Below, piece after piece: positions 1 through 64,000 of a stretch of 64,000 nucleotides of DNA (position 1 is the stretch's first letter; every line of letters starts with the position of its first letter). The stretch is from Mycolicibacter virginiensis (GTDB lineage Bacteria; Actinomycetota; Actinomycetes; Mycobacteriales; Mycobacteriaceae), in NCBI RefSeq assembly GCF_022374935.2, contig NZ_CP092430.2, forward strand, positions 4,526,001 to 4,590,000. The letters are read 5' to 3'. The position numbers and the translations under genes were made by a program. The notes below the pieces were generated by a model. The model was not told the origin of the DNA. It saw only the letters and a program-made list of their open reading frames with translations, and ran no database searches.

Positions 1-471
1 GGGTCGCGCCCGGCCAGCGACTGGCTGACCGGCAGTGATGTCGAGGTCGCCGACGGCGTGGTCTGCGACGCGGTCGGGCGCACCAACGCCCCCGATGTAT
101 GGGCGATCGGCGACGTGGCGTCCTGGCGGGATGCGACCGGAACCCAGATCCGCGTCGAGCACTGGAGCAACGTCGCCGATCAGGCGAGGACCCTGGTGGC
201 GGCGATGCTGAACCTGGAAGCGGTGGTGAGCCCGGGCGTGCCCTACTTCTGGAGCGACCAGTACGACGTCAAGATTCAATGCCTGGGCCGGCCCCGCGCC
301 GACGACACCGTGCACGTGGTCGACGATGACGGCCGCCGCTTCCTGGCCTACTACGAGCGTGACGGGGTGCTGGTCGCGGTGGTGGGCGCGGGCATCCCGG
401 AGAAGGTTCGGACCGCTCGCGCCGGGATCGCCGCCCGGGTGGCGATCGCCGAAGTGCTGCAGCCGGTCTAG
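1..471 (+). CDS. Ferredoxin reductase-type FAD protein, C-terminal part (5' truncated)
   Basis: The frame is open from base 1, so the gene begins outside the window; 156 residues are visible. The motif VWAIGDVASW is the second FAD-binding motif (the GD that contacts FAD ribityl) of the rubredoxin/ferredoxin reductase group. It is followed by HWSNVADQARTLVAAM and a sheet-rich tail typical of the Reductase_C domain. Such proteins pass electrons from NAD(P)H to a ferredoxin, often for a cytochrome P450 or a dioxygenase. The partner cannot be seen. The TAG stop overlaps the stop of the convergent DUF559 gene. Confidence 0.8.
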   Translation, partial: GSRPASDWLTGSDVEVADGVVCDAVGRTNAPDVWAIGDVASWRDATGTQIRVEHWSNVADQARTLVAAMLNLEAVVSPGVPYFWSDQYDVKIQCLGRPRADDTVHVVDDDGRRFLAYYERDGVLVAVVGAGIPEKVRTARAGIAARVAIAEVLQPV

Positions 472-1316
472 GGGCGCCAGCCGCGGGCGTGTAGCGCCTG
501 GGTGACACGGTGGATGGTCTCTTGGGGGTTGTCCTCGTTGATCACCTGGATGTTGATCCAGCCCAGGCGTTCCAGCTTGCGCTGGCGCTGGTGGTCTTTG
601 ACGTACTGCGCACGATCCTTCTGATGGTGTTCCCCGTCGTATTCGGCGGACACCTTGTAGTCCTCCCATCCCAGATCAAGCCAGGCGAACGGCCAGTAGC
701 GGCGGTCGCGCACCGGGATCTGGGTGGTCGGGGTGGGCAGGCCTGCGTCGACCAGCAGCAGCCGCAGCCAGGTCTCCTTGGGCGAGGCGGCGCCGGCGTC
801 AACGAGCGGAAGCGCCGCCCGCAGCCTTCGTAAATAGCGGGCGCCTTGGTGATGCTTGGCGATCAACAGCACGTCCTCGGTGCTGAACGGGGTAGCCCGG
901 GCCAGGGCGTCGAGCCGGGCGACCGCATTGCCGCGGGGCAGGTGGCGGGCCAGGTCGTAGGCGGTGCGGGCGGGTGTGGTGACCGGTAAGCCGGCGACTT
1001 TGGTGACCTCGTCGTCGGCGAGGGTTTCGTCGCGAACGATCAGGCCTGGTTGCGCGCGGGTGTTCTGCGCGATGAGCTCGATGTCCACGTCGGCATCCAC
1101 CCACTGAGCCCCATGCAGGGCCGAGGCGGCCAGGCCGGCGATCACCCCGTGACGCCTCGAGGCGAGCCATGCCGCCGTCGTGCGATCCCGCAAGGCGGGC
1201 GTTGTGTCCTTGCGGAGGTAGACCCCCCGAAAGAGCAGGCGATACCACCGCCGCAGCTCGTGGCGGGTCAGCCGGCCAGCGACGGTCGCCTCGCTGCCGA
1301 TGAAGACCCCGTCCAT
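468..1316 (-). CDS. DUF559-domain protein (Vsr/restriction-endonuclease-like fold)
   Basis: 282 residues. The N-terminal half resembles AbiEi-like winged-helix regions found in many mycobacterial DUF559 proteins (LTRHELRRWYRLLFRGVYL). The C-terminal half has the DUF559 pattern: DLGWEDYKVSAEYDGEHH, then RDR/QRKLERLGW, which matches the acidic-plus-basic core of very-short-patch-repair-like nucleases. No partner toxin is visible, and the actual activity of this large mycobacterial family is unknown to me. The ATG at 1316 is used. The gene lies downstream of recR on the same strand, separated by about 130 bp that contain a strong inverted repeat (1362-1418). Confidence 0.75.
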   Translation of the reverse strand: MDGVFIGSEATVAGRLTRHELRRWYRLLFRGVYLRKDTTPALRDRTTAAWLASRRHGVIAGLAASALHGAQWVDADVDIELIAQNTRAQPGLIVRDETLADDEVTKVAGLPVTTPARTAYDLARHLPRGNAVARLDALARATPFSTEDVLLIAKHHQGARYLRRLRAALPLVDAGAASPKETWLRLLLVDAGLPTPTTQIPVRDRRYWPFAWLDLGWEDYKVSAEYDGEHHQKDRAQYVKDHQRQRKLERLGWINIQVINEDNPQETIHRVTQALHARGWRP

Positions 1317-1361
1317 GGCGGAATGATGCCAGCGGCCACCGACACATCCGCTTCTCCTCGC

Positions 1362-1418
1362 CGAGACCGACTTTTTGCAGGGAAAGTGCGAGAAGGGGTC
1401 TGCAAAACGTCGGTTTCG
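1362..1418. repeat. Imperfect inverted repeat upstream of the DUF559 gene
   Basis: The arm at 1362-1380 (CGAGACCGACTTTTTGCAG) pairs with 1400-1418 (CTGCAAAACGTCGGTTTCG) at 17 of 19 positions, separated by 19 bp. It sits between the recR stop and the DUF559 start, about 45 bp before that start. It could be a terminator-like hairpin for recR, an operator, or the end of a small dispersed repeat. The T-run lies inside the stem rather than after it, which argues against a plain rho-independent terminator. Confidence 0.6.
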
Positions 1419-1446
1419 CGGAGGTGGAAGGGGTGCAGGCGGGAAG

Positions 1447-2058
1447 TCAGGCCATGGCGCGGCGGCCGGTGAAGGCCCGGCCCAGGGTCAGCTCGTCAGC
1501 GAACTCCAGGTCGCCGCCCATCGGCAGCCCGGACGCCAAACGCGTCACGCTGAGCCCGGGAATGTCGCGCAGCACCCGCACCAAATAGGTGGCGGTGGCC
1601 TCGCCCTCGGTGTTGGGGTCGGTGGCGATGATCACCTCGCTGACGTCCACCCCATCGACCCGCTCCCCGACCCGATTCAGCAGCTCACGCACCCGCAGTT
1701 GCTCGGGGCCGATCCCTGATAGGGGATCCAGCGCGCCGCCGAGCACGTGGTAGCGACCGCGGAACTCCCGGGTGCGTTCGATGGCGGCGACGTCCTTGGG
1801 CTCCTCGACGACGCAGATCTGGGCGAAGTCGCGGCGCGGGTCCCCGCAGATCCGGCACCGCTGAGCGTCGGAGACGTTGCCGCACACCTCACAGAACCGC
1901 ACCCCGTCGCGGACCTTGGTGAGCACCGCGGTGAGCCGGTCGATCTCCGGCGGCTCCACCGACAGCAGGTGAAACGCGATCCGCTGGGCGCTCTTGGGGC
2001 CGATGCCCGGCAGCTTGCCCAGCTCGTCGATCAGGTCCTGAACCGGACCCTCAAACAC
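1447..2058 (-). CDS. recR: Recombination mediator protein RecR
   Basis: 203 residues, the usual RecR length. Visible in order: N-terminal helix-hairpin-helix ([11 protein letters not shown], about residues 14-24), a four-cysteine zinc motif (CEVCGN...CRICGD, about 56-74), then a Toprim domain ([15 protein letters not shown] and later [11 protein letters not shown]). RecR works with RecF/RecO in loading RecA onto gapped DNA in the cytoplasm. The GTG start at 2056-2058 follows directly after the TAG stop of the upstream ybaB-like gene with no gap, so the two are almost certainly one translationally coupled operon. This order is conserved widely. Confidence 0.95.
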
Positions 2059-2394
2059 CTAGGCTCCCGGCATGCCGAGCGCGCCACCCATGCCGCCGGC
2101 CAGCGGTGACAGCCGCTGCTGGGCCAGCGTGTGCGCCTTCTTCGAGGCGTCCGCGAGCGCTCCCACGAGCAGGTCCTGCAGGGTTTCGATGTCCTCGGGG
2201 TCGACGACCTTCGGGTCGATGTGCACCGCGAGCACCTCGCCGCTGCCGTTGGAGGTGACCTTGACCAGGCCGTTTCCGGCCTCCCCGTGCACCTCGGTGA
2301 CGGCCAGCTCCTGCTGCGCCTGCAGCAGGCGCTGCTGCATCTGCTGAGCCTGGGCCAGCAACGCCGACATGTCGGGCGGGCCTCCTGGTTGCAT
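2059..2394 (-). CDS. ebfC: YbaB/EbfC family nucleoid-associated protein
   Basis: 111 residues. [20 protein letters not shown] followed by [21 protein letters not shown] and [13 protein letters not shown] is the YbaB/EbfC signature: a small dimeric DNA-binding protein with a central sheet and terminal helices. It precedes recR on the minus strand and normally lies downstream of dnaX; here dnaX is about 6 kb away, as I recall for M. tuberculosis. The tail [12 protein letters not shown] is low complexity. Confidence 0.92.
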
Positions 2395-2513
2395 GACACT
2401 CCCCTTGCGTTGTCGTGTGCGTGGTCTCGACTGGGTTGCGGCTTGGTTACAGCTGGAGAGACCCGGTGCGTGTGAGAGTTCCAGCGTAGTCGGCCCCGGC
2501 CTACGTTGGCGGC

Positions 2514-3287
2514 GTGCGCGTACCAGTTCTTGTCCGTGTCGGTATCGCGATCACCACCGGCCTGGTGGTGGCCGCCGCGGTGCCGAGCGCCCCGCTGGCT
2601 CCCTTGGCCTCGGCAGCCCCCGGCAACATCGCCGGCATGATCGTGTTCCTCGACCCCGGACACAGCGGCGCGGGCGACCCCGCCGCTCTGTCACGCCAGG
2701 TACCCAACGGCCGCGGCGGCACCAAGAACTGCCAGACCAGCGGCACCGCGACCAACTCCGGCTATCCCGAGCACAGCTTCACCTGGGACACCACGCTGCG
2801 GATCCGCCAAGCCCTCAATGCCGCCGGCGTTCGCACCGCGATGTCGCGAGGTGACGACAACGGGCCGGCTCCGTGCATCGACGCACGCGCCGCAGCGGCC
2901 AATGCGCTGCACCCCAATGCCATCGTGTCCATCCACGCCGACGGCGGGCAGCCCGCCGGCCGCGGGTTCCACGTCAACTACTCCGCGCCTCCGCTGAACC
3001 CGGCCCAGGAGGGCCCGGCGGTGCGGTTCGCCCAGATCATGCGCAGCCAGTTGCAGGCGGCGGGCATTCCGCCGGCCAACTACATCGGCACCGACGGCTT
3101 GAAGGGTCGCGCCGACCTCGCCGGGCTCAACCTGGCCGAATACCCTTCGGTCCTGGTCGAGCTGGGCAACATGAAAAACGCCACCGATGCGGCCCTGATG
3201 GAGAGTCCGGCGGGCCGCCAGCGCTACGCCGACGCGGTCGCGCGCGGCATCGCCAGTTTCCTGAGCGCTCAGACACAAGTGCCCTAA
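2514..3287 (+). CDS. ami1: Secreted zinc N-acetylmuramoyl-L-alanine amidase (Ami1/Rv3717 type)
   Basis: 257 residues from GTG 2514, with an N-terminal signal peptide (hydrophobic about residues 5-33, likely cut after LASAA). The Amidase_3 fold is marked by FLDPGHSG (zinc His, about 50), a Glu in [16 protein letters not shown] (zinc His, about 140) and VELGNM (catalytic Glu). Cysteines in NCQTSG and APCIDARA suit the disulfide known for Rv3717. It should cleave the stem peptide from N-acetylmuramic acid in the cell wall during septum resolution. It is divergent from ebfC-recR, with about 120 bp of shared promoter space. A second, closely similar copy lies at 29810-30550. Confidence 0.92.
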
Positions 3288-3340
3288 CTCGCAGCACTGC
3301 TGCGTGCACGCCCGCCGATCCGCCGTTAGCGTGGGAGGTG

Positions 3341-4720
3341 ATGTCCGTTCGGCCGGCCGATACACCGACATCCCACGCGCGGGGGGTGCGGCTGCTGCTG
3401 GACAGCTACCGCAACATCCCCGCTGACGAATCGGTCCGGCTGGCCAAGCCCACCTCCAACCTGTTTCGGGCGCGCGCGAGGCGCCAGGCACCAGGTCTGG
3501 ACACCTCGGGCCTGGTGAGCGTCATCGCCGTCGACCCGGAGAATCGCACCGCCGACGTCGACGGCATGTGCACCTACGAGGATCTGGTCGCCGCCACCCT
3601 TCCCTACGGCCTGGCGCCGTTGGTGGTCCCGCAGCTCAAGACGATCACCGTCGGCGGTGCGGTCAGCGGGCTGGGAATCGAGTCTGCGTCGTTCCGCAAC
3701 GGGCTTCCCCACGAGTCGGTGCTGGAGATGGACGTGCTCACCGGCGACGGCGAACTGCTGACGGTATCGCGTGACGAGCATGAAGATCTGTTCCACGCGT
3801 TTCCGAATTCCTATGGAACGCTGGGGTATTCGACGCGCCTGCGGATCGAATTGGAGGCCGTAAAGCCATTCGTCGCGTTGCGGCACATCCGCTTCGATTC
3901 CCTGGACGAGCTGGTCGCGACGATGGACCGCATCATCGATACCGGCGGGCTCGAAGGCGTTCCGGTGGATTACCTCGACGGCGTGGTGTTCAGCCCCCGG
4001 GAAAGCTACCTGTGTGTCGGTATCGCGACCGATTCCCCCGGCGCCGTCAGCGACTACACCGGCCAGCAGATCTACTACCGCTCGATTAGGCACGCGCACG
4101 GGATCAAAGACGACCGGCTGACCATCCACGACTACCTGTGGCGCTGGGACACCGACTGGTTCTGGTGCTCGCGCGCGTTCGGCGCCCAGCATCCCCTGGT
4201 GCGCCGGTGGTGGCCGCGGCGCTACCGGCGCAGCAGTGTCTACTCGAAGCTGATCGCCTACGACCAGCGCTTCGCCATCGCCGACCGGATCGAGAAGCGG
4301 CACAACCGCCCACCTCGCGAGCGAGTGGTGCAGGACATCGAGGTCCCGCTGGAGCGCTGCCGGCAATTCCTGGACTGGTTCTTCGCTCACGTCCCGATCG
4401 AACCGGTGTGGTTGTGCCCGCTCCGGCTGCGCGGCGACGAGGAGTGGCCGCTGTACCCGATTCGGTCTAATCGCACCTACGTCAACGTCGGGTTCTGGTC
4501 GTCAGTCCCGGCCGGCGCCACCGAGGGCGCTACCAATCGGCTGATCGAGGCCAAGGTGAGCGAGCTCGACGGCCACAAGTCGTTGTACTCCGACTCCTAC
4601 TACACCGCCGCGGAGTTTGACGAGCTCTACGGCGGTGAAACCTATCGGAGGATCAAGAAGACTTACGACCCCGACTCGCGGCTACTGGACCTCTACGCCA
4701 AGGCGGTGCGACGACGATGA
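3341..4720 (+). CDS. FAD-binding oxidoreductase (Rv3719 type, DHCR24-like fold)
   Basis: 459 residues from ATG 3341, which follows GGGAGGTG; a longer open frame upstream is only the shadow of the amidase gene. The FAD_binding_4 domain is seen in VDGMCTYEDLVAATLPYGLA, VPQLKTITVGGAVSGLGIES and SFRNGLPHESV, like delta24-sterol-reductase-type flavoproteins. Its stop overlaps the start of the methyltransferase gene (ATGA). The same oxidoreductase plus SAM-methyltransferase pairing makes 10-methyl branched fatty acids in actinobacteria (BfaA/BfaB, TmsA/TmsB), so a role in reducing a methylene-fatty acyl intermediate is a reasonable inference, not proven here. Confidence 0.85.
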   Translation: MSVRPADTPTSHARGVRLLLDSYRNIPADESVRLAKPTSNLFRARARRQAPGLDTSGLVSVIAVDPENRTADVDGMCTYEDLVAATLPYGLAPLVVPQLKTITVGGAVSGLGIESASFRNGLPHESVLEMDVLTGDGELLTVSRDEHEDLFHAFPNSYGTLGYSTRLRIELEAVKPFVALRHIRFDSLDELVATMDRIIDTGGLEGVPVDYLDGVVFSPRESYLCVGIATDSPGAVSDYTGQQIYYRSIRHAHGIKDDRLTIHDYLWRWDTDWFWCSRAFGAQHPLVRRWWPRRYRRSSVYSKLIAYDQRFAIADRIEKRHNRPPRERVVQDIEVPLERCRQFLDWFFAHVPIEPVWLCPLRLRGDEEWPLYPIRSNRTYVNVGFWSSVPAGATEGATNRLIEAKVSELDGHKSLYSDSYYTAAEFDELYGGETYRRIKKTYDPDSRLLDLYAKAVRRR

Positions 4721-6021
4721 CGATCGACAGCGAGCAGGTACGCACGCCGACCGGCAGATTGAGCCTGGCCCAGGTGCTGGAGACCCTGGCCACCGACGGA
4801 CACCTGCCGCTGCGCTTCACCGCCTACGACGGCAGCAGCACCGGCCCCGAGGACGCACCCTTGGGCCTGGACTTGCTGACGCCGCGCGGCACCACCTATC
4901 TGGCCACCGCGCCGGGCGACCTGGGGATGGCCCGGGCCTACATCTCCGGTGACCTGGGGCTGCACGGCGTGCACCCCGGCGATCCCTATCGGCTGCTCAA
5001 GGCGCTGGCCGACGAGCTGCACTTCAAACGGCCCTCGCCCAGAGTGCTGGCCAACATCGTGCGCTCGATCGGGATCGAACATCTGGTGCCGATCGCCCCG
5101 CCACCCCAAGAGGCACTCCCCCGGTGGCGACGTATCGCGGAAGGTTTGCGGCACAGCAAGTCTCGGGATGCCGGGGCGATCCATCACCACTACGACGTGT
5201 CCAACGACTTCTACGAGTGGGTGCTCGGTCCGTCGATGACTTACACCTGCGCGGTCTATCCAACGCCGGATGCGACGCTGGAGCAGGCCCAGGAGAACAA
5301 GTACCGGCTGGTCTTCGACAAGCTGCGGTTGAGCCCCGGAGACGTGCTGCTCGACGTGGGCTGCGGCTGGGGCGGCATGGTGCGCTACGCGGCGCGCCAC
5401 GGGGTGCGTGCTATCGGTGCGACGCTGTCGGCCGAGCAGGCCCAGTGGGCGCAGCGCGCGATCGCCGACGCCGGCCTGTCCGACCGAGCCGAGGTGCGGC
5501 ACTGCGACTACCGCGACGTCGGCGAATCCGGGTTCGACGCGGTCTCCTCGATCGGGATGACCGAACACATCGGCGTGGCCAACTACCCCGCCTACTTCGG
5601 ATTCCTCAAGTCCAAGCTGCGTCCCGGCGGCCTGCTGCTCAACCACTGCATCACCCGGGCAGACAACAAATCCACTGCGGCCGCAGGCGATTTCATCGAC
5701 CGCTATGTGTTCCCCGACGGAGAGCTGGCCGGATCCGGCCGGATCATCAGCGAGATTCAGGACGTCGGCCTCGAGGTACTGCACACCGAGAACCTGCGCA
5801 ACCACTACGAGCTGACCCTGCGCGACTGGTGCGCCAACCTGGTGGCGCACTGGGACGACGCCGTGGCCGAGGTCGGGCTGGCCACCGCCAAGGTCTGGGG
5901 CCTGTACATGGCCGGTTCGCGGCTGGGCTTCGAGCACAACGGCATTCAGCTTCATCACGCGCTGGCGGTCAACGGCGCCGACGGCGCCGGCCTGCCGCTG
6001 CGGCCGTGGTGGCGGCCCTAG
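4717..6021 (+). CDS. Cyclopropane-fatty-acyl-phospholipid synthase-like SAM methyltransferase, copy 1 (Rv3720 type)
   Basis: 434 residues; the ATG overlaps the previous stop by four bases. The C-terminal domain has HHHYDVSNDFYEWVLGPSMT (about 157-176), the SAM motif LLDVGCGWGGMVRYA (about 211-225) and SSIGMTEHIG, all hallmarks of CFA synthases. The N-terminal 150 residues form the extra domain found in long CFA synthases. Substrate is likely a phospholipid-bound unsaturated fatty acid; product could be a cyclopropane or a methyl/methylene branch. It pairs with the FAD oxidoreductase before it and is paralogous to 7340-8650. Confidence 0.88.
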   Translation: MTIDSEQVRTPTGRLSLAQVLETLATDGHLPLRFTAYDGSSTGPEDAPLGLDLLTPRGTTYLATAPGDLGMARAYISGDLGLHGVHPGDPYRLLKALADELHFKRPSPRVLANIVRSIGIEHLVPIAPPPQEALPRWRRIAEGLRHSKSRDAGAIHHHYDVSNDFYEWVLGPSMTYTCAVYPTPDATLEQAQENKYRLVFDKLRLSPGDVLLDVGCGWGGMVRYAARHGVRAIGATLSAEQAQWAQRAIADAGLSDRAEVRHCDYRDVGESGFDAVSSIGMTEHIGVANYPAYFGFLKSKLRPGGLLLNHCITRADNKSTAAAGDFIDRYVFPDGELAGSGRIISEIQDVGLEVLHTENLRNHYELTLRDWCANLVAHWDDAVAEVGLATAKVWGLYMAGSRLGFEHNGIQLHHALAVNGADGAGLPLRPWWRP

Positions 6022-6034
6022 GAGCTCTAAAGCC

Positions 6035-7267
6035 CTAGCGGCTCTGGCGGCGCGCGAAGGCCGGGGCGCGCTCCGGGCGCACGCCCACACCGACCAGGTA
6101 AGCCGGAATCGCCGAGAGCCAGGGCAACATCGCGAACAGCCTGCCCACGCTCGCCGGCGGGCTGAGGTTCTGGCCGCGCAGGATGGGGTTCAGCGCCCGG
6201 TGCGCTGCCCGCTGCACCGATTGGGTGACGACGGTGGGCAGCTGTCGACGTCGCTGCACGGCGGCCAGATCCCGAGCGGTCACCCGCCCTTGCCGGAGCG
6301 GCTCGGCCAGGATGGTCGCGGCGGCCACCGCATCCTGCACCGCCAGGTTGATGCCGACCCCACCCACCGGTGACATGGCGTGTGCGGCGTCGCCGATACA
6401 CAACAGCCCGTCAATGCTCCAGTGCCGCAACCGATTCACCCGCACATCAAGGTGTTTGACGTCGTCCAGGCTCTGCAGCGCCTCCACCGAATCCGCGGCC
6501 TCGGGAATGAGCTCGACCACGTCACGGCGGAACCCCTCGATACCGCGGGCCCGCTTGTCGGCGTCGGTGCCCTTGCGCCCCAGGTAGGCGACCTGAAAGT
6601 AACTGTCGCGCGGAATCATGATCGCGGCCCGCCCCGGTCCGAGGCGGGGTAACAAGGTGGGCTGGGTGGCGCGGTCGTTCGGCAGCCGGAACCACCACAC
6701 ATCGAAGTTCACCGGAAACTCGCGTGAGTGCAGGCCCGCCTCATGCCGTGCGACCGACCAGCGCCCGTCGCAGGCCACCGTGAGATCGGCACGCAGTTCC
6801 CCGGTGCCCTCGGCGTCGCGGTAGCGCACTCCGGCCACCCGCCCGTTCTCGTGCAGCAGCCCGGTGACCTCGGTCTGCATTCGCAAGGTGAACGTCGGCT
6901 CGGTCTGCGCGGACTCGGCGAGCAGGTTGAGCAGGTCCCACTGCGGCACCATCGCAACGTAGGGGTGCGGCTGGCGACGCAGCCGGCCGAAATCGACCAC
7001 CGTGACGTCGCGCCCGGCCACGTCGAGGCTGACCTGATGGATCTCACTGTGCGCCAGCGTGGTGAAGCGCTCCCAGAGCCCGAGCTCATCAAGAAGACGC
7101 AGGGTCGTGGGGTGCACGGTGTCGCCACGGAAATCACGCAGGAAGTCGGCGTGCTTCTCCAGCAGCGTCACCGCTATGCCGGCCCGGGCCAGCAACAGTC
7201 CGAGAACCATGCCTGCCGGTCCGCCACCGACGATCGCGCAGGTGGTTGCTTCGGTCATATCGCCCAT
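6035..7267 (-). CDS. FAD-dependent monooxygenase, UbiH/p-hydroxybenzoate-hydroxylase type
   Basis: 410 residues. Rossmann motif IVGGGPAGMVLGLLLARAG near residues 12-30, the DG motif VACDGRWSVARH around 170, and the FAD GD motif CIGDAAHAMSPVGGVGINLA around 290 are all present, as in class A flavin monooxygenases. ATGs at 7267 and 7258 are both possible; 7258 (MTEATT) leaves the usual short N-terminus. It lies opposite and between the two methyltransferase paralogs, with only about 70 bp to the second. The substrate is unknown; an aromatic or lipid hydroxylation is possible. Confidence 0.85.
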   Translation of the reverse strand: MGDMTEATTCAIVGGGPAGMVLGLLLARAGIAVTLLEKHADFLRDFRGDTVHPTTLRLLDELGLWERFTTLAHSEIHQVSLDVAGRDVTVVDFGRLRRQPHPYVAMVPQWDLLNLLAESAQTEPTFTLRMQTEVTGLLHENGRVAGVRYRDAEGTGELRADLTVACDGRWSVARHEAGLHSREFPVNFDVWWFRLPNDRATQPTLLPRLGPGRAAIMIPRDSYFQVAYLGRKGTDADKRARGIEGFRRDVVELIPEAADSVEALQSLDDVKHLDVRVNRLRHWSIDGLLCIGDAAHAMSPVGGVGINLAVQDAVAAATILAEPLRQGRVTARDLAAVQRRRQLPTVVTQSVQRAAHRALNPILRGQNLSPPASVGRLFAMLPWLSAIPAYLVGVGVRPERAPAFARRQSR

Positions 7268-7339
7268 TGCGGTGCCACGTTACGCGTGTTTGAGGCGGCG
7301 CCCGGGCGGTTATTCGCATCTCGGCAAGGGGGGTACATC

Positions 7340-8650
7340 ATGACTGCCAAAACACTGACCAAAGGCACGAAAACCACCAACGGCAAGCTCGGTTTGGCCG
7401 AGGTTCTGATGCTCCTGGCGGGCGGAGGCCAGCCACCGCTGAGGATCTCCGCCTACGACGGCAGCAGCGTGGGCCCCAGCGACACGGAGCTGGGCGTCGA
7501 TCTGCTGAATTCCCGCGCCACCGCCTATCTGGCCACGTCACTCGGTCAGCTCGGGATCGCCCGCGCCTATGTCGCCGGTGACCTGGAACTGCGCGGCGTG
7601 CATCCCGGCAATCCGTACCCGGTGCTCAACGCCATGGCGGACCTGGAGTTCAAGCACCCGTCGCCACGCGAGTTGGCCAACATCGTCCGGTCTATCGGGC
7701 TGAAGAACCTGAAGCCGATCGCGCCACCGCCGGAGGAAGCCCCACCCCGATGGCGTCGTACCGCGGAGGGACTGCGGCATTCCAAGGCTCGCGACGCCGA
7801 CGCGATCCATCACCACTACGACGTCTCCAACACCTTCTACGAGTGGGTGCTCGGCCCATCGATGACCTACAGCTGTGCGATCTACCCCAACCCCGGCGCG
7901 AGCCTGGAGGAAGCGCAGGAGAACAAGTACCGACTGATCTTCGAAAAGCTGCGCCTGCAAGCCGGCGACCGGTTGCTCGATGTGGGCTGCGGCTGGGGCG
8001 GCATGGTGCGCTACGCGGCGCGCCGCGGCGTTCAGGCGCTCGGGGTGAGCCTGTCGGCCGAACAGGTCGAGTGGGCACGAGCGGCAATCGCCGACGAGGG
8101 ACTCGCGGGCCTGGCCGAGGTGCGGCACTGCGACTACCGCGACATCCGCGAGGACGGGTTCGACGCCATCTCATCGATCGGGGTGAGCGAGCACATCGGG
8201 GTGAAGAATTACCGCTCCTACTTCGGATTCCTCAAGTCGAAGTTGCGCACCGGCGGGTTGCTGCTCAATCAATGCGTGACGCTGCCGGACAACTCGATCT
8301 ACCGCGGCGACGCCTTCACCGACCGCTACGTCTTCCCCGACGGCGAGATCACCGGCTCGGGCCGTGTGATCTCCGACATTCAGCAGACCGGGCTCGAAGT
8401 GCTGCATGAGGAGGACTTCCGCCACCACTACGCGATGACGCTGCGGCAGTGGAGCCGCAACCTGGTGTCGCACTGGGACGAGGCCGTCGCCGAGGTCGGG
8501 CTGGGCCGGGCCAAGGTGTGGGGGCTGTACATGGCGGCCTCGGTGCTGTGCTTCGAACGCAACCTGTTCCAGCTGCATCAGGTGTTGGCCAGCAACGTCG
8601 ACGGGGACGGCGACGACGACCTGCCGCTGCGGCCTTGGTGGCAGCCTTAG
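7340..8650 (+). CDS. Cyclopropane-fatty-acyl-phospholipid synthase-like SAM methyltransferase, copy 2
   Basis: 436 residues from ATG 7340, preceded by AAGGGGGGT; a longer frame upstream is a shadow of the monooxygenase. It matches copy 1 almost throughout: HHHYDVSNTFYEWVLGPSMT, LLDVGCGWGGMVRYAARRG, SSIGVSEHIG and the ending LPLRPWWQP. The main differences are the N-terminal 20 residues and the segment after LLLNQCV. The duplication looks local, with the monooxygenase between the copies. No oxidoreductase precedes this copy, so it either shares the one at 3341 or makes a cyclopropane product alone. Confidence 0.88.
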   Translation: MTAKTLTKGTKTTNGKLGLAEVLMLLAGGGQPPLRISAYDGSSVGPSDTELGVDLLNSRATAYLATSLGQLGIARAYVAGDLELRGVHPGNPYPVLNAMADLEFKHPSPRELANIVRSIGLKNLKPIAPPPEEAPPRWRRTAEGLRHSKARDADAIHHHYDVSNTFYEWVLGPSMTYSCAIYPNPGASLEEAQENKYRLIFEKLRLQAGDRLLDVGCGWGGMVRYAARRGVQALGVSLSAEQVEWARAAIADEGLAGLAEVRHCDYRDIREDGFDAISSIGVSEHIGVKNYRSYFGFLKSKLRTGGLLLNQCVTLPDNSIYRGDAFTDRYVFPDGEITGSGRVISDIQQTGLEVLHEEDFRHHYAMTLRQWSRNLVSHWDEAVAEVGLGRAKVWGLYMAASVLCFERNLFQLHQVLASNVDGDGDDDLPLRPWWQP

Positions 8651-8654
8651 CCGA

Positions 8655-10601
8655 TCAGTCGCCGCTGATCCGGCGGGCGCCCAGCTCGTTCTGCAGCAAC
8701 TCCAGGGCCACTTCTTCGGGGTCGCGGCGAGGCGGGGCACCGGAGGCGTCCGCCGTGTTTTCCAAAGCCTCGGCCAGCATGGCCTCCTCGTCGGCGCGGC
8801 GTGCCGACTCCATGTCGACCTGAGCGGGCGCCGCCGACTGGCCCGCGTCCGGAGCAGCAGGTCCGCCGGCCTCGCAGCGCACCCGCCAGTTCACCCCGAG
8901 GGCATCCTTGAGCGCTTCGATGATGACGTCGGCGTTGCGCTGCTCGGAAAGCCGCCGGGCCAGCGGGGCGGATTCGTGACTGAGCACCAGCGTGTTGCCG
9001 TCCACGGTGCGCACGGTCGCGCCGGCGAGCATCACCTCGGTGGTGCGGCTGCGCTGACGAACCTTGTCGCGCACTGTAGTCCACATCGCGCGCACGGCGG
9101 CGGCATCGGGCTCGCCCGGAGTGACCCCCGCAGCGGGTGCGGGTGCCGGAGGCGCTGCAGCGGGCGGCGGCGCGGGGGCCGGCGCGGGTGGTGCAGGGGG
9201 TTCGGGTTCGGGCACCGTCGCGGCGGGCGTCGGCACCGGCTCGGGAGTGGGTGCGGCGGCGGGCACCGGCGCAGGCGTGGGCGCGGCTGCGGGCTCAGCG
9301 GCCCGGGTAGAGCGACGGGTGAACTGCTTGGCGGGTGACGCGGCGGGCGGCTCTTGCGTGGCGGCAGCGGCCGGAGCCGGCGCGCTCGCGGCGGGCGCGG
9401 CGCCGGTCCGTACGGGTGCCGCCGGGATCGACATGTCCAGTCGGCCCTCGATGCGCTCGACCCGTTGCAGCAGTGCGGCTTCGGTGTCGGCGGCCGACGG
9501 CAGCAGCAGCCGGGCGCACACCACCTCCAGCAGCAACCGGGGAGCAGTCGCGCCGCGCATCTCGCCGAGGCCGGCGTGCACCACCTCGGCATAGCGGGCC
9601 AAGGTCGCCGGGCCCAGCCGGGCGGCCTGCTCATACATCCGCTCCAGCATGTCTTCGGGCGCGTCGACCACACCCTTGGCGACCGCGTCGGGGACCGCCT
9701 GCAGCACGATCAGGTCCCGAAAACGCTCCAGCAGGTCGATGGCGAACCGGCGCGGGTCGTGGCCGGCGTCAACGACCGCCTCCACCGCTCCGAACAGCGA
9801 TGCGGCGTCCCCGGCGGCCAAGGCGTCGACCGCCTCGTCGATCAGCGCGACATCGGTGGCCCCCAACAGACCCAGCGCCCGTTGATAGTGGACGTGGTCA
9901 ATGCCGTTCTCGTCTTTCTCCGAGCCGGCCAGCAGCTGGTCGAGCACCGAGAGGGTGTCACGCGGCGAGCCGCCACCGGCACGGATCACCAAGGGATACA
10001 CCGCGTCGTCGACGGCGACCTGCTCCTGCTCGCAGATTCGGCCGATCAGCTCGCGCATGGTTCGCGGCGCAAGCAGCCGGAACGGGTAGTGGTGGGTACG
10101 CGACCGAATGGTCGGCAACACCTTCTCCGGTTCGGTGGTGGCGAACACGAAGATCAGGTGGTCGGGCGGCTCCTCGACGATCTTGAGCAGCGCGTTGAAA
10201 CCCGCGGTGGTCACCATGTGCGCTTCGTCGATGATGAAGATCCGGTAGCGCGACTGGGCGGGTGCGTAGAAGGCGCGATCGCGCAGATCGCGGGTGTCGT
10301 CGACGCCACCGTGGCTGGCCGCGTCGAGTTCGACGACGTCGATGCTGCCCGGGCCGTTGGGGGCCAACGCCACGCACGAGTCACACGTTCCGCACGGCGT
10401 CGGCGTCGGCCCCTGCGCACAATTCAGCGATCGGGCCAGGATGCGCGCCGACGAGGTCTTGCCGCAGCCGCGCGGTCCCGAAAACAGGTAGGCGTGGTTG
10501 ATCCGGCCCGCCGACAACGCGGTGCACAGGGGTTCGGTGACGTGCTCCTGCCCCACCACTTCGGCGAAGGATGCCGGCCGGTATTTGCGGTAGAGCGCCA
10601 C
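8655..10601 (-). CDS. dnaX: DNA polymerase III subunit gamma/tau
   Basis: 648 residues starting MALYRKYRPASFAEVVGQEH. Walker A GPRGCGKTSSA (about 43-53), a four-cysteine zinc module (NCAQG...CGTCDSC), Walker B IIDEAHMV and the sensor region FATTEPEKVLPTIRSRTHHY define the clamp-loader ATPase. Domain III is followed by an Ala/Pro-rich linker of about 110 residues and a C-terminal tau-like domain. It loads the sliding clamp and couples polymerase cores at the fork. No obvious slippery frameshift heptamer was searched for systematically. The gene is followed on its right by the CHAP and aspC genes on the same strand. Confidence 0.95.
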   Translation of the reverse strand: MALYRKYRPASFAEVVGQEHVTEPLCTALSAGRINHAYLFSGPRGCGKTSSARILARSLNCAQGPTPTPCGTCDSCVALAPNGPGSIDVVELDAASHGGVDDTRDLRDRAFYAPAQSRYRIFIIDEAHMVTTAGFNALLKIVEEPPDHLIFVFATTEPEKVLPTIRSRTHHYPFRLLAPRTMRELIGRICEQEQVAVDDAVYPLVIRAGGGSPRDTLSVLDQLLAGSEKDENGIDHVHYQRALGLLGATDVALIDEAVDALAAGDAASLFGAVEAVVDAGHDPRRFAIDLLERFRDLIVLQAVPDAVAKGVVDAPEDMLERMYEQAARLGPATLARYAEVVHAGLGEMRGATAPRLLLEVVCARLLLPSAADTEAALLQRVERIEGRLDMSIPAAPVRTGAAPAASAPAPAAAATQEPPAASPAKQFTRRSTRAAEPAAAPTPAPVPAAAPTPEPVPTPAATVPEPEPPAPPAPAPAPPPAAAPPAPAPAAGVTPGEPDAAAVRAMWTTVRDKVRQRSRTTEVMLAGATVRTVDGNTLVLSHESAPLARRLSEQRNADVIIEALKDALGVNWRVRCEAGGPAAPDAGQSAAPAQVDMESARRADEEAMLAEALENTADASGAPPRRDPEEVALELLQNELGARRISGD

Positions 10602-10655
10602 GCCAGCAGGGTACTTGCTCGGCCCGACGACGGTGCAGGCCCGGCAGCCGAAGCG

Positions 10656-11276
10656 CTACGGCTTCGGGCGCAGATACCCCAGCGTGTTCCACATGGGGCT
10701 GACGTCACGCCAGTTCAGCGTCACGAACAACCGGCCACTGGAGTTCTGTTCGGCGACCTCGTACTGAAGCAGGCTGCCGCTGCCGCGCACGGCCGTGACG
10801 ACCCCGGCATGCCCGTGTTCACTGACATACCCACCGGGACCGTAGACCACGACGTCCCCGACCTGCGGTGCGTTCAGGCCGCCGTCGAACGGCACCTGGT
10901 CGAAGTATTGGCCCAGACCATTGGTGGCGAAATGCTCGTAGAGATCGAAGGCATTGCCGCTGGGGTCTCTATTTCGCCATGAACCCAGCGCCTGAATGTA
11001 TTGCTGCACGAGCGGGTAGCACTGGCCGTCGCCGTACATCACCGGATTTCCCAGTGCGCCCTCGGCGGCATCGCGGCGGAAGCGGTCGAGTTCCTCGACG
11101 GCCCGCGCCGGCAGCGCCGGGGCCTGGTCGGCCGCGGGGGCCGCATCGAGTGCCGCCGCGGGGGCCGGCACCGGCTTGGGTTCGACGGGCGGGCCCGGCA
11201 GCGCGTGGGCCGCGGGGACCGCACTCAGCGCTATGAAGGCCGCCGCCACCGCCACCCGGCCGCAGATTCCGGGCAT
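10656..11276 (-). CDS. Secreted CHAP-domain protein (putative peptidoglycan amidase/endopeptidase)
   Basis: 206 residues from ATG 11276. Signal peptide (about 1-25, cut near AHA), an Ala/Pro linker, then a CHAP domain: catalytic Cys in GDGQCYPLVQQY (about 86) and catalytic His in SEHGHAGVV (about 155). GDVVVYGPGG between them is typical. It probably cuts peptidoglycan cross-bridges or stems outside the membrane. The start lies one base after the aspC stop, so it is likely co-transcribed with aspC. A longer frame extending into aspC is a shadow. Confidence 0.8.
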   Translation of the reverse strand: MPGICGRVAVAAAFIALSAVPAAHALPGPPVEPKPVPAPAAALDAAPAADQAPALPARAVEELDRFRRDAAEGALGNPVMYGDGQCYPLVQQYIQALGSWRNRDPSGNAFDLYEHFATNGLGQYFDQVPFDGGLNAPQVGDVVVYGPGGYVSEHGHAGVVTAVRGSGSLLQYEVAEQNSSGRLFVTLNWRDVSPMWNTLGYLRPKP

Positions 11277-11277
11277 G

Positions 11278-13137
<1,860 letters not shown>

Positions 13138-13142
13138 CACCC

Positions 13143-13192
13143 GATTCAGGTGCGGCCGGACCGAAAGATCGAGGTCCGGTCGCACCTGAATC
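13143..13192 (+). terminator. Strong hairpin after tRNA-Ser(GGA)
   Basis: GATTCAGGTGCG (13143-13154) pairs perfectly with CGCACCTGAATC (13181-13192), and the inner CGGACC pairs with GGTCCG around a GAAAGATCGA loop. There is no U-run after it, which is common for mycobacterial intrinsic terminators. It would end the tRNA transcript before lucA. Confidence 0.75.
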
Positions 13193-13218
13193 ACTAGCTG
13201 ACGAGCATGGGAGGTGGC

Positions 13219-13959
13219 GTGAGTCGTACCGTCGCCACGGTTTGGCACGCGTCGCTCTCGACTCTCGCCGCCATCCTGTATTTCCTCTTTGTCCTGCCGC
13301 GGTGGTGGGAGCTGACCGGCTTCAGCCCGCACGTGCTAGGCACCGTGATGCGAGTCCTCCTCGGACTGCTGGTCGGGGCGATGGCCCTGCCCGTGGCCGC
13401 GGTGTTGAAGCAGTCCCGCAAGCCCGAGTACGGCACCCCGCAGCTTGCGCTGTCGCTGCGGACCGGCTCGATCGTGGCGCATCTGGTGGCCGCAGCGTTG
13501 ATCGCCGGCACCGCGGTCAGTGAGATCTGGTTGTCGCTGGACAGCTTCGGCGTGTGGCTGTTCGGGATCTACGGCGCCGCAGCCGCGATCGCCCTGTTGG
13601 GGATCGGCGCGTTCTACCTGGCGTTCGTCGCCGAACTCCCGCCGCCGCCGCCCAAACCGATCAAGCCCAAGGCCGAGAAGCAGCCCAAGGGAGGGCGTCG
13701 CCGGGGCAAGAAGTCCGGCGACGCAAAGGCCGAGGACTCCGAAGACGCCGAAGACACTGAGGCCTCGGCAGACGCTGAAGGCGACGACGAGTCCGACGAC
13801 GAGTCCGACGACAACGCCGGCGCTGACGCCGAGGTCGATGACGAGCCTGAGGCCACCGAGATCGTCGAGTCGACGGGCGAAGAAGCAGGCGAGTCAGCCC
13901 CAACCGACGAGGCCAAGTTGCGCCCGTCCGGCAAGCGCCGGGCGAAAAAGGGCCAGTAA
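13219..13959 (+). CDS. lucA: LucA-like membrane protein (Rv3723 type)
   Basis: About 246 residues. GTG 13219 is preferred because GGAGG lies 4 bp upstream; an in-frame ATG at 13207 would add four residues but has no ribosome site. Four hydrophobic segments (about residues 8-30, 37-60, 85-105, 112-135) are followed by a basic PPPPKPIKPKAEKQPKG hinge and a long acidic tail rich in Glu/Asp, ending in basic residues. LucA of M. tuberculosis stabilises Mce1 and Mce4 complexes for fatty-acid and cholesterol uptake. The assignment rests on topology, length and position next to ffs/tRNA-Ser/aspC. Confidence 0.78.
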   Translation: MSRTVATVWHASLSTLAAILYFLFVLPRWWELTGFSPHVLGTVMRVLLGLLVGAMALPVAAVLKQSRKPEYGTPQLALSLRTGSIVAHLVAAALIAGTAVSEIWLSLDSFGVWLFGIYGAAAAIALLGIGAFYLAFVAELPPPPPKPIKPKAEKQPKGGRRRGKKSGDAKAEDSEDAEDTEASADAEGDDESDDESDDNAGADAEVDDEPEATEIVESTGEEAGESAPTDEAKLRPSGKRRAKKGQ

Positions 13960-13989
13960 GCCCGATCCGCCGCGGCTACCCTGTTCGCT

Positions 13990-15327
13990 ATGGCCGAGAA
14001 CCTCGGCGGTGCCTTCGCGGATGCGGCGCGCGCGCGTGAAGAGGAGCTCGCGAACCGGCTGGCCACATCGGTAGCAGCCGACAAGGAGCTCCAGACGATC
14101 CTGCAGCAGGCCGTACGCAACGCTGTGAGTTCACGGCAACGCCTCGACGCCATCGAGGCCGAGATCCGCGAATCGGCCGCCACCTGGCCAGGACTGGACA
14201 CCCCCACCGGCTCCCGCCAATTCCAGCGATTCCTCACCGCCAAGACCCGCGAGATCCACCGGGTGGTCTCCGACGCCGCCGCCGACAGCCGGCACCGGTC
14301 GCAGCTGGCGCAGACCCTGACCAACCACTACAAGCTGGGCAGCGGCGAGGATGGCCAGGATCCGCATATCCGGCTGGTGGACAACACAATCCCGACTGAC
14401 GGGCAGCAGCCCCGCGATCCCACCATCGCCGGCGTGGGCAGTCCGCCGATGCCGGAGAAGCAGGATGGTTCGCCGTATGACCTGGGTGCGACGATCCCGG
14501 GCACCGGCATCGTCATCACCGGCGACCCGGAGAGCGGCCACCCCCGGTTGCACACCCCCGGCAAGCCCGACATCGATAACCCGTTCCCCGTCGACGAGGG
14601 TTTCCGGGCGCTGCCGACCGGCACCGCCGTCGGCCCCGACGGCCAGCAATATGCCTTCTACAGTGTGCGGCCCTACGGGCTCGGCACTTCGCCCGAGAAT
14701 TACATCGCGCCGGAATCGCGGGTCCAGAATCTGGCCGATCCGGCAACGGATTTGGGGCCGCTGCTGGGCACCCCGCTCGGTTCGGACACCAAGGTGGGCA
14801 TCTCTCAGGCCAGCGGCGTCTACGACCCGGCATCCGGAACGATGATGATCGTCGGCAACGTCGGCCAGGACGGTCAGCGCGCCCTGTGGCAGTCGGCCCC
14901 GGTAGCCGCCGGTGACCCGCCGAATGCCTGGATGAACAGCCTGCACGAGGTCGGCACCTTCAACAATCTCGGTCCGGCCGATCGGGAGAATCAGATTGTG
15001 TCACTGCCCCAGGGCGGGTATCTGTTGGCCAGCGCCAGCGACGACGGCCAGGTCGTGGGGGTCACCGCGGGCAGCCCGCAGGGGCTGCTGCAAGCTCCCT
15101 CACAAGACCTCACCGGCCCCGGATTCATCCCGAGCCCCGGTAATCAGCCGGCCGTTCCGTACGGGCCGAGCATCGTCAACGTCGAGACGCTTCCCAACGG
15201 CCAAGAGCAGGTCACGATGCGAGTCAGCACGTGGCCGACGCCTGAAGGCTGGCCGACCGGGCCGGACGCCCCGCCACCGCCCTATCACCCGCGGACCTAC
15301 ACCACCACGTTCAACATCAACCGGTAG
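13990..15327 (+). CDS. Mycobacterial protein with DUF4226-like helical N-terminus
   Basis: 445 residues. The first 100 form charged amphipathic helices (RAREEELANRLATSVAADKE, LDAIEAEIRE), like the DUF4226 region in mycobacterial proteins often linked to type VII secretion. The remainder is rich in Pro/Gly with repeated beta-type segments (GVYDPASGTMMIVGNVG, LPQGGYLLASASDDGQVVGV) that may form a small propeller-like domain. No signal peptide or membrane segment is seen. It starts 30 bp after lucA on the same strand, so it may share a transcript. The function is unknown. Confidence 0.7.
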   Translation: MAENLGGAFADAARAREEELANRLATSVAADKELQTILQQAVRNAVSSRQRLDAIEAEIRESAATWPGLDTPTGSRQFQRFLTAKTREIHRVVSDAAADSRHRSQLAQTLTNHYKLGSGEDGQDPHIRLVDNTIPTDGQQPRDPTIAGVGSPPMPEKQDGSPYDLGATIPGTGIVITGDPESGHPRLHTPGKPDIDNPFPVDEGFRALPTGTAVGPDGQQYAFYSVRPYGLGTSPENYIAPESRVQNLADPATDLGPLLGTPLGSDTKVGISQASGVYDPASGTMMIVGNVGQDGQRALWQSAPVAAGDPPNAWMNSLHEVGTFNNLGPADRENQIVSLPQGGYLLASASDDGQVVGVTAGSPQGLLQAPSQDLTGPGFIPSPGNQPAVPYGPSIVNVETLPNGQEQVTMRVSTWPTPEGWPTGPDAPPPPYHPRTYTTTFNINR

Positions 15328-15365
15328 CGCAGGCGGGGCCTTGAAAGCCCGAGGAGCCGGAGAGC

Positions 15366-15929
15366 CTAGAACGCCGTGCTGCCCGACGGGCTCAGCACGA
15401 AGCCGTGATGCCCCAGAGAGGTGTCCAGGCAGGCGACAAGCTGGTCGGTGCCCACCGCGCAGGTGACGTTGCCGTACGACAACTTCTGCCCGACGCCCAG
15501 GAAGGCTCCGTTGGAGAATTGGCGGCCACAGCCGGTCGATTCGCGGTTCAGCCGCAGACCCGCCGCGCCCTGCGAGCGCACCGTCCCGATCACACAGCCG
15601 CCGGGCACTGGGGCGCCCGAGCCCAGCGGCGCGTTGGCCAAGCCCGGCATATCGCCGTCGCACATGATGGCCTGCGACGATCCCGCGGGCGGGTCGACGG
15701 CGTCGAACTGGCAGGCGACGTTGTAGGGCGTGGAGAAGTTCACCCAGCGCCCCGGCCCCTTGGGGCCCGTCGAGATGTAGTTGTCCACCGGGACCGCGGT
15801 GAAGTCGTCGAAGTTGGGGAACCCCGCAGGTTGCGCGCCCGCCGGTAACCCCGGAGCCCCGAGAAACAAGCCGCCCGCCGCGCCGGCGACGAGCAGAACC
15901 CGCATGACTCGACGGGTGGAACCGTTCAT
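15366..15929 (-). CDS. Secreted protein of unknown function, cysteine-containing
   Basis: 187 residues. N-terminal signal peptide (RRVMRVLLVAGAAGGLFLGA, cut near AGAQPAG). The mature part is all-beta in character with six cysteines (ACQFD, IMCDG, GGCVIG, TGCGR, VTCAVG, ACLD), suggesting three disulfides in the cell wall or medium. Mycobacteria have several similar small exported proteins without assigned function. Its start is about 10 bp after the stop of the next secreted-protein gene, so the two are likely co-transcribed. Confidence 0.7.
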   Translation of the reverse strand: MNGSTRRVMRVLLVAGAAGGLFLGAPGLPAGAQPAGFPNFDDFTAVPVDNYISTGPKGPGRWVNFSTPYNVACQFDAVDPPAGSSQAIMCDGDMPGLANAPLGSGAPVPGGCVIGTVRSQGAAGLRLNRESTGCGRQFSNGAFLGVGQKLSYGNVTCAVGTDQLVACLDTSLGHHGFVLSPSGSTAF

Positions 15930-15939
15930 CGGTCTCCTG

Positions 15940-16431
15940 TTACGGCTTGGGGGCCCAGTCCCACACCGACATGTCGTCGCGCGGGTACTGACTGCAGGCC
16001 TCGGTCGACTTGGCGACGACGCCCTTGTTGTTGAAGAAGATCTTGGCGTGGTTGGGCCACGACACCGTCAGCGGGTCGGCGAAATTGGTTGCCAACTCCT
16101 CGGAGTAGGCCCGGCGCTGATCGGGGTTCAGCGAGAAGAACCAGTGCATCTTGTCGATGGTGGCCTGCTGCACCTGGACCGGCTTGTTGTGCATGTCGAT
16201 CATGTAGCGCTCGTAGTAGATCGGCGACAGATCGCGGCTGGCGGCCAGCATCTGCTCGGCGCTGCAGTCGGTGCGAATCACGCGACGCGGGATCGGGAAG
16301 TCGTCGGTCGCGTCGGCGGAGGCGGTGGCGGGCAACAGCACCGCGGCCACGGCTGCGCCGGCGGCGGCAGCGGTCACGACGATGCCCCGCAGAATCGAGC
16401 GGTGCGTACGCATGGAGTCCACTGTAGCCAT
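15940..16431 (-). CDS. Secreted protein, DUF5078-like
   Basis: 163 residues. Signal peptide (about residues 12-40, ending TASADATDD). The mature part [48 protein letters not shown] and a second Cys near the end ([10 protein letters not shown]) match a family of small exported mycobacterial proteins that I associate with DUF5078. Function unknown. An AT-rich upstream stretch with direct repeats (16560-16585) is a candidate promoter region. ATGs at 16431 and 16413 are both possible. Confidence 0.7.
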
Positions 16432-16559
16432 TCCCCCGGTCCTTTCACTCCGTCAGTTTTCGGACGCTAAACCCGCCGGTGAGACCACTGAGTCGGGTGA
16501 AGCAGGTGAGGCGAATGCGCCAGCAAATGGCCGCTCAGCCATTCGAACTCAGTAAGCAA

Positions 16560-16585
16560 TGCTACATAACTTTAGTCATGCTACC
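16560..16585. repeat. Short direct repeats in the AT-rich upstream region of the secreted-protein pair
   Basis: ATGCTAC occurs at 16560-16566 and 16579-16585, a 19-bp period, in the only AT-rich patch nearby. The region lies about 130 bp before the 16431 start and just past the mmpL stop. It may be an activator or repressor site; the regulator is unknown. Confidence 0.35.
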
Positions 16586-16629
16586 TAATTGGTTTTCTGG
16601 CCCCTGAGCATGCGATCGCTCACATCCGG

Positions 16630-19530
16630 CTACCGGTTGTGGGCCAGCTCCTCGGTGTCATCCCTGCGCGCGAGGGCGGCAGCTTCTCGATGCCGGGCGG
16701 CTTTCCCGCCGACGTGCGGCAGCACGTTGATCGGCCACCAGAACCAGCGCCCCAGCAGCGCCGCGATCGACGGCGTCATGAATGCCCGCACGATCAACGT
16801 GTCGAACATCAGCCCCAATCCGATAGTGGTGCCGATCTGTCCGATGATGCGCAGGTCACTGACCGCCATCGACGTCATGGTGAAGGCGAACACCAGCCCG
16901 GCCGACGTCACCACCTTCCCGGTGCCGCCCATCGCGCGGATGATGCCGGTATGTAGGCCGGCGTGGATCTCCTCTTTGAACCGGGCCACCAATAGCAGGT
17001 TGTAGTCGGAGCCCACCGCCAGCAGGATGATGACCGACATCACCAGCACCAGCCAGTGCAACTGCATGCCGATGAGGTACTGCCAGAACAGCACCGACAG
17101 CCCGAACGACGCACCCAGCGACAACGCCACGGTGCCGACGATCACCAACGCCGCGATCAGGGCGCGGGTGATCAGCAACATGATGATGAAAATCAGGCAC
17201 AGCGAGGCGATTCCGGCGATCAGCAGGTCGTAGTTGGAACCGTCGTGCATGTCCTTGAACAGCGACGCCGTCCCGCCGAGATAGATCTTGGCGTCTTCGA
17301 GCGGCGTGCCCTTGAGCGCTTCCTCGGCCGCGACACGGATCTTGTCGATGTGCGAAATGCCTTCGGCCGTAGCCGGATTGCCCCGGTGCGAGATCATCAT
17401 TCGGACGGCCTTGCCATCCGGGGAGATGAACATTTTCATGGCCCGCTTGAAGTCCGGGTTTTCGAACACCTCCGGCGGCAGGTAGAACGAATCGTCGTTC
17501 TTGGATTCGTCGAACGCCTTACCCATCGCGGTGGCGTTGTCGCTCATCTCGTCCATCTGATCGAAGATCCCGGACATGGTGCTGTGCATCGTCAGCATCA
17601 TGGTCCGCATGGTCTCCATGGTGTCGATCATCGGCGGGAAGGTGGTCAGCATCTGCGGCATCAGGGCGTCCATGTCAGCCATGTGCGCGATCATCTTGTC
17701 CATGCTCTCGCTCATCGGATCAACGCTGTCGACCATGTCGAACGCCGAGCGCAGCGAGAAGCAGATCGGGATGTCGTAGCAGTGCGGTTCCCAGTAGAAG
17801 TAATTGCGGATCGGCCGCCAGAAGTCTTCGAAATCGGCGATGTGGTCCCGGATCTCGTAGATCTGGCCCTGTAGGTCATCCATGTCGACGACCATCTCGT
17901 GGGTGGTGTTGGCCAATTGCGTCATGTAGCCCAGCATCTGGCGCATGGTGGCGATGGTCTGCTCCATGGCCTCGGCCTGGGTGAGCATGTCATCCATGCG
18001 CTTCTTCTGGAACTGCATGGTCTGCAGCTGGCCGGCGTTCTGCATGCTGATCTGGAACGGGATCGAGGTGTGTTCCAGCGGGGTGCCCTGCGGGCGGGTG
18101 ATCGCCTGAACCCGGGAGATCCCGACGACTTTGAACACCGACTTGGCCAGCTTGTCGATGATCAGGAAGTCCGACGGGTTGCGCATGTCGTGGTCGGACT
18201 CGATCAGCAGTATCTCGGGCATCATCCGGGACTGCGAGAAGTGCCGGTCTGCTGCGGCGAATCCCTCGTTGGCGGGGATGTCGGTGGGAATGTACTTCCG
18301 GTCGTCGTAGGCCGGCTGATACCCCGGCAGCGTCAGTAGGCCGACGGCCGCGACTGCCAAGGAGGCGACCAGAACCGGGCCCGGCCAGCGGACGATCACC
18401 GTCGCCACCCGCCGCCACCCGCGGGTGCTCGTCGCGCGCTTGGGGTCGAACAGGCCAAACCGGCTACCGACCGTGATGATCGCCGGGCCCAGCGTCAACG
18501 CTGCGATGACCGAGATGAGCATGCCCACCGCGCACGGGATACCCAGCGTGACGAAGTAGGGCATCCGGGTGAAGTGCAGGCAGAACACCGCTCCGGCGAT
18601 GGTCAGGCCCGAGCCCAGGATGACGTGCGCGACGCCTTCAAAAGCCGTGTAGTACGCCGATTCCCGGTCTTCGCCGGCTTGGCGCGCCTCGTGGTAACGG
18701 CCGATCAGGAAGATCGCGTAGTCGGTGCCGGCGGCGATCGCCAGCGAGACCAGCAGGTTGACGGCGAACGTGGTCAACCCGACCCAGTGGTGGTGGCCCA
18801 TGAACGCCACCACGCCGCTGGCGGCGTTGAGCTCCATGTAGACCATGCCCAGCAGCAGCACCACCGTGATGATCGACCGGTAGACGAGCAACAGCATGGT
18901 CAGGATCACCAGGATGGTGACCACCATCATCTTGAACATCGACTTGTCGCCGGCGTGGTTCATGTCCTTGGCCAGCGCCGCGGTGCCGGTCACGTAGACC
19001 GTCAGCCCGGGCGGGGCCTGGACCGAGTCCACGATCTGGCGAACGGATTCGACGGAGTCGTTCGCCGCCGCCTGGCCGATGTTGCCGACCAGGTTCAGTT
19101 GCACGTACGTCGCTCGGCCGTCGGGGCTTTGGGCGCCCACGGCAGTCATCGGGTCACCCCAGAAGTCCTGCACGTGCTGAACGTGTGCGGTGTCGGCCTT
19201 GAGCTTCTCGACCACTTCGGCGTAGTACTCGTGCTCGGCATCGCCCAGCTCGTGGTCGGACTCCAGCACGACCATCGCGGTGCTGTCGGAGTCCGACTCC
19301 TGGAAGACCCTGCCCATCTCGGTCATGGCCTGCATGGACGGGGCGTCTTTAGGACTCGCCGAAACGGCGTTCTGCTTGCCGACCTCCTCCAGTGGCGGGA
19401 CGGTGGCGACGAGTACCGCGATCAGCGCCAACCACGCCAGGATGATCGGTATGGCGAACCGGCGGATGGTCCGCGCGATGAACGGTCGCTGCGGTTGGAC
19501 GCCGGCGCCGTGGGTGCCGGGCTGGCTCAT
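16630..19530 (-). CDS. mmpL4: MmpL family RND transporter (MmpL4 type)
   Basis: 966 residues, normal for the MmpL4/5 group. The layout is one N-terminal membrane segment ([18 protein letters not shown]), a large periplasmic loop, a five-segment block, a second very long methionine-rich coiled loop (about 470-680, repeated M-x-x-M heptads), then five C-terminal segments. Family motifs include [14 protein letters not shown] and [15 protein letters not shown], which carry the proton-relay Asp-Tyr pairs. MmpL4/5 with MmpS export siderophores or glycolipids. The ATG overlaps the mmpS stop by 4 bp, so translation is coupled. The MmpS partner's close match to MmpS4 sets the subgroup. Confidence 0.88.
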
Positions 19531-19958
19531 GCCGCCTTCAACAGGCAGAAGGTGTAGGCGTTGACCTCGTTGGAGATCCGTTCCGCCTTCACTTCTCCGT
19601 CCACCGCGATGCGACAGCCGATGCTGTTGCTATTGCCTTGGGCCATGATGCTTCCCACTACCGCGGGAAGGGTGGTGACGATTTCGAGGTGCCACGGCAG
19701 AGTGGCGTCGGAGACACGCTGCGGTTCGGAGTTGACGTCGAAGTAGCTGATGTCGGCCACCGTTCCTGGCGGGCCGAAGATTTCGTAGGTCAACCGCTTG
19801 GGGTTGAACGGCTTGGTTTCGTCGTTCTGGCCGTCGGAATACGAGGGGCGCTTCTCGGAGCCGAACAGGCCGTGGATGCGCGTCACGGCGAATGCGGCGA
19901 CACAGACCACCGCCAAGATCACCAGGGGTATCCACACCCGGCTCAGTACCTTGAAAAT
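19527..19958 (-). CDS. mmpS4: MmpS4-like membrane accessory protein, probable ATT start
   Basis: 143 residues if started at ATT 19958-19956. GAGGGG (19970-19965) lies exactly 6 bp upstream, and the resulting N-terminus ([18 protein letters not shown]) lines up with MmpS4/5 N-termini as I recall them. In-frame GTG 20021 and TTG 20006 would place the start upstream of the probable -10 (TAGGGT, 19995-19990) and add residues with no hydrophobic or family pattern. One membrane anchor is followed by a periplasmic domain with [20 protein letters not shown] and [11 protein letters not shown], close to MmpS4. It assists its MmpL in siderophore or lipid export. Confidence 0.85.
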
Positions 19959-20006
19959 CGAAGTCCCCTCACACCAGCAAGCTTTGGATACCCTAACCCA
20001 CGTCAA

Positions 20007-20022
20007 CGTGCGTAAACGCACG
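20007..20022. promoter_or_regulatory. Palindromic operator upstream of mmpS
   Basis: CGTGCGT-AA-ACGCACG is a perfect palindrome with 7-bp arms. It overlaps the expected -35 region of the mmpS promoter, just upstream of TAGGGT (19995-19990, minus strand). The same ACGCAC/GTGCGT half-sites appear in the second site at 20048-20066, so both are probably bound by the adjacent TetR protein. Confidence 0.72.
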
Positions 20023-20047
20023 CTACAGCACTCCCACGGAGGGCCGC

Positions 20048-20066
20048 AACGCACATCATGTGCGTT
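20048..20066. promoter_or_regulatory. Palindromic operator overlapping the tetR promoter
   Basis: AACGCACA-TCA-TGTGCGTT has perfect 8-bp arms. It ends just before TATCCT (20066-20071), a -10 placed 6 bp before GTG 20078. Binding here would block transcription of the regulator gene, giving autorepression. Confidence 0.72.
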
Positions 20067-20077
20067 ATCCTCGCGCT

Positions 20078-20743
20078 GTGCGCCAGGCGACCTTCAAACG
20101 CGCCCGCAGCGACGCGAACAAGCGTCAGCGGGCTGAAGCGTTGATGGAGGCCGCCCGCTCGGTGGCAATCGAGGCCGGCGTGGCATCGGTGACCCTGACC
20201 GCTGTGGCCAGCAGGGCCGGGGTGCACCACTCCGCGGTTCGGCGCTACTTCAGCTCGCACAAAGAGGTGCTGCTACGACTGGCCGCCGAAAGCTGGGAAA
20301 GCTGGTCGGACACCGTCTGCACCGCACTGCAACAGTCCGAAACGATGTCGCCGGATCGGGTGGCCGCCACCCTGGCCAGCGGATTGGCAGCCGATCCGTT
20401 GTTCTGCGACATGCTGGCCAACTTGCATCTGCACCTCGACCATGAGGTAGACGCCGAGCGGGTGATCGAGATCCGGCGAAAGATCACCGCGGCGGGGCTG
20501 ACCATGGCCGACGCCCTCCTGCAGGCACTCCCCCGACTGGGCAAGCAAGGTGCCTTCGACCTGTTGTTGGCGTCGTATTCGCTGGCAGCGCCGTTGTGGC
20601 AGGTTGCGCACCCTCCGACGAAACTGGCCGACGCTTATGCCGCCGAGCGGCAGGTACCACCGGAGTGGAACTTGGACTTCACCACTGCGTTGACCCGGCT
20701 GCTCACCGCCACCTGCGTCGGGCTGCTGGCGTCGCCCAACTGA
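20078..20743 (+). CDS. TetR family regulator, divergent from mmpS-mmpL
   Basis: 221 residues from GTG 20078. A TATCCT -10 ends 6 bp upstream, the pattern of leaderless mycobacterial mRNAs; the in-frame ATG at 20060 lies inside the operator palindrome. [35 protein letters not shown] (about residues 34-66, quoted in part) is a clear TetR DNA-binding helix pair. The ligand domain follows. In M. tuberculosis Rv0452 holds the same position beside mmpS4-mmpL4, and M. abscessus has TetR-controlled MmpS/MmpL pumps that cause drug efflux when derepressed. Confidence 0.87.
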
Positions 20744-20744
20744 C

Positions 20745-21764
20745 TCAGTCCGATTTCTCCCGGCTGGGCTGCACCCGCTTGGGCTCCCCCGGCATCTTCG
20801 GGTAATTCGGCGGGTAGGGCATGTCCCCCAGCCCCCGGGCTTCGTCGGCAGCCACCATGTCGAGCAACGGCTCGAGGGACTGCTCGAGGTCGTCGATGGT
20901 GCTCCACGGGTCACCGCGGTGGGCAATCAGGTCGGGCACCGTGCTGATGGTGTAGTCGTCCGGATCGGCGCCGGCGGCCAACTCGTCCCACGTCAACGGC
21001 GTCGAGACGGTGGCGATCGGCGTGGCCCGCACCGAATACGCCGACGCCATGGTGCGGTCGCGGGCGTTCTGGTTGAAGTCGACGAAGATCCGCGCGCCCC
21101 GCTCTTCCTTCCACCACGAGGCAGTGACTGCGTCCGGCGCGCGCCGCTCGATCTCGCGGGCCAGCGCGATACCGGCCCGGCGGACCTCGATGAAGTCCCA
21201 GTCGGACTTGATCCGCAGGTAGACGTGCAAGCCGCGGCCGCCGGAGGTCTTGACGTAGCCGACGAGCCCGAGCTCGTCGAGCAGCGGGCGCACCACCTCC
21301 AACGCGACCGCACGTGCCTGCGCGAAGCCGGTGCCCGGCTGCGGGTCCAGGTCGATGCGCAGCTCGTCGGGGTGGTCGGTGTCACCGCAGCGCACCGGCC
21401 AAGGGTGGAAGGTCACCGTGCTCATCTGCACGGCCCACAGGATGTCGGCGGGCCGGGTGACCTTGAGGACGTCGGCGGTGCGGCCGGACGGGAACGTCAC
21501 CTGGCAGGACTGCAGGCTGTCCGGACGTCCACGCGGCAGCCGCTTCTGATAGACCTCGTCGCCCTCGATGCCGTCGGGGAACCGCTGCAGGTGGCTCGGC
21601 CGGTCGGCCAGAGCGTGCAGCAGCGGCCCGCCCGCCACCGCCAGGTAGTAATCGGCCAGCGCCCGCTTGGTGCCGCCGTCACCCAGCCGGGGGAAGTACA
21701 CCTTGTCGCCGCTGGTGAAACGGACGGCGGTGCCATCGACATCTAGCTCCTCGGGCCCGGCCAT
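20745..21764 (-). CDS. LigD-type polymerase-domain protein (stand-alone primase-polymerase, Rv3730c type)
   Basis: 339 residues. The archaeo-eukaryotic primase fold of the LigD polymerase domain is seen: NHEJ-like start VRFTSGDKVYFPRLGD, catalytic acidic pair LRIDLDPQPG (about 135), TSGGRGLHVYLRI and VDFNQNARDRTMASAYSVR. Such enzymes extend or fill DNA ends, preferring ribonucleotides, in end joining or excision repair. It begins one base after the stop of ligC (TGA-G-ATG), so ligase and polymerase are made together as in M. tuberculosis Rv3731-Rv3730c. Confidence 0.9.
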   Translation of the reverse strand: MAGPEELDVDGTAVRFTSGDKVYFPRLGDGGTKRALADYYLAVAGGPLLHALADRPSHLQRFPDGIEGDEVYQKRLPRGRPDSLQSCQVTFPSGRTADVLKVTRPADILWAVQMSTVTFHPWPVRCGDTDHPDELRIDLDPQPGTGFAQARAVALEVVRPLLDELGLVGYVKTSGGRGLHVYLRIKSDWDFIEVRRAGIALAREIERRAPDAVTASWWKEERGARIFVDFNQNARDRTMASAYSVRATPIATVSTPLTWDELAAGADPDDYTISTVPDLIAHRGDPWSTIDDLEQSLEPLLDMVAADEARGLGDMPYPPNYPKMPGEPKRVQPSREKSD

Positions 21765-21765
21765 C

Positions 21766-22800
21766 TCAGGTCTCCAGTACGTCGGCGAGGTCGTAGTTCA
21801 GCGGCACCTCGAGCTGATCGAAGGTGCAGCTGGCCGGGTCCCGGTCGGGGCGCCACCGCAGCAGTTTCACGGTGTGCCGAAAGCGGTCCCCCTCCATCTG
21901 GTCGTAGGCGACCTCAGCGACCCGCTCGGGCCGGATCGGGACCCACTGCTTGTCGGCGGCAGAGTTCCATCGGCTGGCCTCGCCCTCGCGGACGTCACCG
22001 ATGCGCAGCGGCTCCAGCTCAACCTGGAGCTTGAGCCGATCAGCGTCGGTGAACGCCGACGAGCCGCCCACCATCGCCAGCTCGCCATCGGGGCGATACA
22101 GCCCCAACAGCAGAGAACCGATGCCGACGCCGCTCTTGTGGATGCGGTATCCCATCACCACGCAGTCGGCGTCCCGGTGGTGTTTGACCTTGACCATCTC
22201 GCGCTTGCCGGGCAGATACGGCCCGTCGTTCCGTTTGGCGACCACCCCATCCAGCCCAGCGCCTTCGAATGTGGTGAGCCAGCGGGTGGCCTGCTCGGGG
22301 TCCGCGGTGGCCCGGGTGATGTGACAGCTGGCGCCGCCGGTGATCAGATCGGACAGCGCCTCGCGTCGCACCCGAAACGGCTCGTCGAGCAGCGACGCCA
22401 AACCGGTGGCCAGCGCGTCGAAGGCGATGAACTGCGCCGGGGTCTGTTCGGCCAGCAGCCGCACCCGGCTCTCGGCGGGGTGAATCCGCTGGCTCAGCGA
22501 GTCCCAGTCCAGCCGGGTCCGCCCGCCGATCTGCCGCGGCACCACCACCTCGCCGTCGAGCACGCAACGCGGGGCGGTCTCGGCGCACAGAGCCTCCAGC
22601 AGCTCCGGGAAGTAACGGCTCAGCGGTTTGCCGTTGCGCGACTGCAGCAGTACCTCGTCACCGTCGCGGAACACAATGGCGCGAAAGCCGTCCCATTTGG
22701 GTTCGTAGGACCAGGAGTCGGGCGCTGCGCCGTCGCTGGGAACCTTGGCGGCCGCCTTGGCGAGCATCGGGGCTACCGGCGGGGCCACGGGTAGGTCCAT
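21766..22800 (-). CDS. ligC: ATP-dependent DNA ligase LigC
   Basis: 344 residues from ATG 22800 (MDLPVAPPVAPMLAK); ATGs at 22809 and 22812 are possible alternatives. Adenylation motif I YEPKWDGFRA puts the nucleophile lysine at about 35. Also visible are motif III (LDGEVV), motif IV (EGLDGVVAKR-like, read GAGLDGVVAKRND) and motif V (MVKVKHHRDADCVVMGY), followed by an OB-fold tail. LigC seals nicks and acts in alternative repair or end joining. It is the first gene of the ligC-polymerase pair. Confidence 0.92.
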   Translation of the reverse strand: MDLPVAPPVAPMLAKAAAKVPSDGAAPDSWSYEPKWDGFRAIVFRDGDEVLLQSRNGKPLSRYFPELLEALCAETAPRCVLDGEVVVPRQIGGRTRLDWDSLSQRIHPAESRVRLLAEQTPAQFIAFDALATGLASLLDEPFRVRREALSDLITGGASCHITRATADPEQATRWLTTFEGAGLDGVVAKRNDGPYLPGKREMVKVKHHRDADCVVMGYRIHKSGVGIGSLLLGLYRPDGELAMVGGSSAFTDADRLKLQVELEPLRIGDVREGEASRWNSAADKQWVPIRPERVAEVAYDQMEGDRFRHTVKLLRWRPDRDPASCTFDQLEVPLNYDLADVLET

Positions 22801-22825
22801 GGTGTCCATCATGGGCGGTGGAGAG

Positions 22826-23743
22826 TCAGCGGCGCAGGAACTCCACGACGTGGCGGGCGAGTTCTTCGCCGGCATCCTCCTGCAGGAAGTGCCCGGCGTC
22901 GTGGATCGTCGGGTGCGCCCGGCCGTGCGCCCCGACCATCTCGCGCTCGAAGATCGGCGCCATGGCCCCGGTGATCGGGTCGCCGTCACTGAACGCGACC
23001 AGCATCGGGGTCTGCGATGCGCACAGCGCAGCCCACGCCGCCCGGTTGGCCGGGGCCGCGGGATCCTCGGGCGTGGTCGGGATCAGCGACGGCATGGTCC
23101 GGGGACCGACGCAGTAACTGTCGTCGGGGAACGGGGCGTCGTAGCCGGCCCGCACGGCGTCGCTCATCGGCCGGCGGCATCCGGCCTGCACGAACCATCC
23201 GACGTTGATCGTCGGTGCGGTCTGGATCGCCTCCCGGAAGCGCCACCAGACCTCCGGCATCGGAATGTCCCCGGTGGGCAGACCGGTGTTGGCCACGACT
23301 ACGCCACTGAACCGGTCCGGGTTCTCCGCCAGCACCCGCAGCCCGATCAGCCCGCCCCAGTCCTGGCACACCAGCGTCACGTTCTGTAGGTCGAGGACGT
23401 CGAACGCCAGCGCACGCATCCATTCGACATGGCGCGCATAGGTGTGGTCTTGCGCGCGGGTCGGCTTGTCGGACCGGCCGAATCCGACCAGGTCCGGACA
23501 GATGACCCGATACCCCGCCTCGGCCAGGATCGGCATCATCTTGCGGTACAGATACGACCACGACGGTTCGCCGTGCAGCATCAGGATCGGGTCCCCGTCT
23601 TCGGGACCGTCTTGCACCCACGCCACCCGCAGCGTGCCGCCTGGCTCGTCCTCGTCCAGGTCGTCGAGGTCGCAGAACTGCGGCGGGTAGGGGAAATCCG
23701 GGAGTCCGGCGAACCTGTCGTCGGGCGTTCGCAGGGTCTGCAT
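22826..23743 (-). CDS. Haloalkane dehalogenase, HLD-I type alpha/beta hydrolase
   Basis: 305 residues. LMLHGEPSWSYLYRKMM holds the oxyanion and halide-site elements. CQDWGGLIGLRV holds the nucleophile Asp (about 129) with the halide-binding Trp next to it. FSDGDPITG supplies the acidic residue and DAGHFLQED the catalytic His. The order and the start LRTPDDRFAGLPDFPYPP resemble M. tuberculosis DmbC (Rv2296). It hydrolyses carbon-halogen bonds of small alkanes; the true substrate is unknown. The gene is divergent from the DUF302 gene and shares its 78-bp promoter region. Confidence 0.87.
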   Translation of the reverse strand: MQTLRTPDDRFAGLPDFPYPPQFCDLDDLDEDEPGGTLRVAWVQDGPEDGDPILMLHGEPSWSYLYRKMMPILAEAGYRVICPDLVGFGRSDKPTRAQDHTYARHVEWMRALAFDVLDLQNVTLVCQDWGGLIGLRVLAENPDRFSGVVVANTGLPTGDIPMPEVWWRFREAIQTAPTINVGWFVQAGCRRPMSDAVRAGYDAPFPDDSYCVGPRTMPSLIPTTPEDPAAPANRAAWAALCASQTPMLVAFSDGDPITGAMAPIFEREMVGAHGRAHPTIHDAGHFLQEDAGEELARHVVEFLRR

Positions 23744-23752
23744 GAGGCGACG

Positions 23753-23783
23753 ATACCGCGTCGGTATATACCCCCGGGGGTGT
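23753..23783. promoter_or_regulatory. Double palindrome with a CsoR-like operator in the dehalogenase/DUF302 divergent promoter
   Basis: ATACCG-CGT-CGGTAT (23753-23767) is followed by ATACCCCCGGGGGTGT (23768-23783), whose core ACCCCCGGGGGT is a perfect palindrome. The second matches the ATACCCCC/GGGGTAT pattern of CsoR/RcnR/FrmR-family operators. It lies just upstream of TAGACT (23788-23793), a likely -10 for the DUF302 gene. No CsoR gene is in the window, so the regulator would act in trans. Confidence 0.6.
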
Positions 23784-23821
23784 CTGATAGACTGGGCTCA
23801 TCGCGACCAAGGAGGTCTGGA

Positions 23822-24238
23822 ATGTCCGTGGCAATGAGTACCGCAGTGACCGGCGCCGATTTCGACGCAGTCACCGAGAAGACCCGAGAGATTTTGAAGG
23901 ACAACGGTTTCGGCGTACTGACCGAAATCGACATGCAGGCCACACTGAAGGCCAAGCTCGGCGAGGAGATGGAGCGCTACCTGATCCTGGGTGCCTGCAA
24001 TCCGCCGCTGGCGCACCGGGCCGTGACCGCTGAGAAGCGCATCGGGGTGCTGCTGCCCTGCAACGTCGTGGTGCGCGAAGACACCGAGCATCCGGGCACG
24101 GTGCTGGTGGAGGCCATGAATCCGCAACTGATGGCCCAGGTCATCGACAATCCGGCGTTGGCCGCGATCGCCGACGAGGTGAGCGAGAAAATCCGCACCG
24201 TCATCGATACGCTGGCGGTTGCGTTGCGCACCACCTGA
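23822..24238 (+). CDS. DUF302 domain protein
   Basis: 138 residues from ATG 23822, with a near-perfect AAGGAGGT 8 bp upstream. The fold pattern is DUF302: DFDAVTEKTREILKDNGFGV, TEIDMQATLKAKLG, YLILGACNPPLAHRA, IGVLLPCNVVVRED. The family forms small dimers of unknown function, often near metal, sulfur or redox genes. The CsoR-like operator directly upstream suggests control by copper or a reactive sulfur/aldehyde signal. The next tiny ORF starts 12 bp downstream and is likely in the same transcript. Confidence 0.88.
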   Translation: MSVAMSTAVTGADFDAVTEKTREILKDNGFGVLTEIDMQATLKAKLGEEMERYLILGACNPPLAHRAVTAEKRIGVLLPCNVVVREDTEHPGTVLVEAMNPQLMAQVIDNPALAAIADEVSEKIRTVIDTLAVALRTT

Positions 24239-24250
24239 AAGGAACCGCCG

Positions 24251-24385
24251 ATGTGCTACCCCGTGCCCTGCCGAGTCTGCGGTAAAACCACCTGGGACGG
24301 GTGCGGCGAGCACATCGCAGAGGTGAAGGCTCAGGTGCCTCCGGAGCAGTGGTGCGCCGGCCATTCAGAGACGCAACGCTCCTAG
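24251..24385 (+). CDS. Small cysteine-rich protein, possible zinc ribbon
   Basis: 44 residues from ATG 24251, with AAAGGAA upstream. MCYPVPCRVCGKTTWDGCGE holds CxxC plus a further Cys, then HI and WCAGHSE, giving a Cys/His set able to bind one zinc. Very similar micro-proteins exist in many actinobacteria, usually annotated hypothetical. It follows the DUF302 gene by 12 bp, so it shares the metal-type operator if that assignment is right. Confidence 0.7.
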   Translation: MCYPVPCRVCGKTTWDGCGEHIAEVKAQVPPEQWCAGHSETQRS

Positions 24386-24419
24386 TCCCGCCGCTGGGCA
24401 CACCGTTTATGGTGTGGGG

Positions 24420-26276
24420 ATGGCCGAGCATTTCATGCCGAACGCACACACGCTGGTGGACATGCTGCGGCTACAGGCGGACCGGTACGGGGACAAGGTT
24501 GCGTTCCAATTCGCTCCCGACGGCAACAACGTCACCGCCAGCCTGACGTATCGAGAACTCGACGCCAAGGCTCGGGCAGTTGGCGCCGACCTCCAGCGGC
24601 AGGGCGCTGCCGGACAACGGGTGCTGGCGATCTGCCGGCCGGGCCTGGACAGCATCATCAGCATTTTCGGCTGCTTTTACGCTGGGGCGATCGCGGTGCC
24701 GGTCGACACTCCACTGGCCCGCCTGAAGCTGGTCGCGCCCGACGCCCAGGCCACCTTCGCGGTGGCGACCTCCACCACCCAAACCCAGCTTCAGATGGCG
24801 GCCGCCGATGTGGCCGGCATGTCGGAGCTACGGTGGTGCGCCATCGACGAAGCCGTCGCCCCGGAAGCGTGGCAGGCGCCCGACATCGACCCGAGCACCA
24901 CGGCGATGATCCAGTACACCTCCGGTTCGACAAAGTCACCCAAGGGTGTGGTGGTGACGCACGGCAACCTCATGCACAACCTGGAATCGATCCGGCAGGC
25001 CTACCACGGCAACGAGCACGAGACGAGCGTCTACTTCCTGCCGCAGCAGCATGACATGGGACTGATCGGTGGGGTCCTGGAGATGATCTACGTCGGCTGC
25101 ACCACCGTATTGATGTCGCCGATCGTCTTCTTCCAGCGCCCGATGGCGTGGCTGGAAGCGATGTCCCGGTTCCGCGCCAACACGACCGCAGCACCCAACA
25201 GTGCCTACCGGTTGTGTGTCAAACAAAGCACTCCCGAGCAGCGTGCGGCACTGGATCTGTCGCACTGGACCACCGCCGCAAGCAGTTCCGAGCCGATCCA
25301 GGCGTCGACCATTCAGGAGTTCGCCGACGCGTTCGCTCCGGCGGGATTCCGCATCGAGGCGTTTCTCCCGTGCTACGGCCTGGCCGAGGCCACCCTGCTG
25401 GTCTCCGCAGACCCCACTCCCGGTGTCGCCGGCGTCCGCTACGTCGACAGCAAGGCACTGAGCGAGAACCGCACCGTCGACGTCGACGCCACCACCGACG
25501 CCGTCGCCGTGGTCAGCTGCGGCCCACCGGTGTACGGCCAACGGGTCGTGATCGCCGACCCGGAGACTCGCCGCCTCCTGGGACCGGACGAGGTCGGCGA
25601 GATCTGGGTGTCGGGCCCCAGCATTGGGCAGGGGTACTGGGATCGGCCGATAGAGAACGCACACAGCTTCGCCGGATTCCTGTCGGATACCGGTGAAGGT
25701 CCCTTCCTGCGGACCGGCGACATGGGATTCCTGTGCCAGGGTGAGGTATTCGTCACCGGGCGCTGGAAAGACCTCATCACCATCGGCGACAGCAACTATT
25801 TCCCGAACTACATCGAGCCGACTGTGCAGGACAGCCATCCGGCGTTGCTGCCCGACCGCGGCGCGGTCTTCGCGGTGCAACCGAAACCGAATGCCGACAG
25901 CCGCCTGGTGATCGTGCAGGAGCTGGACTATCGGCAGCAGGTCGCCGAGAGCGAATATCCCGGCATCATGGAGTCCATCCGCGCGGCGGTCAGCGAACAG
26001 CACGGTCTGGACGCCCATGACGTATTGCTGGTGCCGGCGATGCGGGTGCCCACCACCTCAAGCGGCAAGATTCAACGGGGCGAATGCCGGCGACAGTTCC
26101 TCGCCGGCGAACTCAATGCGCTGGCGCAGTGGCATGCCCCGGCGGCGCCGGCCGTACGGCACCCGGAGGCACCCGCAGGAACCGGAGCGAGCACGCTGGC
26201 CCGGATGATCGTTTCCAGCTTGGCGCAGCGCCGTCAGCAGCAACACGGAACACCGCCGAATCCCGCCAACAATTAG
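24420..26276 (+). CDS. Fatty-acyl-AMP ligase (FAAL, FadD family)
   Basis: 618 residues from ATG 24420; GTG 24414 is an alternative. The ANL signature is IQYTSGSTKSPKGVVVTHGN, then CYGLAEATLLVS and GEIWVSGPSIGQGYW, which are FAAL rather than FACL phrasing. The A10 lysine is in TTSSGKIQRGECR. The hinge reads GRWKDLITIGDSNYFPNYIE; many FAALs have GRNHYPQDIE here, so this is a divergent branch. It activates a fatty acid as an acyl-adenylate, normally for a polyketide synthase or an acyl carrier protein. No PKS or ACP is nearby. The TAG overlaps the convergent Nudix stop. Confidence 0.88.
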   Translation: MAEHFMPNAHTLVDMLRLQADRYGDKVAFQFAPDGNNVTASLTYRELDAKARAVGADLQRQGAAGQRVLAICRPGLDSIISIFGCFYAGAIAVPVDTPLARLKLVAPDAQATFAVATSTTQTQLQMAAADVAGMSELRWCAIDEAVAPEAWQAPDIDPSTTAMIQYTSGSTKSPKGVVVTHGNLMHNLESIRQAYHGNEHETSVYFLPQQHDMGLIGGVLEMIYVGCTTVLMSPIVFFQRPMAWLEAMSRFRANTTAAPNSAYRLCVKQSTPEQRAALDLSHWTTAASSSEPIQASTIQEFADAFAPAGFRIEAFLPCYGLAEATLLVSADPTPGVAGVRYVDSKALSENRTVDVDATTDAVAVVSCGPPVYGQRVVIADPETRRLLGPDEVGEIWVSGPSIGQGYWDRPIENAHSFAGFLSDTGEGPFLRTGDMGFLCQGEVFVTGRWKDLITIGDSNYFPNYIEPTVQDSHPALLPDRGAVFAVQPKPNADSRLVIVQELDYRQQVAESEYPGIMESIRAAVSEQHGLDAHDVLLVPAMRVPTTSSGKIQRGECRRQFLAGELNALAQWHAPAAPAVRHPEAPAGTGASTLARMIVSSLAQRRQQQHGTPPNPANN

Positions 26277-26746
26277 GGCTTAGCCCCTAGGAAGTCCACC
26301 AATCGGTCGAGGACGGGCCGCTGCCCGGCCAACAACTTGATTCGCGCCTGGGCCACCGAGAACCAGCCGACCCGGTCGACTTCCGGAAACTCCCGTCGTT
26401 GTCCCGACCGCGGCGGCCACTCCACTTCGAAGGTGTTGCTGCGGGCGTCGGTCACGTCGAGGTCGCCGCGCACGGCGAACACCGTGACCACCTTTCCGCC
26501 GGCCTGGCGCACCTCACCCAGATCGGCTCGCTCGCCGTGCGGCGGCGGTAGACCGAGCTCCTCGGCGAATTCACGTCGCGCTGTGTCCCACGGGTCCTCA
26601 CCCTCGGGTTGTTCGCCCTTGGGAATCGACCAGGCCCCGTCGTCCTTGCGCGCCCAGAACGGTCCACCGGGATGGGCGATCAACACCTCGACTCCGCCGT
26701 CGGCGCTCGACCGGTACACCAGCAATCCGGCGCTGCGCTTGGCCAC
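26273..26746 (-). CDS. Nudix hydrolase
   Basis: 157 residues. Nudix box G-x5-E-x7-REFAEELG is seen as GEQPEGEDPWDTARREFAEE, preceded by KDDGAWSIPKG. It hydrolyses a nucleoside diphosphate linked to another group; the substrate is unknown, though the short form starting SAGLLVYR resembles diadenosine-polyphosphate or NTP-pool types. It sits three bases downstream of the WS/DGAT gene on the same strand. It could be involved in sanitising nucleotide pools. Confidence 0.88.
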   Translation of the reverse strand: MAKRSAGLLVYRSSADGGVEVLIAHPGGPFWARKDDGAWSIPKGEQPEGEDPWDTARREFAEELGLPPPHGERADLGEVRQAGGKVVTVFAVRGDLDVTDARSNTFEVEWPPRSGQRREFPEVDRVGWFSVAQARIKLLAGQRPVLDRLVDFLGAKP

Positions 26747-26749
26747 GCC

Positions 26750-28108
26750 TCACACCCCCACGGCGTGTTCCAGGTCTTCCAGCGCGGTGTTCAAGTGCCC
26801 GAGCAGGCGCTGTAGGTGCGGAATCGAGCGACGACAGCCGACCAGCCCGAAATCGAGGTTTCCGGCGTTGCTGACGACGGTCATGTTCAGGGCCTGCCCG
26901 TCCAGCGCGATCGACATCGGATAGTTGCCGTCCAGACGGGCGCCATGCCAGTACAGCGGCTCGGCCGGGCCGGGCACGTTGGAGATGACGATGTTGAACG
27001 GTGGCTTGGCCGCCGAGACGAATCCGGGGATGGCCGCCAAGGCCAGCGGCGCCATGTTGGCCGCCGACAACGCCAGCGCCTGGGTGCGCGGCAGCTCGCT
27101 GAAGACCTTCTTGTTGCGGCACATCGACTCGCTGATGGTCTCCAACCGCTGCGCCGGGTCTTCGACGTCGGTGGCCAGGTTGCACAAGATGGTGCCGACC
27201 ATGTTGCCGCCGGAGTCGGCTTCGGCTTCGGTGCGAAGGCTCACCGGGACCATTGCCACCAGCGGATGGTCCGGCAGGGCGTTGCGCTCATCGAGGTAGC
27301 CACGCAGCGCGCCGGCGCACATCGCCAGCACCACGTCGTTGAGGGTGACGCCGGCCGCCCGTTTGACCGCGATCACCCGCTCCACCGGCCAGGACTGCGC
27401 CGCACACCGGCGGGCGCCGCCGATCTTGACGTTGAGCATGGTGCGCGGCGCTTCGAACGGCAGGGTCAGCTGTTGCTCCAGCAGTGCGGCACGCGCCAGC
27501 TTCACCGTCGACGGTCCCAGGGCGGCAACGCCTTTGACCATCGAGGTCAATTCGCTCAACGGTGACGGAGAATCCGGGCGCGGCCGCGACTGGGGCCGCA
27601 CCGACCACGGCGTGCGCAGTTCCGACTCCCGCGGGTCGGTCGAGAGCGTGTGGCGCATCAACCGCAGCAGCGAGACACCGTCGATCAGCGAGTGGTGAAT
27701 CTTGACGTAGACGGCGAACCGGCCGTCGGCCAGCCCCTCCACCACGTGGGCTTCCCACAACGGGCGGTGCCGGTCAAGCAGGCTGCCGTGCAGCCGAGAG
27801 GTCAGCTCCAACAGATCGCGCACTCGCCCGGGCACCGGCAGCGCCGAGCGCCGCACGTGGTACTCGAGGTCGACATCGTCGTCGAAGGCCCAGCGCAGAC
27901 TCGAGATGCCACCGAACAGCGACGCCGGACGCTTTCGGAATGCGGGCTGCAGATCACGGGCGCCCAGCAGGCCCCGGTAGATCTCGCCGACGAATTCCGG
28001 TCCGGAGCCCTCCGGCGGTTCCAACAACATCAGCCCGCCGACGTGCATGGGGTGCTCACGCGTTTCGGTCAGCAGAAAGACCGAGTCGAGCGGTGACATC
28101 AGCTGCAT
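26750..28108 (-). CDS. Wax ester synthase/diacylglycerol acyltransferase (WS/DGAT)
   Basis: 452 residues from ATG 28108 (MQLMSPLDSVFLL), the common N-terminus of the family; a TTG at 28129 would add seven residues. Catalytic motif HHSLIDG (about 135) and PLDSVFLLTETREHPMHVGG are diagnostic. Later blocks are NVKIGGARR, GVTLNDVVLAMCAGALRGYL and FNIVISNVPGP. It joins acyl-CoA to diacylglycerol or fatty alcohols to build storage triacylglycerol or wax. The adjacent IS607-type element ends within about 40 bp upstream of the start, so the promoter may lie in or have been altered by that element. Confidence 0.88.
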   Translation of the reverse strand: MQLMSPLDSVFLLTETREHPMHVGGLMLLEPPEGSGPEFVGEIYRGLLGARDLQPAFRKRPASLFGGISSLRWAFDDDVDLEYHVRRSALPVPGRVRDLLELTSRLHGSLLDRHRPLWEAHVVEGLADGRFAVYVKIHHSLIDGVSLLRLMRHTLSTDPRESELRTPWSVRPQSRPRPDSPSPLSELTSMVKGVAALGPSTVKLARAALLEQQLTLPFEAPRTMLNVKIGGARRCAAQSWPVERVIAVKRAAGVTLNDVVLAMCAGALRGYLDERNALPDHPLVAMVPVSLRTEAEADSGGNMVGTILCNLATDVEDPAQRLETISESMCRNKKVFSELPRTQALALSAANMAPLALAAIPGFVSAAKPPFNIVISNVPGPAEPLYWHGARLDGNYPMSIALDGQALNMTVVSNAGNLDFGLVGCRRSIPHLQRLLGHLNTALEDLEHAVGV

Positions 28109-28147
28109 CAATCCATTAGACCGTTCCAAGTGAGTGATCGTTAGTGA

Positions 28148-29527
28148 TCACGCGACTTGCACCCCGTCTCGGGGTTGTTCGGCAGCCTCGCGGCCGCGTC
28201 CCTTCCGCGCTTCACAGCCACCGGCCCGGCTACGCCGGGTCTTACGGTCGGCTCCACGCTTGACGGCGGCCCCAACTGGGCCGACGACGCTATTGGGTTC
28301 CTCGTAGCGCGCGAGGTTCACAGCGGCGCAATCATCACGCTGATGGAAGGCTGAACACGAGTCGCATTGCCAGTGTTCAGCCCAGCCGATGTCCTGCACA
28401 TGCCGGCAGGCATGACAAATTTTCGACGACGGAAACCAGCGGTCAGCGACCACCAGTTGTGACCCGTACCAGCGTGTCTTGTAGGACAGGTGCCGGCGCG
28501 GTGTGCCCAGAGCCGCATCGGAGAGGCCGCGCCGGCGAGCGCGGGCCCCCGGCAGGCCCTTTTGTCGCAGCATCCCCGCCGCATCCAACCCTTCCATCAC
28601 GATGCGGCCGTGAGTTTTGGCCAACCGTGTGGTCAGGACGTGCAGATGATGGGTGCGAACATCGTTGACCCGGCGATGCAGCCGGGACATCTCGGTGCTG
28701 CGCCCACGATAGCGGCGCGAGCCTTTCCTACACCGGGAGCGGGCACGACTGACGTGCCGCATTGCTTTGAGTGCCGCTTCGAGCGGTCGCGGATTGGGCA
28801 CCCGCTCAATCACATTGCCGTCAGCGTCGGCGACGGTGGCCAGCCGGCGCACCCCGACATCGACCCCCACCCGCGAGCCGGGACGGGCGGTATGGGGCTG
28901 TTGGGGGCGTTGCACCACCACCCGAACCGACAGGTCCAGCCGCGTACCGTTGCGCCGCACCGTCATCGCCAGGACCCGCGCCCGCCCCGCTCGGATGAGC
29001 CGTTCAATCCGACGGGTGTTCTCATGCGTACGAACAGTGCCAATGACCGGCAAGGTTAAGTGCCGGCGGTCGGGCTCGACGCGCATCGCCCCAGTCGTGA
29101 ACGACACTCGATCGGCGTCACGGCCCTTGCGCTTGAACCGCGGGAAACCCACCCGCTTACCGGTGCGCGCACCAGATCGGCTCTGCTGCCAGTTCCAGTA
29201 CGCATCCACCGCACCGGCCACCCCGTCGGCGTACGCCTCCTTCGAGCACTCCGGCCACCACACAACCCCGGTCTCGGCGTTGACACACACGCCGTCTTTG
29301 GCCTGATTCCAGCGTTTACGCAGTGACTGCAGCGACGGTTTCGCCGTCTCGACACCAGTCTCACGCCACGCCCTGGTATCGGCTTTCAGAACCGCCACAG
29401 CCCAGTTATATGCCTTACGGCGAGCACCGAAATGCCTAGCCAACGCGCGGGCCTGATCTTCGGTCGGGTCCAAAGTGAACCGGAAAGCCTGTACCCAACA
29501 GCCTTCGGGGATCTCGAAGCGCGCCAT
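28148..29527 (-). CDS. tnpB: TnpB, RNA-guided RuvC nuclease of an IS607-type element
   Basis: 459 residues. N-terminal FRFTLDPTEDQARALARHFG and AYNWAVAV are the usual OrfB start. RuvC residues are intact: Asp in VGVDVGVRRLATV, Glu in IVMEGLDAAGM, Asp in RDDCAAVNLARYE. A four-Cys zinc finger (CHAC...CDSC) precedes the last motif. The C-terminal tail (VGPVGAAVKRGADRKTRRSR and on) is conserved in mycobacterial copies and probably overlaps the omegaRNA, which in TnpB systems runs past the gene's 3' end. It should cut DNA using that RNA. The ATG overlaps the tnpA-remnant stop (TGATG). Confidence 0.9.
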   Translation of the reverse strand: MARFEIPEGCWVQAFRFTLDPTEDQARALARHFGARRKAYNWAVAVLKADTRAWRETGVETAKPSLQSLRKRWNQAKDGVCVNAETGVVWWPECSKEAYADGVAGAVDAYWNWQQSRSGARTGKRVGFPRFKRKGRDADRVSFTTGAMRVEPDRRHLTLPVIGTVRTHENTRRIERLIRAGRARVLAMTVRRNGTRLDLSVRVVVQRPQQPHTARPGSRVGVDVGVRRLATVADADGNVIERVPNPRPLEAALKAMRHVSRARSRCRKGSRRYRGRSTEMSRLHRRVNDVRTHHLHVLTTRLAKTHGRIVMEGLDAAGMLRQKGLPGARARRRGLSDAALGTPRRHLSYKTRWYGSQLVVADRWFPSSKICHACRHVQDIGWAEHWQCDSCSAFHQRDDCAAVNLARYEEPNSVVGPVGAAVKRGADRKTRRSRAGGCEARKGRGREAAEQPRDGVQVA

Positions 29528-29709
29528 CAGGGCGCCTCACCGTCATCGGCAGCCACAATAGCTCTTTTAGCCGGGTTGGCCGCGGCACGTCTCCCGTAGA
29601 CCTGGGCACACGTGCGGGTGAGGATCTCGGTCATATCGCGCACCAGAAACCAGCGATACGCGTTCACCCGAGCAGCACCGTTGCAGTCAGCCGCCGCCGC
29701 CAGATTCAT
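29527..29709 (-). pseudogene. tnpA: IS607 serine recombinase (TnpA), internally deleted in frame
   Basis: 60 residues from ATG 29709. Residues 1-21 (MNLAAAADCNGAARVNAYRW and F) are the MerR-like HTH start of IS607 TnpA. They continue directly into LVRDMTEILTRTCAQVYGRR and AAANPAKRAI, which is the C-terminal end of the same family (compare DLV-DM-EVLT--CARLYGRR-ARNRA as I recall in IS1535). About 130 residues holding the catalytic serine are gone while the frame is kept. The product could still be made, as a tiny HTH-containing peptide coupled to TnpB translation. Confidence 0.8.
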
Positions 29710-29809
29710 ACACCCGTTCCTACAACGCACCACCGACAACTACCGAGCACCCAGACCTCAACAGCTGACAACCCCGGAGGGGCGCATGGCCGCTTGCTAG
29801 TCTTGCCCC

Positions 29810-30550
29810 GTGCGCCGGCGGGCCGTTGTCTGTGTCGCCTCGGCCGCGTGCTTGCTCGCGGCCGGCATTGTCGCGCCCGCCGCGCCGGCAGATCCCGCAA
29901 ACCCCGCCGTCGCCGGCAAGATGGTGTTTCTAGACCCCGGGCACAGCGGCGCCAACGACGCCTCGATCGCCCGGCAGGTTCCGAACGGGCGCGGCGGTAC
30001 CAAGCCGTGTCAGACCAGCGGAACCGCCGCCGACGACGGCTATCCCGAGCACAGCCTGAACTGGGACGTGACCAACCGGATCCGGACGGAACTCGAGCGG
30101 CTTGGAGTGCACACCGAACTCTCGCGTGGCGACGACACCTCGGTAGGCCCATGCATCGACGCGCGCGCCGCAGCGGCCAACGCCGCGCACCCGGACGCGA
30201 TCGTGTCCATCCACGCCGACGGCGGGCCCGCCTCAGGCCGCGGGTTTCACGTCAACTACTCCAGCCCAGCGCTCAATGACGCCCAGTCCGGTCCGGCGGT
30301 GGCGCTGGCCGGCGACATCCGGGATTCCCTGTTGGCCGCGGGAATTCCCCAGTCCAGCTATCTCGGTGCCGACGGCCTGTACGGGCGCGCGGATCTGGCC
30401 GGGCTGAATCTGGCCGAGTATCCGGCGGTGCTGGTCGAGTTGGGCAACATGCGTAATGCCCAGGACGCGGCGCTGCTGGAAAGTGCCGACGGGCGAGCTC
30501 AGTACGCCGCGGCGGTCACCAACGGGATCGTGGCCTACCTCAGCAGGTGA
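29810..30550 (+). CDS. Second secreted zinc N-acetylmuramoyl-L-alanine amidase
   Basis: 246 residues from GTG 29810. Signal peptide about 1-28 (ending APAAPADPA). The Amidase_3 residues match the copy at 2514: [24 protein letters not shown] and VELGNM, plus the two Cys in PCQTSG and [10 protein letters not shown]. It should cleave amide bonds in peptidoglycan stems outside the membrane. It heads a run of three genes: the metallopeptidase start overlaps or nearly touches its stop (GTGA/ATG at 30547-30555), and the DUF4333 gene follows. The IS607 remnant lies just upstream and may have supplied or removed promoter sequence. Confidence 0.9.
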   Translation: MRRRAVVCVASAACLLAAGIVAPAAPADPANPAVAGKMVFLDPGHSGANDASIARQVPNGRGGTKPCQTSGTAADDGYPEHSLNWDVTNRIRTELERLGVHTELSRGDDTSVGPCIDARAAAANAAHPDAIVSIHADGGPASGRGFHVNYSSPALNDAQSGPAVALAGDIRDSLLAAGIPQSSYLGADGLYGRADLAGLNLAEYPAVLVELGNMRNAQDAALLESADGRAQYAAAVTNGIVAYLSR

Positions 30551-30552
30551 CG

Positions 30553-32016
30553 ATGTCTCAATGCGGATTCGGCCGTGCCGCCAGAACACTTTTCGGGGTG
30601 GCCGCCCTGACCCTGGCGCTGACGGGCTGCTCAGGCAACAGCACCCCGACGGTGATCGCTGGGCATGCGATATCGATGCTGTATGACCCCGGACGGGTCG
30701 GCGGGCTGCCCACCGCGGAAGGTCCCAGCGGCCCGCGCGGTGACGTTCCGCCGGTCACCGCCCGGGTGCAAAACAGCGACGGCGGGGACATCGACCGCCT
30801 GTCGCTGCTGGCGATCGATGACATCGAGGACTTCTGGGCGCAGCACTACGCCGAGGCGCTGCGCGGACGCTTTCAGCCGGTCTCGACGCTGATGTCGTAT
30901 GACTCCACCGACGCAGACGGCCCGTCGGTGTGCGGCGGCGACGTCTATCACCTGCCGAACGCGATGTATTGCCGCCGGATGGACACCATGGCCTGGGACC
31001 GCGCCAAGTTCTTGCCCACCGCCCGAAAGTACTTCGGCGACATGGCGATCAACGGGACGCTGGCTCACGAATACGGGCATGCCCTGCAGAACATGGCGGG
31101 GATCGTCAACCCGCTGACGCGCACCCTGGTCCGCGAACAGCAGGCCGACTGTCTTGCCGGGGTGTATCTGCAATGGGTGGCCGCGGGCAGTTCCTCACGA
31201 ATGCAGTTGAGCACCGGCGACGGCCTCAACCATGTGCTGGCCGGGCTGATCGTGATCCGCGACCCGGTGTCGACGCCGGACAATCCGGTCTCGATCTCTG
31301 ATGAGCATGGCACCGCGCTGGACCGGGTCGGTGCTTTCCAGACCGGCTTCGACGGCGGCGCGGCGATGTGCGCCGAGATCGACATGGACGAGATCCGCAA
31401 GCGCCGCGGCGATCTGCCCAATTCCCTGTTCGATTCGGAGAACCCGCAAAGCGACCTCACGATCGACGCGTCGGTGTTGTCGACCCTGATGGAGCAGCTG
31501 GGCCAGATCTTCGGCTTGTCCCGTCCGCCGGAGCTGTCCACGTCGGGCAAATGCCCCAGTGGCCGCCACCCCGACCCGGTGGCCTACTGCCCGGAGTCCA
31601 ACCTCATCGTCGTCGATCTGGCCGGCCTGCAGGAGATGAGCGCGCCGACCGATCAGTCGACGCTGGGTATGCCGCAGGGCGACAACACCGGATTGTCGGC
31701 TGTCACATCGCGGTATGCGCTTGCGGTGCAACGGGAACGCGAGGTCGGCTTGGAGTCGGCGGCGGCGGCGTTGCGCACCGCGTGCCTGACCGGGGTGGCC
31801 CAGCGCCGGATGGCCGAGCCCATGACGCTGTCATCGGGCCAGGGCTTGACGCTGGCCGGCGGCGACCTCGACGAGGCGGTGACCGGCCTGCTGATGAACG
31901 GAATCGTCGCCAGCGACGCCGAAGACAACACCGTGCCGGCGGGTTTCACCCGGATCCTCGCGTTCCGCTCCGGGCTGCACGGCGACATCGACGGATGCTT
32001 CGAGCGGTTCCCGTGA
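30553..32016 (+). CDS. Lipoprotein with neutral zinc metallopeptidase domain
   Basis: 487 residues from ATG 30553; GTG 30547 is the alternative, overlapping the amidase stop. Lipobox LALTGCSG (lipidated Cys near 25). Gluzincin motif LAHEYGHALQ (HEYGH, about 175) with a downstream acidic segment VREQQADCLAGVYLQW supplying the third ligand. This is the layout of the YpfJ-type putative neutral metallopeptidases. Several Cys pairs suggest disulfides. It is anchored to the outer face of the membrane. Sitting directly after a cell-wall amidase, it may process envelope proteins; the substrate is unknown. Confidence 0.82.
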   Translation: MSQCGFGRAARTLFGVAALTLALTGCSGNSTPTVIAGHAISMLYDPGRVGGLPTAEGPSGPRGDVPPVTARVQNSDGGDIDRLSLLAIDDIEDFWAQHYAEALRGRFQPVSTLMSYDSTDADGPSVCGGDVYHLPNAMYCRRMDTMAWDRAKFLPTARKYFGDMAINGTLAHEYGHALQNMAGIVNPLTRTLVREQQADCLAGVYLQWVAAGSSSRMQLSTGDGLNHVLAGLIVIRDPVSTPDNPVSISDEHGTALDRVGAFQTGFDGGAAMCAEIDMDEIRKRRGDLPNSLFDSENPQSDLTIDASVLSTLMEQLGQIFGLSRPPELSTSGKCPSGRHPDPVAYCPESNLIVVDLAGLQEMSAPTDQSTLGMPQGDNTGLSAVTSRYALAVQREREVGLESAAAALRTACLTGVAQRRMAEPMTLSSGQGLTLAGGDLDEAVTGLLMNGIVASDAEDNTVPAGFTRILAFRSGLHGDIDGCFERFP

Positions 32017-32029
32017 TGGGCGTGACGTC

Positions 32030-32674
32030 ATGAACCGCCCCGACGACCCGCGCGAACGGCCGGAGCGGCGAACCACGCCGATACCGCGGCCCCCACAGCA
32101 GCCGCAGCGGCCGCGCGGGCCACAGGGGCCACCGCCGCAGCGACCACGGCCACCCGAACGGCCCTGGTATCTGGAGGTCCGCCGACCCCCGACACCCCCG
32201 CCGCACCGAGTGCCACCGCCCCCGCAGCCGCACCGGCCGCCGCCGTCGGGACCTCGGGCTCCGGTACCGCCGGACCGTCGCCAGGCGCGGGCGGGCTCGG
32301 ATGGCGGTGCCCCGAAACCGGGGGGCCCGCAACCTCCGTCGAACCGCGCCGTGCTGATCGCCGCGGGCCTGACCGGACTACTCGCCCTCGGCGTGCTTCT
32401 GGTGTTGGTACTGCGCGGCACCGTCGGCGGCTCGGGCCCCGTCGAACTCGATGTGCTCAAGGCCCAAGACGGTGTCCGCCAGGTGCTCACCGACCCGATC
32501 AACGGCTATGGACGTGACAACGTGACCAATGTCCGATGCAACAACGGGGTGAATCCGACCGTGCGCAAGGGCACCAGTTTCAGCTGTGTGGTCACTGTCG
32601 ACGGCGCTCAGCGCCGGGTGCTCGTGGAGTTCACCGACGACGCCGGGACGTATGCGGTCGACCGTCCGCGGTGA
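32030..32674 (+). CDS. Proline-rich membrane protein with DUF4333 domain
   Basis: 214 residues. The first 100 are Pro/Arg-rich and cytoplasmic (PPQQPQRPRGPQGPPPQRPR). One membrane segment follows (AVLIAAGLTGLLALGVLLVL, about 107-126). The outside part is a small DUF4333 domain with LTDPINGYGRDNVTNVRCNN, FSCVVTVDGAQRRVLVEFTD and one Cys pair. Mycobacteria have many such proteins without known function. It starts 14 bp after the metallopeptidase stop, completing a three-gene envelope unit. Confidence 0.8.
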   Translation: MNRPDDPRERPERRTTPIPRPPQQPQRPRGPQGPPPQRPRPPERPWYLEVRRPPTPPPHRVPPPPQPHRPPPSGPRAPVPPDRRQARAGSDGGAPKPGGPQPPSNRAVLIAAGLTGLLALGVLLVLVLRGTVGGSGPVELDVLKAQDGVRQVLTDPINGYGRDNVTNVRCNNGVNPTVRKGTSFSCVVTVDGAQRRVLVEFTDDAGTYAVDRPR

Positions 32675-32710
32675 GGTCTTAGCTGGTAAAACGCGGAAAT
32701 GTCACCGCAA

Positions 32711-32731
32711 AGACGTTGTTGGGCAACGTCT
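32711..32731 (+). terminator. Hairpin after the DUF4333 gene, upstream of the FNT gene
   Basis: AGACGTTG (32711-32718) pairs perfectly with CAACGTCT (32724-32731) around TTGGG. It lies 37 bp after the DUF4333 stop and about 110 bp before the channel gene. No U-run follows. It is either a terminator for the upstream unit or part of the leader of the channel gene. Nothing else is evident in 32675-32838. Confidence 0.4.
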
Positions 32732-32838
32732 GTGGGCTGGCTAGGAGTTGGCTGGCGAGCTAGGACCGACCGGGCCGCAGCGAAATAGGGTCACACGCGC
32801 CGATCCAACTACCGCGCCCCGTGGCCCTGAGGAGTTCG

Positions 32839-33681
32839 ATGACCTACGTCAAGCCGCCCGAGCTGATCAATGTGATGATCGACGCCGGCCAGTCCAAGAT
32901 TTTCATGTCCACCCGCGACACCCTGATCCGCGCATTCATGGCCGGCGCGACACTGGCACTGGGCGCGGCGTTCGCGGTGACCATGACGGTGCAGACCGGT
33001 CACGCGATCATCGGGGCAATGCTGTTTCCGGCCGGTTTTTGCATCCTCTACCTGCTCGGATACGACCTGCTGACCGGCGTGTTCGTGTTGGCGCCGCTGG
33101 CCTGGCTCGACAAGCGTCCCGGTGTCACGATCGGCGGGGTGCTGCGGAACTGGGGACTGGTCTTCCTCGGCAACTTCGCCGGCGCTTTCACCGTCGCGGT
33201 GCTGATGGCGATCGTGTTCACCTACGGCTTCTCCAGCCCGCCCAACGAAATCGGTCAGGCGATCGGGCACATCGGCGAGGCGCGCACGCTCGGTTATGCC
33301 GCACACGGCTTTCCGGGCATGCTGACGTTGTTCGTGCGCGGCATGTTGTGCAACTGGATGGTCTCCACCGGCGTCGTCGGGGCCATGCTGGCCACCGACG
33401 TCACCGGAAAGGTGATCGCCATGTGGCTGCCCGTATCACTGTTCTTCGCAATGGGATTCGAGCACTCTGTCGTCAACATGTACCTGTTCCCCTCCGGCCT
33501 GATGCTCGGCGGGCACTTCACCATCCTGGACTACATCGAGTGGAACGAGATTCCCACGGTGCTGGGCAATCTGGTGGGCGGATTGGCGTTCACCGGGTTG
33601 GCGATGTACGCGACGCATTCGCGGACCGCACCCAAACGCAACACTGCGACGGTGCAGAAGGAAGTGATCGCGGGGGTCTGA
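32839..33681 (+). CDS. Formate/nitrite transporter (FNT) family channel
   Basis: 280 residues from ATG 32839, with GAGGAG 6 bp upstream. FNT pattern with six membrane segments: TRDTLIRAFMAGATLALGAA, FPAGFCILYLLGYDLLTGVF, WGLVFLGNFAGAFTVAVLM, FVRGMLCNWMVSTGVVGAML and GFEHSVVNMYLFPSGLM, where the last His is the conserved FNT pore histidine. It moves formate, nitrite or a similar small anion as a pentamer. No nitrite reductase or formate enzyme is next to it. Confidence 0.9.
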   Translation: MTYVKPPELINVMIDAGQSKIFMSTRDTLIRAFMAGATLALGAAFAVTMTVQTGHAIIGAMLFPAGFCILYLLGYDLLTGVFVLAPLAWLDKRPGVTIGGVLRNWGLVFLGNFAGAFTVAVLMAIVFTYGFSSPPNEIGQAIGHIGEARTLGYAAHGFPGMLTLFVRGMLCNWMVSTGVVGAMLATDVTGKVIAMWLPVSLFFAMGFEHSVVNMYLFPSGLMLGGHFTILDYIEWNEIPTVLGNLVGGLAFTGLAMYATHSRTAPKRNTATVQKEVIAGV

Positions 33682-33739
33682 CGGCCATCCGGTAGATCCA
33701 CCGGGGCGGGCCATGGCGGCCTGACGACCAGTGAACGCA

Positions 33740-33780
33740 AAAATGACCCCCTACCTGCAGCTGCAGATAGGGGGCATTTT
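33740..33780 (-). terminator. Bidirectional intrinsic terminator between the FNT gene and tRNA-Ser(CGA)
   Basis: AAAATG-CCCCCTA (33740-33753) pairs with TAGGGGGCATTTT (33768-33780), enclosing a CTGCAGCTGCAG palindrome. On the minus strand the stem is followed by TTTTT, a textbook rho-independent end for the tRNA; it can also stop transcripts of the FNT gene on the plus strand. Confidence 0.85.
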
Positions 33781-33782
33781 GG

Positions 33783-33870
33783 CGGTGGCGGAGGGATTTG
33801 AACCCTCGGTGGGGGGTTACCCCACACACGCTTTCGAGGCGTGCTCCTTAGGCCGCTCGGACACGCCACC
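33783..33870 (-). tRNA. tRNA-Ser (CGA anticodon)
   Basis: Read on the minus strand, GGTGGCG (33870-33864) pairs with CGCCACC (33790-33784), discriminator G. The anticodon stem-loop CACGCCTCGAAAGCGTG gives CGA. A long variable arm with the GGGGTAACCCC stem confirms a serine tRNA. CCA is not encoded. 88 nt. Confidence 0.95.
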
Positions 33871-33899
33871 GCGGGACAGCGTACCCAATGAGGGGGCGA

Positions 33900-34367
33900 T
33901 CAACCCAATCGCTGCCGGGCGAAGAACGCTTCCAGTGGTGCAGCGCACTCTGCGGCGAGCACTCCACCACGTACTTCGGGGCGGTGGTTGAGCCGGCGAT
34001 CCCGCACCACGTCCCACAGCGAACCGACCGCCCCGGTCTTGGGTTCGAAGGCCCCGAACACCAGGCGTTCCACCCGCGCGGCCACCAGCGCGCCCGCGCA
34101 CATGGTGCACGGCTCCAGGGTGACGGCCAAGGTCGCGCCGGTCAGCCGCCAACCGTCACCGAGGACGGCGGCAGCAGCGCGGATGGCCAGCAGTTCGGCG
34201 TGCGCGGTCGGGTCTGACAGGGCTTCGCGCGCATTGGCGGCCTGGGCCAGCACGGTGCCGTCGGGACCTACCACCACCGCACCCACCGGCACGTCGCGGG
34301 GCCCGGCCTGGCCGGCGGCCACCAGGGCCGCGCGGATCAGGTCCTCGTCGGTGAGCGGACCGCTCAC
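33900..34367 (-). CDS. tadA: tRNA-adenosine(34) deaminase
   Basis: 155 residues from GTG 34367. Deaminase motifs HAELLAI (zinc His and catalytic Glu, about 55-57) and PCTMCAGAL (two zinc Cys, about 86-89) are intact. TadA converts A34 of tRNA-Arg(ACG) to inosine; a tRNA-Arg(ACG) is in this window at 49351. The start overlaps the stop of the associated-protein gene (GTGA). Downstream is tRNA-Ser(CGA) on the same strand. Confidence 0.93.
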   Translation of the reverse strand: MSGPLTDEDLIRAALVAAGQAGPRDVPVGAVVVGPDGTVLAQAANAREALSDPTAHAELLAIRAAAAVLGDGWRLTGATLAVTLEPCTMCAGALVAARVERLVFGAFEPKTGAVGSLWDVVRDRRLNHRPEVRGGVLAAECAAPLEAFFARQRLG

Positions 34368-34885
34368 CGATTGCGTCGCGGCAGGGCCGCGGTGAGCTGC
34401 TCGTCGAAGCCCATCTCGTTGGCGATTCGGTGCAGCTGCTCGTCGACGGCCAGGTCGGACTCGTCGAGGATGACGCCGAGCACCGCGGCGGGCAGGCCGA
34501 TGTCGGACAGCACCCCCAGGTCGCCCTCTTCGAAGGGGTCGGCATCTTCCAGGTCGTCGGCGTCGATGTCGGCGTCGATCTCCTCAAGTACCTCGTCGGC
34601 GAGGTCGTAATCCAGGGCTGCCGTGGCATCCGAGAGCAGCAGGCGGGTGCCGGCCGGGCCCGGCCGGATAATCACGAAGAACTCGTGGTCGACATTGATC
34701 AGACCGAAAACAGCTCCGGCGCTGCGCAGTTCACGTAGCTCGGTCTCTGCTGTGGACAGGCTGGTAAGGGCCGCGGCACGCATCGACGTACAACGCCACT
34801 TGCCGTCTTCGCGCACAACAGCCACTCCGAAACCGTCCAGCGTCTCTGCCGGCCGGCCCGGTGCAGACGAGCTCTGTGCTCCCAT
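34364..34885 (-). CDS. tRNA adenosine deaminase-associated protein (Rv3753c type)
   Basis: 173 residues. GFGVAVVREDGKWRCTSMRA, LSTAETELRELRSAGAVFGL and a strongly acidic middle (DEVLEEIDADIDADDLEDAD) match the protein found directly upstream of tadA throughout actinobacteria. It is thought to accompany TadA, but its role is not established. The operon overlaps tadA by four bases. The start at 34885 is an ATG about 30-60 bp from the divergent tyrA start, so the two share a promoter region. Confidence 0.87.
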   Translation of the reverse strand: MGAQSSSAPGRPAETLDGFGVAVVREDGKWRCTSMRAAALTSLSTAETELRELRSAGAVFGLINVDHEFFVIIRPGPAGTRLLLSDATAALDYDLADEVLEEIDADIDADDLEDADPFEEGDLGVLSDIGLPAAVLGVILDESDLAVDEQLHRIANEMGFDEQLTAALPRRNR

Positions 34886-34942
34886 GGGCGCCTACGGTAG
34901 TCGCCGCTTACGCCCTTGACCAGCGTGTGCCAACCTGGACAG

Positions 34943-35911
34943 GTGGCAGTAAGCGCAGTGAAAACTCCGGTGTGTGTTTTGGGGCTCGGCCTGATCGGCG
35001 GTTCGGTGCTGCGTGCAGCCGCGGCGGCAGGCCGGATGGCGTTCGGCTACAACAGGTCGGCCGACGGGGTGAACGCCGCCGTCGCCGACGGATTCGACGC
35101 CACCACCGAGCTGGAGACGGCCCTGAAGCGGGCCGCGGCGACCGGTGCGCTGATCGTGATCGCCGTCCCGGTCCCGGCGCTGCCGATGCTGCTCGGCCCC
35201 ATCGGCCGCCTGGCACCCGAATGCCCGTTGACCGACGTCACCAGCGTCAAGAGCCCGGTGCTCGACGAGATCACCGCCGCGGGACTGCAAGCTCGCTTCG
35301 TCGGCGGCCATCCGATGGCTGGCACCGCCCACTCCGGTTGGCCGGCCGGGCACGCCGATCTGTTCCAGGGCGCACCATGGGTGATCAGCGTCGACGACCA
35401 CGTGGACCCGGCGGTGTTCGCTGAGGTGCTGGACCTGATTCTGGACTGCGGGTCGCTGGCGGTACCGGCGCGCTCGGAGGAACACGATGCGGCCGCGGCC
35501 GCCATCTCTCACCTGCCGCACCTGATGGCTGAGGCGCTGGCGGTGACGGCGGCCGACGTACCGCTGGCGTTCGCGCTGGCCGCCGGCTCCTTCCGCGACG
35601 GCACCCGGGTGGCCGGCACGGCTCCAGACCTGGTCCGGGCCATGTGTGAGGCCAACTGGCAGCGGTTGCTGCCGGCGCTGGATCGCGCGATCGCACTGTT
35701 GGCCGATGCGCGTGATTCGCTGTCGGCCTCGGATTCGGTAGCCGAACTGGTCAATCATGGGCACGCCGCCCGAACGCGCTACGACAACTTCCCCCGCAGC
35801 GAGATCGTCACGGTCGTCGTCGGTGCCAAGGACTGGCGCCGCGAATTGGCCGCCGCCGGCCGGGCCGGCGGGGTGATCAGATCCGCGTTGCCAACCCGGG
35901 ATAGTCGATGA
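34943..35911 (+). CDS. tyrA: Prephenate dehydrogenase
   Basis: 322 residues from GTG 34943; GTG 34958 would leave just VKTPVCVLG, and a TTG at 34916 looks too long. Rossmann motif [17 protein letters not shown] is at the very N-terminus. [12 protein letters not shown] and [15 protein letters not shown] are substrate-binding blocks, with the conserved His in HPMAGT. It makes 4-hydroxyphenylpyruvate for tyrosine synthesis in the cytoplasm. The 3' end overlaps the convergent glycolipid-binding gene by 35 bp. Confidence 0.92.
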
Positions 35912-36476
35912 CGAAGCCGTCGGCGTCGACGGTGATGGTGGTGCCGCGGGCATCGGTGCCCGGGGTGATCACCTTGATGCCAGGCTGGGTCCCGGCGCTG
36001 CTGTAGCTGGCGGTCGCCGCCACCACCGACATGTCGGGCAGGTTCAGGTACAGCGTGGGCAGGGTGATCGCTGCCGCCCGCTCGTGCAGCCGGGCCCGCC
36101 GGATCGGCAAGGTGTTGAAGAACGGGCTGAACAGCATGTCGATGTCCAGGGCACCGTCATAGCCGGCGCGGGACTGGCCCCGGGCGTCAGTGACCAGCCA
36201 CATGTTCTCTTCGTCGCGGGCGATCACCAGCTGGCGTTCCCGTTCGGCGAGGGTGACCGTCAGCCCCAGCCGTTTGGTGGCGCCGGACTCATCGGTGTGC
36301 AGGTCGTAGTAGACGCCGAACGCCGGATGGTCGGCGGTGGCCCCGGCCACGATGCGGCCGTTGGCCCGAATCCGGTTTCCGGACAGCTGCACACGTACCG
36401 ATTCCATCCGGGGGGCGTCGGGCGCGCGCCAGGTCAGAATCGCCGGCCACTGGCCGGACGGGGCTGCACTCACCAA
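35877..36476 (-). CDS. Putative glycolipid-binding protein (DUF1089/Rv3755c type)
   Basis: 199 residues. The all-beta pattern with [57 protein letters not shown] and [11 protein letters not shown] fits the putative glycolipid-binding family. No signal peptide is present, so it is probably cytoplasmic or peripheral. It is convergent with tyrA and overlaps its last 35 bp, so one gene's 3' end is constrained by the other. The function is not known. Confidence 0.82.
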
Positions 36477-36577
36477 CCCACCGTAAGCGACCGGCCAACG
36501 ATCCGCAGTGAGGCCCCCCGCCGCGCAAACTCACCAGAACCCGTTCATTTCCGGGTCCTACGCGGCAAGATGTCCTC

Positions 36578-36907
36578 ATGAGCAGCGACCCGAGCGTGCC
36601 CGTCGACCCGCCTGCGGGCGAAGCCAGCACCCCGCCGCCTGCGGCGACGATGCCGTTCACCCGTGCCGGCGCGCTGTGGAGCGCGCTGATCGCTGGTTTT
36701 CTGGTCCTGATCGTGTTGCTGGTGTTCGTCACCCAGAACACGGATCCGGTCGACCTGGCGTTTTTGACCTGGACCTGGAGCCTGCCCAAGGGCGTGGCGA
36801 TCCTGCTGGCGGCGATCTGCGGCGGGCTGGTGACCGCCCTGGTGGGGACCGCGCGGATCTTCCAGCTGCGTCGCGCCGCCAAGAAGACCCTCGCGGCCCG
36901 GCGGTAG
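36578..36907 (+). CDS. LapA-domain (DUF1049) membrane protein (Rv3760 type)
   Basis: 109 residues. Pro/Ala-rich start, then two membrane segments (LWSALIAGFLVLIVLLVFVT about 31-50, and ILLAAICGGLVTALVGTAR about 70-88) separated by QNTDPVDLAFLTWTWSLPKG, the LapA signature. A basic tail RAAKKTLAARR follows. LapA partners act in envelope lipid assembly in Gram-negatives; the mycobacterial role is open. Confidence 0.85.
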   Translation: MSSDPSVPVDPPAGEASTPPPAATMPFTRAGALWSALIAGFLVLIVLLVFVTQNTDPVDLAFLTWTWSLPKGVAILLAAICGGLVTALVGTARIFQLRRAAKKTLAARR

Positions 36908-36916
36908 CCCGCCGGA

Positions 36917-37561
36917 TCAGCCCGCGGCTTCGCCGCTTTCGTCACCGCCGGGCAAGCGGGCCTGATTGCGCGGCAGCAGGTCCCAGACGTGCTCGGTGCC
37001 GTTCGTCGATGCCACCGCAGCCTGGCCCGACCGCGAGTACAGCAGCCGGGTGATCGACACATAGTCGATGGGAAACGACAGCAGCCGCTGGGTGCCCAGA
37101 ACCTGGTGCAGGATCACGTTGATCACGCCACCGTGGCTGAACACCGCGACCGTGTCGTCGGGCCCGGAGCCGGCCACCACGTCGGCGACCGCGTCAGCGA
37201 CTCGGGCGCAGAACGCAGCCTCGTCGACGTCGGCGGGCAGGTGCCCCTGCGCCATCCGGGCCCAATCCTGGGGCCGTTCGGTGCGCAACTGTTCGACGGG
37301 CAGATAGCCGGCCAGATCGCGGTCGTACTCGGCGAACCGCTCATCGATGTCGACGCTGCGGTCGAGCTGCGCGGCCAGCGGCTCGGCGGTCTGGATCGCA
37401 CGACGCTGCGGGCTGCTGACCAGCCGGGTGATCGGGAACCGCGCCAGCGCGTCCGGCAGGCGTTGCGCCTGGGCGAAGCCGGTCTCGGACAACTCGGGGT
37501 CTGAGCCCTGGCCGTACTCGCTGCGCAGCGGGAGGGCATGGCGAATCAGCAGCAACTGCAC
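36917..37561 (-). CDS. Histidine phosphatase family protein (phosphoglycerate mutase-like)
   Basis: 214 residues from GTG 37561, with TAGGAG (37572-37567) upstream. Phospho-histidine motif LLIRHALPLRSEYGQ (RHA at the start), Arg-His partners in VSSPQRRAIQTAEPLA, and the second His in VAVFSHGGVINVIL are all present. It may act on sugar phosphates or small phosphoesters. The ribosome site begins only about 3 bp from the stop codon of the neighbouring IS110 transposase, so the element sits right at this gene's leader. Confidence 0.87.
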   Translation of the reverse strand: MQLLLIRHALPLRSEYGQGSDPELSETGFAQAQRLPDALARFPITRLVSSPQRRAIQTAEPLAAQLDRSVDIDERFAEYDRDLAGYLPVEQLRTERPQDWARMAQGHLPADVDEAAFCARVADAVADVVAGSGPDDTVAVFSHGGVINVILHQVLGTQRLLSFPIDYVSITRLLYSRSGQAAVASTNGTEHVWDLLPRNQARLPGGDESGEAAG

Positions 37562-37575
37562 GCGTTTCTCCTATG

Positions 37576-38643
37576 TCAAGCCGCTGCTTGTTGGCAGGGC
37601 TGAGTTCGGTTGTAGTGGTCGGTGTGGAGGCGCCCGAAGACGACGCGGCACAGGCGGCGTTTGAGGCAGCGCAGGGCTTCGCGGTTGGAGTCCCCGGCGT
37701 CGAGGCGTTTGCGATAGTAGGCCTGCCCGAGTCCGTCGAGGCGGATTTGAGTGATGGCGATGCGGTGCAGGGCGGCGTTGAGTTGGCGGTTGCCCGATCG
37801 GGTCATGCGGACGCGGCCGGCGGTGTTTCCCGACCACACCGGGATGGGCGCGGTTCCGGCGTGGCGGGCGAAGGCTGCCTCACTTTTGAACCGGGCGACC
37901 CCGGCGGTTTCACCGACGAGCTTGGCCGCAGTCAGCTCCCCGCAGCCCGGCAGCGCCAACAACGCCGGGCAGACGGCACGCACGCGTGCGCTGATCCGCT
38001 TGGCCAACTCGTTGATCGCCTCGGTGAGCCGGGTGATGTCGGTGAGCTCGTCACGGGCCAGCTCGGCGACCAGGCCGTCCATGGTGGCCAGCCAAGAGCC
38101 GAGGATGGTGCGGTGCTTGGGCAGATTCAGCGAACGAGCCTTAGGTGCGCGTTCGGGGTCGAGTTCGTGTACCCGCCACACCAATCGGTTGATCATTGCA
38201 GTCCGTTGCGCGACAAGGACTTCGCGGCGATCCACCAGCAGCTTCAGCTCCCGCGAGACTTCGTCATGGGAGGCGACCGGCAGATCCGGCTCGCGCAGAA
38301 ATGCCCGGGCGACCGCCAGTGCGTCAATCGGGTCGGATTTGCCTCGAGTACGTGCCGAGGCACGAGTTTGGGCCATCAATTTCGGTGGCACCCGCACCAC
38401 TTTCTGGTCAAAGCCCAGCAGGTCGCGCTCCAGCCGCGCCGATAGATGCCGACAGTCCTCGATCGCCCACACCACCTCAGCCCCGAAACGTTCCCGGGTC
38501 CACATCACTGCCTCGGCATGGCCGGAGGTGGTGGCTGTGACCACCTTCTCACCCACCTTGCGTCCCACTTCGTCGACCGCGACGCAGGTGTGGGTCCGCT
38601 TGTGTACATCGACTCCAACAACAACCATGGTGGTTGCCTCCAT
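37576..38643 (-). CDS. IS110-family transposase (DEDD recombinase)
   Basis: 355 residues. RuvC-like DEDD residues: Asp in VVVGVDVHKRTHTCVAV, Glu in VVWAIEDCRHLSARLE, and the Asp pair in RGKSDPIDALAVARA. The C-terminal Tnp_20 domain has LLALPGCGELTAAKLVGETA with the catalytic Ser region TAPIPVWSGNTAGRVRMTRS. ATGs at 38643 and 38628 (MVVVGVD) are both possible. No frameshift is seen, so it may be active. It moves the element using a bridge RNA in characterised IS110 members. Confidence 0.92.
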   Translation of the reverse strand: MEATTMVVVGVDVHKRTHTCVAVDEVGRKVGEKVVTATTSGHAEAVMWTRERFGAEVVWAIEDCRHLSARLERDLLGFDQKVVRVPPKLMAQTRASARTRGKSDPIDALAVARAFLREPDLPVASHDEVSRELKLLVDRREVLVAQRTAMINRLVWRVHELDPERAPKARSLNLPKHRTILGSWLATMDGLVAELARDELTDITRLTEAINELAKRISARVRAVCPALLALPGCGELTAAKLVGETAGVARFKSEAAFARHAGTAPIPVWSGNTAGRVRMTRSGNRQLNAALHRIAITQIRLDGLGQAYYRKRLDAGDSNREALRCLKRRLCRVVFGRLHTDHYNRTQPCQQAAA

Positions 38644-38865
38644 TCACTGTGAGGTGACGGTTGGGCCGGTCGGCGGACAAACCTCAGTCGGGGGCGATGC
38701 CACGCTCCTATCAAGTCACGCCGGCCGGTCCTTCACACCCGGTGCCGACAAAACGCGTGCACGCCAACCCAAAGGCGGCAGGCACCCTACGAGCCAGACA
38801 CCAGATGATCAGGATCCAACTACCGCAACGCGGCACCTCACCCTGACACTGACTGTCACCCTAAG
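38644..38865 (-). ncRNA. Candidate bridge-RNA region of IS110 element 1
   Basis: About 220 bp between the transposase start and the sulfatase 3' end with no plausible gene. In IS110-group elements the bridge RNA that pairs with target and donor DNA is made from the non-coding end upstream of the recombinase. Inverted sequences such as TGACA-CTGAC-TGTCA near 38843 are present. The structure was not folded, so this is positional inference. Confidence 0.35.
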
Positions 38866-38880
38866 GGGCCAGTTCGGCCC
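38866..38880 (-). terminator. Small hairpin after the alkylsulfatase gene
   Basis: GGGCC (38866-38870) pairs with GGCCC (38876-38880) around a 5-nt loop, starting 5 bp beyond the sulfatase stop. It may end that transcript; it is weak. Confidence 0.35.
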
Positions 38881-38884
38881 GGCC

Positions 38885-40756
38885 TCACGGGGTGACGATG
38901 TTGAAGTTCGGGTCGGGGTTGTCCAGTGCACCGAGCAGGTTCGCCCAGGCGCTCTGGTCGCCGGAGACCTCCAGCCCACCATTGCCCAGCAGCGCCGCCA
39001 GCAGCGCCAGCTTGGTGGGCGCCGTGACGGTGACGTCCGCGCTGTCCGGGTCCGCCGGCGTCTTGCGGTGCACGAGCACCCCGTTGCGCAGGGTGAGGCG
39101 ATAGTTGACCCCGGTGTCGGCGAACGAGACATCCAGAGCCAGCGCCAGATCCCAGGCCCGCGGCCCATTGATCCGGATCGCCAGACTCTCGAAGAGCTGC
39201 TCGGGGCTCAGTTGCGAGATCAGTGCCACCGAGGTGACCTGACCGACCGTGCCGAAGTTGCCGGTGCGCAGTTCGGTGGCGCCGGAGAGGAAGAAGTTGC
39301 GCCAGGTCGCGTTCTCCGCGCCGTAAGCCAGTTGTTCCAGCGTGTCGGCGTAGAGCCTGCGTGCCCCCGCGTGGTCGGCGTCGGTGAACATCGCATGGTC
39401 GAGCAGGGTTGCTGCCCAGCGGAAATCACCGTCATTGAAGGCTGCCTCGGCCAGTTCGACAACGCGGTCCACTCCGCCCAGCGCCGCCGTGTAGCGGGGT
39501 CCCAGGGCCTCGGGCGGGTGCGGCCACAACCGGGCCGGGTTGCCGTCGAACCAGCCCAGATACCGCTGGTAGACGGCTTTGACGTTGTGGCTCACCGAGC
39601 CGTAGTAGCCGCGGGCGTGCCAGGCGTTTTCCAGCGCGGGCGGCAGCTGGAACTGTTCGGCGATCTCGACTCCGGTGAAGCCGCGGTTGAGCAGCCGCAG
39701 CGTCTGGTCGTGCAGGTAGGCGTACAGATCGCGCTGCAGCCCCAGGTACTGCGCGATCCGCTCGGTGCCCCACGTCGGCCAGTGGTGCGAGGCGAAGACG
39801 ACGTCGGCCCGCCCGGCGAAGGTGTCGATGGCCTCGGTGAGGTAACCCGCCCAGGCCCGCGGATCACGAACCAGCGCGCCGCGCAGTGTCAGCAGATTGT
39901 GCTGGTTGTGGGTGGCGTTCTCGGCCATGCACAACGCCCGGAATTGCGGGAAGTAGAAATGCATTTCGGCCGGCGCCTCGGTGCCCGGCGCCATCTGGAA
40001 CTCGATCTGTACGCCATCGATGACATGGGACTCGCCGGTCTGGGAGATGGTGACGGTGGGGACGATGACCGACACCTCCCCGGTCGAGGTGTTCTGCCCC
40101 AGGCCGCAGCCGACCTGCCCGCGCGGGCCGCGGGACAGCACGGTGCCGTACATGTAGCCGGCCCGGCGCAGCATCGCGGTGCCGGCGTAGACGTTCTCGG
40201 CCACCACGTGCTCGATGAAGCCCTCGGGGGCGAGCACGGCCACCCGCCCGGCGTCAACGTCGGCCTGCGACGTCACGCCCAGCACGCCGCCGAAATGGTC
40301 GGCGTGACTGTGGGTGTAAATGACCGCGGTGACGGGGCGGTCCCCGCCGCGGTGCTCCCGGTAGAGCTTCAGTGCGGCGGCGGCGACCTCGGTGGAGATC
40401 AGCGGATCGATGACGATGACCCCGGAGTCGCCTTCGACGAAGGTGATGTTGGAGATGTCGAAGCCGCGCACCTGGTAGATGCCCTCGACCACTTCATAGA
40501 GACCCTGCTTGGCGGCCAGCTGCGATTGGCGCCACAGCGACGGGTGCACCGAGGTCGGCGGGTCACCGGCGAGGAAGTCGTAGCTGTCGTTGTCCCAGAC
40601 CACTTGGCCGTCGGCGGCGGTGATGACGCACGGTGTCAGTGCGGCGATGAAGCCGCGGTCTGCGTCGGCGAAATCCGTTGTGTCGCCGAAGGGCAGCGCC
40701 TTGAGGTGCGCGGCGTGGGCGGCTTCGATCGTTGCACTCACCGGCTGGTTCTCCAT
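38885..40756 (-). CDS. Metallo-beta-lactamase-fold alkyl sulfatase (SdsA1/BDS1 type, Rv3762c position)
   Basis: 623 residues. Zinc motif THSHADHFGG (about 148-157) and the downstream ligand block CMAENATHNQHNLLTLRGA are diagnostic for linear alkyl-sulfate hydrolases. The helical middle domain (HNVKAVYQRYLGWFDGNPAR) is present, and the C-terminal part is an SCP2-like lipid-binding domain. It should cleave alkyl sulfates such as SDS to alcohol plus sulfate. The start MENQPVSATIEA is cytoplasmic, with no signal peptide. It is the last gene of the minus-strand run tcrX-tcrY-two micro-genes-sulfatase. Confidence 0.9.
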   Translation of the reverse strand: MENQPVSATIEAAHAAHLKALPFGDTTDFADADRGFIAALTPCVITAADGQVVWDNDSYDFLAGDPPTSVHPSLWRQSQLAAKQGLYEVVEGIYQVRGFDISNITFVEGDSGVIVIDPLISTEVAAAALKLYREHRGGDRPVTAVIYTHSHADHFGGVLGVTSQADVDAGRVAVLAPEGFIEHVVAENVYAGTAMLRRAGYMYGTVLSRGPRGQVGCGLGQNTSTGEVSVIVPTVTISQTGESHVIDGVQIEFQMAPGTEAPAEMHFYFPQFRALCMAENATHNQHNLLTLRGALVRDPRAWAGYLTEAIDTFAGRADVVFASHHWPTWGTERIAQYLGLQRDLYAYLHDQTLRLLNRGFTGVEIAEQFQLPPALENAWHARGYYGSVSHNVKAVYQRYLGWFDGNPARLWPHPPEALGPRYTAALGGVDRVVELAEAAFNDGDFRWAATLLDHAMFTDADHAGARRLYADTLEQLAYGAENATWRNFFLSGATELRTGNFGTVGQVTSVALISQLSPEQLFESLAIRINGPRAWDLALALDVSFADTGVNYRLTLRNGVLVHRKTPADPDSADVTVTAPTKLALLAALLGNGGLEVSGDQSAWANLLGALDNPDPNFNIVTP

Positions 40757-40802
40757 GGCGTCCAGCTTGCCATCGACGCCGTGCCGCGGTGCGGTTGTCG
40801 CG

Positions 40803-40937
40803 TCAGTGGCGCCGACGCAACGAGGTCAATGCGTGGCGCAGTCGCGTGGGCCACGACGGGCGGGCGACCCGGTCGCGGGTCTCGCGGGCCTCGTGGGCGT
40901 AGTCGCGAATGGATTCGTCGCCTTCTTCAGCACGCAT
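40803..40937 (-). CDS. 44-residue basic/charged micro-protein
   Basis: ATG 40937, with GGAGAAG about 9 bp upstream in the end of the previous small gene. Sequence starts MRAEEGDESIRDYAHEARET and ends in an Arg-rich tail (LRHALTSLRRRH). A longer frame upstream (to 41072) lacks a start signal. It lies 4 bp after the preceding micro-gene stop and about 45 bp before the sulfatase start. Function unknown. Confidence 0.55.
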   Translation of the reverse strand: MRAEEGDESIRDYAHEARETRDRVARPSWPTRLRHALTSLRRRH

Positions 40938-40941
40938 CAGA

Positions 40942-41127
40942 TCACTTCTCCGGTGAGTCGTCGGGCGGGGCCGGCGGGTCTTCGGGAACCAGCCGTTCGG
41001 GCACCTCGGCAGGAGCGAGTCGTTCCGGCGGTTCCGCGGGCACCAGTCGTTCCGGCGGCTCTTCGGGAACACGCCGGTGTGGCGGCTCTTCCGGCCGGCC
41101 CGGTTCGGGTGGCAGTTCGGGATTCAT
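40942..41127 (-). CDS. 61-residue Pro/Glu repeat micro-protein
   Basis: ATG 41127, 9 bp after the tcrY stop. Almost the whole protein is a degenerate repeat of P-x-E-x-PPERLVP (EEPPERLVPAEPPERLAP, AEVPERLVPEDPP), with no hydrophobic segment, so it is disordered. Position and spacing suggest co-transcription with tcrX-tcrY. In-frame repeat expansion is the likely origin. Function unknown. Confidence 0.55.
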   Translation of the reverse strand: MNPELPPEPGRPEEPPHRRVPEEPPERLVPAEPPERLAPAEVPERLVPEDPPAPPDDSPEK

Positions 41128-41136
41128 CTGGGTCGC

Positions 41137-42684
41137 CTACCCGCGGGGCGGCGGGAGCAAACCCCGGGGCAGACGCACGGTGAACGCGGTCCGGCCGGGT
41201 TCGCTGCTGACGGTGATGGTGCCCCGGTGGGCCCGGACCACCGCCGAGGCGATCGCCAGCCCGAGACCGGTGCTGCCGCCCTTGCGCGACCGGGAGGTGT
41301 CGCCGCGGGCGAATCGCTGGAAGATCTCCGGCAGGAACTCCGCGGGGATTCCCGGGCCGTCGTCGGTGACGCTCAGCACGGCGTCATCTCCGTCGACACC
41401 CAGCCGAAGGGTCACCACGGTTCCCGGACCGGTGTGGACGCGGGCGTTGGTGAGCAGGTTGGCCACCACCTGATGCAATCGGGCGGCGTCACCGGGCACC
41501 GTCACCGGCTCGTCGGGCAGATCGAGTTGCCACTGATGGTCCGGTCCTCCCACGTGGGCATCGCTGACCGTGTCGACCGCCATTCGGGACAGGTCCACCG
41601 GTTCGTGCTCCAGCGGACGGCCGGAGTCCAACCGGGCCAACAGCAGCAGGTCTTCGACCAGTCGGGTCATCCGCTCGGTCTCGGACTGCACCCGGCTCAA
41701 CGCATGCGCCAACGCTTGCGAGTCCGCTCCGTCTGATACCGGAATTCGTTGCGCCAATTCGGTGTAACCGCGGATCGCAGTCAGCGGCGTGCGTAACTCA
41801 TGACTGGCGTCGGCGACGAACTGGCGCACCCGGGTCTCACTGTCCTGGCGGGTCGACAGCGCGGCAGCGATGTGGTCGAGCATCCGGTTGACCGCCGCGC
41901 CCAGTTGTCCCACCTCGGTGCGGGGATTGGCGTCGGATTCGGCGACGCGCACCGGCAGCGTCGCCTCACCGCGGTCCAACGGCAGGCCGGCGACTTCGCC
42001 GGCGGTCTGCGCGACGCGCCGCAGCGGGGTCAGTGCTCGCCGGATCACCACACTGCCGGCGGTGGCCACCGCGGCCACGGCGACCAGGGTGACCAGCCCG
42101 AAGATCAGCAGCACCCGGACCATGGTGTCGTCCACCGCGGCCAGCGGCAGCCCGGTGACGATCACGTCGTCACCACGTCGAGCGGTGGTCGCGACCACCC
42201 GGTAGCGGCCCACGCCGTCGAGGCGCCGCGTCACCGGGGGTTCGCCGGCCGACACATCGGTCAATCGCGTCGTGGCGGAAGGACTCAGCTCCTCCCGCTG
42301 ACCCGAGATGCTCAGATAGCCCGCCTCGACGTCTTGACCAGACCCGGGAGTACTCCCGCTTTCCATCACGGCACCGACCATGCCGGCCGGCTGGCCGGGG
42401 GCGTCCAGGAAGTCCGGGCCGGGCCCCGGGCGCGGTCGGTGATGCCGATGTCCGGGCGGCGGCAGGGGCTGGCCGTGCAGCCGCGCGGAGCGGCGCGAGG
42501 CGTCGGAGAGCTGGTGGTCGAGTTGGCCGACCAGATACTGGTAGAGGGCCAGTTCCGTCACCGCGCCGATACCCAGGCAGGCCACGGTGAGCAGCACGAT
42601 CTGACCGGCCAGCAGCCGCGCCCGCAGCGACCAGGTGCGCCACAGGCCGGCTTGCCGCGATTTACACAGCCGGCTTGAGCACAT
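41137..42684 (-). CDS. tcrY: Sensor histidine kinase TcrY
   Basis: 515 residues from ATG 42684; GTG 42693 is possible, and both overlap the 3' end of tcrX. Two membrane segments (about 20-40 and 190-215) flank a Pro/His-rich extracellular domain of about 150 residues (GHRHHRPRPGPGPDF, a possible metal-binding stretch). HAMP follows, then DHp with the phospho-His in ADASHELRTPLTAIRGY (about 294), N box LTNARVHTG, and G boxes DDGPGIP and GGSTGLGLAI. TcrXY of M. tuberculosis responds to low iron; the signal here is not known. Confidence 0.87.
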   Translation of the reverse strand: MCSSRLCKSRQAGLWRTWSLRARLLAGQIVLLTVACLGIGAVTELALYQYLVGQLDHQLSDASRRSARLHGQPLPPPGHRHHRPRPGPGPDFLDAPGQPAGMVGAVMESGSTPGSGQDVEAGYLSISGQREELSPSATTRLTDVSAGEPPVTRRLDGVGRYRVVATTARRGDDVIVTGLPLAAVDDTMVRVLLIFGLVTLVAVAAVATAGSVVIRRALTPLRRVAQTAGEVAGLPLDRGEATLPVRVAESDANPRTEVGQLGAAVNRMLDHIAAALSTRQDSETRVRQFVADASHELRTPLTAIRGYTELAQRIPVSDGADSQALAHALSRVQSETERMTRLVEDLLLLARLDSGRPLEHEPVDLSRMAVDTVSDAHVGGPDHQWQLDLPDEPVTVPGDAARLHQVVANLLTNARVHTGPGTVVTLRLGVDGDDAVLSVTDDGPGIPAEFLPEIFQRFARGDTSRSRKGGSTGLGLAIASAVVRAHRGTITVSSEPGRTAFTVRLPRGLLPPPRG

Positions 42685-43402
42685 AGCCCGCACCGCGCAG
42701 CGTGTGGATCATCGGCGGTCGGCCGTTGTCGATCTTCTTACGCAGATAGGAGATGTAGAGCTCGACGATGTTGGCTCGGCCGCCGAAGTCGTAGTCCCAC
42801 ACCCGGTCCAGGATCTGCGCTTTGGACAGCACCCGCTTGGCGTTGTGCATCAGGTAACGCAGCAGCTCGAATTCGGTGGACGTCAACGTGATCGGATCAC
42901 CGCCCCGGGTCACCTCATGGGAATCCTCGTCGAGCACCAGGTCACCGACCACGATCTGGGCCCCGGCCTCGGCGGTGCTCACCCCGGTGCGGCGCAACAG
43001 CGCTCGCAGCCGCAACACCACTTCTTCGATGCTGAACGGCTTGGTGACGTAGTCGTCGCCGCCAGCGGTCAACCCCGCAATGCGGTCCTCGAGGCCGTCC
43101 TTGGCGGTCAAGAACAGCACCGGCAGCCGCGGGTTGATCTCGCGCAGCTTGGGCAGGACGTCGAGTCCGCTCATGTCGGGAAGCATCACGTCGAGCACCA
43201 CCACGTCGGGGCGTTCGGCCTTGGCGGCGGCGATCGCCGAGGCGCCATCCCCCGCCGTCGCGGTGGTCCAGCCCTCGTAGCGCAGCGCCATCGACACCAT
43301 CTCGGCCAGCACCGACTCGTCGTCGACCACCAGCACCGTGATGGGCTTGCCGTCGGCGCGCGACATCACGACGCGTTCGACCGATCCCCGTGGCGCAGAC
43401 AT
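42662..43402 (-). CDS. tcrX: Response regulator TcrX (OmpR/PhoB type)
   Basis: 246 residues from ATG 43402; ATG 43366 (MSRADGKP) corresponds to the start I recall for TcrX and is a real alternative. The receiver has the acidic pair VVDDE (27-29), phospho-Asp in VVVLDVMLPDMSG (about 71), Thr-Lys in LTAKDG and VTKPFS. The C-terminal winged helix has TSTEFELLRYLMHNAKRVLS and IVELYISYLRKKID. The sequence is very close to TcrX as I remember it. It is divergent from the NTF2-like gene; tcrY follows with overlap. Confidence 0.9.
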   Translation of the reverse strand: MSAPRGSVERVVMSRADGKPITVLVVDDESVLAEMVSMALRYEGWTTATAGDGASAIAAAKAERPDVVVLDVMLPDMSGLDVLPKLREINPRLPVLFLTAKDGLEDRIAGLTAGGDDYVTKPFSIEEVVLRLRALLRRTGVSTAEAGAQIVVGDLVLDEDSHEVTRGGDPITLTSTEFELLRYLMHNAKRVLSKAQILDRVWDYDFGGRANIVELYISYLRKKIDNGRPPMIHTLRGAGYVLKPAV

Positions 43403-43441
43403 CACGTTCCAGTATGTCGGTCGCGCCGATATGTTCATCGC

Positions 43442-43786
43442 ATGGCACGCTCACCGCAGGAAATCTTCGACCACCATCTCCAGGCTCTGCTCGCCCGCGA
43501 CGTCGACGAGCTGCTCGTCGATTACACCGACGAATCGGAGCTGATCACCGCCGCCGGCGTAGCGCGGGGCAGCAGCGGCATCCGGGCCGCGTTCAGCCAG
43601 CTGTCCGCCGCGCTGGCCGACGCGAACTTCGAGATCAAGTCGCAGACCTACAGCGGCAACGTGCTGCTGCTGGAATGGACGCTGGAGGCAGCGGGTTTCA
43701 GCGTCGACGGAGTGGACACCTTCCTGTTCGGCGAGGACTCGATCCGGGTGCAGACGATCTCCCAGCAGGTCCGGCCCAATAGCTGA
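43442..43786 (+). CDS. SnoaL/NTF2-like protein
   Basis: 114 residues from ATG 43442. SPQEIFDHHLQALLARDVDE, LLVDYTDESELITAAGVARG and the sheet pattern ending VLLLEWTLEA and GVDTFLFGEDSIRVQTI are typical of the cone-shaped NTF2-like fold. These small proteins are isomerases, hydrolases or ligand binders; no catalytic residues can be assigned. It is divergent from tcrX with about 40 bp between starts, so it may be under TcrX control. Confidence 0.82.
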   Translation: MARSPQEIFDHHLQALLARDVDELLVDYTDESELITAAGVARGSSGIRAAFSQLSAALADANFEIKSQTYSGNVLLLEWTLEAAGFSVDGVDTFLFGEDSIRVQTISQQVRPNS

Positions 43787-43852
43787 CGCCGCTGGAAACG
43801 GGGCCCGCGAAATCACCGAATCGCTGCGGGCTGACGGGTTAGGTTTCCCCCC

Positions 43853-44878
43853 GTGAACCTCGAAGCGGTCGCGGACTGGATGTCCGCCCAGGGCCTGGGC
43901 GAGGGCCCGCTGGAAAACGTCACCGAGCTGTCCGGCGGCACCCAGAACGTCATGCTGCAGTTCACCCGATCCGGTCGCAGCTACGTGTTGCGGCGCGGCC
44001 CACGGCATCTGCGACCGCGCAGCAACGCGGTGATGCTGCGGGAGACCCGGCTGCTGGCCGCGTTGGCCGGCACCGATGTGCCGCATCCGGGATTGATCGC
44101 GGTCTGCGACAACCCAGCGGTGCTCGGTGACGCGGTGTTCTACCTGATGGAGCCGGTCGACGGGTTCAACGCGAGTGGGGAACTGCCCGCGCTGCACGCC
44201 GGCGACCCGACGGTCCGGTACGGCATGGGACTGTCGATGGCCGACGCGCTGGCGAAGCTCGGTGCTGTCGACCATGTCGCGGTGGGATTGGCGGACTACG
44301 GCAAACCCGACGGCTTCCTGGAACGCCAAGTGCCGCGGTGGCTTTCCGAGCTGGACTCCTACCGGCAGTTCGAGAACTACCCCGGGCCCGACCTGCCCGG
44401 ACTCGACGACGTCGCCGACTGGCTGCAGCGCAATGTGCCGACATCCTGGCAGCCGGGGATCCTGCACGGTGACTATCACGCGGCCAACGTGATGTTCTCC
44501 CCCACCGGCCCGGAGGTGGCGGCCATCGTGGACTGGGAGATGTCGACCATCGGGGACCCACTGTTGGACCTGGGCTGGCTGCTGGCCACCTGGCGCCAGG
44601 ATGACGGGTCCAGCGTGTTCAGCCACACGCTGACCGGCATGGACGGGCTGGCCTCCCCCGATGACCTGGTGCAGCGCTACGCCGCGGGCAGCTCTCGCGA
44701 TCTGACGCACATCGGGTGGTACACGGTGATGGCCGCCTTCAAGCTGGCCATCGTGATCGAGGGCACCCTGGCACGGGCGTCGGCAGGCATGGCCCAGAAG
44801 GAAGTGGGCGATCAGTTGCACGAGGCCGCCGTCTGGCTCTTCGACCGGGCCCAGACCTGGATGGCGAGCGCGAAATGA
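43853..44878 (+). CDS. fadE36: Phosphotransferase-fold protein (FadE36/ACAD10 kinase-domain type)
   Basis: 341 residues. APH kinase fold: nucleotide loop TELSGGTQNVMLQFTRSGRS, Lys/Arg block YVLRRGP, catalytic HGDYHAANVMF (about 203-213) and IVDWEMSTIGDPLLDLGW with the metal Asp. This is the kinase half of ACAD10/11-like systems; the M. tuberculosis gene fadE36 (Rv3761c) is misnamed as an acyl-CoA dehydrogenase but has this fold. A role in phosphorylating hydroxyacyl-CoA is inferred from ACAD10/11. The stop overlaps the M20 gene (ATGA). Confidence 0.82.
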   Translation: MNLEAVADWMSAQGLGEGPLENVTELSGGTQNVMLQFTRSGRSYVLRRGPRHLRPRSNAVMLRETRLLAALAGTDVPHPGLIAVCDNPAVLGDAVFYLMEPVDGFNASGELPALHAGDPTVRYGMGLSMADALAKLGAVDHVAVGLADYGKPDGFLERQVPRWLSELDSYRQFENYPGPDLPGLDDVADWLQRNVPTSWQPGILHGDYHAANVMFSPTGPEVAAIVDWEMSTIGDPLLDLGWLLATWRQDDGSSVFSHTLTGMDGLASPDDLVQRYAAGSSRDLTHIGWYTVMAAFKLAIVIEGTLARASAGMAQKEVGDQLHEAAVWLFDRAQTWMASAK

Positions 44879-46119
44879 CGGAGCGTATCGACGACATCGA
44901 CAGGATCGTTGAGGCCGACACACGGCGTCTGGTCGACATCTTCAAAGACCTGCACCGCAACCCCGAGTTGGGCTTTCAGGAAGTGCGCACCGCGCGCACC
45001 GCCGCGCAGGCACTGGGCAACCTCGGCTTCACGGTGACCACCGGGATCGGTCGCACCGGCGTGGTGTCGGTGCTGGCCAACGGCCCCGGCCCAGTGGTGA
45101 TGTACCGGGCCGACATGGACGCGCTGGCAGTCCCCGAGACCACCGGCCTGGACTACGCCAGCAGCAACCCGGCACTGGGGCACATGTGCGGGCACGACGC
45201 GCACGTGACCTGGATGTTGGGGTTGGCCAAGGTGCTCGCCGAGACCACCGACTCCTGGGCGGGCACCGCGGTGCTGATCGGACAGCCCGCGGAGGAACTG
45301 ATCACCGGCGCCCAAGCCATGATCGACGCGGGCCTCTATGACGTCGCCCCCCGACCGGACGCTTTCCTGGCGCTGCACACCGCGCCGGTACCGGTCGGCA
45401 TGGTCGCCGCGGTCGGCGGAGAACGAATGGCCGGTACCGATCAGCTCGACATCGTGTTCCACGGCGTTGGCGGGCATGGGTCGATGCCCCAGCTGGCCCT
45501 CGACCCGGTGCTCATGGCGGCGCAGGCGGTCGTGCAGTTCCAAAGCATCGTCAGCCGGGCCGTCGCCCCCAGCGAGACGGCGGTGCTGACTGTCGGCTCG
45601 GTTCAGGCCGGCAGTACCTACAACGTCATCCCGGACCGGGCACTGCTCAAAGTCAATCTGCGCTGGTTCAACCCCGAGGTACGCGAAACGATGCTGGCCC
45701 GTATTCGGGCGATCTGCACGGGCATCGCACGCAGCTACGGCATGCCCGAAGACCGGCTGCCGGAGATCACCATGGCCGGTGGCGCCACCCCACTGGTCAA
45801 CGACACCGCGCTGACCGACCGGGTGGCAACCGCGCTGGGTGATCTGCTCGGCCCGGACAACGTCGTGCGTCAGCTTCCCGCGCTGACCGGCTCAGAGGAT
45901 TGCCACCTGCTCAAGGGACCGCACGTCGATGTACCGCTGGCATATCTGCTGGTCGGCGTGGCCGATCCACAGGTGTACGCGAAGTCCGCGGAAAAGGGCC
46001 AATTGTTCCCCTATACACCGCACTCGCCGGACTATATGGTCGACCTTTCCGCTATCCCGCTCGGAACCAGGATTGCAGCCCGTGCAATGCTTGAATTGCT
46101 TACTCCCAGTCGGTTTTAG
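44875..46119 (+). CDS. M20 family amidohydrolase (hippurate hydrolase-like)
   Basis: 414 residues from ATG 44875, overlapping the previous stop. M20D features: FKDLHRNPELGFQEVRTA, metal residues in LGHMCGHDAHVTWML and GQPAEELITGAQAMI (catalytic Glu pair), LALHTAPVPVG, then the dimerisation domain with FHGVGGHGSMPQLALDPV. It removes acyl groups from N-acyl amino acids or similar amides in the cytoplasm. Coupled to the kinase-fold gene, so the two may act on one substrate. No signal peptide. Confidence 0.88.
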   Translation: MTERIDDIDRIVEADTRRLVDIFKDLHRNPELGFQEVRTARTAAQALGNLGFTVTTGIGRTGVVSVLANGPGPVVMYRADMDALAVPETTGLDYASSNPALGHMCGHDAHVTWMLGLAKVLAETTDSWAGTAVLIGQPAEELITGAQAMIDAGLYDVAPRPDAFLALHTAPVPVGMVAAVGGERMAGTDQLDIVFHGVGGHGSMPQLALDPVLMAAQAVVQFQSIVSRAVAPSETAVLTVGSVQAGSTYNVIPDRALLKVNLRWFNPEVRETMLARIRAICTGIARSYGMPEDRLPEITMAGGATPLVNDTALTDRVATALGDLLGPDNVVRQLPALTGSEDCHLLKGPHVDVPLAYLLVGVADPQVYAKSAEKGQLFPYTPHSPDYMVDLSAIPLGTRIAARAMLELLTPSRF

Positions 46120-46189
46120 TACTGATTACACTCCGCCGAGTTTCTGAAACACTTGTGCGGTCCACGAAGACGAGCTAAGGTGTATTGCT

Positions 46190-46498
46190 GTGGACGATCG
46201 TCACAAAGACCCAACCGTCGTGTTGCCCTACCTCGTGGGCAGGCCGCTAGGAGCGACCGAGGTCTACGAGGCATTCGGCTATCGCAAGTCCGCCTATTAC
46301 AAGGCGGCCCATGAGGGCCGTCTGATCAGCGCGGACAATCTGATCCGAGTCGCCAGGTACTTCGGCCTCAACCCCGTCGACCTGCAGGTACGGTTCGGAT
46401 TGATCGAGCACGACGCCGTCGCCGAATACCTGGAGTCCTCAGCGCGGCCGCTGCGGCTGGGTGATCTGAAGGCGGATCTGGACAAACCGCCCGTCTAA
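46190..46498 (+). CDS. Small HTH (XRE-like) DNA-binding protein heading a three-membrane-protein cassette
   Basis: 102 residues from GTG 46190. TAAGGT (46176-46181) lies 8 bp upstream, so the mRNA may be leaderless. The middle, PLGATEVYEAFGYRKSAYYK and AHEGRLISADNLIRVARYFG, followed by LNPVDLQVRFGLI, has the helix-turn-helix rhythm of short XRE-type or phage-type regulators. No ligand domain follows. It precedes three paralogous membrane-protein genes on the same strand (29 bp gap), so it most likely regulates them. The exact family is not recognised. Confidence 0.65.
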   Translation: MDDRHKDPTVVLPYLVGRPLGATEVYEAFGYRKSAYYKAAHEGRLISADNLIRVARYFGLNPVDLQVRFGLIEHDAVAEYLESSARPLRLGDLKADLDKPPV

Positions 46499-46526
46499 CC
46501 GGACCGCCAGGAAGTACCGTCGACGC

Positions 46527-47282
46527 ATGACGTCGGCGTTAATTGGTGCCACCGTGGCGGTGGCGCTATACACCCTGTGGGTACGCCGTGATACGTGGTG
46601 GTCGCGGTGGGAGATCGGTATCACCCTGGCGATCGCATTGGAGACGCTCGCGCTCGTACTGATGTCGCCATGGGCAGCCGAAGCCCTTGGCCCGGCGCTG
46701 CACCACGTCACCCGGATATGGAACATCCAGCAGCTGGCCGGTCACATCTGCTTCGTCGTCGCCATCGCGGCCAACATCTACCACGTGCTGGCCCGCCTGG
46801 CCGACTTCGACCAATTCCGCCCGCTGTTCCGCCTGCACGTGCAGTTCCCCCTACAGGCCGGCGTGGTGGCGATGGTGGCAGTGTTCCTCGTCGCCGACGC
46901 CGGCTATCGGCCAGACGGTTTCTCATCGCTTGGGGGCGGCGGCGCCTGGGCGCGCGCATACTGGGTGCTGCTGTCCCTGATGCTGATCTACCTGTCCGGC
47001 TACGCGACGCGGGTGCTATCGATGCTGCGATCCGATCCACGCGCCAAAGAGACCGTCGAGCTCTACACGGCCTCCACGGCCTTCGCGGTGGCGGCCATCA
47101 TGGCGCTGTTGAGCAATGCTTGGTCCAAAGCCGATGTCAGCCCGCTGATTTGGCTGTGCGCATGTATATCCGTGGCGATCTTCGCCTACGGTTCGGCCCG
47201 TTCCTGGCAGGCCAAAGCCGCGTGGTTCACCAGCAGTGACCGTCCGGTTGCGCAGCAGAATCCTCCACAAGCCCTGTCGTGA
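46527..47282 (+). CDS. Membrane protein, tandem paralog A (about seven segments)
   Basis: 251 residues from ATG 46527. N-terminal segment is followed at once by the motif LYTLWVRRDTWWSRWE (about 13-28). About seven hydrophobic segments follow, with WNIQQLAGHICFVVAIAANI, YHVLARLADFDQF and, near the end, SARSWQAKAAWFT. All three motifs recur in B and C. No known transporter or enzyme signature is seen; the pattern of short polar loops suggests a small sensor or channel-like bundle. The overall layout reminds me of actinobacterial MAB_1171c-type loci (HTH plus membrane protein), but that is a weak analogy. Confidence 0.72.
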   Translation: MTSALIGATVAVALYTLWVRRDTWWSRWEIGITLAIALETLALVLMSPWAAEALGPALHHVTRIWNIQQLAGHICFVVAIAANIYHVLARLADFDQFRPLFRLHVQFPLQAGVVAMVAVFLVADAGYRPDGFSSLGGGGAWARAYWVLLSLMLIYLSGYATRVLSMLRSDPRAKETVELYTASTAFAVAAIMALLSNAWSKADVSPLIWLCACISVAIFAYGSARSWQAKAAWFTSSDRPVAQQNPPQALS

Positions 47283-47291
47283 GGGCACCCG

Positions 47292-48032
47292 ATGACGTCC
47301 GGAATCATTGTCACCACATTGGCAGTCGTCGCCTATAGCCTCTGGGTTCGCCGCGACACCTGGTGGACGCGCTGGGAGAACGCCGCCACCTTTGCGTTGG
47401 CGCTGGAAGCCGGTGCGCTGCTACTGATGTCGCCATGGGCCGGAGCCAAGATCGGCCCGGTGCTGCACAACGGCCTCGGGGTGTGGAACGTTCAACAGCT
47501 GATCGGCCACCTGTGCCTGATCGTGGCCGTCACGGCGAACATCTATCACATGCTGGTGCGCCTGGCCGACCCCGATCAAGTGCGGTTCATCATGCGCCGC
47601 CAGCTGATGATCCCGATATGGTTGGGCATCGCCGTGATGGTGCCGGCCTACCTGCGCTCCGACCAGGACTACCAGCCTGATGTGTTCGCCGCACCCAGGA
47701 CCGACGCCTGGATGGAGCTGTACCAGGTGGTCGGCTGTGCGCTGGTGGTCTACCTGAGCGCCTATGTCACCCGGCTGATGCTGACGCTGCGGCACGATCC
47801 GCGCGCCAAGCCCACCATCGACCTCTACCTGGTCTCGATGGCATTCGCCACGGCGGCATGCCTGATCGTGGTCGGTTCGACGTGGGTCGACGGTGACAAC
47901 GCCAGCCCCGGGATCTGGCTCTGCATCTGCTTGGCGGTGGGCACGTTCGCCTACGGGTCCGCGCGATCCTGGCAAGCCAAGAGCGCCTGGTTCACCGCCA
48001 ACGGCGACGAGTCGGTGATCGGCGCGCAATGA
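47292..48032 (+). CDS. Membrane protein, tandem paralog B
   Basis: 246 residues from ATG 47292, 9 bp after paralog A, with GAGGGCA upstream. Shares with A and C the start motif YSLWVRRDTWWTRWE, WNVQQLIGHLCLIVAVTANI, YHMLVRLADPDQV, the loop RHDPRAKPTIDLYL and the tail ARSWQAKSAWFT. About seven membrane segments. B is closer to C than to A in the YHMLVRLAD and RLMLTLRHDPRA blocks. Its stop overlaps the C start (ATGA). Function unknown. Confidence 0.72.
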   Translation: MTSGIIVTTLAVVAYSLWVRRDTWWTRWENAATFALALEAGALLLMSPWAGAKIGPVLHNGLGVWNVQQLIGHLCLIVAVTANIYHMLVRLADPDQVRFIMRRQLMIPIWLGIAVMVPAYLRSDQDYQPDVFAAPRTDAWMELYQVVGCALVVYLSAYVTRLMLTLRHDPRAKPTIDLYLVSMAFATAACLIVVGSTWVDGDNASPGIWLCICLAVGTFAYGSARSWQAKSAWFTANGDESVIGAQ

Positions 48033-48778
48033 CACCTGCGTTCATCCTGGCCACCGTAGCGATGGTCATCTACTGCCTGTGGGTTCGTCGCGACACCTGG
48101 TGGTCACGCTGGGAGGCCGGCGCCACCTTTGCCATCGCGATGGAGGGCCTTGCCCTGCTCTTGCTGACACCCTGGGCGGGCGCCGAGCTGGGGCCGACCC
48201 TCTACGCCCTGCTGGGGCGGTGGAACGCCCAGCAGGCACTCGGGCTGCTGTGCCTGTTCGCCGGGGTGATCGGAAACATCTACCACATGCTGGTGCGGCT
48301 CGCCGATCCCGCACACGTGGGGCCGATCATGCGCAAGCACCTCCTGGTACCGGTGGGCTTGTGCATGACGGTGATGCTGGTGGCGTTCTTCAAAACCGAC
48401 CGGGGCTTCGAGCCAGACCTGTTCGCCACGCTGTCCGGGGATCACTGGGTGACCGCCTTCGAGGTGACCGGCAGCGCGGTGTTGCTGTACCTGACCGGTT
48501 ACGTCGCTCGGCTGATGTTGTCGCTGCGGCACGACCACCGGGCCCGGACGACGCTCGTGCTGTACCTGGCGGCAATGACTTTCGCGATGGGGGCCTGCCT
48601 GGCCGGGATCATCTCGATCTGTATCGGCCGCGACGCCGGCCCGGCGATCTGGGCCTGCGTCTGTCTCTCGGTGTCGATCTTCGCCTATGGTCTGGCGCGG
48701 TCCTGGCAGGCCAAGAGGGCATGGTTCGCACCGAACGCCTCCGCGCGGCGCAGCGATAAACAAAGCGGGCACTCCTAG
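48029..48778 (+). CDS. Membrane protein, tandem paralog C
   Basis: 249 residues from ATG 48029, overlapping the stop of B. Motifs YCLWVRRDTWWSRWE, WNAQQALGLLCLFAGVIGNI, YHMLVRLADPAHV, RLMLSLRHDHRARTTL and ARSWQAKRAWFAP are retained, so the family-defining Trp/Arg positions are fixed while the helices have drifted. The tail is longer and basic. The three copies could assemble as a hetero-oligomer. It is convergent with the BlaI-type gene. Function unknown. Confidence 0.72.
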   Translation: MTPAFILATVAMVIYCLWVRRDTWWSRWEAGATFAIAMEGLALLLLTPWAGAELGPTLYALLGRWNAQQALGLLCLFAGVIGNIYHMLVRLADPAHVGPIMRKHLLVPVGLCMTVMLVAFFKTDRGFEPDLFATLSGDHWVTAFEVTGSAVLLYLTGYVARLMLSLRHDHRARTTLVLYLAAMTFAMGACLAGIISICIGRDAGPAIWACVCLSVSIFAYGLARSWQAKRAWFAPNASARRSDKQSGHS

Positions 48779-48802
48779 CCGACGAGGCGTGGCCCCGGTT
48801 CG

Positions 48803-49180
48803 TCAGGCGCCATCGAGTTCAGTCAACGCTCGCCTGAGCGCGGTGGCTTCGTCGGCGCCGACGCGTTCGACAAAGTGAACCAACGCGGCCTCGCGCCCGC
48901 CGGAGTCGGCGACCTGATCGAGCGCATACGACATCAGTTCGGCGACCAACTCGGCACGGCCCTGCGTCGGTACATACCGGTGGGCGCGATTGTCACGCCG
49001 CTGGACCACCAGGTTCTTCTTCGCAAGTCGTTGCAGCACAGTCATGATCGTGGTGTAGGCCAGGTTTCGCTTCACCGCCACCGACGCGTGGACCTCGCGG
49101 ACGGTCAACGCCCCCGACGCCGACCACAGGCACTCCATGACCGTGCGTTCGAGATCACCCAACCCAATGCGCGCAGCCAC
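48803..49180 (-). CDS. BlaI/MecI-type winged-helix repressor
   Basis: 125 residues from GTG 49180, with GGGAGG 9 bp upstream. GLGDLERTVMECLWSASGAL, TVREVHASVAVKRNLAYTTI and MTVLQRLAKKNLVVQRRDNR are the BlaI winged helix. The C-terminal dimerisation helices follow (ELVAELMSYALDQVADSGGR). In M. tuberculosis BlaI (Rv1846c) represses blaC and is paired with the protease BlaR; no BlaR or beta-lactamase gene is next to this copy. An IdeR-like box lies 48 bp upstream of the start. Confidence 0.87.
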   Translation of the reverse strand: MAARIGLGDLERTVMECLWSASGALTVREVHASVAVKRNLAYTTIMTVLQRLAKKNLVVQRRDNRAHRYVPTQGRAELVAELMSYALDQVADSGGREAALVHFVERVGADEATALRRALTELDGA

Positions 49181-49227
49181 AACCCATAACCTCCCGCGAT
49201 GATCCGGAACACGACTACATCCCGACA

Positions 49228-49246
49228 GAAGGTAAGGCTAACCTAA
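49228..49246 (-). promoter_or_regulatory. IdeR-like iron box upstream of the BlaI-type gene
   Basis: GAAGGTAAGGCTAACCTAA matches the IdeR/DtxR consensus TTAGGTTAGGCTAACCTAA at 16 of 19 positions, with the core AGGCTAACCT intact. It is 48-66 bp upstream of the GTG at 49180, a normal promoter distance. The only other genes nearby are tRNAs, whose terminator faces this region, so the BlaI-type gene is the likely target. Confidence 0.65.
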
Positions 49247-49304
49247 TTCAAAGAATTTGGGGTCCGGAGCGGCCACGCCGAGCCACACCCGGCCCATGAA
49301 ACAG

Positions 49305-49327
49305 AAAAACCCCGGCAAAAGCCGGGG
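49305..49327 (-). terminator. Rho-independent terminator after tRNA-Arg(ACG)
   Basis: On the minus strand CCCCGGC (49327-49321) pairs with GCCGGGG (49316-49310) around TTTT and is followed by TTTTT (49309-49305). A textbook intrinsic terminator for the two-tRNA transcript. Confidence 0.9.
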
Positions 49328-49350
49328 CAATCTGTCACCGATGAAAAATG

Positions 49351-49423
49351 TGCGCCCGAAGGGATTCGAACCCCCAACCTTCTGATCCGTAGTCAGATGC
49401 TCTATCCGTTGAGCTACGGGCGC
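49351..49423 (-). tRNA. tRNA-Arg (ACG anticodon)
   Basis: On the minus strand GCGCCCG (49423-49417) pairs with CGGGCGC (49358-49352), discriminator A. Anticodon loop CTACGGA gives ACG, the substrate of TadA (gene at 33900). T-arm GGGGGTTCGAATCCC is clear. 73 nt, CCA not encoded. Confidence 0.95.
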
Positions 49424-49460
49424 CTGTCTTCAGTTGTCGGTCGAGCAAGCCCGGCCGTTG

Positions 49461-49549
49461 CGGAGGCGAGAGGATTTGAACCTCCGGTCCCCCGTAAAGG
49501 GGACAACTCATTAGCAGTGAGTCCCATTCGGCCGCTCTGGCACGCCTCC
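49461..49549 (-). tRNA. tRNA-Ser (GCT anticodon)
   Basis: On the minus strand GGAGGCG (49549-49543) pairs with CGCCTCC (49468-49462), discriminator G. The anticodon stem-loop ACTCACTGCTAATGAGT gives GCT. Long variable arm with CCCC/GGGG stem, T-arm GGAGGTTCAAATCC. 89 nt. It lies 37 bp upstream of tRNA-Arg on the same strand, and both end at the terminator 49305-49327. Confidence 0.95.
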
Positions 49550-49647
49550 TCGAACTCGTTGAGGGTACCGGATCACTCCCCCAGTTCTGAAACCGCGGGG
49601 TGAGTGCGGGGAAGTAAGCCGCCGACGACACACATATGCTGTGGTCC

Positions 49648-50694
49648 GTGACCGCCCGACTGCGCCCGGAGATCGCCGCGCTGCCAGCCTACGTCGAAGG
49701 TAAGACGGTCCCCGGATCGATCAAACTCGCCAGCAACGAGACGGTGTTCCCCCCGCTGCCCAGCGTGGCCAAAGCCGTCGAAGCTGCCCTGGCCACCACC
49801 AACCGCTACCCGGACAACGGCTACGCCGCGCTGCGCGACCGGCTGGCCGAGCATGTCGGGTTCGGCCGAGAGCACGTGGCGGCCGGCTGCGGATCGGTGA
49901 GCCTGTGCCAGCAGCTCATCCAGATCAGTGCCGGCGCCGGCGACGAGGTGGTGTTCGGGTGGCGCAGCTTCGAGATCTACCCGCTTCAGGTACGCACCGC
50001 CGGCGCCGTTCCGGTGCAGGTGCCGCTGCGCGAGCACACCTACGACCTGGACGCGATGCTGGCCGCCATCACCGAGCGCACCCGGCTGATCTTCGTCTGC
50101 AACCCGAACAATCCGACCTCCACCGTCGTCGACCCCGACGCGCTGGAACGGTTCGTCGCCGCGGTGCCACCGCACATTCTGATCGCCATCGACGAGGCCT
50201 ACGTGGAGTACATCCGCGACGGCCTGCTCCCCGACAGCCTGGGACTCGTGCGCCGCCACGCGAATGTGGTTGTGCTGCGCACGTTTTCAAAAGCGTACGG
50301 GTTGGCCGGTCTGCGTCTGGGCTACGCGGTCGGCGATCCGGAGATCATCACCGCACTGGGCAAGGTCTACGTGCCGTTCACGGTGTCCAGCGTGGCGCAG
50401 GTCGCCGGGATCGCCTCCCTGGACGCCGCCGAAGAGCTGATGGCGCGCACCGACGCGGTGGTCGCCGAGCGGGCCCGGGTGTCAGCAGCGCTGCGCGAAG
50501 CCGGGTTCGAGCTGCCGGATTCGCAGTCCAACTTCGTGTGGCTGCCGCTGGCCGAGCGCACCGCCGACTTCGTAGCCGCTGCCGCGGCGGCCCGCATCGT
50601 CGTCCGCCCCTACGGGCAAGACGGAGTCCGGGTGACCATCGGCGCGCCGGAGGAGAACGACGCGCTGTTACGGTTCGCACAGACGTACCGCTGA
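49648..50694 (+). CDS. hisC2: Histidinol-phosphate/aromatic aminotransferase (HisC2, Rv3772 type)
   Basis: 348 residues from GTG 49648 (VTARLRPEIAALPAY), which matches the HisC2 start I recall; ATG 49636 would add four residues. PLP fold type I: KLASNETVFPPLPSV, GCGSVSLCQQLIQ, FVCNPNNPTSTVV, IDEAYVEYIRDG, and the PLP Lys in RTFSKAYGLAGLRLGY. HisC2-type enzymes act on histidinol phosphate or phenylalanine/tyrosine; Rv3772 homologs are often called phenylalanine aminotransferase. tyrA in this window supplies the related keto acid. Confidence 0.9.
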   Translation: MTARLRPEIAALPAYVEGKTVPGSIKLASNETVFPPLPSVAKAVEAALATTNRYPDNGYAALRDRLAEHVGFGREHVAAGCGSVSLCQQLIQISAGAGDEVVFGWRSFEIYPLQVRTAGAVPVQVPLREHTYDLDAMLAAITERTRLIFVCNPNNPTSTVVDPDALERFVAAVPPHILIAIDEAYVEYIRDGLLPDSLGLVRRHANVVVLRTFSKAYGLAGLRLGYAVGDPEIITALGKVYVPFTVSSVAQVAGIASLDAAEELMARTDAVVAERARVSAALREAGFELPDSQSNFVWLPLAERTADFVAAAAAARIVVRPYGQDGVRVTIGAPEENDALLRFAQTYR

Positions 50695-50705
50695 GGAGGA
50701 ACGAA

Positions 50706-51119
50706 ATGCACGCGACCGCGACCGCCACCGTCGCCGCATCCACCGCTCAGGTGTGGGCGGTGCTCTCCGACTACGAGGGCATGTCCAGCTGGGCCCCCGG
50801 ACTGAAGATCACCGTGATCCGGCCGGGCACACCCGAGCCCAACGGCGTCGGCGCCCAGCGTCGCATCCAGGCGGTGCCGGGCATGGCGCCGCTGGTGGAG
50901 GAGATCATCGCGTTCGAGCCGGATCAGCGGCTGAGCTACCGGGGCGTCTCGGGCATCCCGTTCCGCAACTACGTCGGCAACGTGGCACTGCGGTCGACCG
51001 GATCCGGCACGGAGATCAGCTACACCGTCAGCGCCGACAACCGGCTGCCCGGCGTCGCCGCGGTGCTGGCCCAGGGCCTGCTGTTCGGCCTCAAGCGGGC
51101 CGTGAACAAGGCCGCCTGA
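50706..51119 (+). CDS. SRPBCC (polyketide cyclase/START-like) family protein
   Basis: 137 residues from ATG 50706, with GAGGAGGAA 6 bp upstream. HATATATVAASTAQVWAVLS, DYEGMSSWAPGLK and the alternating sheet to LKRAVNKAA are the helix-grip fold of small SRPBCC proteins. It binds a hydrophobic ligand; no enzyme is assigned. It begins 11 bp after hisC2 and is likely in its operon, followed 4 bp later by the DUF4334 gene. Confidence 0.82.
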   Translation: MHATATATVAASTAQVWAVLSDYEGMSSWAPGLKITVIRPGTPEPNGVGAQRRIQAVPGMAPLVEEIIAFEPDQRLSYRGVSGIPFRNYVGNVALRSTGSGTEISYTVSADNRLPGVAAVLAQGLLFGLKRAVNKAA

Positions 51120-51123
51120 GACG

Positions 51124-51603
51124 ATGACCGCCATGAATGACGAGCTGGCCCGCAAGACTTTCAATGCGCTCAAGGAGCGCACCGGGGAGATCCCCGACGC
51201 CGAGATCGACGAGTTCTGGGCGACGCTGCCACCGGCCACCGTCGAGCAGATGATCGGCGAGTGGCGCGGCGGGGAGTTCGTCACCGGCCACAAGATGAAC
51301 GGCCTGTTGGAAAAGGCCCGCTGGTTCGGCAAGACGTTCAACTCGATCACCGACGTGCAGCCGCTGGTGTGCCTGGACGAGGACGGCAACAAGTTCTCCA
51401 ACACCCAACTCGGCAAGGGCGAGGCGAGCCTGTGGGCCGAGGAGTTCCGCGGCGAGGTGGTGGCGACCATGGTCTACGACGGTCAGCCCACCCATGACCA
51501 CTTCAAGCGGGTCGACGACAACACCGTGCTGGGCATCATGAACGGCAAAGCGGGAGTGCTGGACAACGGGCGGTACTTCTACTTCTATCTCGAGCGGGTC
51601 TAG
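51124..51603 (+). CDS. GXWXG/DUF4334 domain protein
   Basis: 159 residues from ATG 51124. The GXWXG segment is MIGEWRGGEFVTGHKMNGLL and the DUF4334 part is AEEFRGEVVATMVYDGQPTH, VDDNTVLGIMNGKAGVLDNG and a final FYFYLERV. These proteins form beta barrels that may bind fatty acids or similar ligands; no function is established. Closely spaced after hisC2 and the SRPBCC gene. Confidence 0.85.
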   Translation: MTAMNDELARKTFNALKERTGEIPDAEIDEFWATLPPATVEQMIGEWRGGEFVTGHKMNGLLEKARWFGKTFNSITDVQPLVCLDEDGNKFSNTQLGKGEASLWAEEFRGEVVATMVYDGQPTHDHFKRVDDNTVLGIMNGKAGVLDNGRYFYFYLERV

Positions 51604-51675
51604 CGCCACGCCCTAAGCGTGATTGAGGCGGATCGCCACGATTCGCCATGCCGGCCGGCGGGAACCCCCTAGGGC

Positions 51676-51864
51676 ATGTCTACCTACCGAGTACTGAACC
51701 CACAGGGCGAAGTCGTGGACACCAAAGACATCGCCAGTGCCGAAGACGCGCACGCCTGGTTCGTCGACGTCAAAGCCGACAACACCGAGCTGGGGTGGCG
51801 GATGGAGGTCGATCTCGACGGCCAATGGCGGTTCTTCGACGACACCGAAGGCGACCGCCGGTAA
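51676..51864 (+). CDS. 62-residue conserved-type small protein
   Basis: ATG 51676. STYRVLNPQGEVVDTKDIAS, AEDAHAWFVDVKADNTELGW and RMEVDLDGQWRFFDDTEG read as one compact alpha/beta domain with balanced charge. Codon usage is as in neighbouring genes (GC-rich third positions). It is acidic and cytoplasmic. Convergent with terC. Function unknown. Confidence 0.6.
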   Translation: MSTYRVLNPQGEVVDTKDIASAEDAHAWFVDVKADNTELGWRMEVDLDGQWRFFDDTEGDRR

Positions 51865-51881
51865 GCCGACCCGCTACGCCG

Positions 51882-52868
51882 TCAACGGCGCAGCACCAGT
51901 CCGGGATCGGTGTCGCTCCGGGTTGCGTCCGGTGCTTTCCGGCGGTGGCGCAGCGAGGCGATGACGGTGCCCGTGAGCACACCGACGATCACCAGCAGCG
52001 ACGGTCCGGTGCCGATCTCGATGCCGCCGGCGCCCTGTTCGTGCATCGCGTGCATGATCAGCTTCACGCCGATGAACCCGAGGATCACCGCCAGTCCGTA
52101 GGACAGGTACACCAACCGGTCCAACAGGCCGTCGATCAGGAAGTAGAGCTGCCGCAGGCCCAGCAGGGAGAAGGCCGTCGCGGTGAACACGAGATAGCTG
52201 TTCTGGGTCAGGCCGAAGATCGCCGGGATCGAGTCGAGCGCGAAGAGCACATCGGTGCCGGCGATCGCCAGCATCACCAACACCATCGGGGTGATCGCCC
52301 AGCGCCCGTCGATGCGGGTGAACAGCCGGTCGCCGTCATAACGCTCGCTGGTGTGCACCACCTTCTTCACCAGCCCGACGATGACATCGGGAGCTCGGTG
52401 AGCCTCCTCTGCGCTGCCCGACCTGAGCATGTTGCCCGCCGCCAGCAGCAGGAGCAGGCCGAAGAAGTAGAAGACCCAGGCGAAACGGTTGATCAGCGCC
52501 GCGCCGAGCAAGATGAAGCCGGTGCGGGCGGCCAACGCCATCACAATCCCGAACAGCAGGACCTTCTGCTGGTCGGCGCGCGGCACTCGGAAGCTGGCCA
52601 TGATGACCAGGAATACGAACAGGTTGTCGACCGAAAGCGCCTTCTCAGTGACGTAGCCGGCGAAATACTCCGAGCCCGGATCAACTCCACCGAAGACAAA
52701 CACCCCAACCCCGAAGAGCACGGCGACACCGACGTAGCCGGCGGACCAGAGCGCGGATTCCTTCAACGTCGGAATGTGTGCCTTGCGGACATGCATGAAG
52801 AAGTCGAACGCCAGGAGCCCTAGTAGGCCGACGATCGTCAATGCCCATAACCATCCGGCAATGTCCAT
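51882..52868 (-). CDS. TerC family integral membrane protein
   Basis: 328 residues. TerC pattern: FDFFMHVRKAHIPTLKESAL, TEKALSVDNLFVFLVIMASF, GAALINRFAWVFYFFGLLLL, VLVMLAIAGTDVLFALDSIP (with the conserved DS) and FTATAFSLLGLRQLYFLIDG. About nine membrane segments. TerC/Alx proteins move manganese or other metal ions and help metalate exported proteins. No yybP-ykoY riboswitch fits in the 56 bp before the start. Confidence 0.9.
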   Translation of the reverse strand: MDIAGWLWALTIVGLLGLLAFDFFMHVRKAHIPTLKESALWSAGYVGVAVLFGVGVFVFGGVDPGSEYFAGYVTEKALSVDNLFVFLVIMASFRVPRADQQKVLLFGIVMALAARTGFILLGAALINRFAWVFYFFGLLLLLAAGNMLRSGSAEEAHRAPDVIVGLVKKVVHTSERYDGDRLFTRIDGRWAITPMVLVMLAIAGTDVLFALDSIPAIFGLTQNSYLVFTATAFSLLGLRQLYFLIDGLLDRLVYLSYGLAVILGFIGVKLIMHAMHEQGAGGIEIGTGPSLLVIVGVLTGTVIASLRHRRKAPDATRSDTDPGLVLRR

Positions 52869-52924
52869 GTCCTACCCACGCTAGGCACCTTGAACGACGC
52901 TGGACTGGACAGCAGGTTGCGAGG

Positions 52925-53500
52925 CTATGACCGTCCGGTAAAGGCGATCAGCTTCTGCAGGCTAGACGCCGAATCGGGGACGTCGACCGGGTCATCGAAC
53001 CCCGCCCGCACCCGGCCCGCCGGGGTGATGATCACGTGCGCCAGGCTCAACACGTACTCGGCCAGCGGTTCGGCCACCTGCACCGGGCGGCCGGTCGCCG
53101 TCGCGTAGTCCCACGCATGCACCAGGAATTCGAGCGACAGAATGCCCACCACCATCGTCGCAGGCAGCTCGTTGGGGCCGATCGCGACGCTGCCCTGCAG
53201 GCCACGCGCGTGCCAGGCATCCAAAGCCGGCCGGGCCGCGGCGATGACTTGGCGTTCCGGCGACTCAGCGGTGTCATGGTCGGCAAACACAGCGCCAGCC
53301 GCGCCACCCAGCACGCGGATGGAGTTCAGCAGATGCTCGGTCAGCGCTGCGACGTCGAATTCCGAGCACGGCGTCGGATTGGTCAATTCGTCGCTGCTGA
53401 TGTGATGCAGCACCTGCGCCAACACCCCCAGGGCGGCTTCGGCGCCGGCCAACTCGTCGGCAGGGGGTGCGTCGGGACCGGGTCGCAGATCGGAGGCCAT
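52925..53500 (-). CDS. TIGR03086 family metal-binding protein (DinB/mycothiol-dependent fold, Rv3773c position)
   Basis: 191 residues. LDAWHARGL, PCSEFDVAALTEHLLNSIRV (metal His in TEHLL) and LEFLVHAWDYATATGRPVQV (VHAWD supplies the other His) are the DinB-like metal site. Many in this group use mycothiol as co-substrate. It is divergent from echA21; starts are 23 bp apart. The next gene, terC, is on the same strand. Confidence 0.85.
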   Translation of the reverse strand: MASDLRPGPDAPPADELAGAEAALGVLAQVLHHISSDELTNPTPCSEFDVAALTEHLLNSIRVLGGAAGAVFADHDTAESPERQVIAAARPALDAWHARGLQGSVAIGPNELPATMVVGILSLEFLVHAWDYATATGRPVQVAEPLAEYVLSLAHVIITPAGRVRAGFDDPVDVPDSASSLQKLIAFTGRS

Positions 53501-53523
53501 GGTTCCACGCTACGGTCTGGAGT

Positions 53524-54348
53524 ATGGCCGAGACCTATGAATCCCTCACCGTCGAGATCAAAGACCACGTTGCCCAGGTCACACTGATCGGGCCGGGCAA
53601 GGGCAATGCGATGGGCCCGGCGTTCTGGGCGGAGCTCCCGGGGGTCTTCGCCGAGTTGGACGCCGACCGTGACGTGCGGGCGATCGTGCTGACCGGCTCC
53701 GGCAAGAACTTCAGCTACGGGCTGGATCTGGCCGCGATGAGCGGCACCATGACACCGATGCTGGCCGAGGGGGCGCTGGCCCGGCCGCGGGCGGACTTCC
53801 ACCGCGAGCTGCAGCGCATGCAGGGTGCGATCACCGCGGTGGCCGACTGCCGCACCCCGACCATCGCCGCGATCCAGGGCTGGTGCATCGGCGGCGGGGT
53901 CGACCTGATCTCGGCGGTCGACATCCGCTACGCCGCGGCCGACGCCAAGTTCAGCGTGCGCGAGGTCAAGCTGGCCATCGTCGCCGATGTGGGCAGCCTG
54001 GCCCGGCTTCCGCTGATCCTGTCCGACGGTCACCTGCGTGAACTCGCGCTGACCGGCAAGGACATCGACGCCGCCCGGGCAGAGAAGATCGGCCTGGTCA
54101 ACGACGTCTATGCCGACGCGGAGGCCTGCCTGGCCGCCGCCCACGCCACCGCGACCGAGATCGCCGCCAACCCGCCGCTGACCGTAGCCGGGGTCAAGGA
54201 TGTGCTCGACGAGCAGCGCACCGACCGGGTGGCGGCCAGCTTGCGCTATGTGGCGGCATGGAACTCGGCCTTCTTGGCGTCCAAGGACCTGATGGAAGGC
54301 ATCGGCGCGATCATGGGCAAACGCAAGCCGGAGTTCACCGGCGAGTGA
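53524..54348 (+). CDS. echA21: Crotonase-family enzyme, dienoyl-CoA-isomerase-like (EchA21)
   Basis: 274 residues from ATG 53524. Oxyanion-hole blocks SYGLDLAAMSG and AIQGWCIGGGVDLISAVD. The segment SVREVKLAIVADVGSLARLP keeps the acidic residues (E in REV, D in ADVG) that are catalytic in mammalian delta3,5-delta2,4-dienoyl-CoA isomerase. So isomerase activity on dienoyl-CoA of unsaturated or sterol-derived acyl chains fits better than simple hydration. The SMR gene overlaps its stop (GTGA). Confidence 0.9.
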   Translation: MAETYESLTVEIKDHVAQVTLIGPGKGNAMGPAFWAELPGVFAELDADRDVRAIVLTGSGKNFSYGLDLAAMSGTMTPMLAEGALARPRADFHRELQRMQGAITAVADCRTPTIAAIQGWCIGGGVDLISAVDIRYAAADAKFSVREVKLAIVADVGSLARLPLILSDGHLRELALTGKDIDAARAEKIGLVNDVYADAEACLAAAHATATEIAANPPLTVAGVKDVLDEQRTDRVAASLRYVAAWNSAFLASKDLMEGIGAIMGKRKPEFTGE

Positions 54349-54671
54349 CGGCCTGGCTCTTCCTGTTCGGGGCGATCAGTTTCGAGGTCGCCGGAACGCT
54401 GTCGATGCGCGCCTCCGACGGCTTCGCTCGATGGCAGTGGGTGATCCCGGTGGCTGTCGGTTATGTGGTGTCCTTCGTTTTGCTGGCGATGGTGCTCAAG
54501 CGCGGTATTCCGGTCGGAGTGGCCTACGGGGTCTGGTCGGGTGTCGGAGTGGCGTTGACCGCGGTGCTGGCCCGGTTCTTGTTCGACGATCCGTTCACGC
54601 CGGTGATGGCCGGTGGCGTGGTGCTGATCGGCGCGGGTGTGTACCTGATGGAGATGGGTGCGCACGGGTGA
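54345..54671 (+). CDS. Small multidrug resistance (SMR) family transporter
   Basis: 108 residues from GTG 54345, overlapping the echA21 stop. Four membrane segments; the essential membrane Glu is at position 14 (FLFGAISFEVAGTLSMRASD), as in EmrE. GVAYGVWSGVGVALTAVLA is the conserved third-segment dimer surface. It exports cationic compounds or guanidinium-like molecules by proton exchange as a dimer. Only one subunit is present. The TesB gene overlaps its stop. Confidence 0.88.
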   Translation: MTAWLFLFGAISFEVAGTLSMRASDGFARWQWVIPVAVGYVVSFVLLAMVLKRGIPVGVAYGVWSGVGVALTAVLARFLFDDPFTPVMAGGVVLIGAGVYLMEMGAHG

Positions 54672-55540
54672 GCGACGACGTTCCGCACCGCCAGCCGGCG
54701 CTGGCCGACATCATCGCCACCCTCGACGTCGACCGCGTCGATGACGAGCACTTCGTGGCCACCCAGCTGGACAATCGGATCCACCACATCGTCGGCGGAC
54801 ATATCGCCGGCCAGGCGCTGATCGCGGCCAGCCGCACCGCGCCGGGACGGGTGCCGCACAGCGTGCACGTCTACTACCTGCGCGCCGGGGATGCCCGCCG
54901 CCCGGTGGACCTGCATGTGGAGGTGGCCCGCGACGGCGGCACGCTGTCGACGCGCCAGGTCACCGCCCGCCAGGACGGCCAGATCCTGCTGGAAGTACTG
55001 TCGTCGTTCACCACCGCGGTCGACGCACCGGAATACCAGCAGCCGATACCGGATGTCCCCGACCCGGATTCGCTGCCGTCGTCGCAGGAACAATTGGCCG
55101 CCTACGCTGAGGAACTCGGTGGCTACTGGGTCCAGCCGCACCCCTTCGACCTGCGCTACGTGGACGCACCGCCGCGGATCGCCATGGAGCGTGCCGAACC
55201 GTCGCCGCGGTTGCGGTTGTGGTGGAAACCCGCCGAGGCGGTGCCCGCCGATCCGGCGATGCACAGTGCCCTGCTGACCTACCTGTCCGGCACCACCATG
55301 GTGGAGGCCGCGCTGGCGATGCGGCGCACCAACCAGGCCAGCACCTTCAACGCGCTGATCGACCATGCGCTGTGGTTCCAGCGCCCCGTCGACCTGTCGG
55401 ACTGGGTGCTGTCGGATCAGTTCACGCCCAGCGGTATCGCCGGGCGGGGTCTGACGACCTCGACGATGTACAACCGGGCGGGGCAGCTGGTCTGCGTGGC
55501 GACCCAGGAGCTCTATTTCGGCCGGGGCCGCGCCGTCTGA
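54668..55540 (+). CDS. Acyl-CoA thioesterase II (TesB-like, double hot-dog)
   Basis: 290 residues from GTG 54668 (GTGA overlap with the SMR gene). HIVGGHIAGQALIAASRTAP, PHSVHVYYLRAGDARRPVDL and, in the second hot-dog, HSALLTYLSGTTMVEAALAM and SNALIDHALWFQRPVDLSDW-like FNALIDHALWFQRP are TesB features. It hydrolyses acyl-CoA to free acid. It is the last gene of echA21-SMR-tesB, all with four-base overlaps; lipE follows 34 bp later. Confidence 0.87.
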   Translation: MSDDVPHRQPALADIIATLDVDRVDDEHFVATQLDNRIHHIVGGHIAGQALIAASRTAPGRVPHSVHVYYLRAGDARRPVDLHVEVARDGGTLSTRQVTARQDGQILLEVLSSFTTAVDAPEYQQPIPDVPDPDSLPSSQEQLAAYAEELGGYWVQPHPFDLRYVDAPPRIAMERAEPSPRLRLWWKPAEAVPADPAMHSALLTYLSGTTMVEAALAMRRTNQASTFNALIDHALWFQRPVDLSDWVLSDQFTPSGIAGRGLTTSTMYNRAGQLVCVATQELYFGRGRAV

Positions 55541-55573
55541 GGCCCGCCGGGCCTCGCACGTAACCTGGCGGGC

Positions 55574-56809
55574 ATGACTCCTGACGGCACCATCCGTGTC
55601 CCCGCCGACCTCGACGCCGTGACCGTGATCGGCGACGAGGACCACTCCGGTATCGACCCGGCGGCCGTGGAACGGATCTGGCAGGCCGCCCGGCACTGGT
55701 ATTCCGCCGGCCTGCACCCGGCCATCCAGTTGTGCCTGCGCCACAACGGTCGCGTGGTGCTCAACCGGGCGATCGGGCACGGCTGGGGCAACGGTCCCGA
55801 AGATCCCGAGGACGCCGAGCTGGTCCCGGTGAGCGTGGACACCCCGTTCTGTGTCTACTCGACCGCCAAGGCCATCACCAGCACCGTCATGCACATGCTG
55901 GCCGAGCGCGGCGCCTTCTGCCTGGATGATCGCGTCAGCGACTATCTGCCCGACTACGGCCGACATGGCAAGCACCGCACCACCATTCGGCACGTGATGA
56001 CGCACAGCGCCGGGGTGCCGTTTGCCACCGGACCCAAGCCCGACCTCAATCGCGCCGACGACCCGGAGTACGCCCAGGCGCAGCTGGCCAATCTGCGGCT
56101 GGTGTACCCGCCCGGGCTGATGCACATGTACCACGCCCTGACCTGGGGACCGCTGACGCGGGAGATCGTGCGGGCGGCCACCGGCAAGGACATCCGGGAT
56201 GTGCTGGCCACCGAGATCCTGGACCCACTGGGCTTCCGGTGGACCAACTATGGCGTTGCCCCACAAGATATTCCGCTGGTAGCCCCCAGTCATGCCACTG
56301 GCAAGCAGCCAACCGGCGCGGGTGTCGCGGTGTTCCGAAAAGCGATCGGCGGGTCGGTCCACGAGATCATCCCGGTCACCAACAGCCCGTTCTTCCTGAC
56401 CACGGTGGTGCCGTCGTCGAACACCATCTCCACCGCGTTCGAGCTGTCGCGGTTCGCCGAGATCTGGCGTCGCGGAGGCGAACTCGACGGAGTGCGGGTG
56501 CTGTCGCCGGAGACTTTGCGGGGCGCGACGGCCCAGTGCCGCAGGCTGCGGCCGGATGTCGCGACCGGGCTGGCGCCGCTGCGCTGGGGCACCGGCTACA
56601 TGTTGGGGTCCAAGCGGTTCGGGCCGTTCGGCCGCGGCGCGCCCGCCGCGTTCGGGCATTTGGGCCTGGTCAACTGCGCCATCTGGACAGACCCCGAGCG
56701 GGGGCTTTCGGCCGGCCTGATCTCCAGCGGCAAGCCGGGCCAGGACCCGGAGGCCAAGCGCTATACCGCGCTGATGAACACCATCGCCGCGGAGATCCCG
56801 CGCGCGTAA
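55574..56809 (+). CDS. lipE: Serine esterase, class C beta-lactamase fold (LipE, Rv3775 type)
   Basis: 411 residues from ATG 55574. Catalytic SxxK is in FCVYSTAKAITSTVMHMLAE (Ser about 96), and the Tyr motif is in GLMHMYHALTWGPLTREIV (about 185). MTHSAGVPFATG and GAPAAFGHLGLVNC near the C-terminus are the remaining active-site loops. No signal peptide. It cleaves esters rather than beta-lactams in characterised relatives. Co-directional with tesB, and synteny echA21-lipE is kept apart from the inserted SMR and tesB genes. Confidence 0.88.
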   Translation: MTPDGTIRVPADLDAVTVIGDEDHSGIDPAAVERIWQAARHWYSAGLHPAIQLCLRHNGRVVLNRAIGHGWGNGPEDPEDAELVPVSVDTPFCVYSTAKAITSTVMHMLAERGAFCLDDRVSDYLPDYGRHGKHRTTIRHVMTHSAGVPFATGPKPDLNRADDPEYAQAQLANLRLVYPPGLMHMYHALTWGPLTREIVRAATGKDIRDVLATEILDPLGFRWTNYGVAPQDIPLVAPSHATGKQPTGAGVAVFRKAIGGSVHEIIPVTNSPFFLTTVVPSSNTISTAFELSRFAEIWRRGGELDGVRVLSPETLRGATAQCRRLRPDVATGLAPLRWGTGYMLGSKRFGPFGRGAPAAFGHLGLVNCAIWTDPERGLSAGLISSGKPGQDPEAKRYTALMNTIAAEIPRA

Positions 56810-56915
56810 CAGGCGCCACATCCGTCACCGCCCGGGGTCATGTGGGTTAGCGCCCGCCTCACTCACTCGAAAATAGAAGGTGACCAGAGGCTGGTGAGCG
56901 GTCTCTGCGCTGGTG

Positions 56916-58199
56916 TTAGGCAGCGTCGGTGCGGGGTTGGAGTGTCACGCTGTATCCGAGGGCTTGGAGTTGCTTGATGGCCCTGGCCTTGGCTTTTGCC
57001 GGCTGGTGTCGGGTGTAGTAGTCGGGTCCAGGGTCTTGGTAGAAGGTGCCGTTGACGATCATGTGCCATGCGCAGGTGAGCATCTTGTGTTCGATTGCAA
57101 CGATGGCGATCTGGCCGGCGAGGGACTGGCGACGCGACTTTGTGGTCCCGGACCGAGACGGCCGGCTACCGGCGATGCGTCGGTAACGGATACCGAAGTA
57201 GGTGTTGGCGCTGCGCGACGCGGAGAGGGCAGCTACCCCGAGGGCGGCTTTGAGGTGGTGGTTGCCGGGTGGGGTTTTCGCCGATTTGACCCGGCCCGCT
57301 GATTCGTTGCTGCCGGATGCGACGCCTGCCCAGGACGCTAGGTGGTTGGCGGTGGGGAACACGCTCATGTCGGCGCCGGTCTCGGCGATGAACACGTTGG
57401 CCACGGTGTAGGAGAAACCGGGGATGCTCACGAGGAGCTCCCGAACGGCCTGAAAGGGGACGATCAGCTCCTCGATGCGCGCATCCAGGCGGGCGATGTC
57501 GGCGTCGTGGGCGTCGATACGGTCCAGGTAGAACCGCACCATGAATGCGTGGTGGCCGTTGAACCGTCCGGCCAGCGCCTCGGTCAGTGCAGGGATCTTC
57601 TTGCGCAACTGTCCTTTGGCCAGATCAGCCAGCACGGCCGGGTCGCGTTGACCAGCGATGAGCGCTTCGAGCATCAGGCGCCCCGACACTCCGATGATCT
57701 CGCAGGCCACCGTCGACAGTTTGATCCCGGTGTCTTCGAGCAGCGTCTCCAGCCGCCCGATCTCTTTGGTGCGGGCCTGGGCGATGGTGGTGCGGGCGCG
57801 GGTCAGATCGCGTAGCGCCCGGATCGGTTCAGGTGGCACGAACGAGGCGCGGACCAGCCCATGAGCACCCAGTTCAGCCAGCCAGGCCGCATCGGAGACA
57901 TCGGTCTTGCGGCCGGGCACGTTGCGGGCGTGGCGGGCGTTGACCAGCATCACGTTCAACACGTCGTCGAGCAGAAAGTAGAACGGCTTCCAGTACGCCG
58001 CAGTCGACTCGATCACCACACATGTCACCTTCTCGGCAATCAGATGCTCGCGCAGTGCCATGATGCTGGCGGTCATCGATGTCCAGGTGGTCACCGTCGA
58101 CGACGTCGCTTTGCGCCCGCGGCCCTGGATGCGCACACACACTTTGGCGTCCCTTTTCGACACGTCGATTCCCGCGCACCGCGGGTGAATGACTTCCAT
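56916..58199 (-). CDS. IS110-family transposase (DEDD recombinase)
   Basis: 427 residues from ATG 58199. Asp in RCAGIDVSKRDAKVCVRIQG, Glu in CVVIESTAAYWKPFYFLLD and the Asp pair in PGRKTDVSDAAWLAELG form the RuvC-like centre. C-terminal Tnp_20 block: LVSIPGFSYTVANVFIAETG with Ser in WAGVASGSNESAGRVKSAKT. The C-terminus is longer than in element 1 by about 70 residues. No stop or frameshift is seen, so it may be functional. Confidence 0.92.
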   Translation of the reverse strand: MEVIHPRCAGIDVSKRDAKVCVRIQGRGRKATSSTVTTWTSMTASIMALREHLIAEKVTCVVIESTAAYWKPFYFLLDDVLNVMLVNARHARNVPGRKTDVSDAAWLAELGAHGLVRASFVPPEPIRALRDLTRARTTIAQARTKEIGRLETLLEDTGIKLSTVACEIIGVSGRLMLEALIAGQRDPAVLADLAKGQLRKKIPALTEALAGRFNGHHAFMVRFYLDRIDAHDADIARLDARIEELIVPFQAVRELLVSIPGFSYTVANVFIAETGADMSVFPTANHLASWAGVASGSNESAGRVKSAKTPPGNHHLKAALGVAALSASRSANTYFGIRYRRIAGSRPSRSGTTKSRRQSLAGQIAIVAIEHKMLTCAWHMIVNGTFYQDPGPDYYTRHQPAKAKARAIKQLQALGYSVTLQPRTDAA

Positions 58200-58520
58200 G
58201 GCAGTTCATTCCCCTTCCGCTCAAATCTGCTGCGATGGAACGTGTTTCGGGGAGGACGTACATGAAACAGAAGTCTCACTCGCGTGCTCACAGGCAACAA
58301 TCCACATCCCTCGCACAACCGCAAAGGGATGCCCTCCAGCCCCACGCTCTAGAGACGTACTCGACGGCAACAAGGCGGGACGGGGTCGCCGAAACACCCC
58401 TTAAGCGTCAACCCGGACCACGACGAACGCAACCACGCACCCCACCCGCACCGGCCCGCGATTTTCATTCCCCACATCGGGGCGCAGCCCCATGCCCGCT
58501 CTGAGCGACAGCCCGGATTA
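58200..58520 (-). ncRNA. Candidate bridge-RNA region of IS110 element 2
   Basis: About 320 bp upstream of the transposase with no credible gene (short frames there have no start signals). By position it matches the non-coding end that makes the bridge RNA in IS110-group elements. Where the element ends within this stretch is not known. Not folded. 58521-58643 beyond it shows nothing I can identify. Confidence 0.3.
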
Positions 58521-58643
58521 TGTCAACCGGATTGAGCCCCTACCGCGGCACTCCACGTTGTTGATGACTCTGCGCTCAGGGCGGGAAAGCGCGAGGGGGG
58601 TGCGACGTGAGCGCAGAGTGAACGGTTAGGCCGCAAACGCGAC

Positions 58644-58681
58644 CGCGGCCGCCGAGTCCGGTGAGGGACCCGACGGCCGCG
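58644..58681 (-). terminator. GC-rich hairpin after the PGRS gene
   Basis: CGCGGCCGCCGAGTCC (58644-58659) pairs with GGACCCGACGGCCGCG (58666-58681) at 14 of 16 positions around a 6-nt loop. It starts about 20 bp beyond the PGRS stop codon (58701). There is no U-run. A likely terminator for the PGRS transcript. Confidence 0.7.
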
Positions 58682-58700
58682 ATACGCGATCTCTCGGCGT

Positions 58701-61700
58701 TTAGCCGGCTTTGCCGTTGGTGCCGTTGGCGCCAGTGGCGCCAGTGGTGCCGTTGATTGCGCCGGGACCACCCGCCGCACCACCGGTTCCACCGGTTCCG
58801 CCGGTTCCGCGGGTGCCGCCGGCACCACCGGGGCTACCGCCGTTACCGCCGTTACCGCCCTTGCCCCCGGCCGGGCCAGCGCCGCCGTTGCCGTTGGCGC
58901 CGTCGGTTCCGCTGGTGCTGTCGCCACCGACGCCGCCCTTACCGCCGGTACCGCTGTTGCCACCGTCGCCACCGGCACCGCCGGCCTGGCCGACACCGGC
59001 GTTGACACCGCCGGCGCCACCGTTGCCGCCAGCGGCTCCGGCACCGCCGGCGCCACCGACGCCGCCCTTGCCACCGTTGCCGGTGACAGACGTGCCGCCG
59101 TTGCCCGCGGCCCCGCCGTTGCCGCCGTTACCGCCGTCGGTTCCGTTGCCGCCGGCCGTGGTGGTTCCCGTGATGCCAGCGGTGCCTGCCCGGCCGCCTC
59201 CACCGGCCCCGCCGTTACCGCCGTTGCCACCGTTGCCGCTGATGGAAGCGCCACCAGTGCCACCGATACCGCCGTTGCCGCCGTTGCCGCCGGGCCCACC
59301 GGGCAGCGCCAGGGCCCCGGTGCCGCCGGTGCCACCGACACCGCCGTTCCCACCGTTGCCGCTGCCGGAAGTGCCACCGGCTCCGCCGTTGCCACCGTTA
59401 CCGGAGGTCGCGCCCGTTCCGATACCACCCGAACCACCGGCGCCACCGGTACCACCGTTGCCGTCGAGGCCACCGTTGATGCCGGCACCACCGGCACCGC
59501 CGATGCCGCCGTTGCCACCGTTCAGACCGTTACCGATGGCGTCGACGCCACCGCCGCCGCCACCACCACCCGTGCCACCGACGCCGGCCTTGCCATCGGT
59601 GCCGGTACCGGAGGTACCGGCGACACCGCCCTTACCACCGTTGCCGCCATCACCGCCGGCGTTGGTGGTGCCGGTACCGTTGTAGCCGAATCCACCGCTG
59701 CCACCGGCACCGCCGTTGCCGGCGGTGCCGCTGGCGGAAGTGCCGCCCGAGCCACCGGTCCCACCATCACCGGCGACTCCGCCAAGGGCTCCTTGGCCAC
59801 CGGAGCCACCGGTCCCGCCGGTACCGCCGGGACCGGTACCGGAAGTACCACCGGTACCGCCGTTACCGCCGTCACCGGAGGGCCCGCCATTGACTCCGAC
59901 ACCGCCGGCGCCACCGGTGCCTCCGCTGCCACCGGAGCCGTCGACACCACCGTTACTCCCCGAACCGCCGGCACCGCCGTTGCCGCCGTCACCGCCGTTC
60001 AGGCCGTTGCCTGCGGAGTCAGAGCCGCCTACGCCACCGGAACCGCCGAACCCGCCGCTGCCGGCGTTTCCGTAAGTGCCAGAGGTGGAGGCACCGCCGA
60101 CACCGCCCTTACCGCCGTTACCACCGTCGCCGCCAGCGGTTCCCGTGACCGTGCTGCTTCCGATCGCGCCCGCAGCACCCGTACCACCGCCGCCACCGGC
60201 GCCACCGGCACCACCGTTGCCGGTGCCGGAAGTTCCGCCCGCACCACCGTTTCCACCGTCACCCGAGGTTCCGCCGTTGACTCCGACACCACCGGTTCCG
60301 CCGGCACCACCGGCGCCACCGTTGGCGTCGATACCACCGTTGCCGCCGCTGCCGCCGGCACCGCCGATGCCGCCGTTGCCGCCGTTGAGACCGTTGCCTG
60401 CCGCGGTGACACCACCGACCCCGCCGGTACCACCCGCGCCACCGACGCCGGCGTTACCCCAGGTGCCAGTGGTGGAGACTCCGCCGACGCCGCCCTTACC
60501 GCCGTTGCCGCCATCGCCACCCGCGGTCCCCGCCACCGTGCTGCTGCCAACCGCGCCCGCAGCACCGGCACCACCGGCACCACCTGCGCCACCGGCGCCA
60601 CCGTTACCGGTGCCAGACGTTCCGCCGGTACCACCAGTGCCACCGTCACCCGAGGCCCCGGTGGTGCCGATGCCGCCGGCGCCACCGACACCGCCGGCGC
60701 CACCGTTGCCATCGAGGGCATCGGTACCGGCAACACCACTGGCGCCGCTGGTGCTGACGCCACCGGCGCCACCCTCGCCGCCAGTACCACCGGTACCGCC
60801 GGTGCCACCGTTACCGCCTCTGAGGCCGTTGCCGTCGGCGTCTACGCCACCCTTGCCGCCGGCCCCGCCGACACCACCGGTACCGCCGACACCACCGGTA
60901 CCGCCCAAACCGCCGGTACCGGTGACCGCGGTGCCGCCGACGCCGCCCTGGCCGCCGGCCCCGCCGTTGCCGCCGGCAAAGCCATCACCACCGGCCGCGC
61001 GCGGGTGCGGTACTCCCGTGGTCCCGGCAAGGGCGGTACCGCCCGAGCCGCCAGCGCCGGCATTACCGCCATTGCCGGTGCCCGTTGCAGCACCGCCATT
61101 ACCGCCATCGCCGGCATCTCCGCCGGAGGTACCGCCACCGCCCGAGCCACCGGTGCCGCCAGCGCCGCCGCTGACCGCGCCAGCTCCGGTGCCACCGACA
61201 CCGCCGTTACCGCCGTCACCGCCCGGACCGACCGGCAACTTGGAAGTGCCGGGATTGCTAGCGCCCCCGGCCCCGCCGGAACCACCGTTACCGGCGCGGC
61301 TGGCACCAAAGGGATTGCCGGGGTTGGTGGCGCCGTCACTGTTGCCACCGGCACCGCCTTGACCGCCGTTGCCACCCGCCAGCTGTGCGGCGCCACCGGC
61401 ACCGCCGCTACCGCCGTTACCGCCGGAGGCGGTGCCGTCGCCGCCGGCCCCGCCGGTACCGCCGTCCCCGCCCCAGGCGCCGGCAACAATCAGGGTTGGC
61501 GGTGCAGCGCCACCCGCGCCGCCGTTACCGCCGTTACCGCCAGTGCTGATGACGTTGGCCCCGGTTGCCCCATCGGCACCGGCTCCGCCGTCACCGCCGA
61601 GCCCCGAATACCCGTTGGGCAAGGCCTTGCCGCCGACCCCACCGTTACCGCCGTTGCCACCCTTGCTGAAGATGGTGCCGTCGGTGGACTTCCAGCCTGT

Positions 61701-63332
61701 GCTGGTGGCGCCGTCAGCACCACGGCCGCCCTCACCGGCGATGCTCGTCGCACCGCCACCGCCCTGGCCGCCCGCACCACCGTTGCCGCCGTTACCGCCG
61801 ACGTAGGTGCCGGTGCCGGCCGCGCCGCCGTCGCCGCCGTCGCCGCCGGTGCCGATTCGGGTGGGGTTGTTGAGACCTGCGAAACCAGCAGCGCCACCGA
61901 CACCGCCCTGGCCGCCGTTACCGCCGGTGGTTTTCACGGTGTTGTCATCAGTGGCTGCGTTGCCACCGGCGCCACCGGCACCGCCCTTGCCGCCGACACC
62001 GCCGTCGGCAAGGTTGGAAGTGGACGCACCGCCGGTGCCACCGTTGCCGCCATTGCCGCCGGTGATCGCGCCGAAGCCGCCGGCACCGCCGTCACGACCG
62101 TCGCCGCCGACGCCGCCGGGCGAAGCGGCGCCACCATCGCCACCTTCGCCACCTTTACCGCCGGTGATTCCGGCTCCACCGTCTCCGGCTGCGCCACCGG
62201 CGCCGGCGACCGCTCCGGCCCCTCCGATACCGCCGCTGCCCCCGGCACCACCGTTGCCAAGGTAGTCACCGGTGACCGCGTCCTGGTATGCGTCGCCACC
62301 GTCACTGCCGGCGCCGCCCTCGCCGGCAGCCCCGGCTGCGCCGGCGCTGCCGTAGGAACCGTCGAACTTCACGCCCGCCGCACCGGCAGCACCAGCATTG
62401 CCGCCATTTGCACCGGCGGCACCATTGAGGTGGGCGGCAATGCCGTCGCTGACGCCGTCGGCAGAGGTGCCCGCTGCACCGGCCTTTCCACCGTCGCCAC
62501 CATTGCCACCGTTGCCGAACAGGTAGCCGCTTCGGCCACCGGCGCCGCCGGCAGCGCCGCTGCCGCCGTTGCCGCCGACGCCGGTGCCGCCGTTGGCGTA
62601 GGTGCCATTGGCGCCGTTGATGCCGTTACCGCCGACACCGCCGTTGCCGCCGTTGCCGAAGAACCAGCCGACCGCGTCGCCGCCGAGACCGCCGGCGCCG
62701 CCCCCGCTACCCGCACTGGCCCCGTTACCGCCGGCGCCACCGTCGCCGCCGATACCCATGAACGAGCCGCCGTTACCGCCGTCACCACCGGCACTGCCCT
62801 CGAAACCGTCACCGCCGGCACCGCCGTTGCCGAACCATCCCGCGGTGCCGCCGTCGCCGCCGGCCAGTGCGCCGTCATCGCTGTTCCAGCCAGCACCACC
62901 ATCGCCGAACCACAGGCCGGCGTCGCCGCCGTTGGGGTTGAGCGCGGTCCCGTCGGCACCGTCGCCGATCAGGAACAGCCCGGAGGATTCGTTGATCCAG
63001 CCGTTGACCAGTGCGCCGAGATCGCTGTCGATCCAGGCCTCCATACCGAAGTGCAGCGGCTGGTAGAACCACTGGTCGATGATCGTGGACATGTCGAAGA
63101 AGCCGCCGGCCGCGGGCAGTGCGACATCGGCCGTCGAGGCCGCGGGGTCGAACAGGTCCAACAGCCAGTCCAGGCCATCGTCGGCCTGCGCTGACGGCAG
63201 GCCGGCCAACGGGGTCATCCCGAACGCCAAGAACGCAGTGGCTGCACCACTGGCACCGATCACCCGCTTACGGCGCGACTGGCCAGCCTGCTGCTGACCG
63301 CGACGCCGGTTGCTGCTGTGACGACGACTCAT
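58701..63332 (-). CDS. PGRS-repeat protein with Tat-like signal and no PE domain
   Basis: 1543 residues. The N-terminus is very basic (MSRRHSSNRRRGQQQ) with SRRKRVIGASGAATAFLAFG, a Tat-like twin-Arg before a hydrophobic core, cut near SAQADDG. About 60 residues follow (LLDLFDPAASTADVALPAAG, WFYQPLHFGMEAWIDSDLGA), then the PGRS entry LFLIGDGADGTALNPNGGDA and WFGDGGAGW. From about residue 130 to the end it is GGAGG-x-GG repeats. PGRS domains bind calcium and form PGII-helix sandwiches. The PE domain, normally the ESX-5 signal, is replaced here by a signal peptide. It is 59 bp downstream of the partial gene on the same strand. Confidence 0.85.
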   Translation of the reverse strand: MSRRHSSNRRRGQQQAGQSRRKRVIGASGAATAFLAFGMTPLAGLPSAQADDGLDWLLDLFDPAASTADVALPAAGGFFDMSTIIDQWFYQPLHFGMEAWIDSDLGALVNGWINESSGLFLIGDGADGTALNPNGGDAGLWFGDGGAGWNSDDGALAGGDGGTAGWFGNGGAGGDGFEGSAGGDGGNGGSFMGIGGDGGAGGNGASAGSGGGAGGLGGDAVGWFFGNGGNGGVGGNGINGANGTYANGGTGVGGNGGSGAAGGAGGRSGYLFGNGGNGGDGGKAGAAGTSADGVSDGIAAHLNGAAGANGGNAGAAGAAGVKFDGSYGSAGAAGAAGEGGAGSDGGDAYQDAVTGDYLGNGGAGGSGGIGGAGAVAGAGGAAGDGGAGITGGKGGEGGDGGAASPGGVGGDGRDGGAGGFGAITGGNGGNGGTGGASTSNLADGGVGGKGGAGGAGGNAATDDNTVKTTGGNGGQGGVGGAAGFAGLNNPTRIGTGGDGGDGGAAGTGTYVGGNGGNGGAGGQGGGGATSIAGEGGRGADGATSTGWKSTDGTIFSKGGNGGNGGVGGKALPNGYSGLGGDGGAGADGATGANVISTGGNGGNGGAGGAAPPTLIVAGAWGGDGGTGGAGGDGTASGGNGGSGGAGGAAQLAGGNGGQGGAGGNSDGATNPGNPFGASRAGNGGSGGAGGASNPGTSKLPVGPGGDGGNGGVGGTGAGAVSGGAGGTGGSGGGGTSGGDAGDGGNGGAATGTGNGGNAGAGGSGGTALAGTTGVPHPRAAGGDGFAGGNGGAGGQGGVGGTAVTGTGGLGGTGGVGGTGGVGGAGGKGGVDADGNGLRGGNGGTGGTGGTGGEGGAGGVSTSGASGVAGTDALDGNGGAGGVGGAGGIGTTGASGDGGTGGTGGTSGTGNGGAGGAGGAGGAGAAGAVGSSTVAGTAGGDGGNGGKGGVGGVSTTGTWGNAGVGGAGGTGGVGGVTAAGNGLNGGNGGIGGAGGSGGNGGIDANGGAGGAGGTGGVGVNGGTSGDGGNGGAGGTSGTGNGGAGGAGGGGGTGAAGAIGSSTVTGTAGGDGGNGGKGGVGGASTSGTYGNAGSGGFGGSGGVGGSDSAGNGLNGGDGGNGGAGGSGSNGGVDGSGGSGGTGGAGGVGVNGGPSGDGGNGGTGGTSGTGPGGTGGTGGSGGQGALGGVAGDGGTGGSGGTSASGTAGNGGAGGSGGFGYNGTGTTNAGGDGGNGGKGGVAGTSGTGTDGKAGVGGTGGGGGGGGVDAIGNGLNGGNGGIGGAGGAGINGGLDGNGGTGGAGGSGGIGTGATSGNGGNGGAGGTSGSGNGGNGGVGGTGGTGALALPGGPGGNGGNGGIGGTGGASISGNGGNGGNGGAGGGGRAGTAGITGTTTAGGNGTDGGNGGNGGAAGNGGTSVTGNGGKGGVGGAGGAGAAGGNGGAGGVNAGVGQAGGAGGDGGNSGTGGKGGVGGDSTSGTDGANGNGGAGPAGGKGGNGGNGGSPGGAGGTRGTGGTGGTGGAAGGPGAINGTTGATGANGTNGKAG

Positions 63333-63391
63333 TGAGGAACACCTTTCATCAGATGTAAAGCTTTGGGGTAGTTGTGGATTGCGATGACGGA

Positions 63392-64000
63392 TCAGCTGAA
63401 GAGCCCGTTGAGCAGGTCTTCCAACCCGCTGAACACGTCAGTGGCCTGCGCGCTCTCGCCGCCGTCATCGAGGAAGGTGTCCGGAATGATCGGCAAGCCG
63501 ACACCGAACCAGGGCGGTGTCACGGGAACGTTGTTCTTCCCGTCCCAGCCCGAGCCCAGCAGCGATCCGATGATCTGGCCCCACGCCTGCCAGGCCGCGA
63601 TCGGGCCGATCGCCTGGCCCTCGACGTCGATCTTGTTCAGGACCGGAACACCAACCATTTCCAGTCCTACGGCGTTGAACAGGGAGCCGCCGACCGCGGG
63701 AACCGTAGCCAACACTTCGTCGTTCGCGCCGATCACCTGGTAGTTGCCGATCTGCACATTGCCGGTGCTCAGCAATCCACCGAAGGTGAAGTCCAAGCGG
63801 TCCAGGGCCATGCCTTGGGGGAGGAACCCGGCGTCGTTGATCATCGGCAGCAGCGAATCCAGGTGCAGGACAGCGCCATTGAGGAAGCCGTTCCAACCGC
63901 TGGCGATGATCTCGTTGAGGTCGTCACCGTCGGCGATGCTGTTCATCATGGCAATCCACGGGCTGATGCCGGGGCCCAGCGAGCCCATGATGACGCCGGA
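63392..64000 (-). CDS. C-terminal part of an envelope protein (GjpA/PE-like beta-domain type), 5' truncated
   Basis: The frame is open to the window edge, so the start is outside; 202 residues are visible, and ATG 63988 is internal. SGWNGFLNGAVLHLDSLLPM, LDFTFGGLLSTGNVQIGNYQ and WQAWGQIIGSLLGSGWDGKN, then NVPVTPPWFGVGLPIIPDTF, recall the C-terminal domains of mycobacterial proteins annotated as porin GjpA or PE-PPE-like surface proteins. That naming is from memory and tentative. Same strand as the PGRS gene and 59 bp before it, so the two may be co-expressed. Confidence 0.55.
   Translation of the reverse strand, partial: SGVIMGSLGPGISPWIAMMNSIADGDDLNEIIASGWNGFLNGAVLHLDSLLPMINDAGFLPQGMALDRLDFTFGGLLSTGNVQIGNYQVIGANDEVLATVPAVGGSLFNAVGLEMVGVPVLNKIDVEGQAIGPIAAWQAWGQIIGSLLGSGWDGKNNVPVTPPWFGVGLPIIPDTFLDDGGESAQATDVFSGLEDLLNGLFS

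Follow-up and report, generated by a model that had tools for sequence, protein, structure and literature searches.

A chromosomal phage-type repressor gene followed by three tandem genes for predicted seven-helix proteins in Mycolicibacter virginiensis resembles an immunity-locus gene pair of temperate mycobacteriophages

Introduction

In the LytTR systems HdrRM and BrsRM of streptococci, the operon partner of a DNA-binding regulator is an integral membrane protein that inhibits it. In the cluster K phage Adephagia, a small repressor (gene 43) is followed by a predicted seven-helix protein (gene 42), for which the published account predicts 7 transmembrane domains and gives no known function (PMC11373665). 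The pairs of this kind read here include CrimD 43/42, ZoeJ 45/44, and Bask21 56/55. A further point of comparison is the MAB_1171c family (NCBIfam NF042915), whose gene, in the loci that could be read, follows an XRE-type HTH gene and a gene for a protein of ~190 aa.

Here we describe a cassette in a 64,000-nt stretch of M. virginiensis DNA (contig NZ_CP092430.2; hereafter the window). Like Adephagia 43/42 it has a small repressor and then a seven-helix protein (7TM); unlike the phage pair it is chromosomal, has no integrase seen adjoining, and combines one repressor with three membrane genes (A, B, and C). It is like HdrRM/BrsRM in pairing a regulator gene with a membrane protein gene, although the protein families are unrelated.

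Results

Locus layout

A preliminary description of this DNA proposed an HTH gene followed by a tandem triplet of membrane protein genes, and four plus-strand open reading frames bear this out (Table 1). Of the intergenic gaps it gave (29, 9, and -4 bp), the second and third stand, C overlapping B by 4 bases, while the gap between the HTH gene and A measures 28 bp. A leaderless GTG start is plausible for the repressor. The TAAGGT of a candidate promoter lies 8 nt 5' of this GTG and is kept in 5/5 aligned triplet-type loci; a consensus promoter scan of 46050-49340 found no sigma-70-type site. An inverted-repeat operator GGTCCAC/GTGGAC over the start was also considered. With a spacing of 24 there is one exact pair, and since the repeat with two mismatches is at chance level, we claim no operator here. 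The ileS-locus branch described below keeps a TCCCA-TGGGA inverted repeat upstream.

Table 1. Features of the cassette and its flanks (window positions)
Feature	Position	Strand	Remarks
M20-family peptidase/amidohydrolase (upstream flank)	44878..46119	+	Pfam Peptidase_M20; ORF readable from 44716
Promoter candidate	46153..46181	+	TTGTGC (46153-46158), 17 nt, TAAGGT (46176-46181); weak sigma-70 consensus match
HTH repressor gene	46190..46498	+	GTG start, 102 aa; mycobacteriophage immunity-repressor family PHROG 1746
Repressor C-terminal tail	46454..46495	+	RLGDLKADLDKPPV (last 14 residues before stop)
Membrane paralog A	46527..47282	+	251 aa, PHROG 950 (E 2.6e-55)
Membrane paralog B	47292..48032	+	246 aa, PHROG 950 (E 7.9e-56)
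Membrane paralog C	48029..48778	+	249 aa, PHROG 950 (E 8.6e-47)
BlaI-type (Penicillinase_R) regulator (downstream flank)	48803..49180	-	E 7.7e-27
tRNA-Arg(acg)	49350..49423	-	3' end towards cassette

The immediate flanks carry APH, M20 peptidase, BlaI, two tRNAs, and an aminotransferase, with no integrase or phage genes seen among them. The BlaI-type neighbor with an iron box, also part of the preliminary description, was recovered: an IdeR-box-like site at 49228-49246 has 3 mismatches out of 19 against a consensus, and 0/100 shuffles matched it. A search of 44000-50000 for RNA elements found the two tRNAs and nothing else. At the cassette-free sites of three other genomes (G070, G093, and G116) the amidohydrolase gene adjoins tRNA-Arg, tRNA-Ser, and the aminotransferase gene, and the BlaI-type gene is likewise missing (tblastn, no match). 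Duplication of an attachment site was considered and given less weight; the first 14 or more bases of tRNA-Arg(acg) have no second copy anywhere else in the window. Elsewhere the window genome has a fourth 7TM copy and a second, orphan repressor.

Phage relatives of both gene families

The cassette had been taken as unassigned, which no longer holds: residues 1-86 of the HTH protein match the phage repressor family PHROG 1746 (E 6.5e-28), and A, B, and C match PHROG 950, with the function label "unknown", over nearly their full length. Both families list viral members, whereas the window genes are host chromosomal. In tblastn searches the HTH protein matched 319 phage records, with identity up to 49.5% among the matches listed, and paralog B matched 300. 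A repressor-type gene adjoins the membrane gene in 22 out of the 22 phage loci read, 17 of them tandem downstream and five convergent (MalagasyRose, prophiGD15-1, prophiT48-1, prophiGD02-2, and Settecandela). As judged from sequence, the cassette is a chromosomal form of the repressor and PHROG 950 pair kept at the immunity locus of temperate mycobacteriophages. Sequence also shows that both parts belong to phage families and are linked, that the tail is conserved, and that the membrane gene is triplicated.

The HTH protein was modeled with six helices within residues 8-84. Its matches to CI/PrgX-type HTH proteins were weak, and a sequence search against solved structures gave two chance-level matches.

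The membrane paralogs

The four motifs said earlier to be common to the paralogs (LWVRRDTWW.RWE, WN.QQ, NIYH.L.RLAD, and SWQAK.AWF) are all found in A, B, and C. Identity is 51% for B-A, 53% for B-C, and 47% for A-C; a search of the same genome with A returned B at E 1.0e-78 and C at E 1.3e-67, so the likeness of the three goes beyond chance. Each has an ortholog in the genome of another species (G022; 89, 90, and 86% identical, respectively), and A, B, and C diverged from one another before the split of the two species.

Of the three, paralog B was modeled; its seven helices form a bundle predicted with high confidence (pLDDT 87.7, pTM 0.84). The 7TM is predicted to have its N-terminus outside, a GPCR-like arrangement of the seven helices, and a conserved cytoplasmic face: conservation is 2.05 bits on the inner side vs. 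1.56 outside (p 7e-4), and R20, R90, and W227 are invariant in 39/39 rows. Foldseek comparison with GPCRs gave 5-14% identity among the rows listed and no significant E-value, and a fold in common with the seven-helix domains of class C and other GPCRs would say nothing on function. The 7TM profile found nothing at E <= 1 by sequence among solved structures, and paralog B had no match at E <= 0.01 in 72,556 plasmid records.

A simple transporter role for A, B, and C was considered and given less weight, as they match no characterised transporter and MAB_1171c is remote; the statement that they bear no transporter or enzyme signature agrees with our finding of none that is characterised. Over the membrane region the three are remotely homologous to the MAB_1171c family, but they do not have the C-terminal part (224-362) of the 362-position NF042915 model. 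B is the one window protein out of four listed for this model, at 27.4 bits, below the curated cut-off of 100 bits; it covers positions 5-223 and stops at 246 aa.

Distribution in host genomes

Genus-wide and class-wide surveys were carried out on samples of genomes. Among 118 genomes of the genus, searched at E <= 1e-10 and E <= 1e-8, 69 have both genes, 2 have the membrane gene only, none has the HTH gene only, and 47 have neither. Linkage of the two genes in other genomes, on which the preliminary description depended, was found: a membrane gene lies within 600 bp of 76 out of 87 HTH matches, in 74 with the HTH gene upstream on the same strand. The cassette order is kept in related genomes. 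Three or four membrane copies behind one HTH gene are restricted to 7 out of 71 sampled genomes with a membrane gene (one quadruplet included). The commonest host form is one HTH gene with one membrane gene, and this single pair is at the same chromosomal place in 6/8 host loci read.

A conserved C-terminal tail on the repressors

Beyond a variable linker, the repressors finish in a conserved x-P-P-L/V/I-COOH tail, which is new here. A PP[LVIM] end is present in 105 out of 115 distinct 7TM-adjacent HTH proteins of the window repressor's family (distinct by the last 60 residues, with L200-L210 counted apart), in 4/5 further host pairs, and in 96 of the 120 database relatives listed (of 226). 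Repressors outside the family profile also carry it, namely those of Bask21 (PHROG 2745), Wanda, MalagasyRose, and prophiGD15-1, and so do 4/4 orphan host HTH proteins read. It is not at the end of 9 out of 22 phage repressors adjoining a 7TM gene.

In one chromosomal branch, the ileS-locus type, 73 out of 74 distinct proteins end in DAPPL. For this sample 80 of 124 loci were kept, and in 77 of the 80 an HTH protein was picked out by a motif filter (74 distinct); the loci it missed were L116 (no HTH protein found), L133 (ends in DAPPL), and L134 (cut short). Identity in these proteins is 0.995 over the last five residues vs. 0.32 in the linker, and divergence by codon position is 0.026/0.000/0.569, which indicates selection at the amino-acid level. 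The possibility that the tail is a by-product of the downstream gene, as an RNA or ribosome-binding artefact, was rejected because third codon positions diverge freely and orphan genes retain the tail.

Among the controls, the tail was found in 0/15 neighboring Cro/HTH proteins, in 0/4 more, and in 1/331 other ORFs, and it was absent from the Aleemily and REQ2 repressors, which have no 7TM neighbor, and from the unrelated CarolAnn repressor. In the open-access literature searched, we found neither a C-terminal tail common to phage repressors nor the repressor-7TM pair as a conserved host locus.

Discussion

The conserved tail is a hint, short of proof, that the repressor is held or read by the membrane protein. 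The explanation we prefer, and put forward tentatively, is that the repressor tail docks on the seven-helix protein and that a membrane or envelope signal acts through this contact. The small, putatively CI-type repressor would bind DNA near its own start and so regulate itself, its flexible C-terminal tail would dock on the cytoplasmic face of the 7TM, and the docked 7TM would tether, release, or stabilize the repressor according to the signal. In the window genome three diverged seven-helix partners, A, B, and C, may serve one repressor. They may form a hetero-oligomer or each answer a different signal, as the preliminary description proposed.

It is possible, though doubtful, that the tail is unrelated to the 7TM and acts as a protease or chaperone signal or as a dimer clasp tuning the repressor level, with the 7TM a separate co-transcribed transporter or stress protein. 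The orphan host HTH proteins that keep the tail (4/4) and the phage repressors beside a 7TM that end otherwise (9/22) would fit this, as would the remote match of the 7TM family to the MAB_1171c "putative transporter" profile (hhalign 95.8%, E 6.9e-9); in the accessible part of one study, a MAB_1171c mutant forms about half the biofilm and has lower clarithromycin and cefoxitin MICs (PMC8707978). However, "transporter" is a label only, different DNA-binding families have the same tail when adjoining this 7TM, and 0/69 HTH-positive genomes are without a 7TM gene.

We consider it unlikely that the 7TM serves superinfection exclusion, whereby it would be expressed with the repressor in lysogens and keep the DNA of other phages from entering. 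The chromosomal copies would then be a domesticated exclusion and immunity module whose range is broadened by triplication. Kinship or exchange with phage genes speaks for such a role, an arms race would fit the tandem diversification, and Adephagia gene 42, the predicted 7TM by repressor 43, is reported to be expressed at a low level in a lysogen (PMC11373665). In the same report, however, about 60 phages did not distinguish the Adephagia lysogen from the non-lysogen. Moreover, the conserved face of the 7TM is the putative cytoplasmic one, the single pair keeps its chromosomal place in 6/8 host loci read, none of the four window proteins has a PADLOC match at E <= 0.1, and exclusion leaves the repressor tail unexplained. 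That the cassette is a decaying prophage remnant, no longer functional, next to a tRNA attachment site is very improbable: the corresponding sites of G070, G093, and G116 do lack the insert between the amidohydrolase gene and tRNA-Arg, but all four frames are open, the A, B, and C orthologs are retained in G022 (89, 90, and 86%), 7 genomes have three or four copies, and no duplicated tRNA end was found.

Our preferred explanation may be carried further, to a proposal that we regard as unlikely as a whole: mycobacteria and their temperate phages would have a common membrane-coupled switch, in which a GPCR-like receptor takes the repressor tail into its cytoplasmic face like the G-protein tail in a GPCR, and lysogeny or a host regulon answers an envelope signal, the triplet being one repressor with three receptors. 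The PHROG 950-type gene occurs in ~300 mycobacteriophage records, next to a repressor wherever read, and is without an assigned function. If the tail docks on the 7TM, temperate phages would use a receptor-like protein to sense how the host envelope stands, and the switch would also be present in mycobacterial chromosomes, there acting on host genes.

Organization and family membership of the window cassette

The four ORFs lie on the + strand where the preliminary description had placed them (Table), and the gaps of 9 and -4 bases between the genes for the tandem membrane proteins A, B, and C (251, 246, and 249 aa) are as it reported; the gap behind the gene of the 102-aa HTH protein is 28 bases, not 29. 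The motifs quoted for the membrane proteins (for example WN-QQ) are present in all three, at a pairwise identity of 47-53%. A Pfam search of the window proteins gave no match above cut-off, and NCBIfam placed B weakly under MAB_1171c (27.4 bits vs. a cut-off of 100). In PHROGs the HTH protein belongs to PHROG 1746 "transcriptional repressor" (E 6.5e-28) and A, B, and C belong to PHROG 950, a family of unknown function (E 2.6e-55, 7.9e-56, and 8.6e-47, respectively). The HTH protein matched 319 phage records by tblastn, 313 of them Mycobacterium; among the matches listed, most are annotated as immunity or transcriptional repressor and identity is at most 49.5%. B matched 300 records, all from Mycobacterium phages, with at most 35.7% identity among the matches listed. 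Among the database relatives of A/B/C, several bear the name "GP55 protein."

The genome of the window (G000; one contig, 4,980,142 bases) also carries a fourth membrane paralog with no HTH match beside it and a second HTH protein with no membrane paralog beside it. Such orphan HTH matches are present likewise in the six other triplet-type genomes. The fourth paralog adjoins a long protein whose end is rich in glycine; its surroundings are the same in genome G022. Next to the cassette, the BlaI-type regulator is possibly under iron control, judged from a candidate IdeR-box-like site upstream.

Table. Coordinates of the cassette and of related or neighboring features
Feature	Sequence	Position	Strand	Remark
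HTH-A-B-C cassette	window	46190-48778	+
BlaI-type gene	window	48803-49180	-	downstream flank
IdeR-box-like site	window	49228-49246		3 mismatches in 19; 0/100 shuffles
Fourth membrane paralog (L004/L010)	G000:C1	1796645-1797343	-	42% identical to A
Second HTH protein (L009)	G000:C1	2462302-2462613	-	70% identical to cassette HTH
HTH and membrane genes, apparently broken (L204)	G002:C1	2279000-2289000
Face-to-face HTH and membrane genes	G070:C6	268180-269274

Linkage in host genomes and phages

The repressor and the membrane protein are linked across the genus. Among 118 genomes (thresholds E <= 1e-10 and 1e-8), the membrane protein was found in 71 and the HTH protein in 69; both occur in 69, the membrane protein only in two (G002 and G036), the HTH protein only in none, and neither in 47. 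With a more sensitive profile, G002 and G036 too showed HTH-like pieces next to the membrane gene. A membrane match lies within 600 bp of 76 of the 87 HTH matches, and the HTH gene of 74 of these lies upstream in the same orientation. The 99 membrane matches form 83 loci (75 single, 1 double, 6 triple, and 1 quadruple), of which the sole double locus is a broken gene in G002; an HTH gene stands in front in every triplet or quadruplet genome (G000, G016, G022, G072, G085, G100, and G077). At L204 in G002 both genes look broken, as though lost together. Two host pairs (L038 and one in G070) are arranged face-to-face, not in tandem, like the M. abscessus prophages read.

The commonest single pair, at eight loci (L042-L049; gene names assigned from translations, the L044 HTH gene being known from the genus HTH search only), is flanked at six of them by ileS on one side and a serine-hydrolase/methylmalonyl-CoA mutase group on the other; the remaining two have the ileS side alone in common. 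We regard this pair as inherited with the chromosome rather than as a recent prophage. Its membrane profile matched only this genus, in four genomes, among 148 genomes across the class (E <= 1e-6). An inverted repeat, TCCCA-n-A-a-n-TGGGA, is conserved with further blocks upstream of the HTH gene (alignment of 74 loci, L064-L143) and is a candidate operator.

In 17 of 22 phage loci with a membrane gene, the two genes share a strand, with the membrane gene immediately downstream of the repressor gene (CrimD, Bask21, Gaia, Nebkiss, Aminay, MissDaisy, Eponine, Wanda, Whirlwind, ZoeJ, SirPhilip, Anaya, Marshawn, Nutello, JoeDirt, Crossroads, and Lumos), and an annotated integrase gene comes next in 11 of the 17. 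The two genes are convergent in MalagasyRose, prophiGD15-1, prophiT48-1, prophiGD02-2, and Settecandela, the repressor-type gene being labeled hypothetical in MalagasyRose and Settecandela. Two HTH-positive phage loci have no membrane neighbor of this kind next to the HTH gene, those of Gordonia phage Aleemily and Rhodococcus phage REQ2. The Bask21 repressor belongs to a different family, PHROG 2745; the membrane gene was thus kept while the DNA-binding part was swapped.

Triplet site and phylogeny

In G070, G093, and G116 the amidohydrolase, tRNA-Arg, tRNA-Ser, and aminotransferase genes adjoin one another, with neither a BlaI match nor a membrane match at the site; the cassette was therefore either gained or lost next to tRNA-Arg. 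A search for a duplicated tRNA end was negative. The tree separates A from B and C and places every copy nearest its G022 ortholog (89, 90, and 86% identity), so the triplication predates that split. Triplet, type-II, and orphan copies form one clade (support 100/99). At a fork that the tree does not resolve, the ileS-type copies group with those of phages Bask21, Gaia, MalagasyRose, and prophiGD15-1. Host-phage exchange, in one direction or the other, is likely.

A conserved tail on the repressors

A variable linker leads to a short, conserved C-terminal tail in these repressors. The 74 distinct ileS-type proteins end in DAPPL (73) or DAPAL (1), with an identity of 0.995 over the last five residues, 0.32 in the linker (21-41 aa), and 0.86 in the DNA-binding part. 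The tail is conserved under selection at the amino-acid level, divergence over the last five codons being 0.026, 0.000, and 0.569 at the three codon positions. Among 115 distinct HTH proteins adjacent to a seven-helix gene, 105 end in PP[LVIM] and 109 in P[PGS][LVIM]; five further host pairs end in PP[LVIM] (4) or PSL (1). The tail is absent from the Aleemily and REQ2 repressors. For the window HTH protein, 96 of the 120 database relatives listed (of 226) end in PP[LVIM] and 15 more in P[SA][VIL]. Phage repressors beside the membrane gene carry the tail in 10/22 (strict) or 13/22 (relaxed), and it is found in 0/15 neighboring Cro/HTH proteins and 1/331 other ORFs (Fisher, 13/22 vs. Cro/HTH p 2e-4, vs. 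other ORFs p 4e-17, related records not being independent).

Possible mechanism and wider kin

We tentatively prefer a mechanism in which the membrane protein, with its predicted seven-helix fold and topology, tethers or releases the repressor; the tail and the membrane protein would meet. Alternatively, the tail may serve a purpose that does not involve the membrane protein, since orphan repressors retain it (4/4 of those read among the 11 HTH matches without an adjacent membrane gene, L009 as NRPPL) and five phage repressors beside a membrane gene lack it outright. The Adephagia study (PMC11373665) describes gene 42, which adjoins repressor gene 43, as coding for a protein with seven predicted helices and unknown function. 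In a lysogen it is expressed at a low level together with the repressor, and it is one of the genes whose overexpression was toxic or inhibitory. Superinfection exclusion by the seven-helix protein is weakened, since in the same study a panel of about 60 phages showed no difference on the Adephagia lysogen.

Profile comparison links the membrane region of MAB_1171c to the A/B/C family (95.8%, E 6.9e-9). Of 118 genomes of the class, 16 have MAB_1171c-family loci (E <= 1e-20), and those loci that could be read (among L145-L171) have an XRE-type HTH gene and a gene of about 190 aa in front. Of the scanned ~190-aa proteins, one is weakly IrrE-like, at a sub-threshold E of 0.0084, and one had no match. 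The readable MAB_1171c "transporter" loci look like three-gene cassettes of an XRE HTH protein, a ~190-aa protein, and a seven-helix protein with a C-terminal domain. Given this remote kinship and the HTH gene in front of MAB_1171c, the pairing of an HTH protein with a seven-helix protein may be an older actinobacterial theme.
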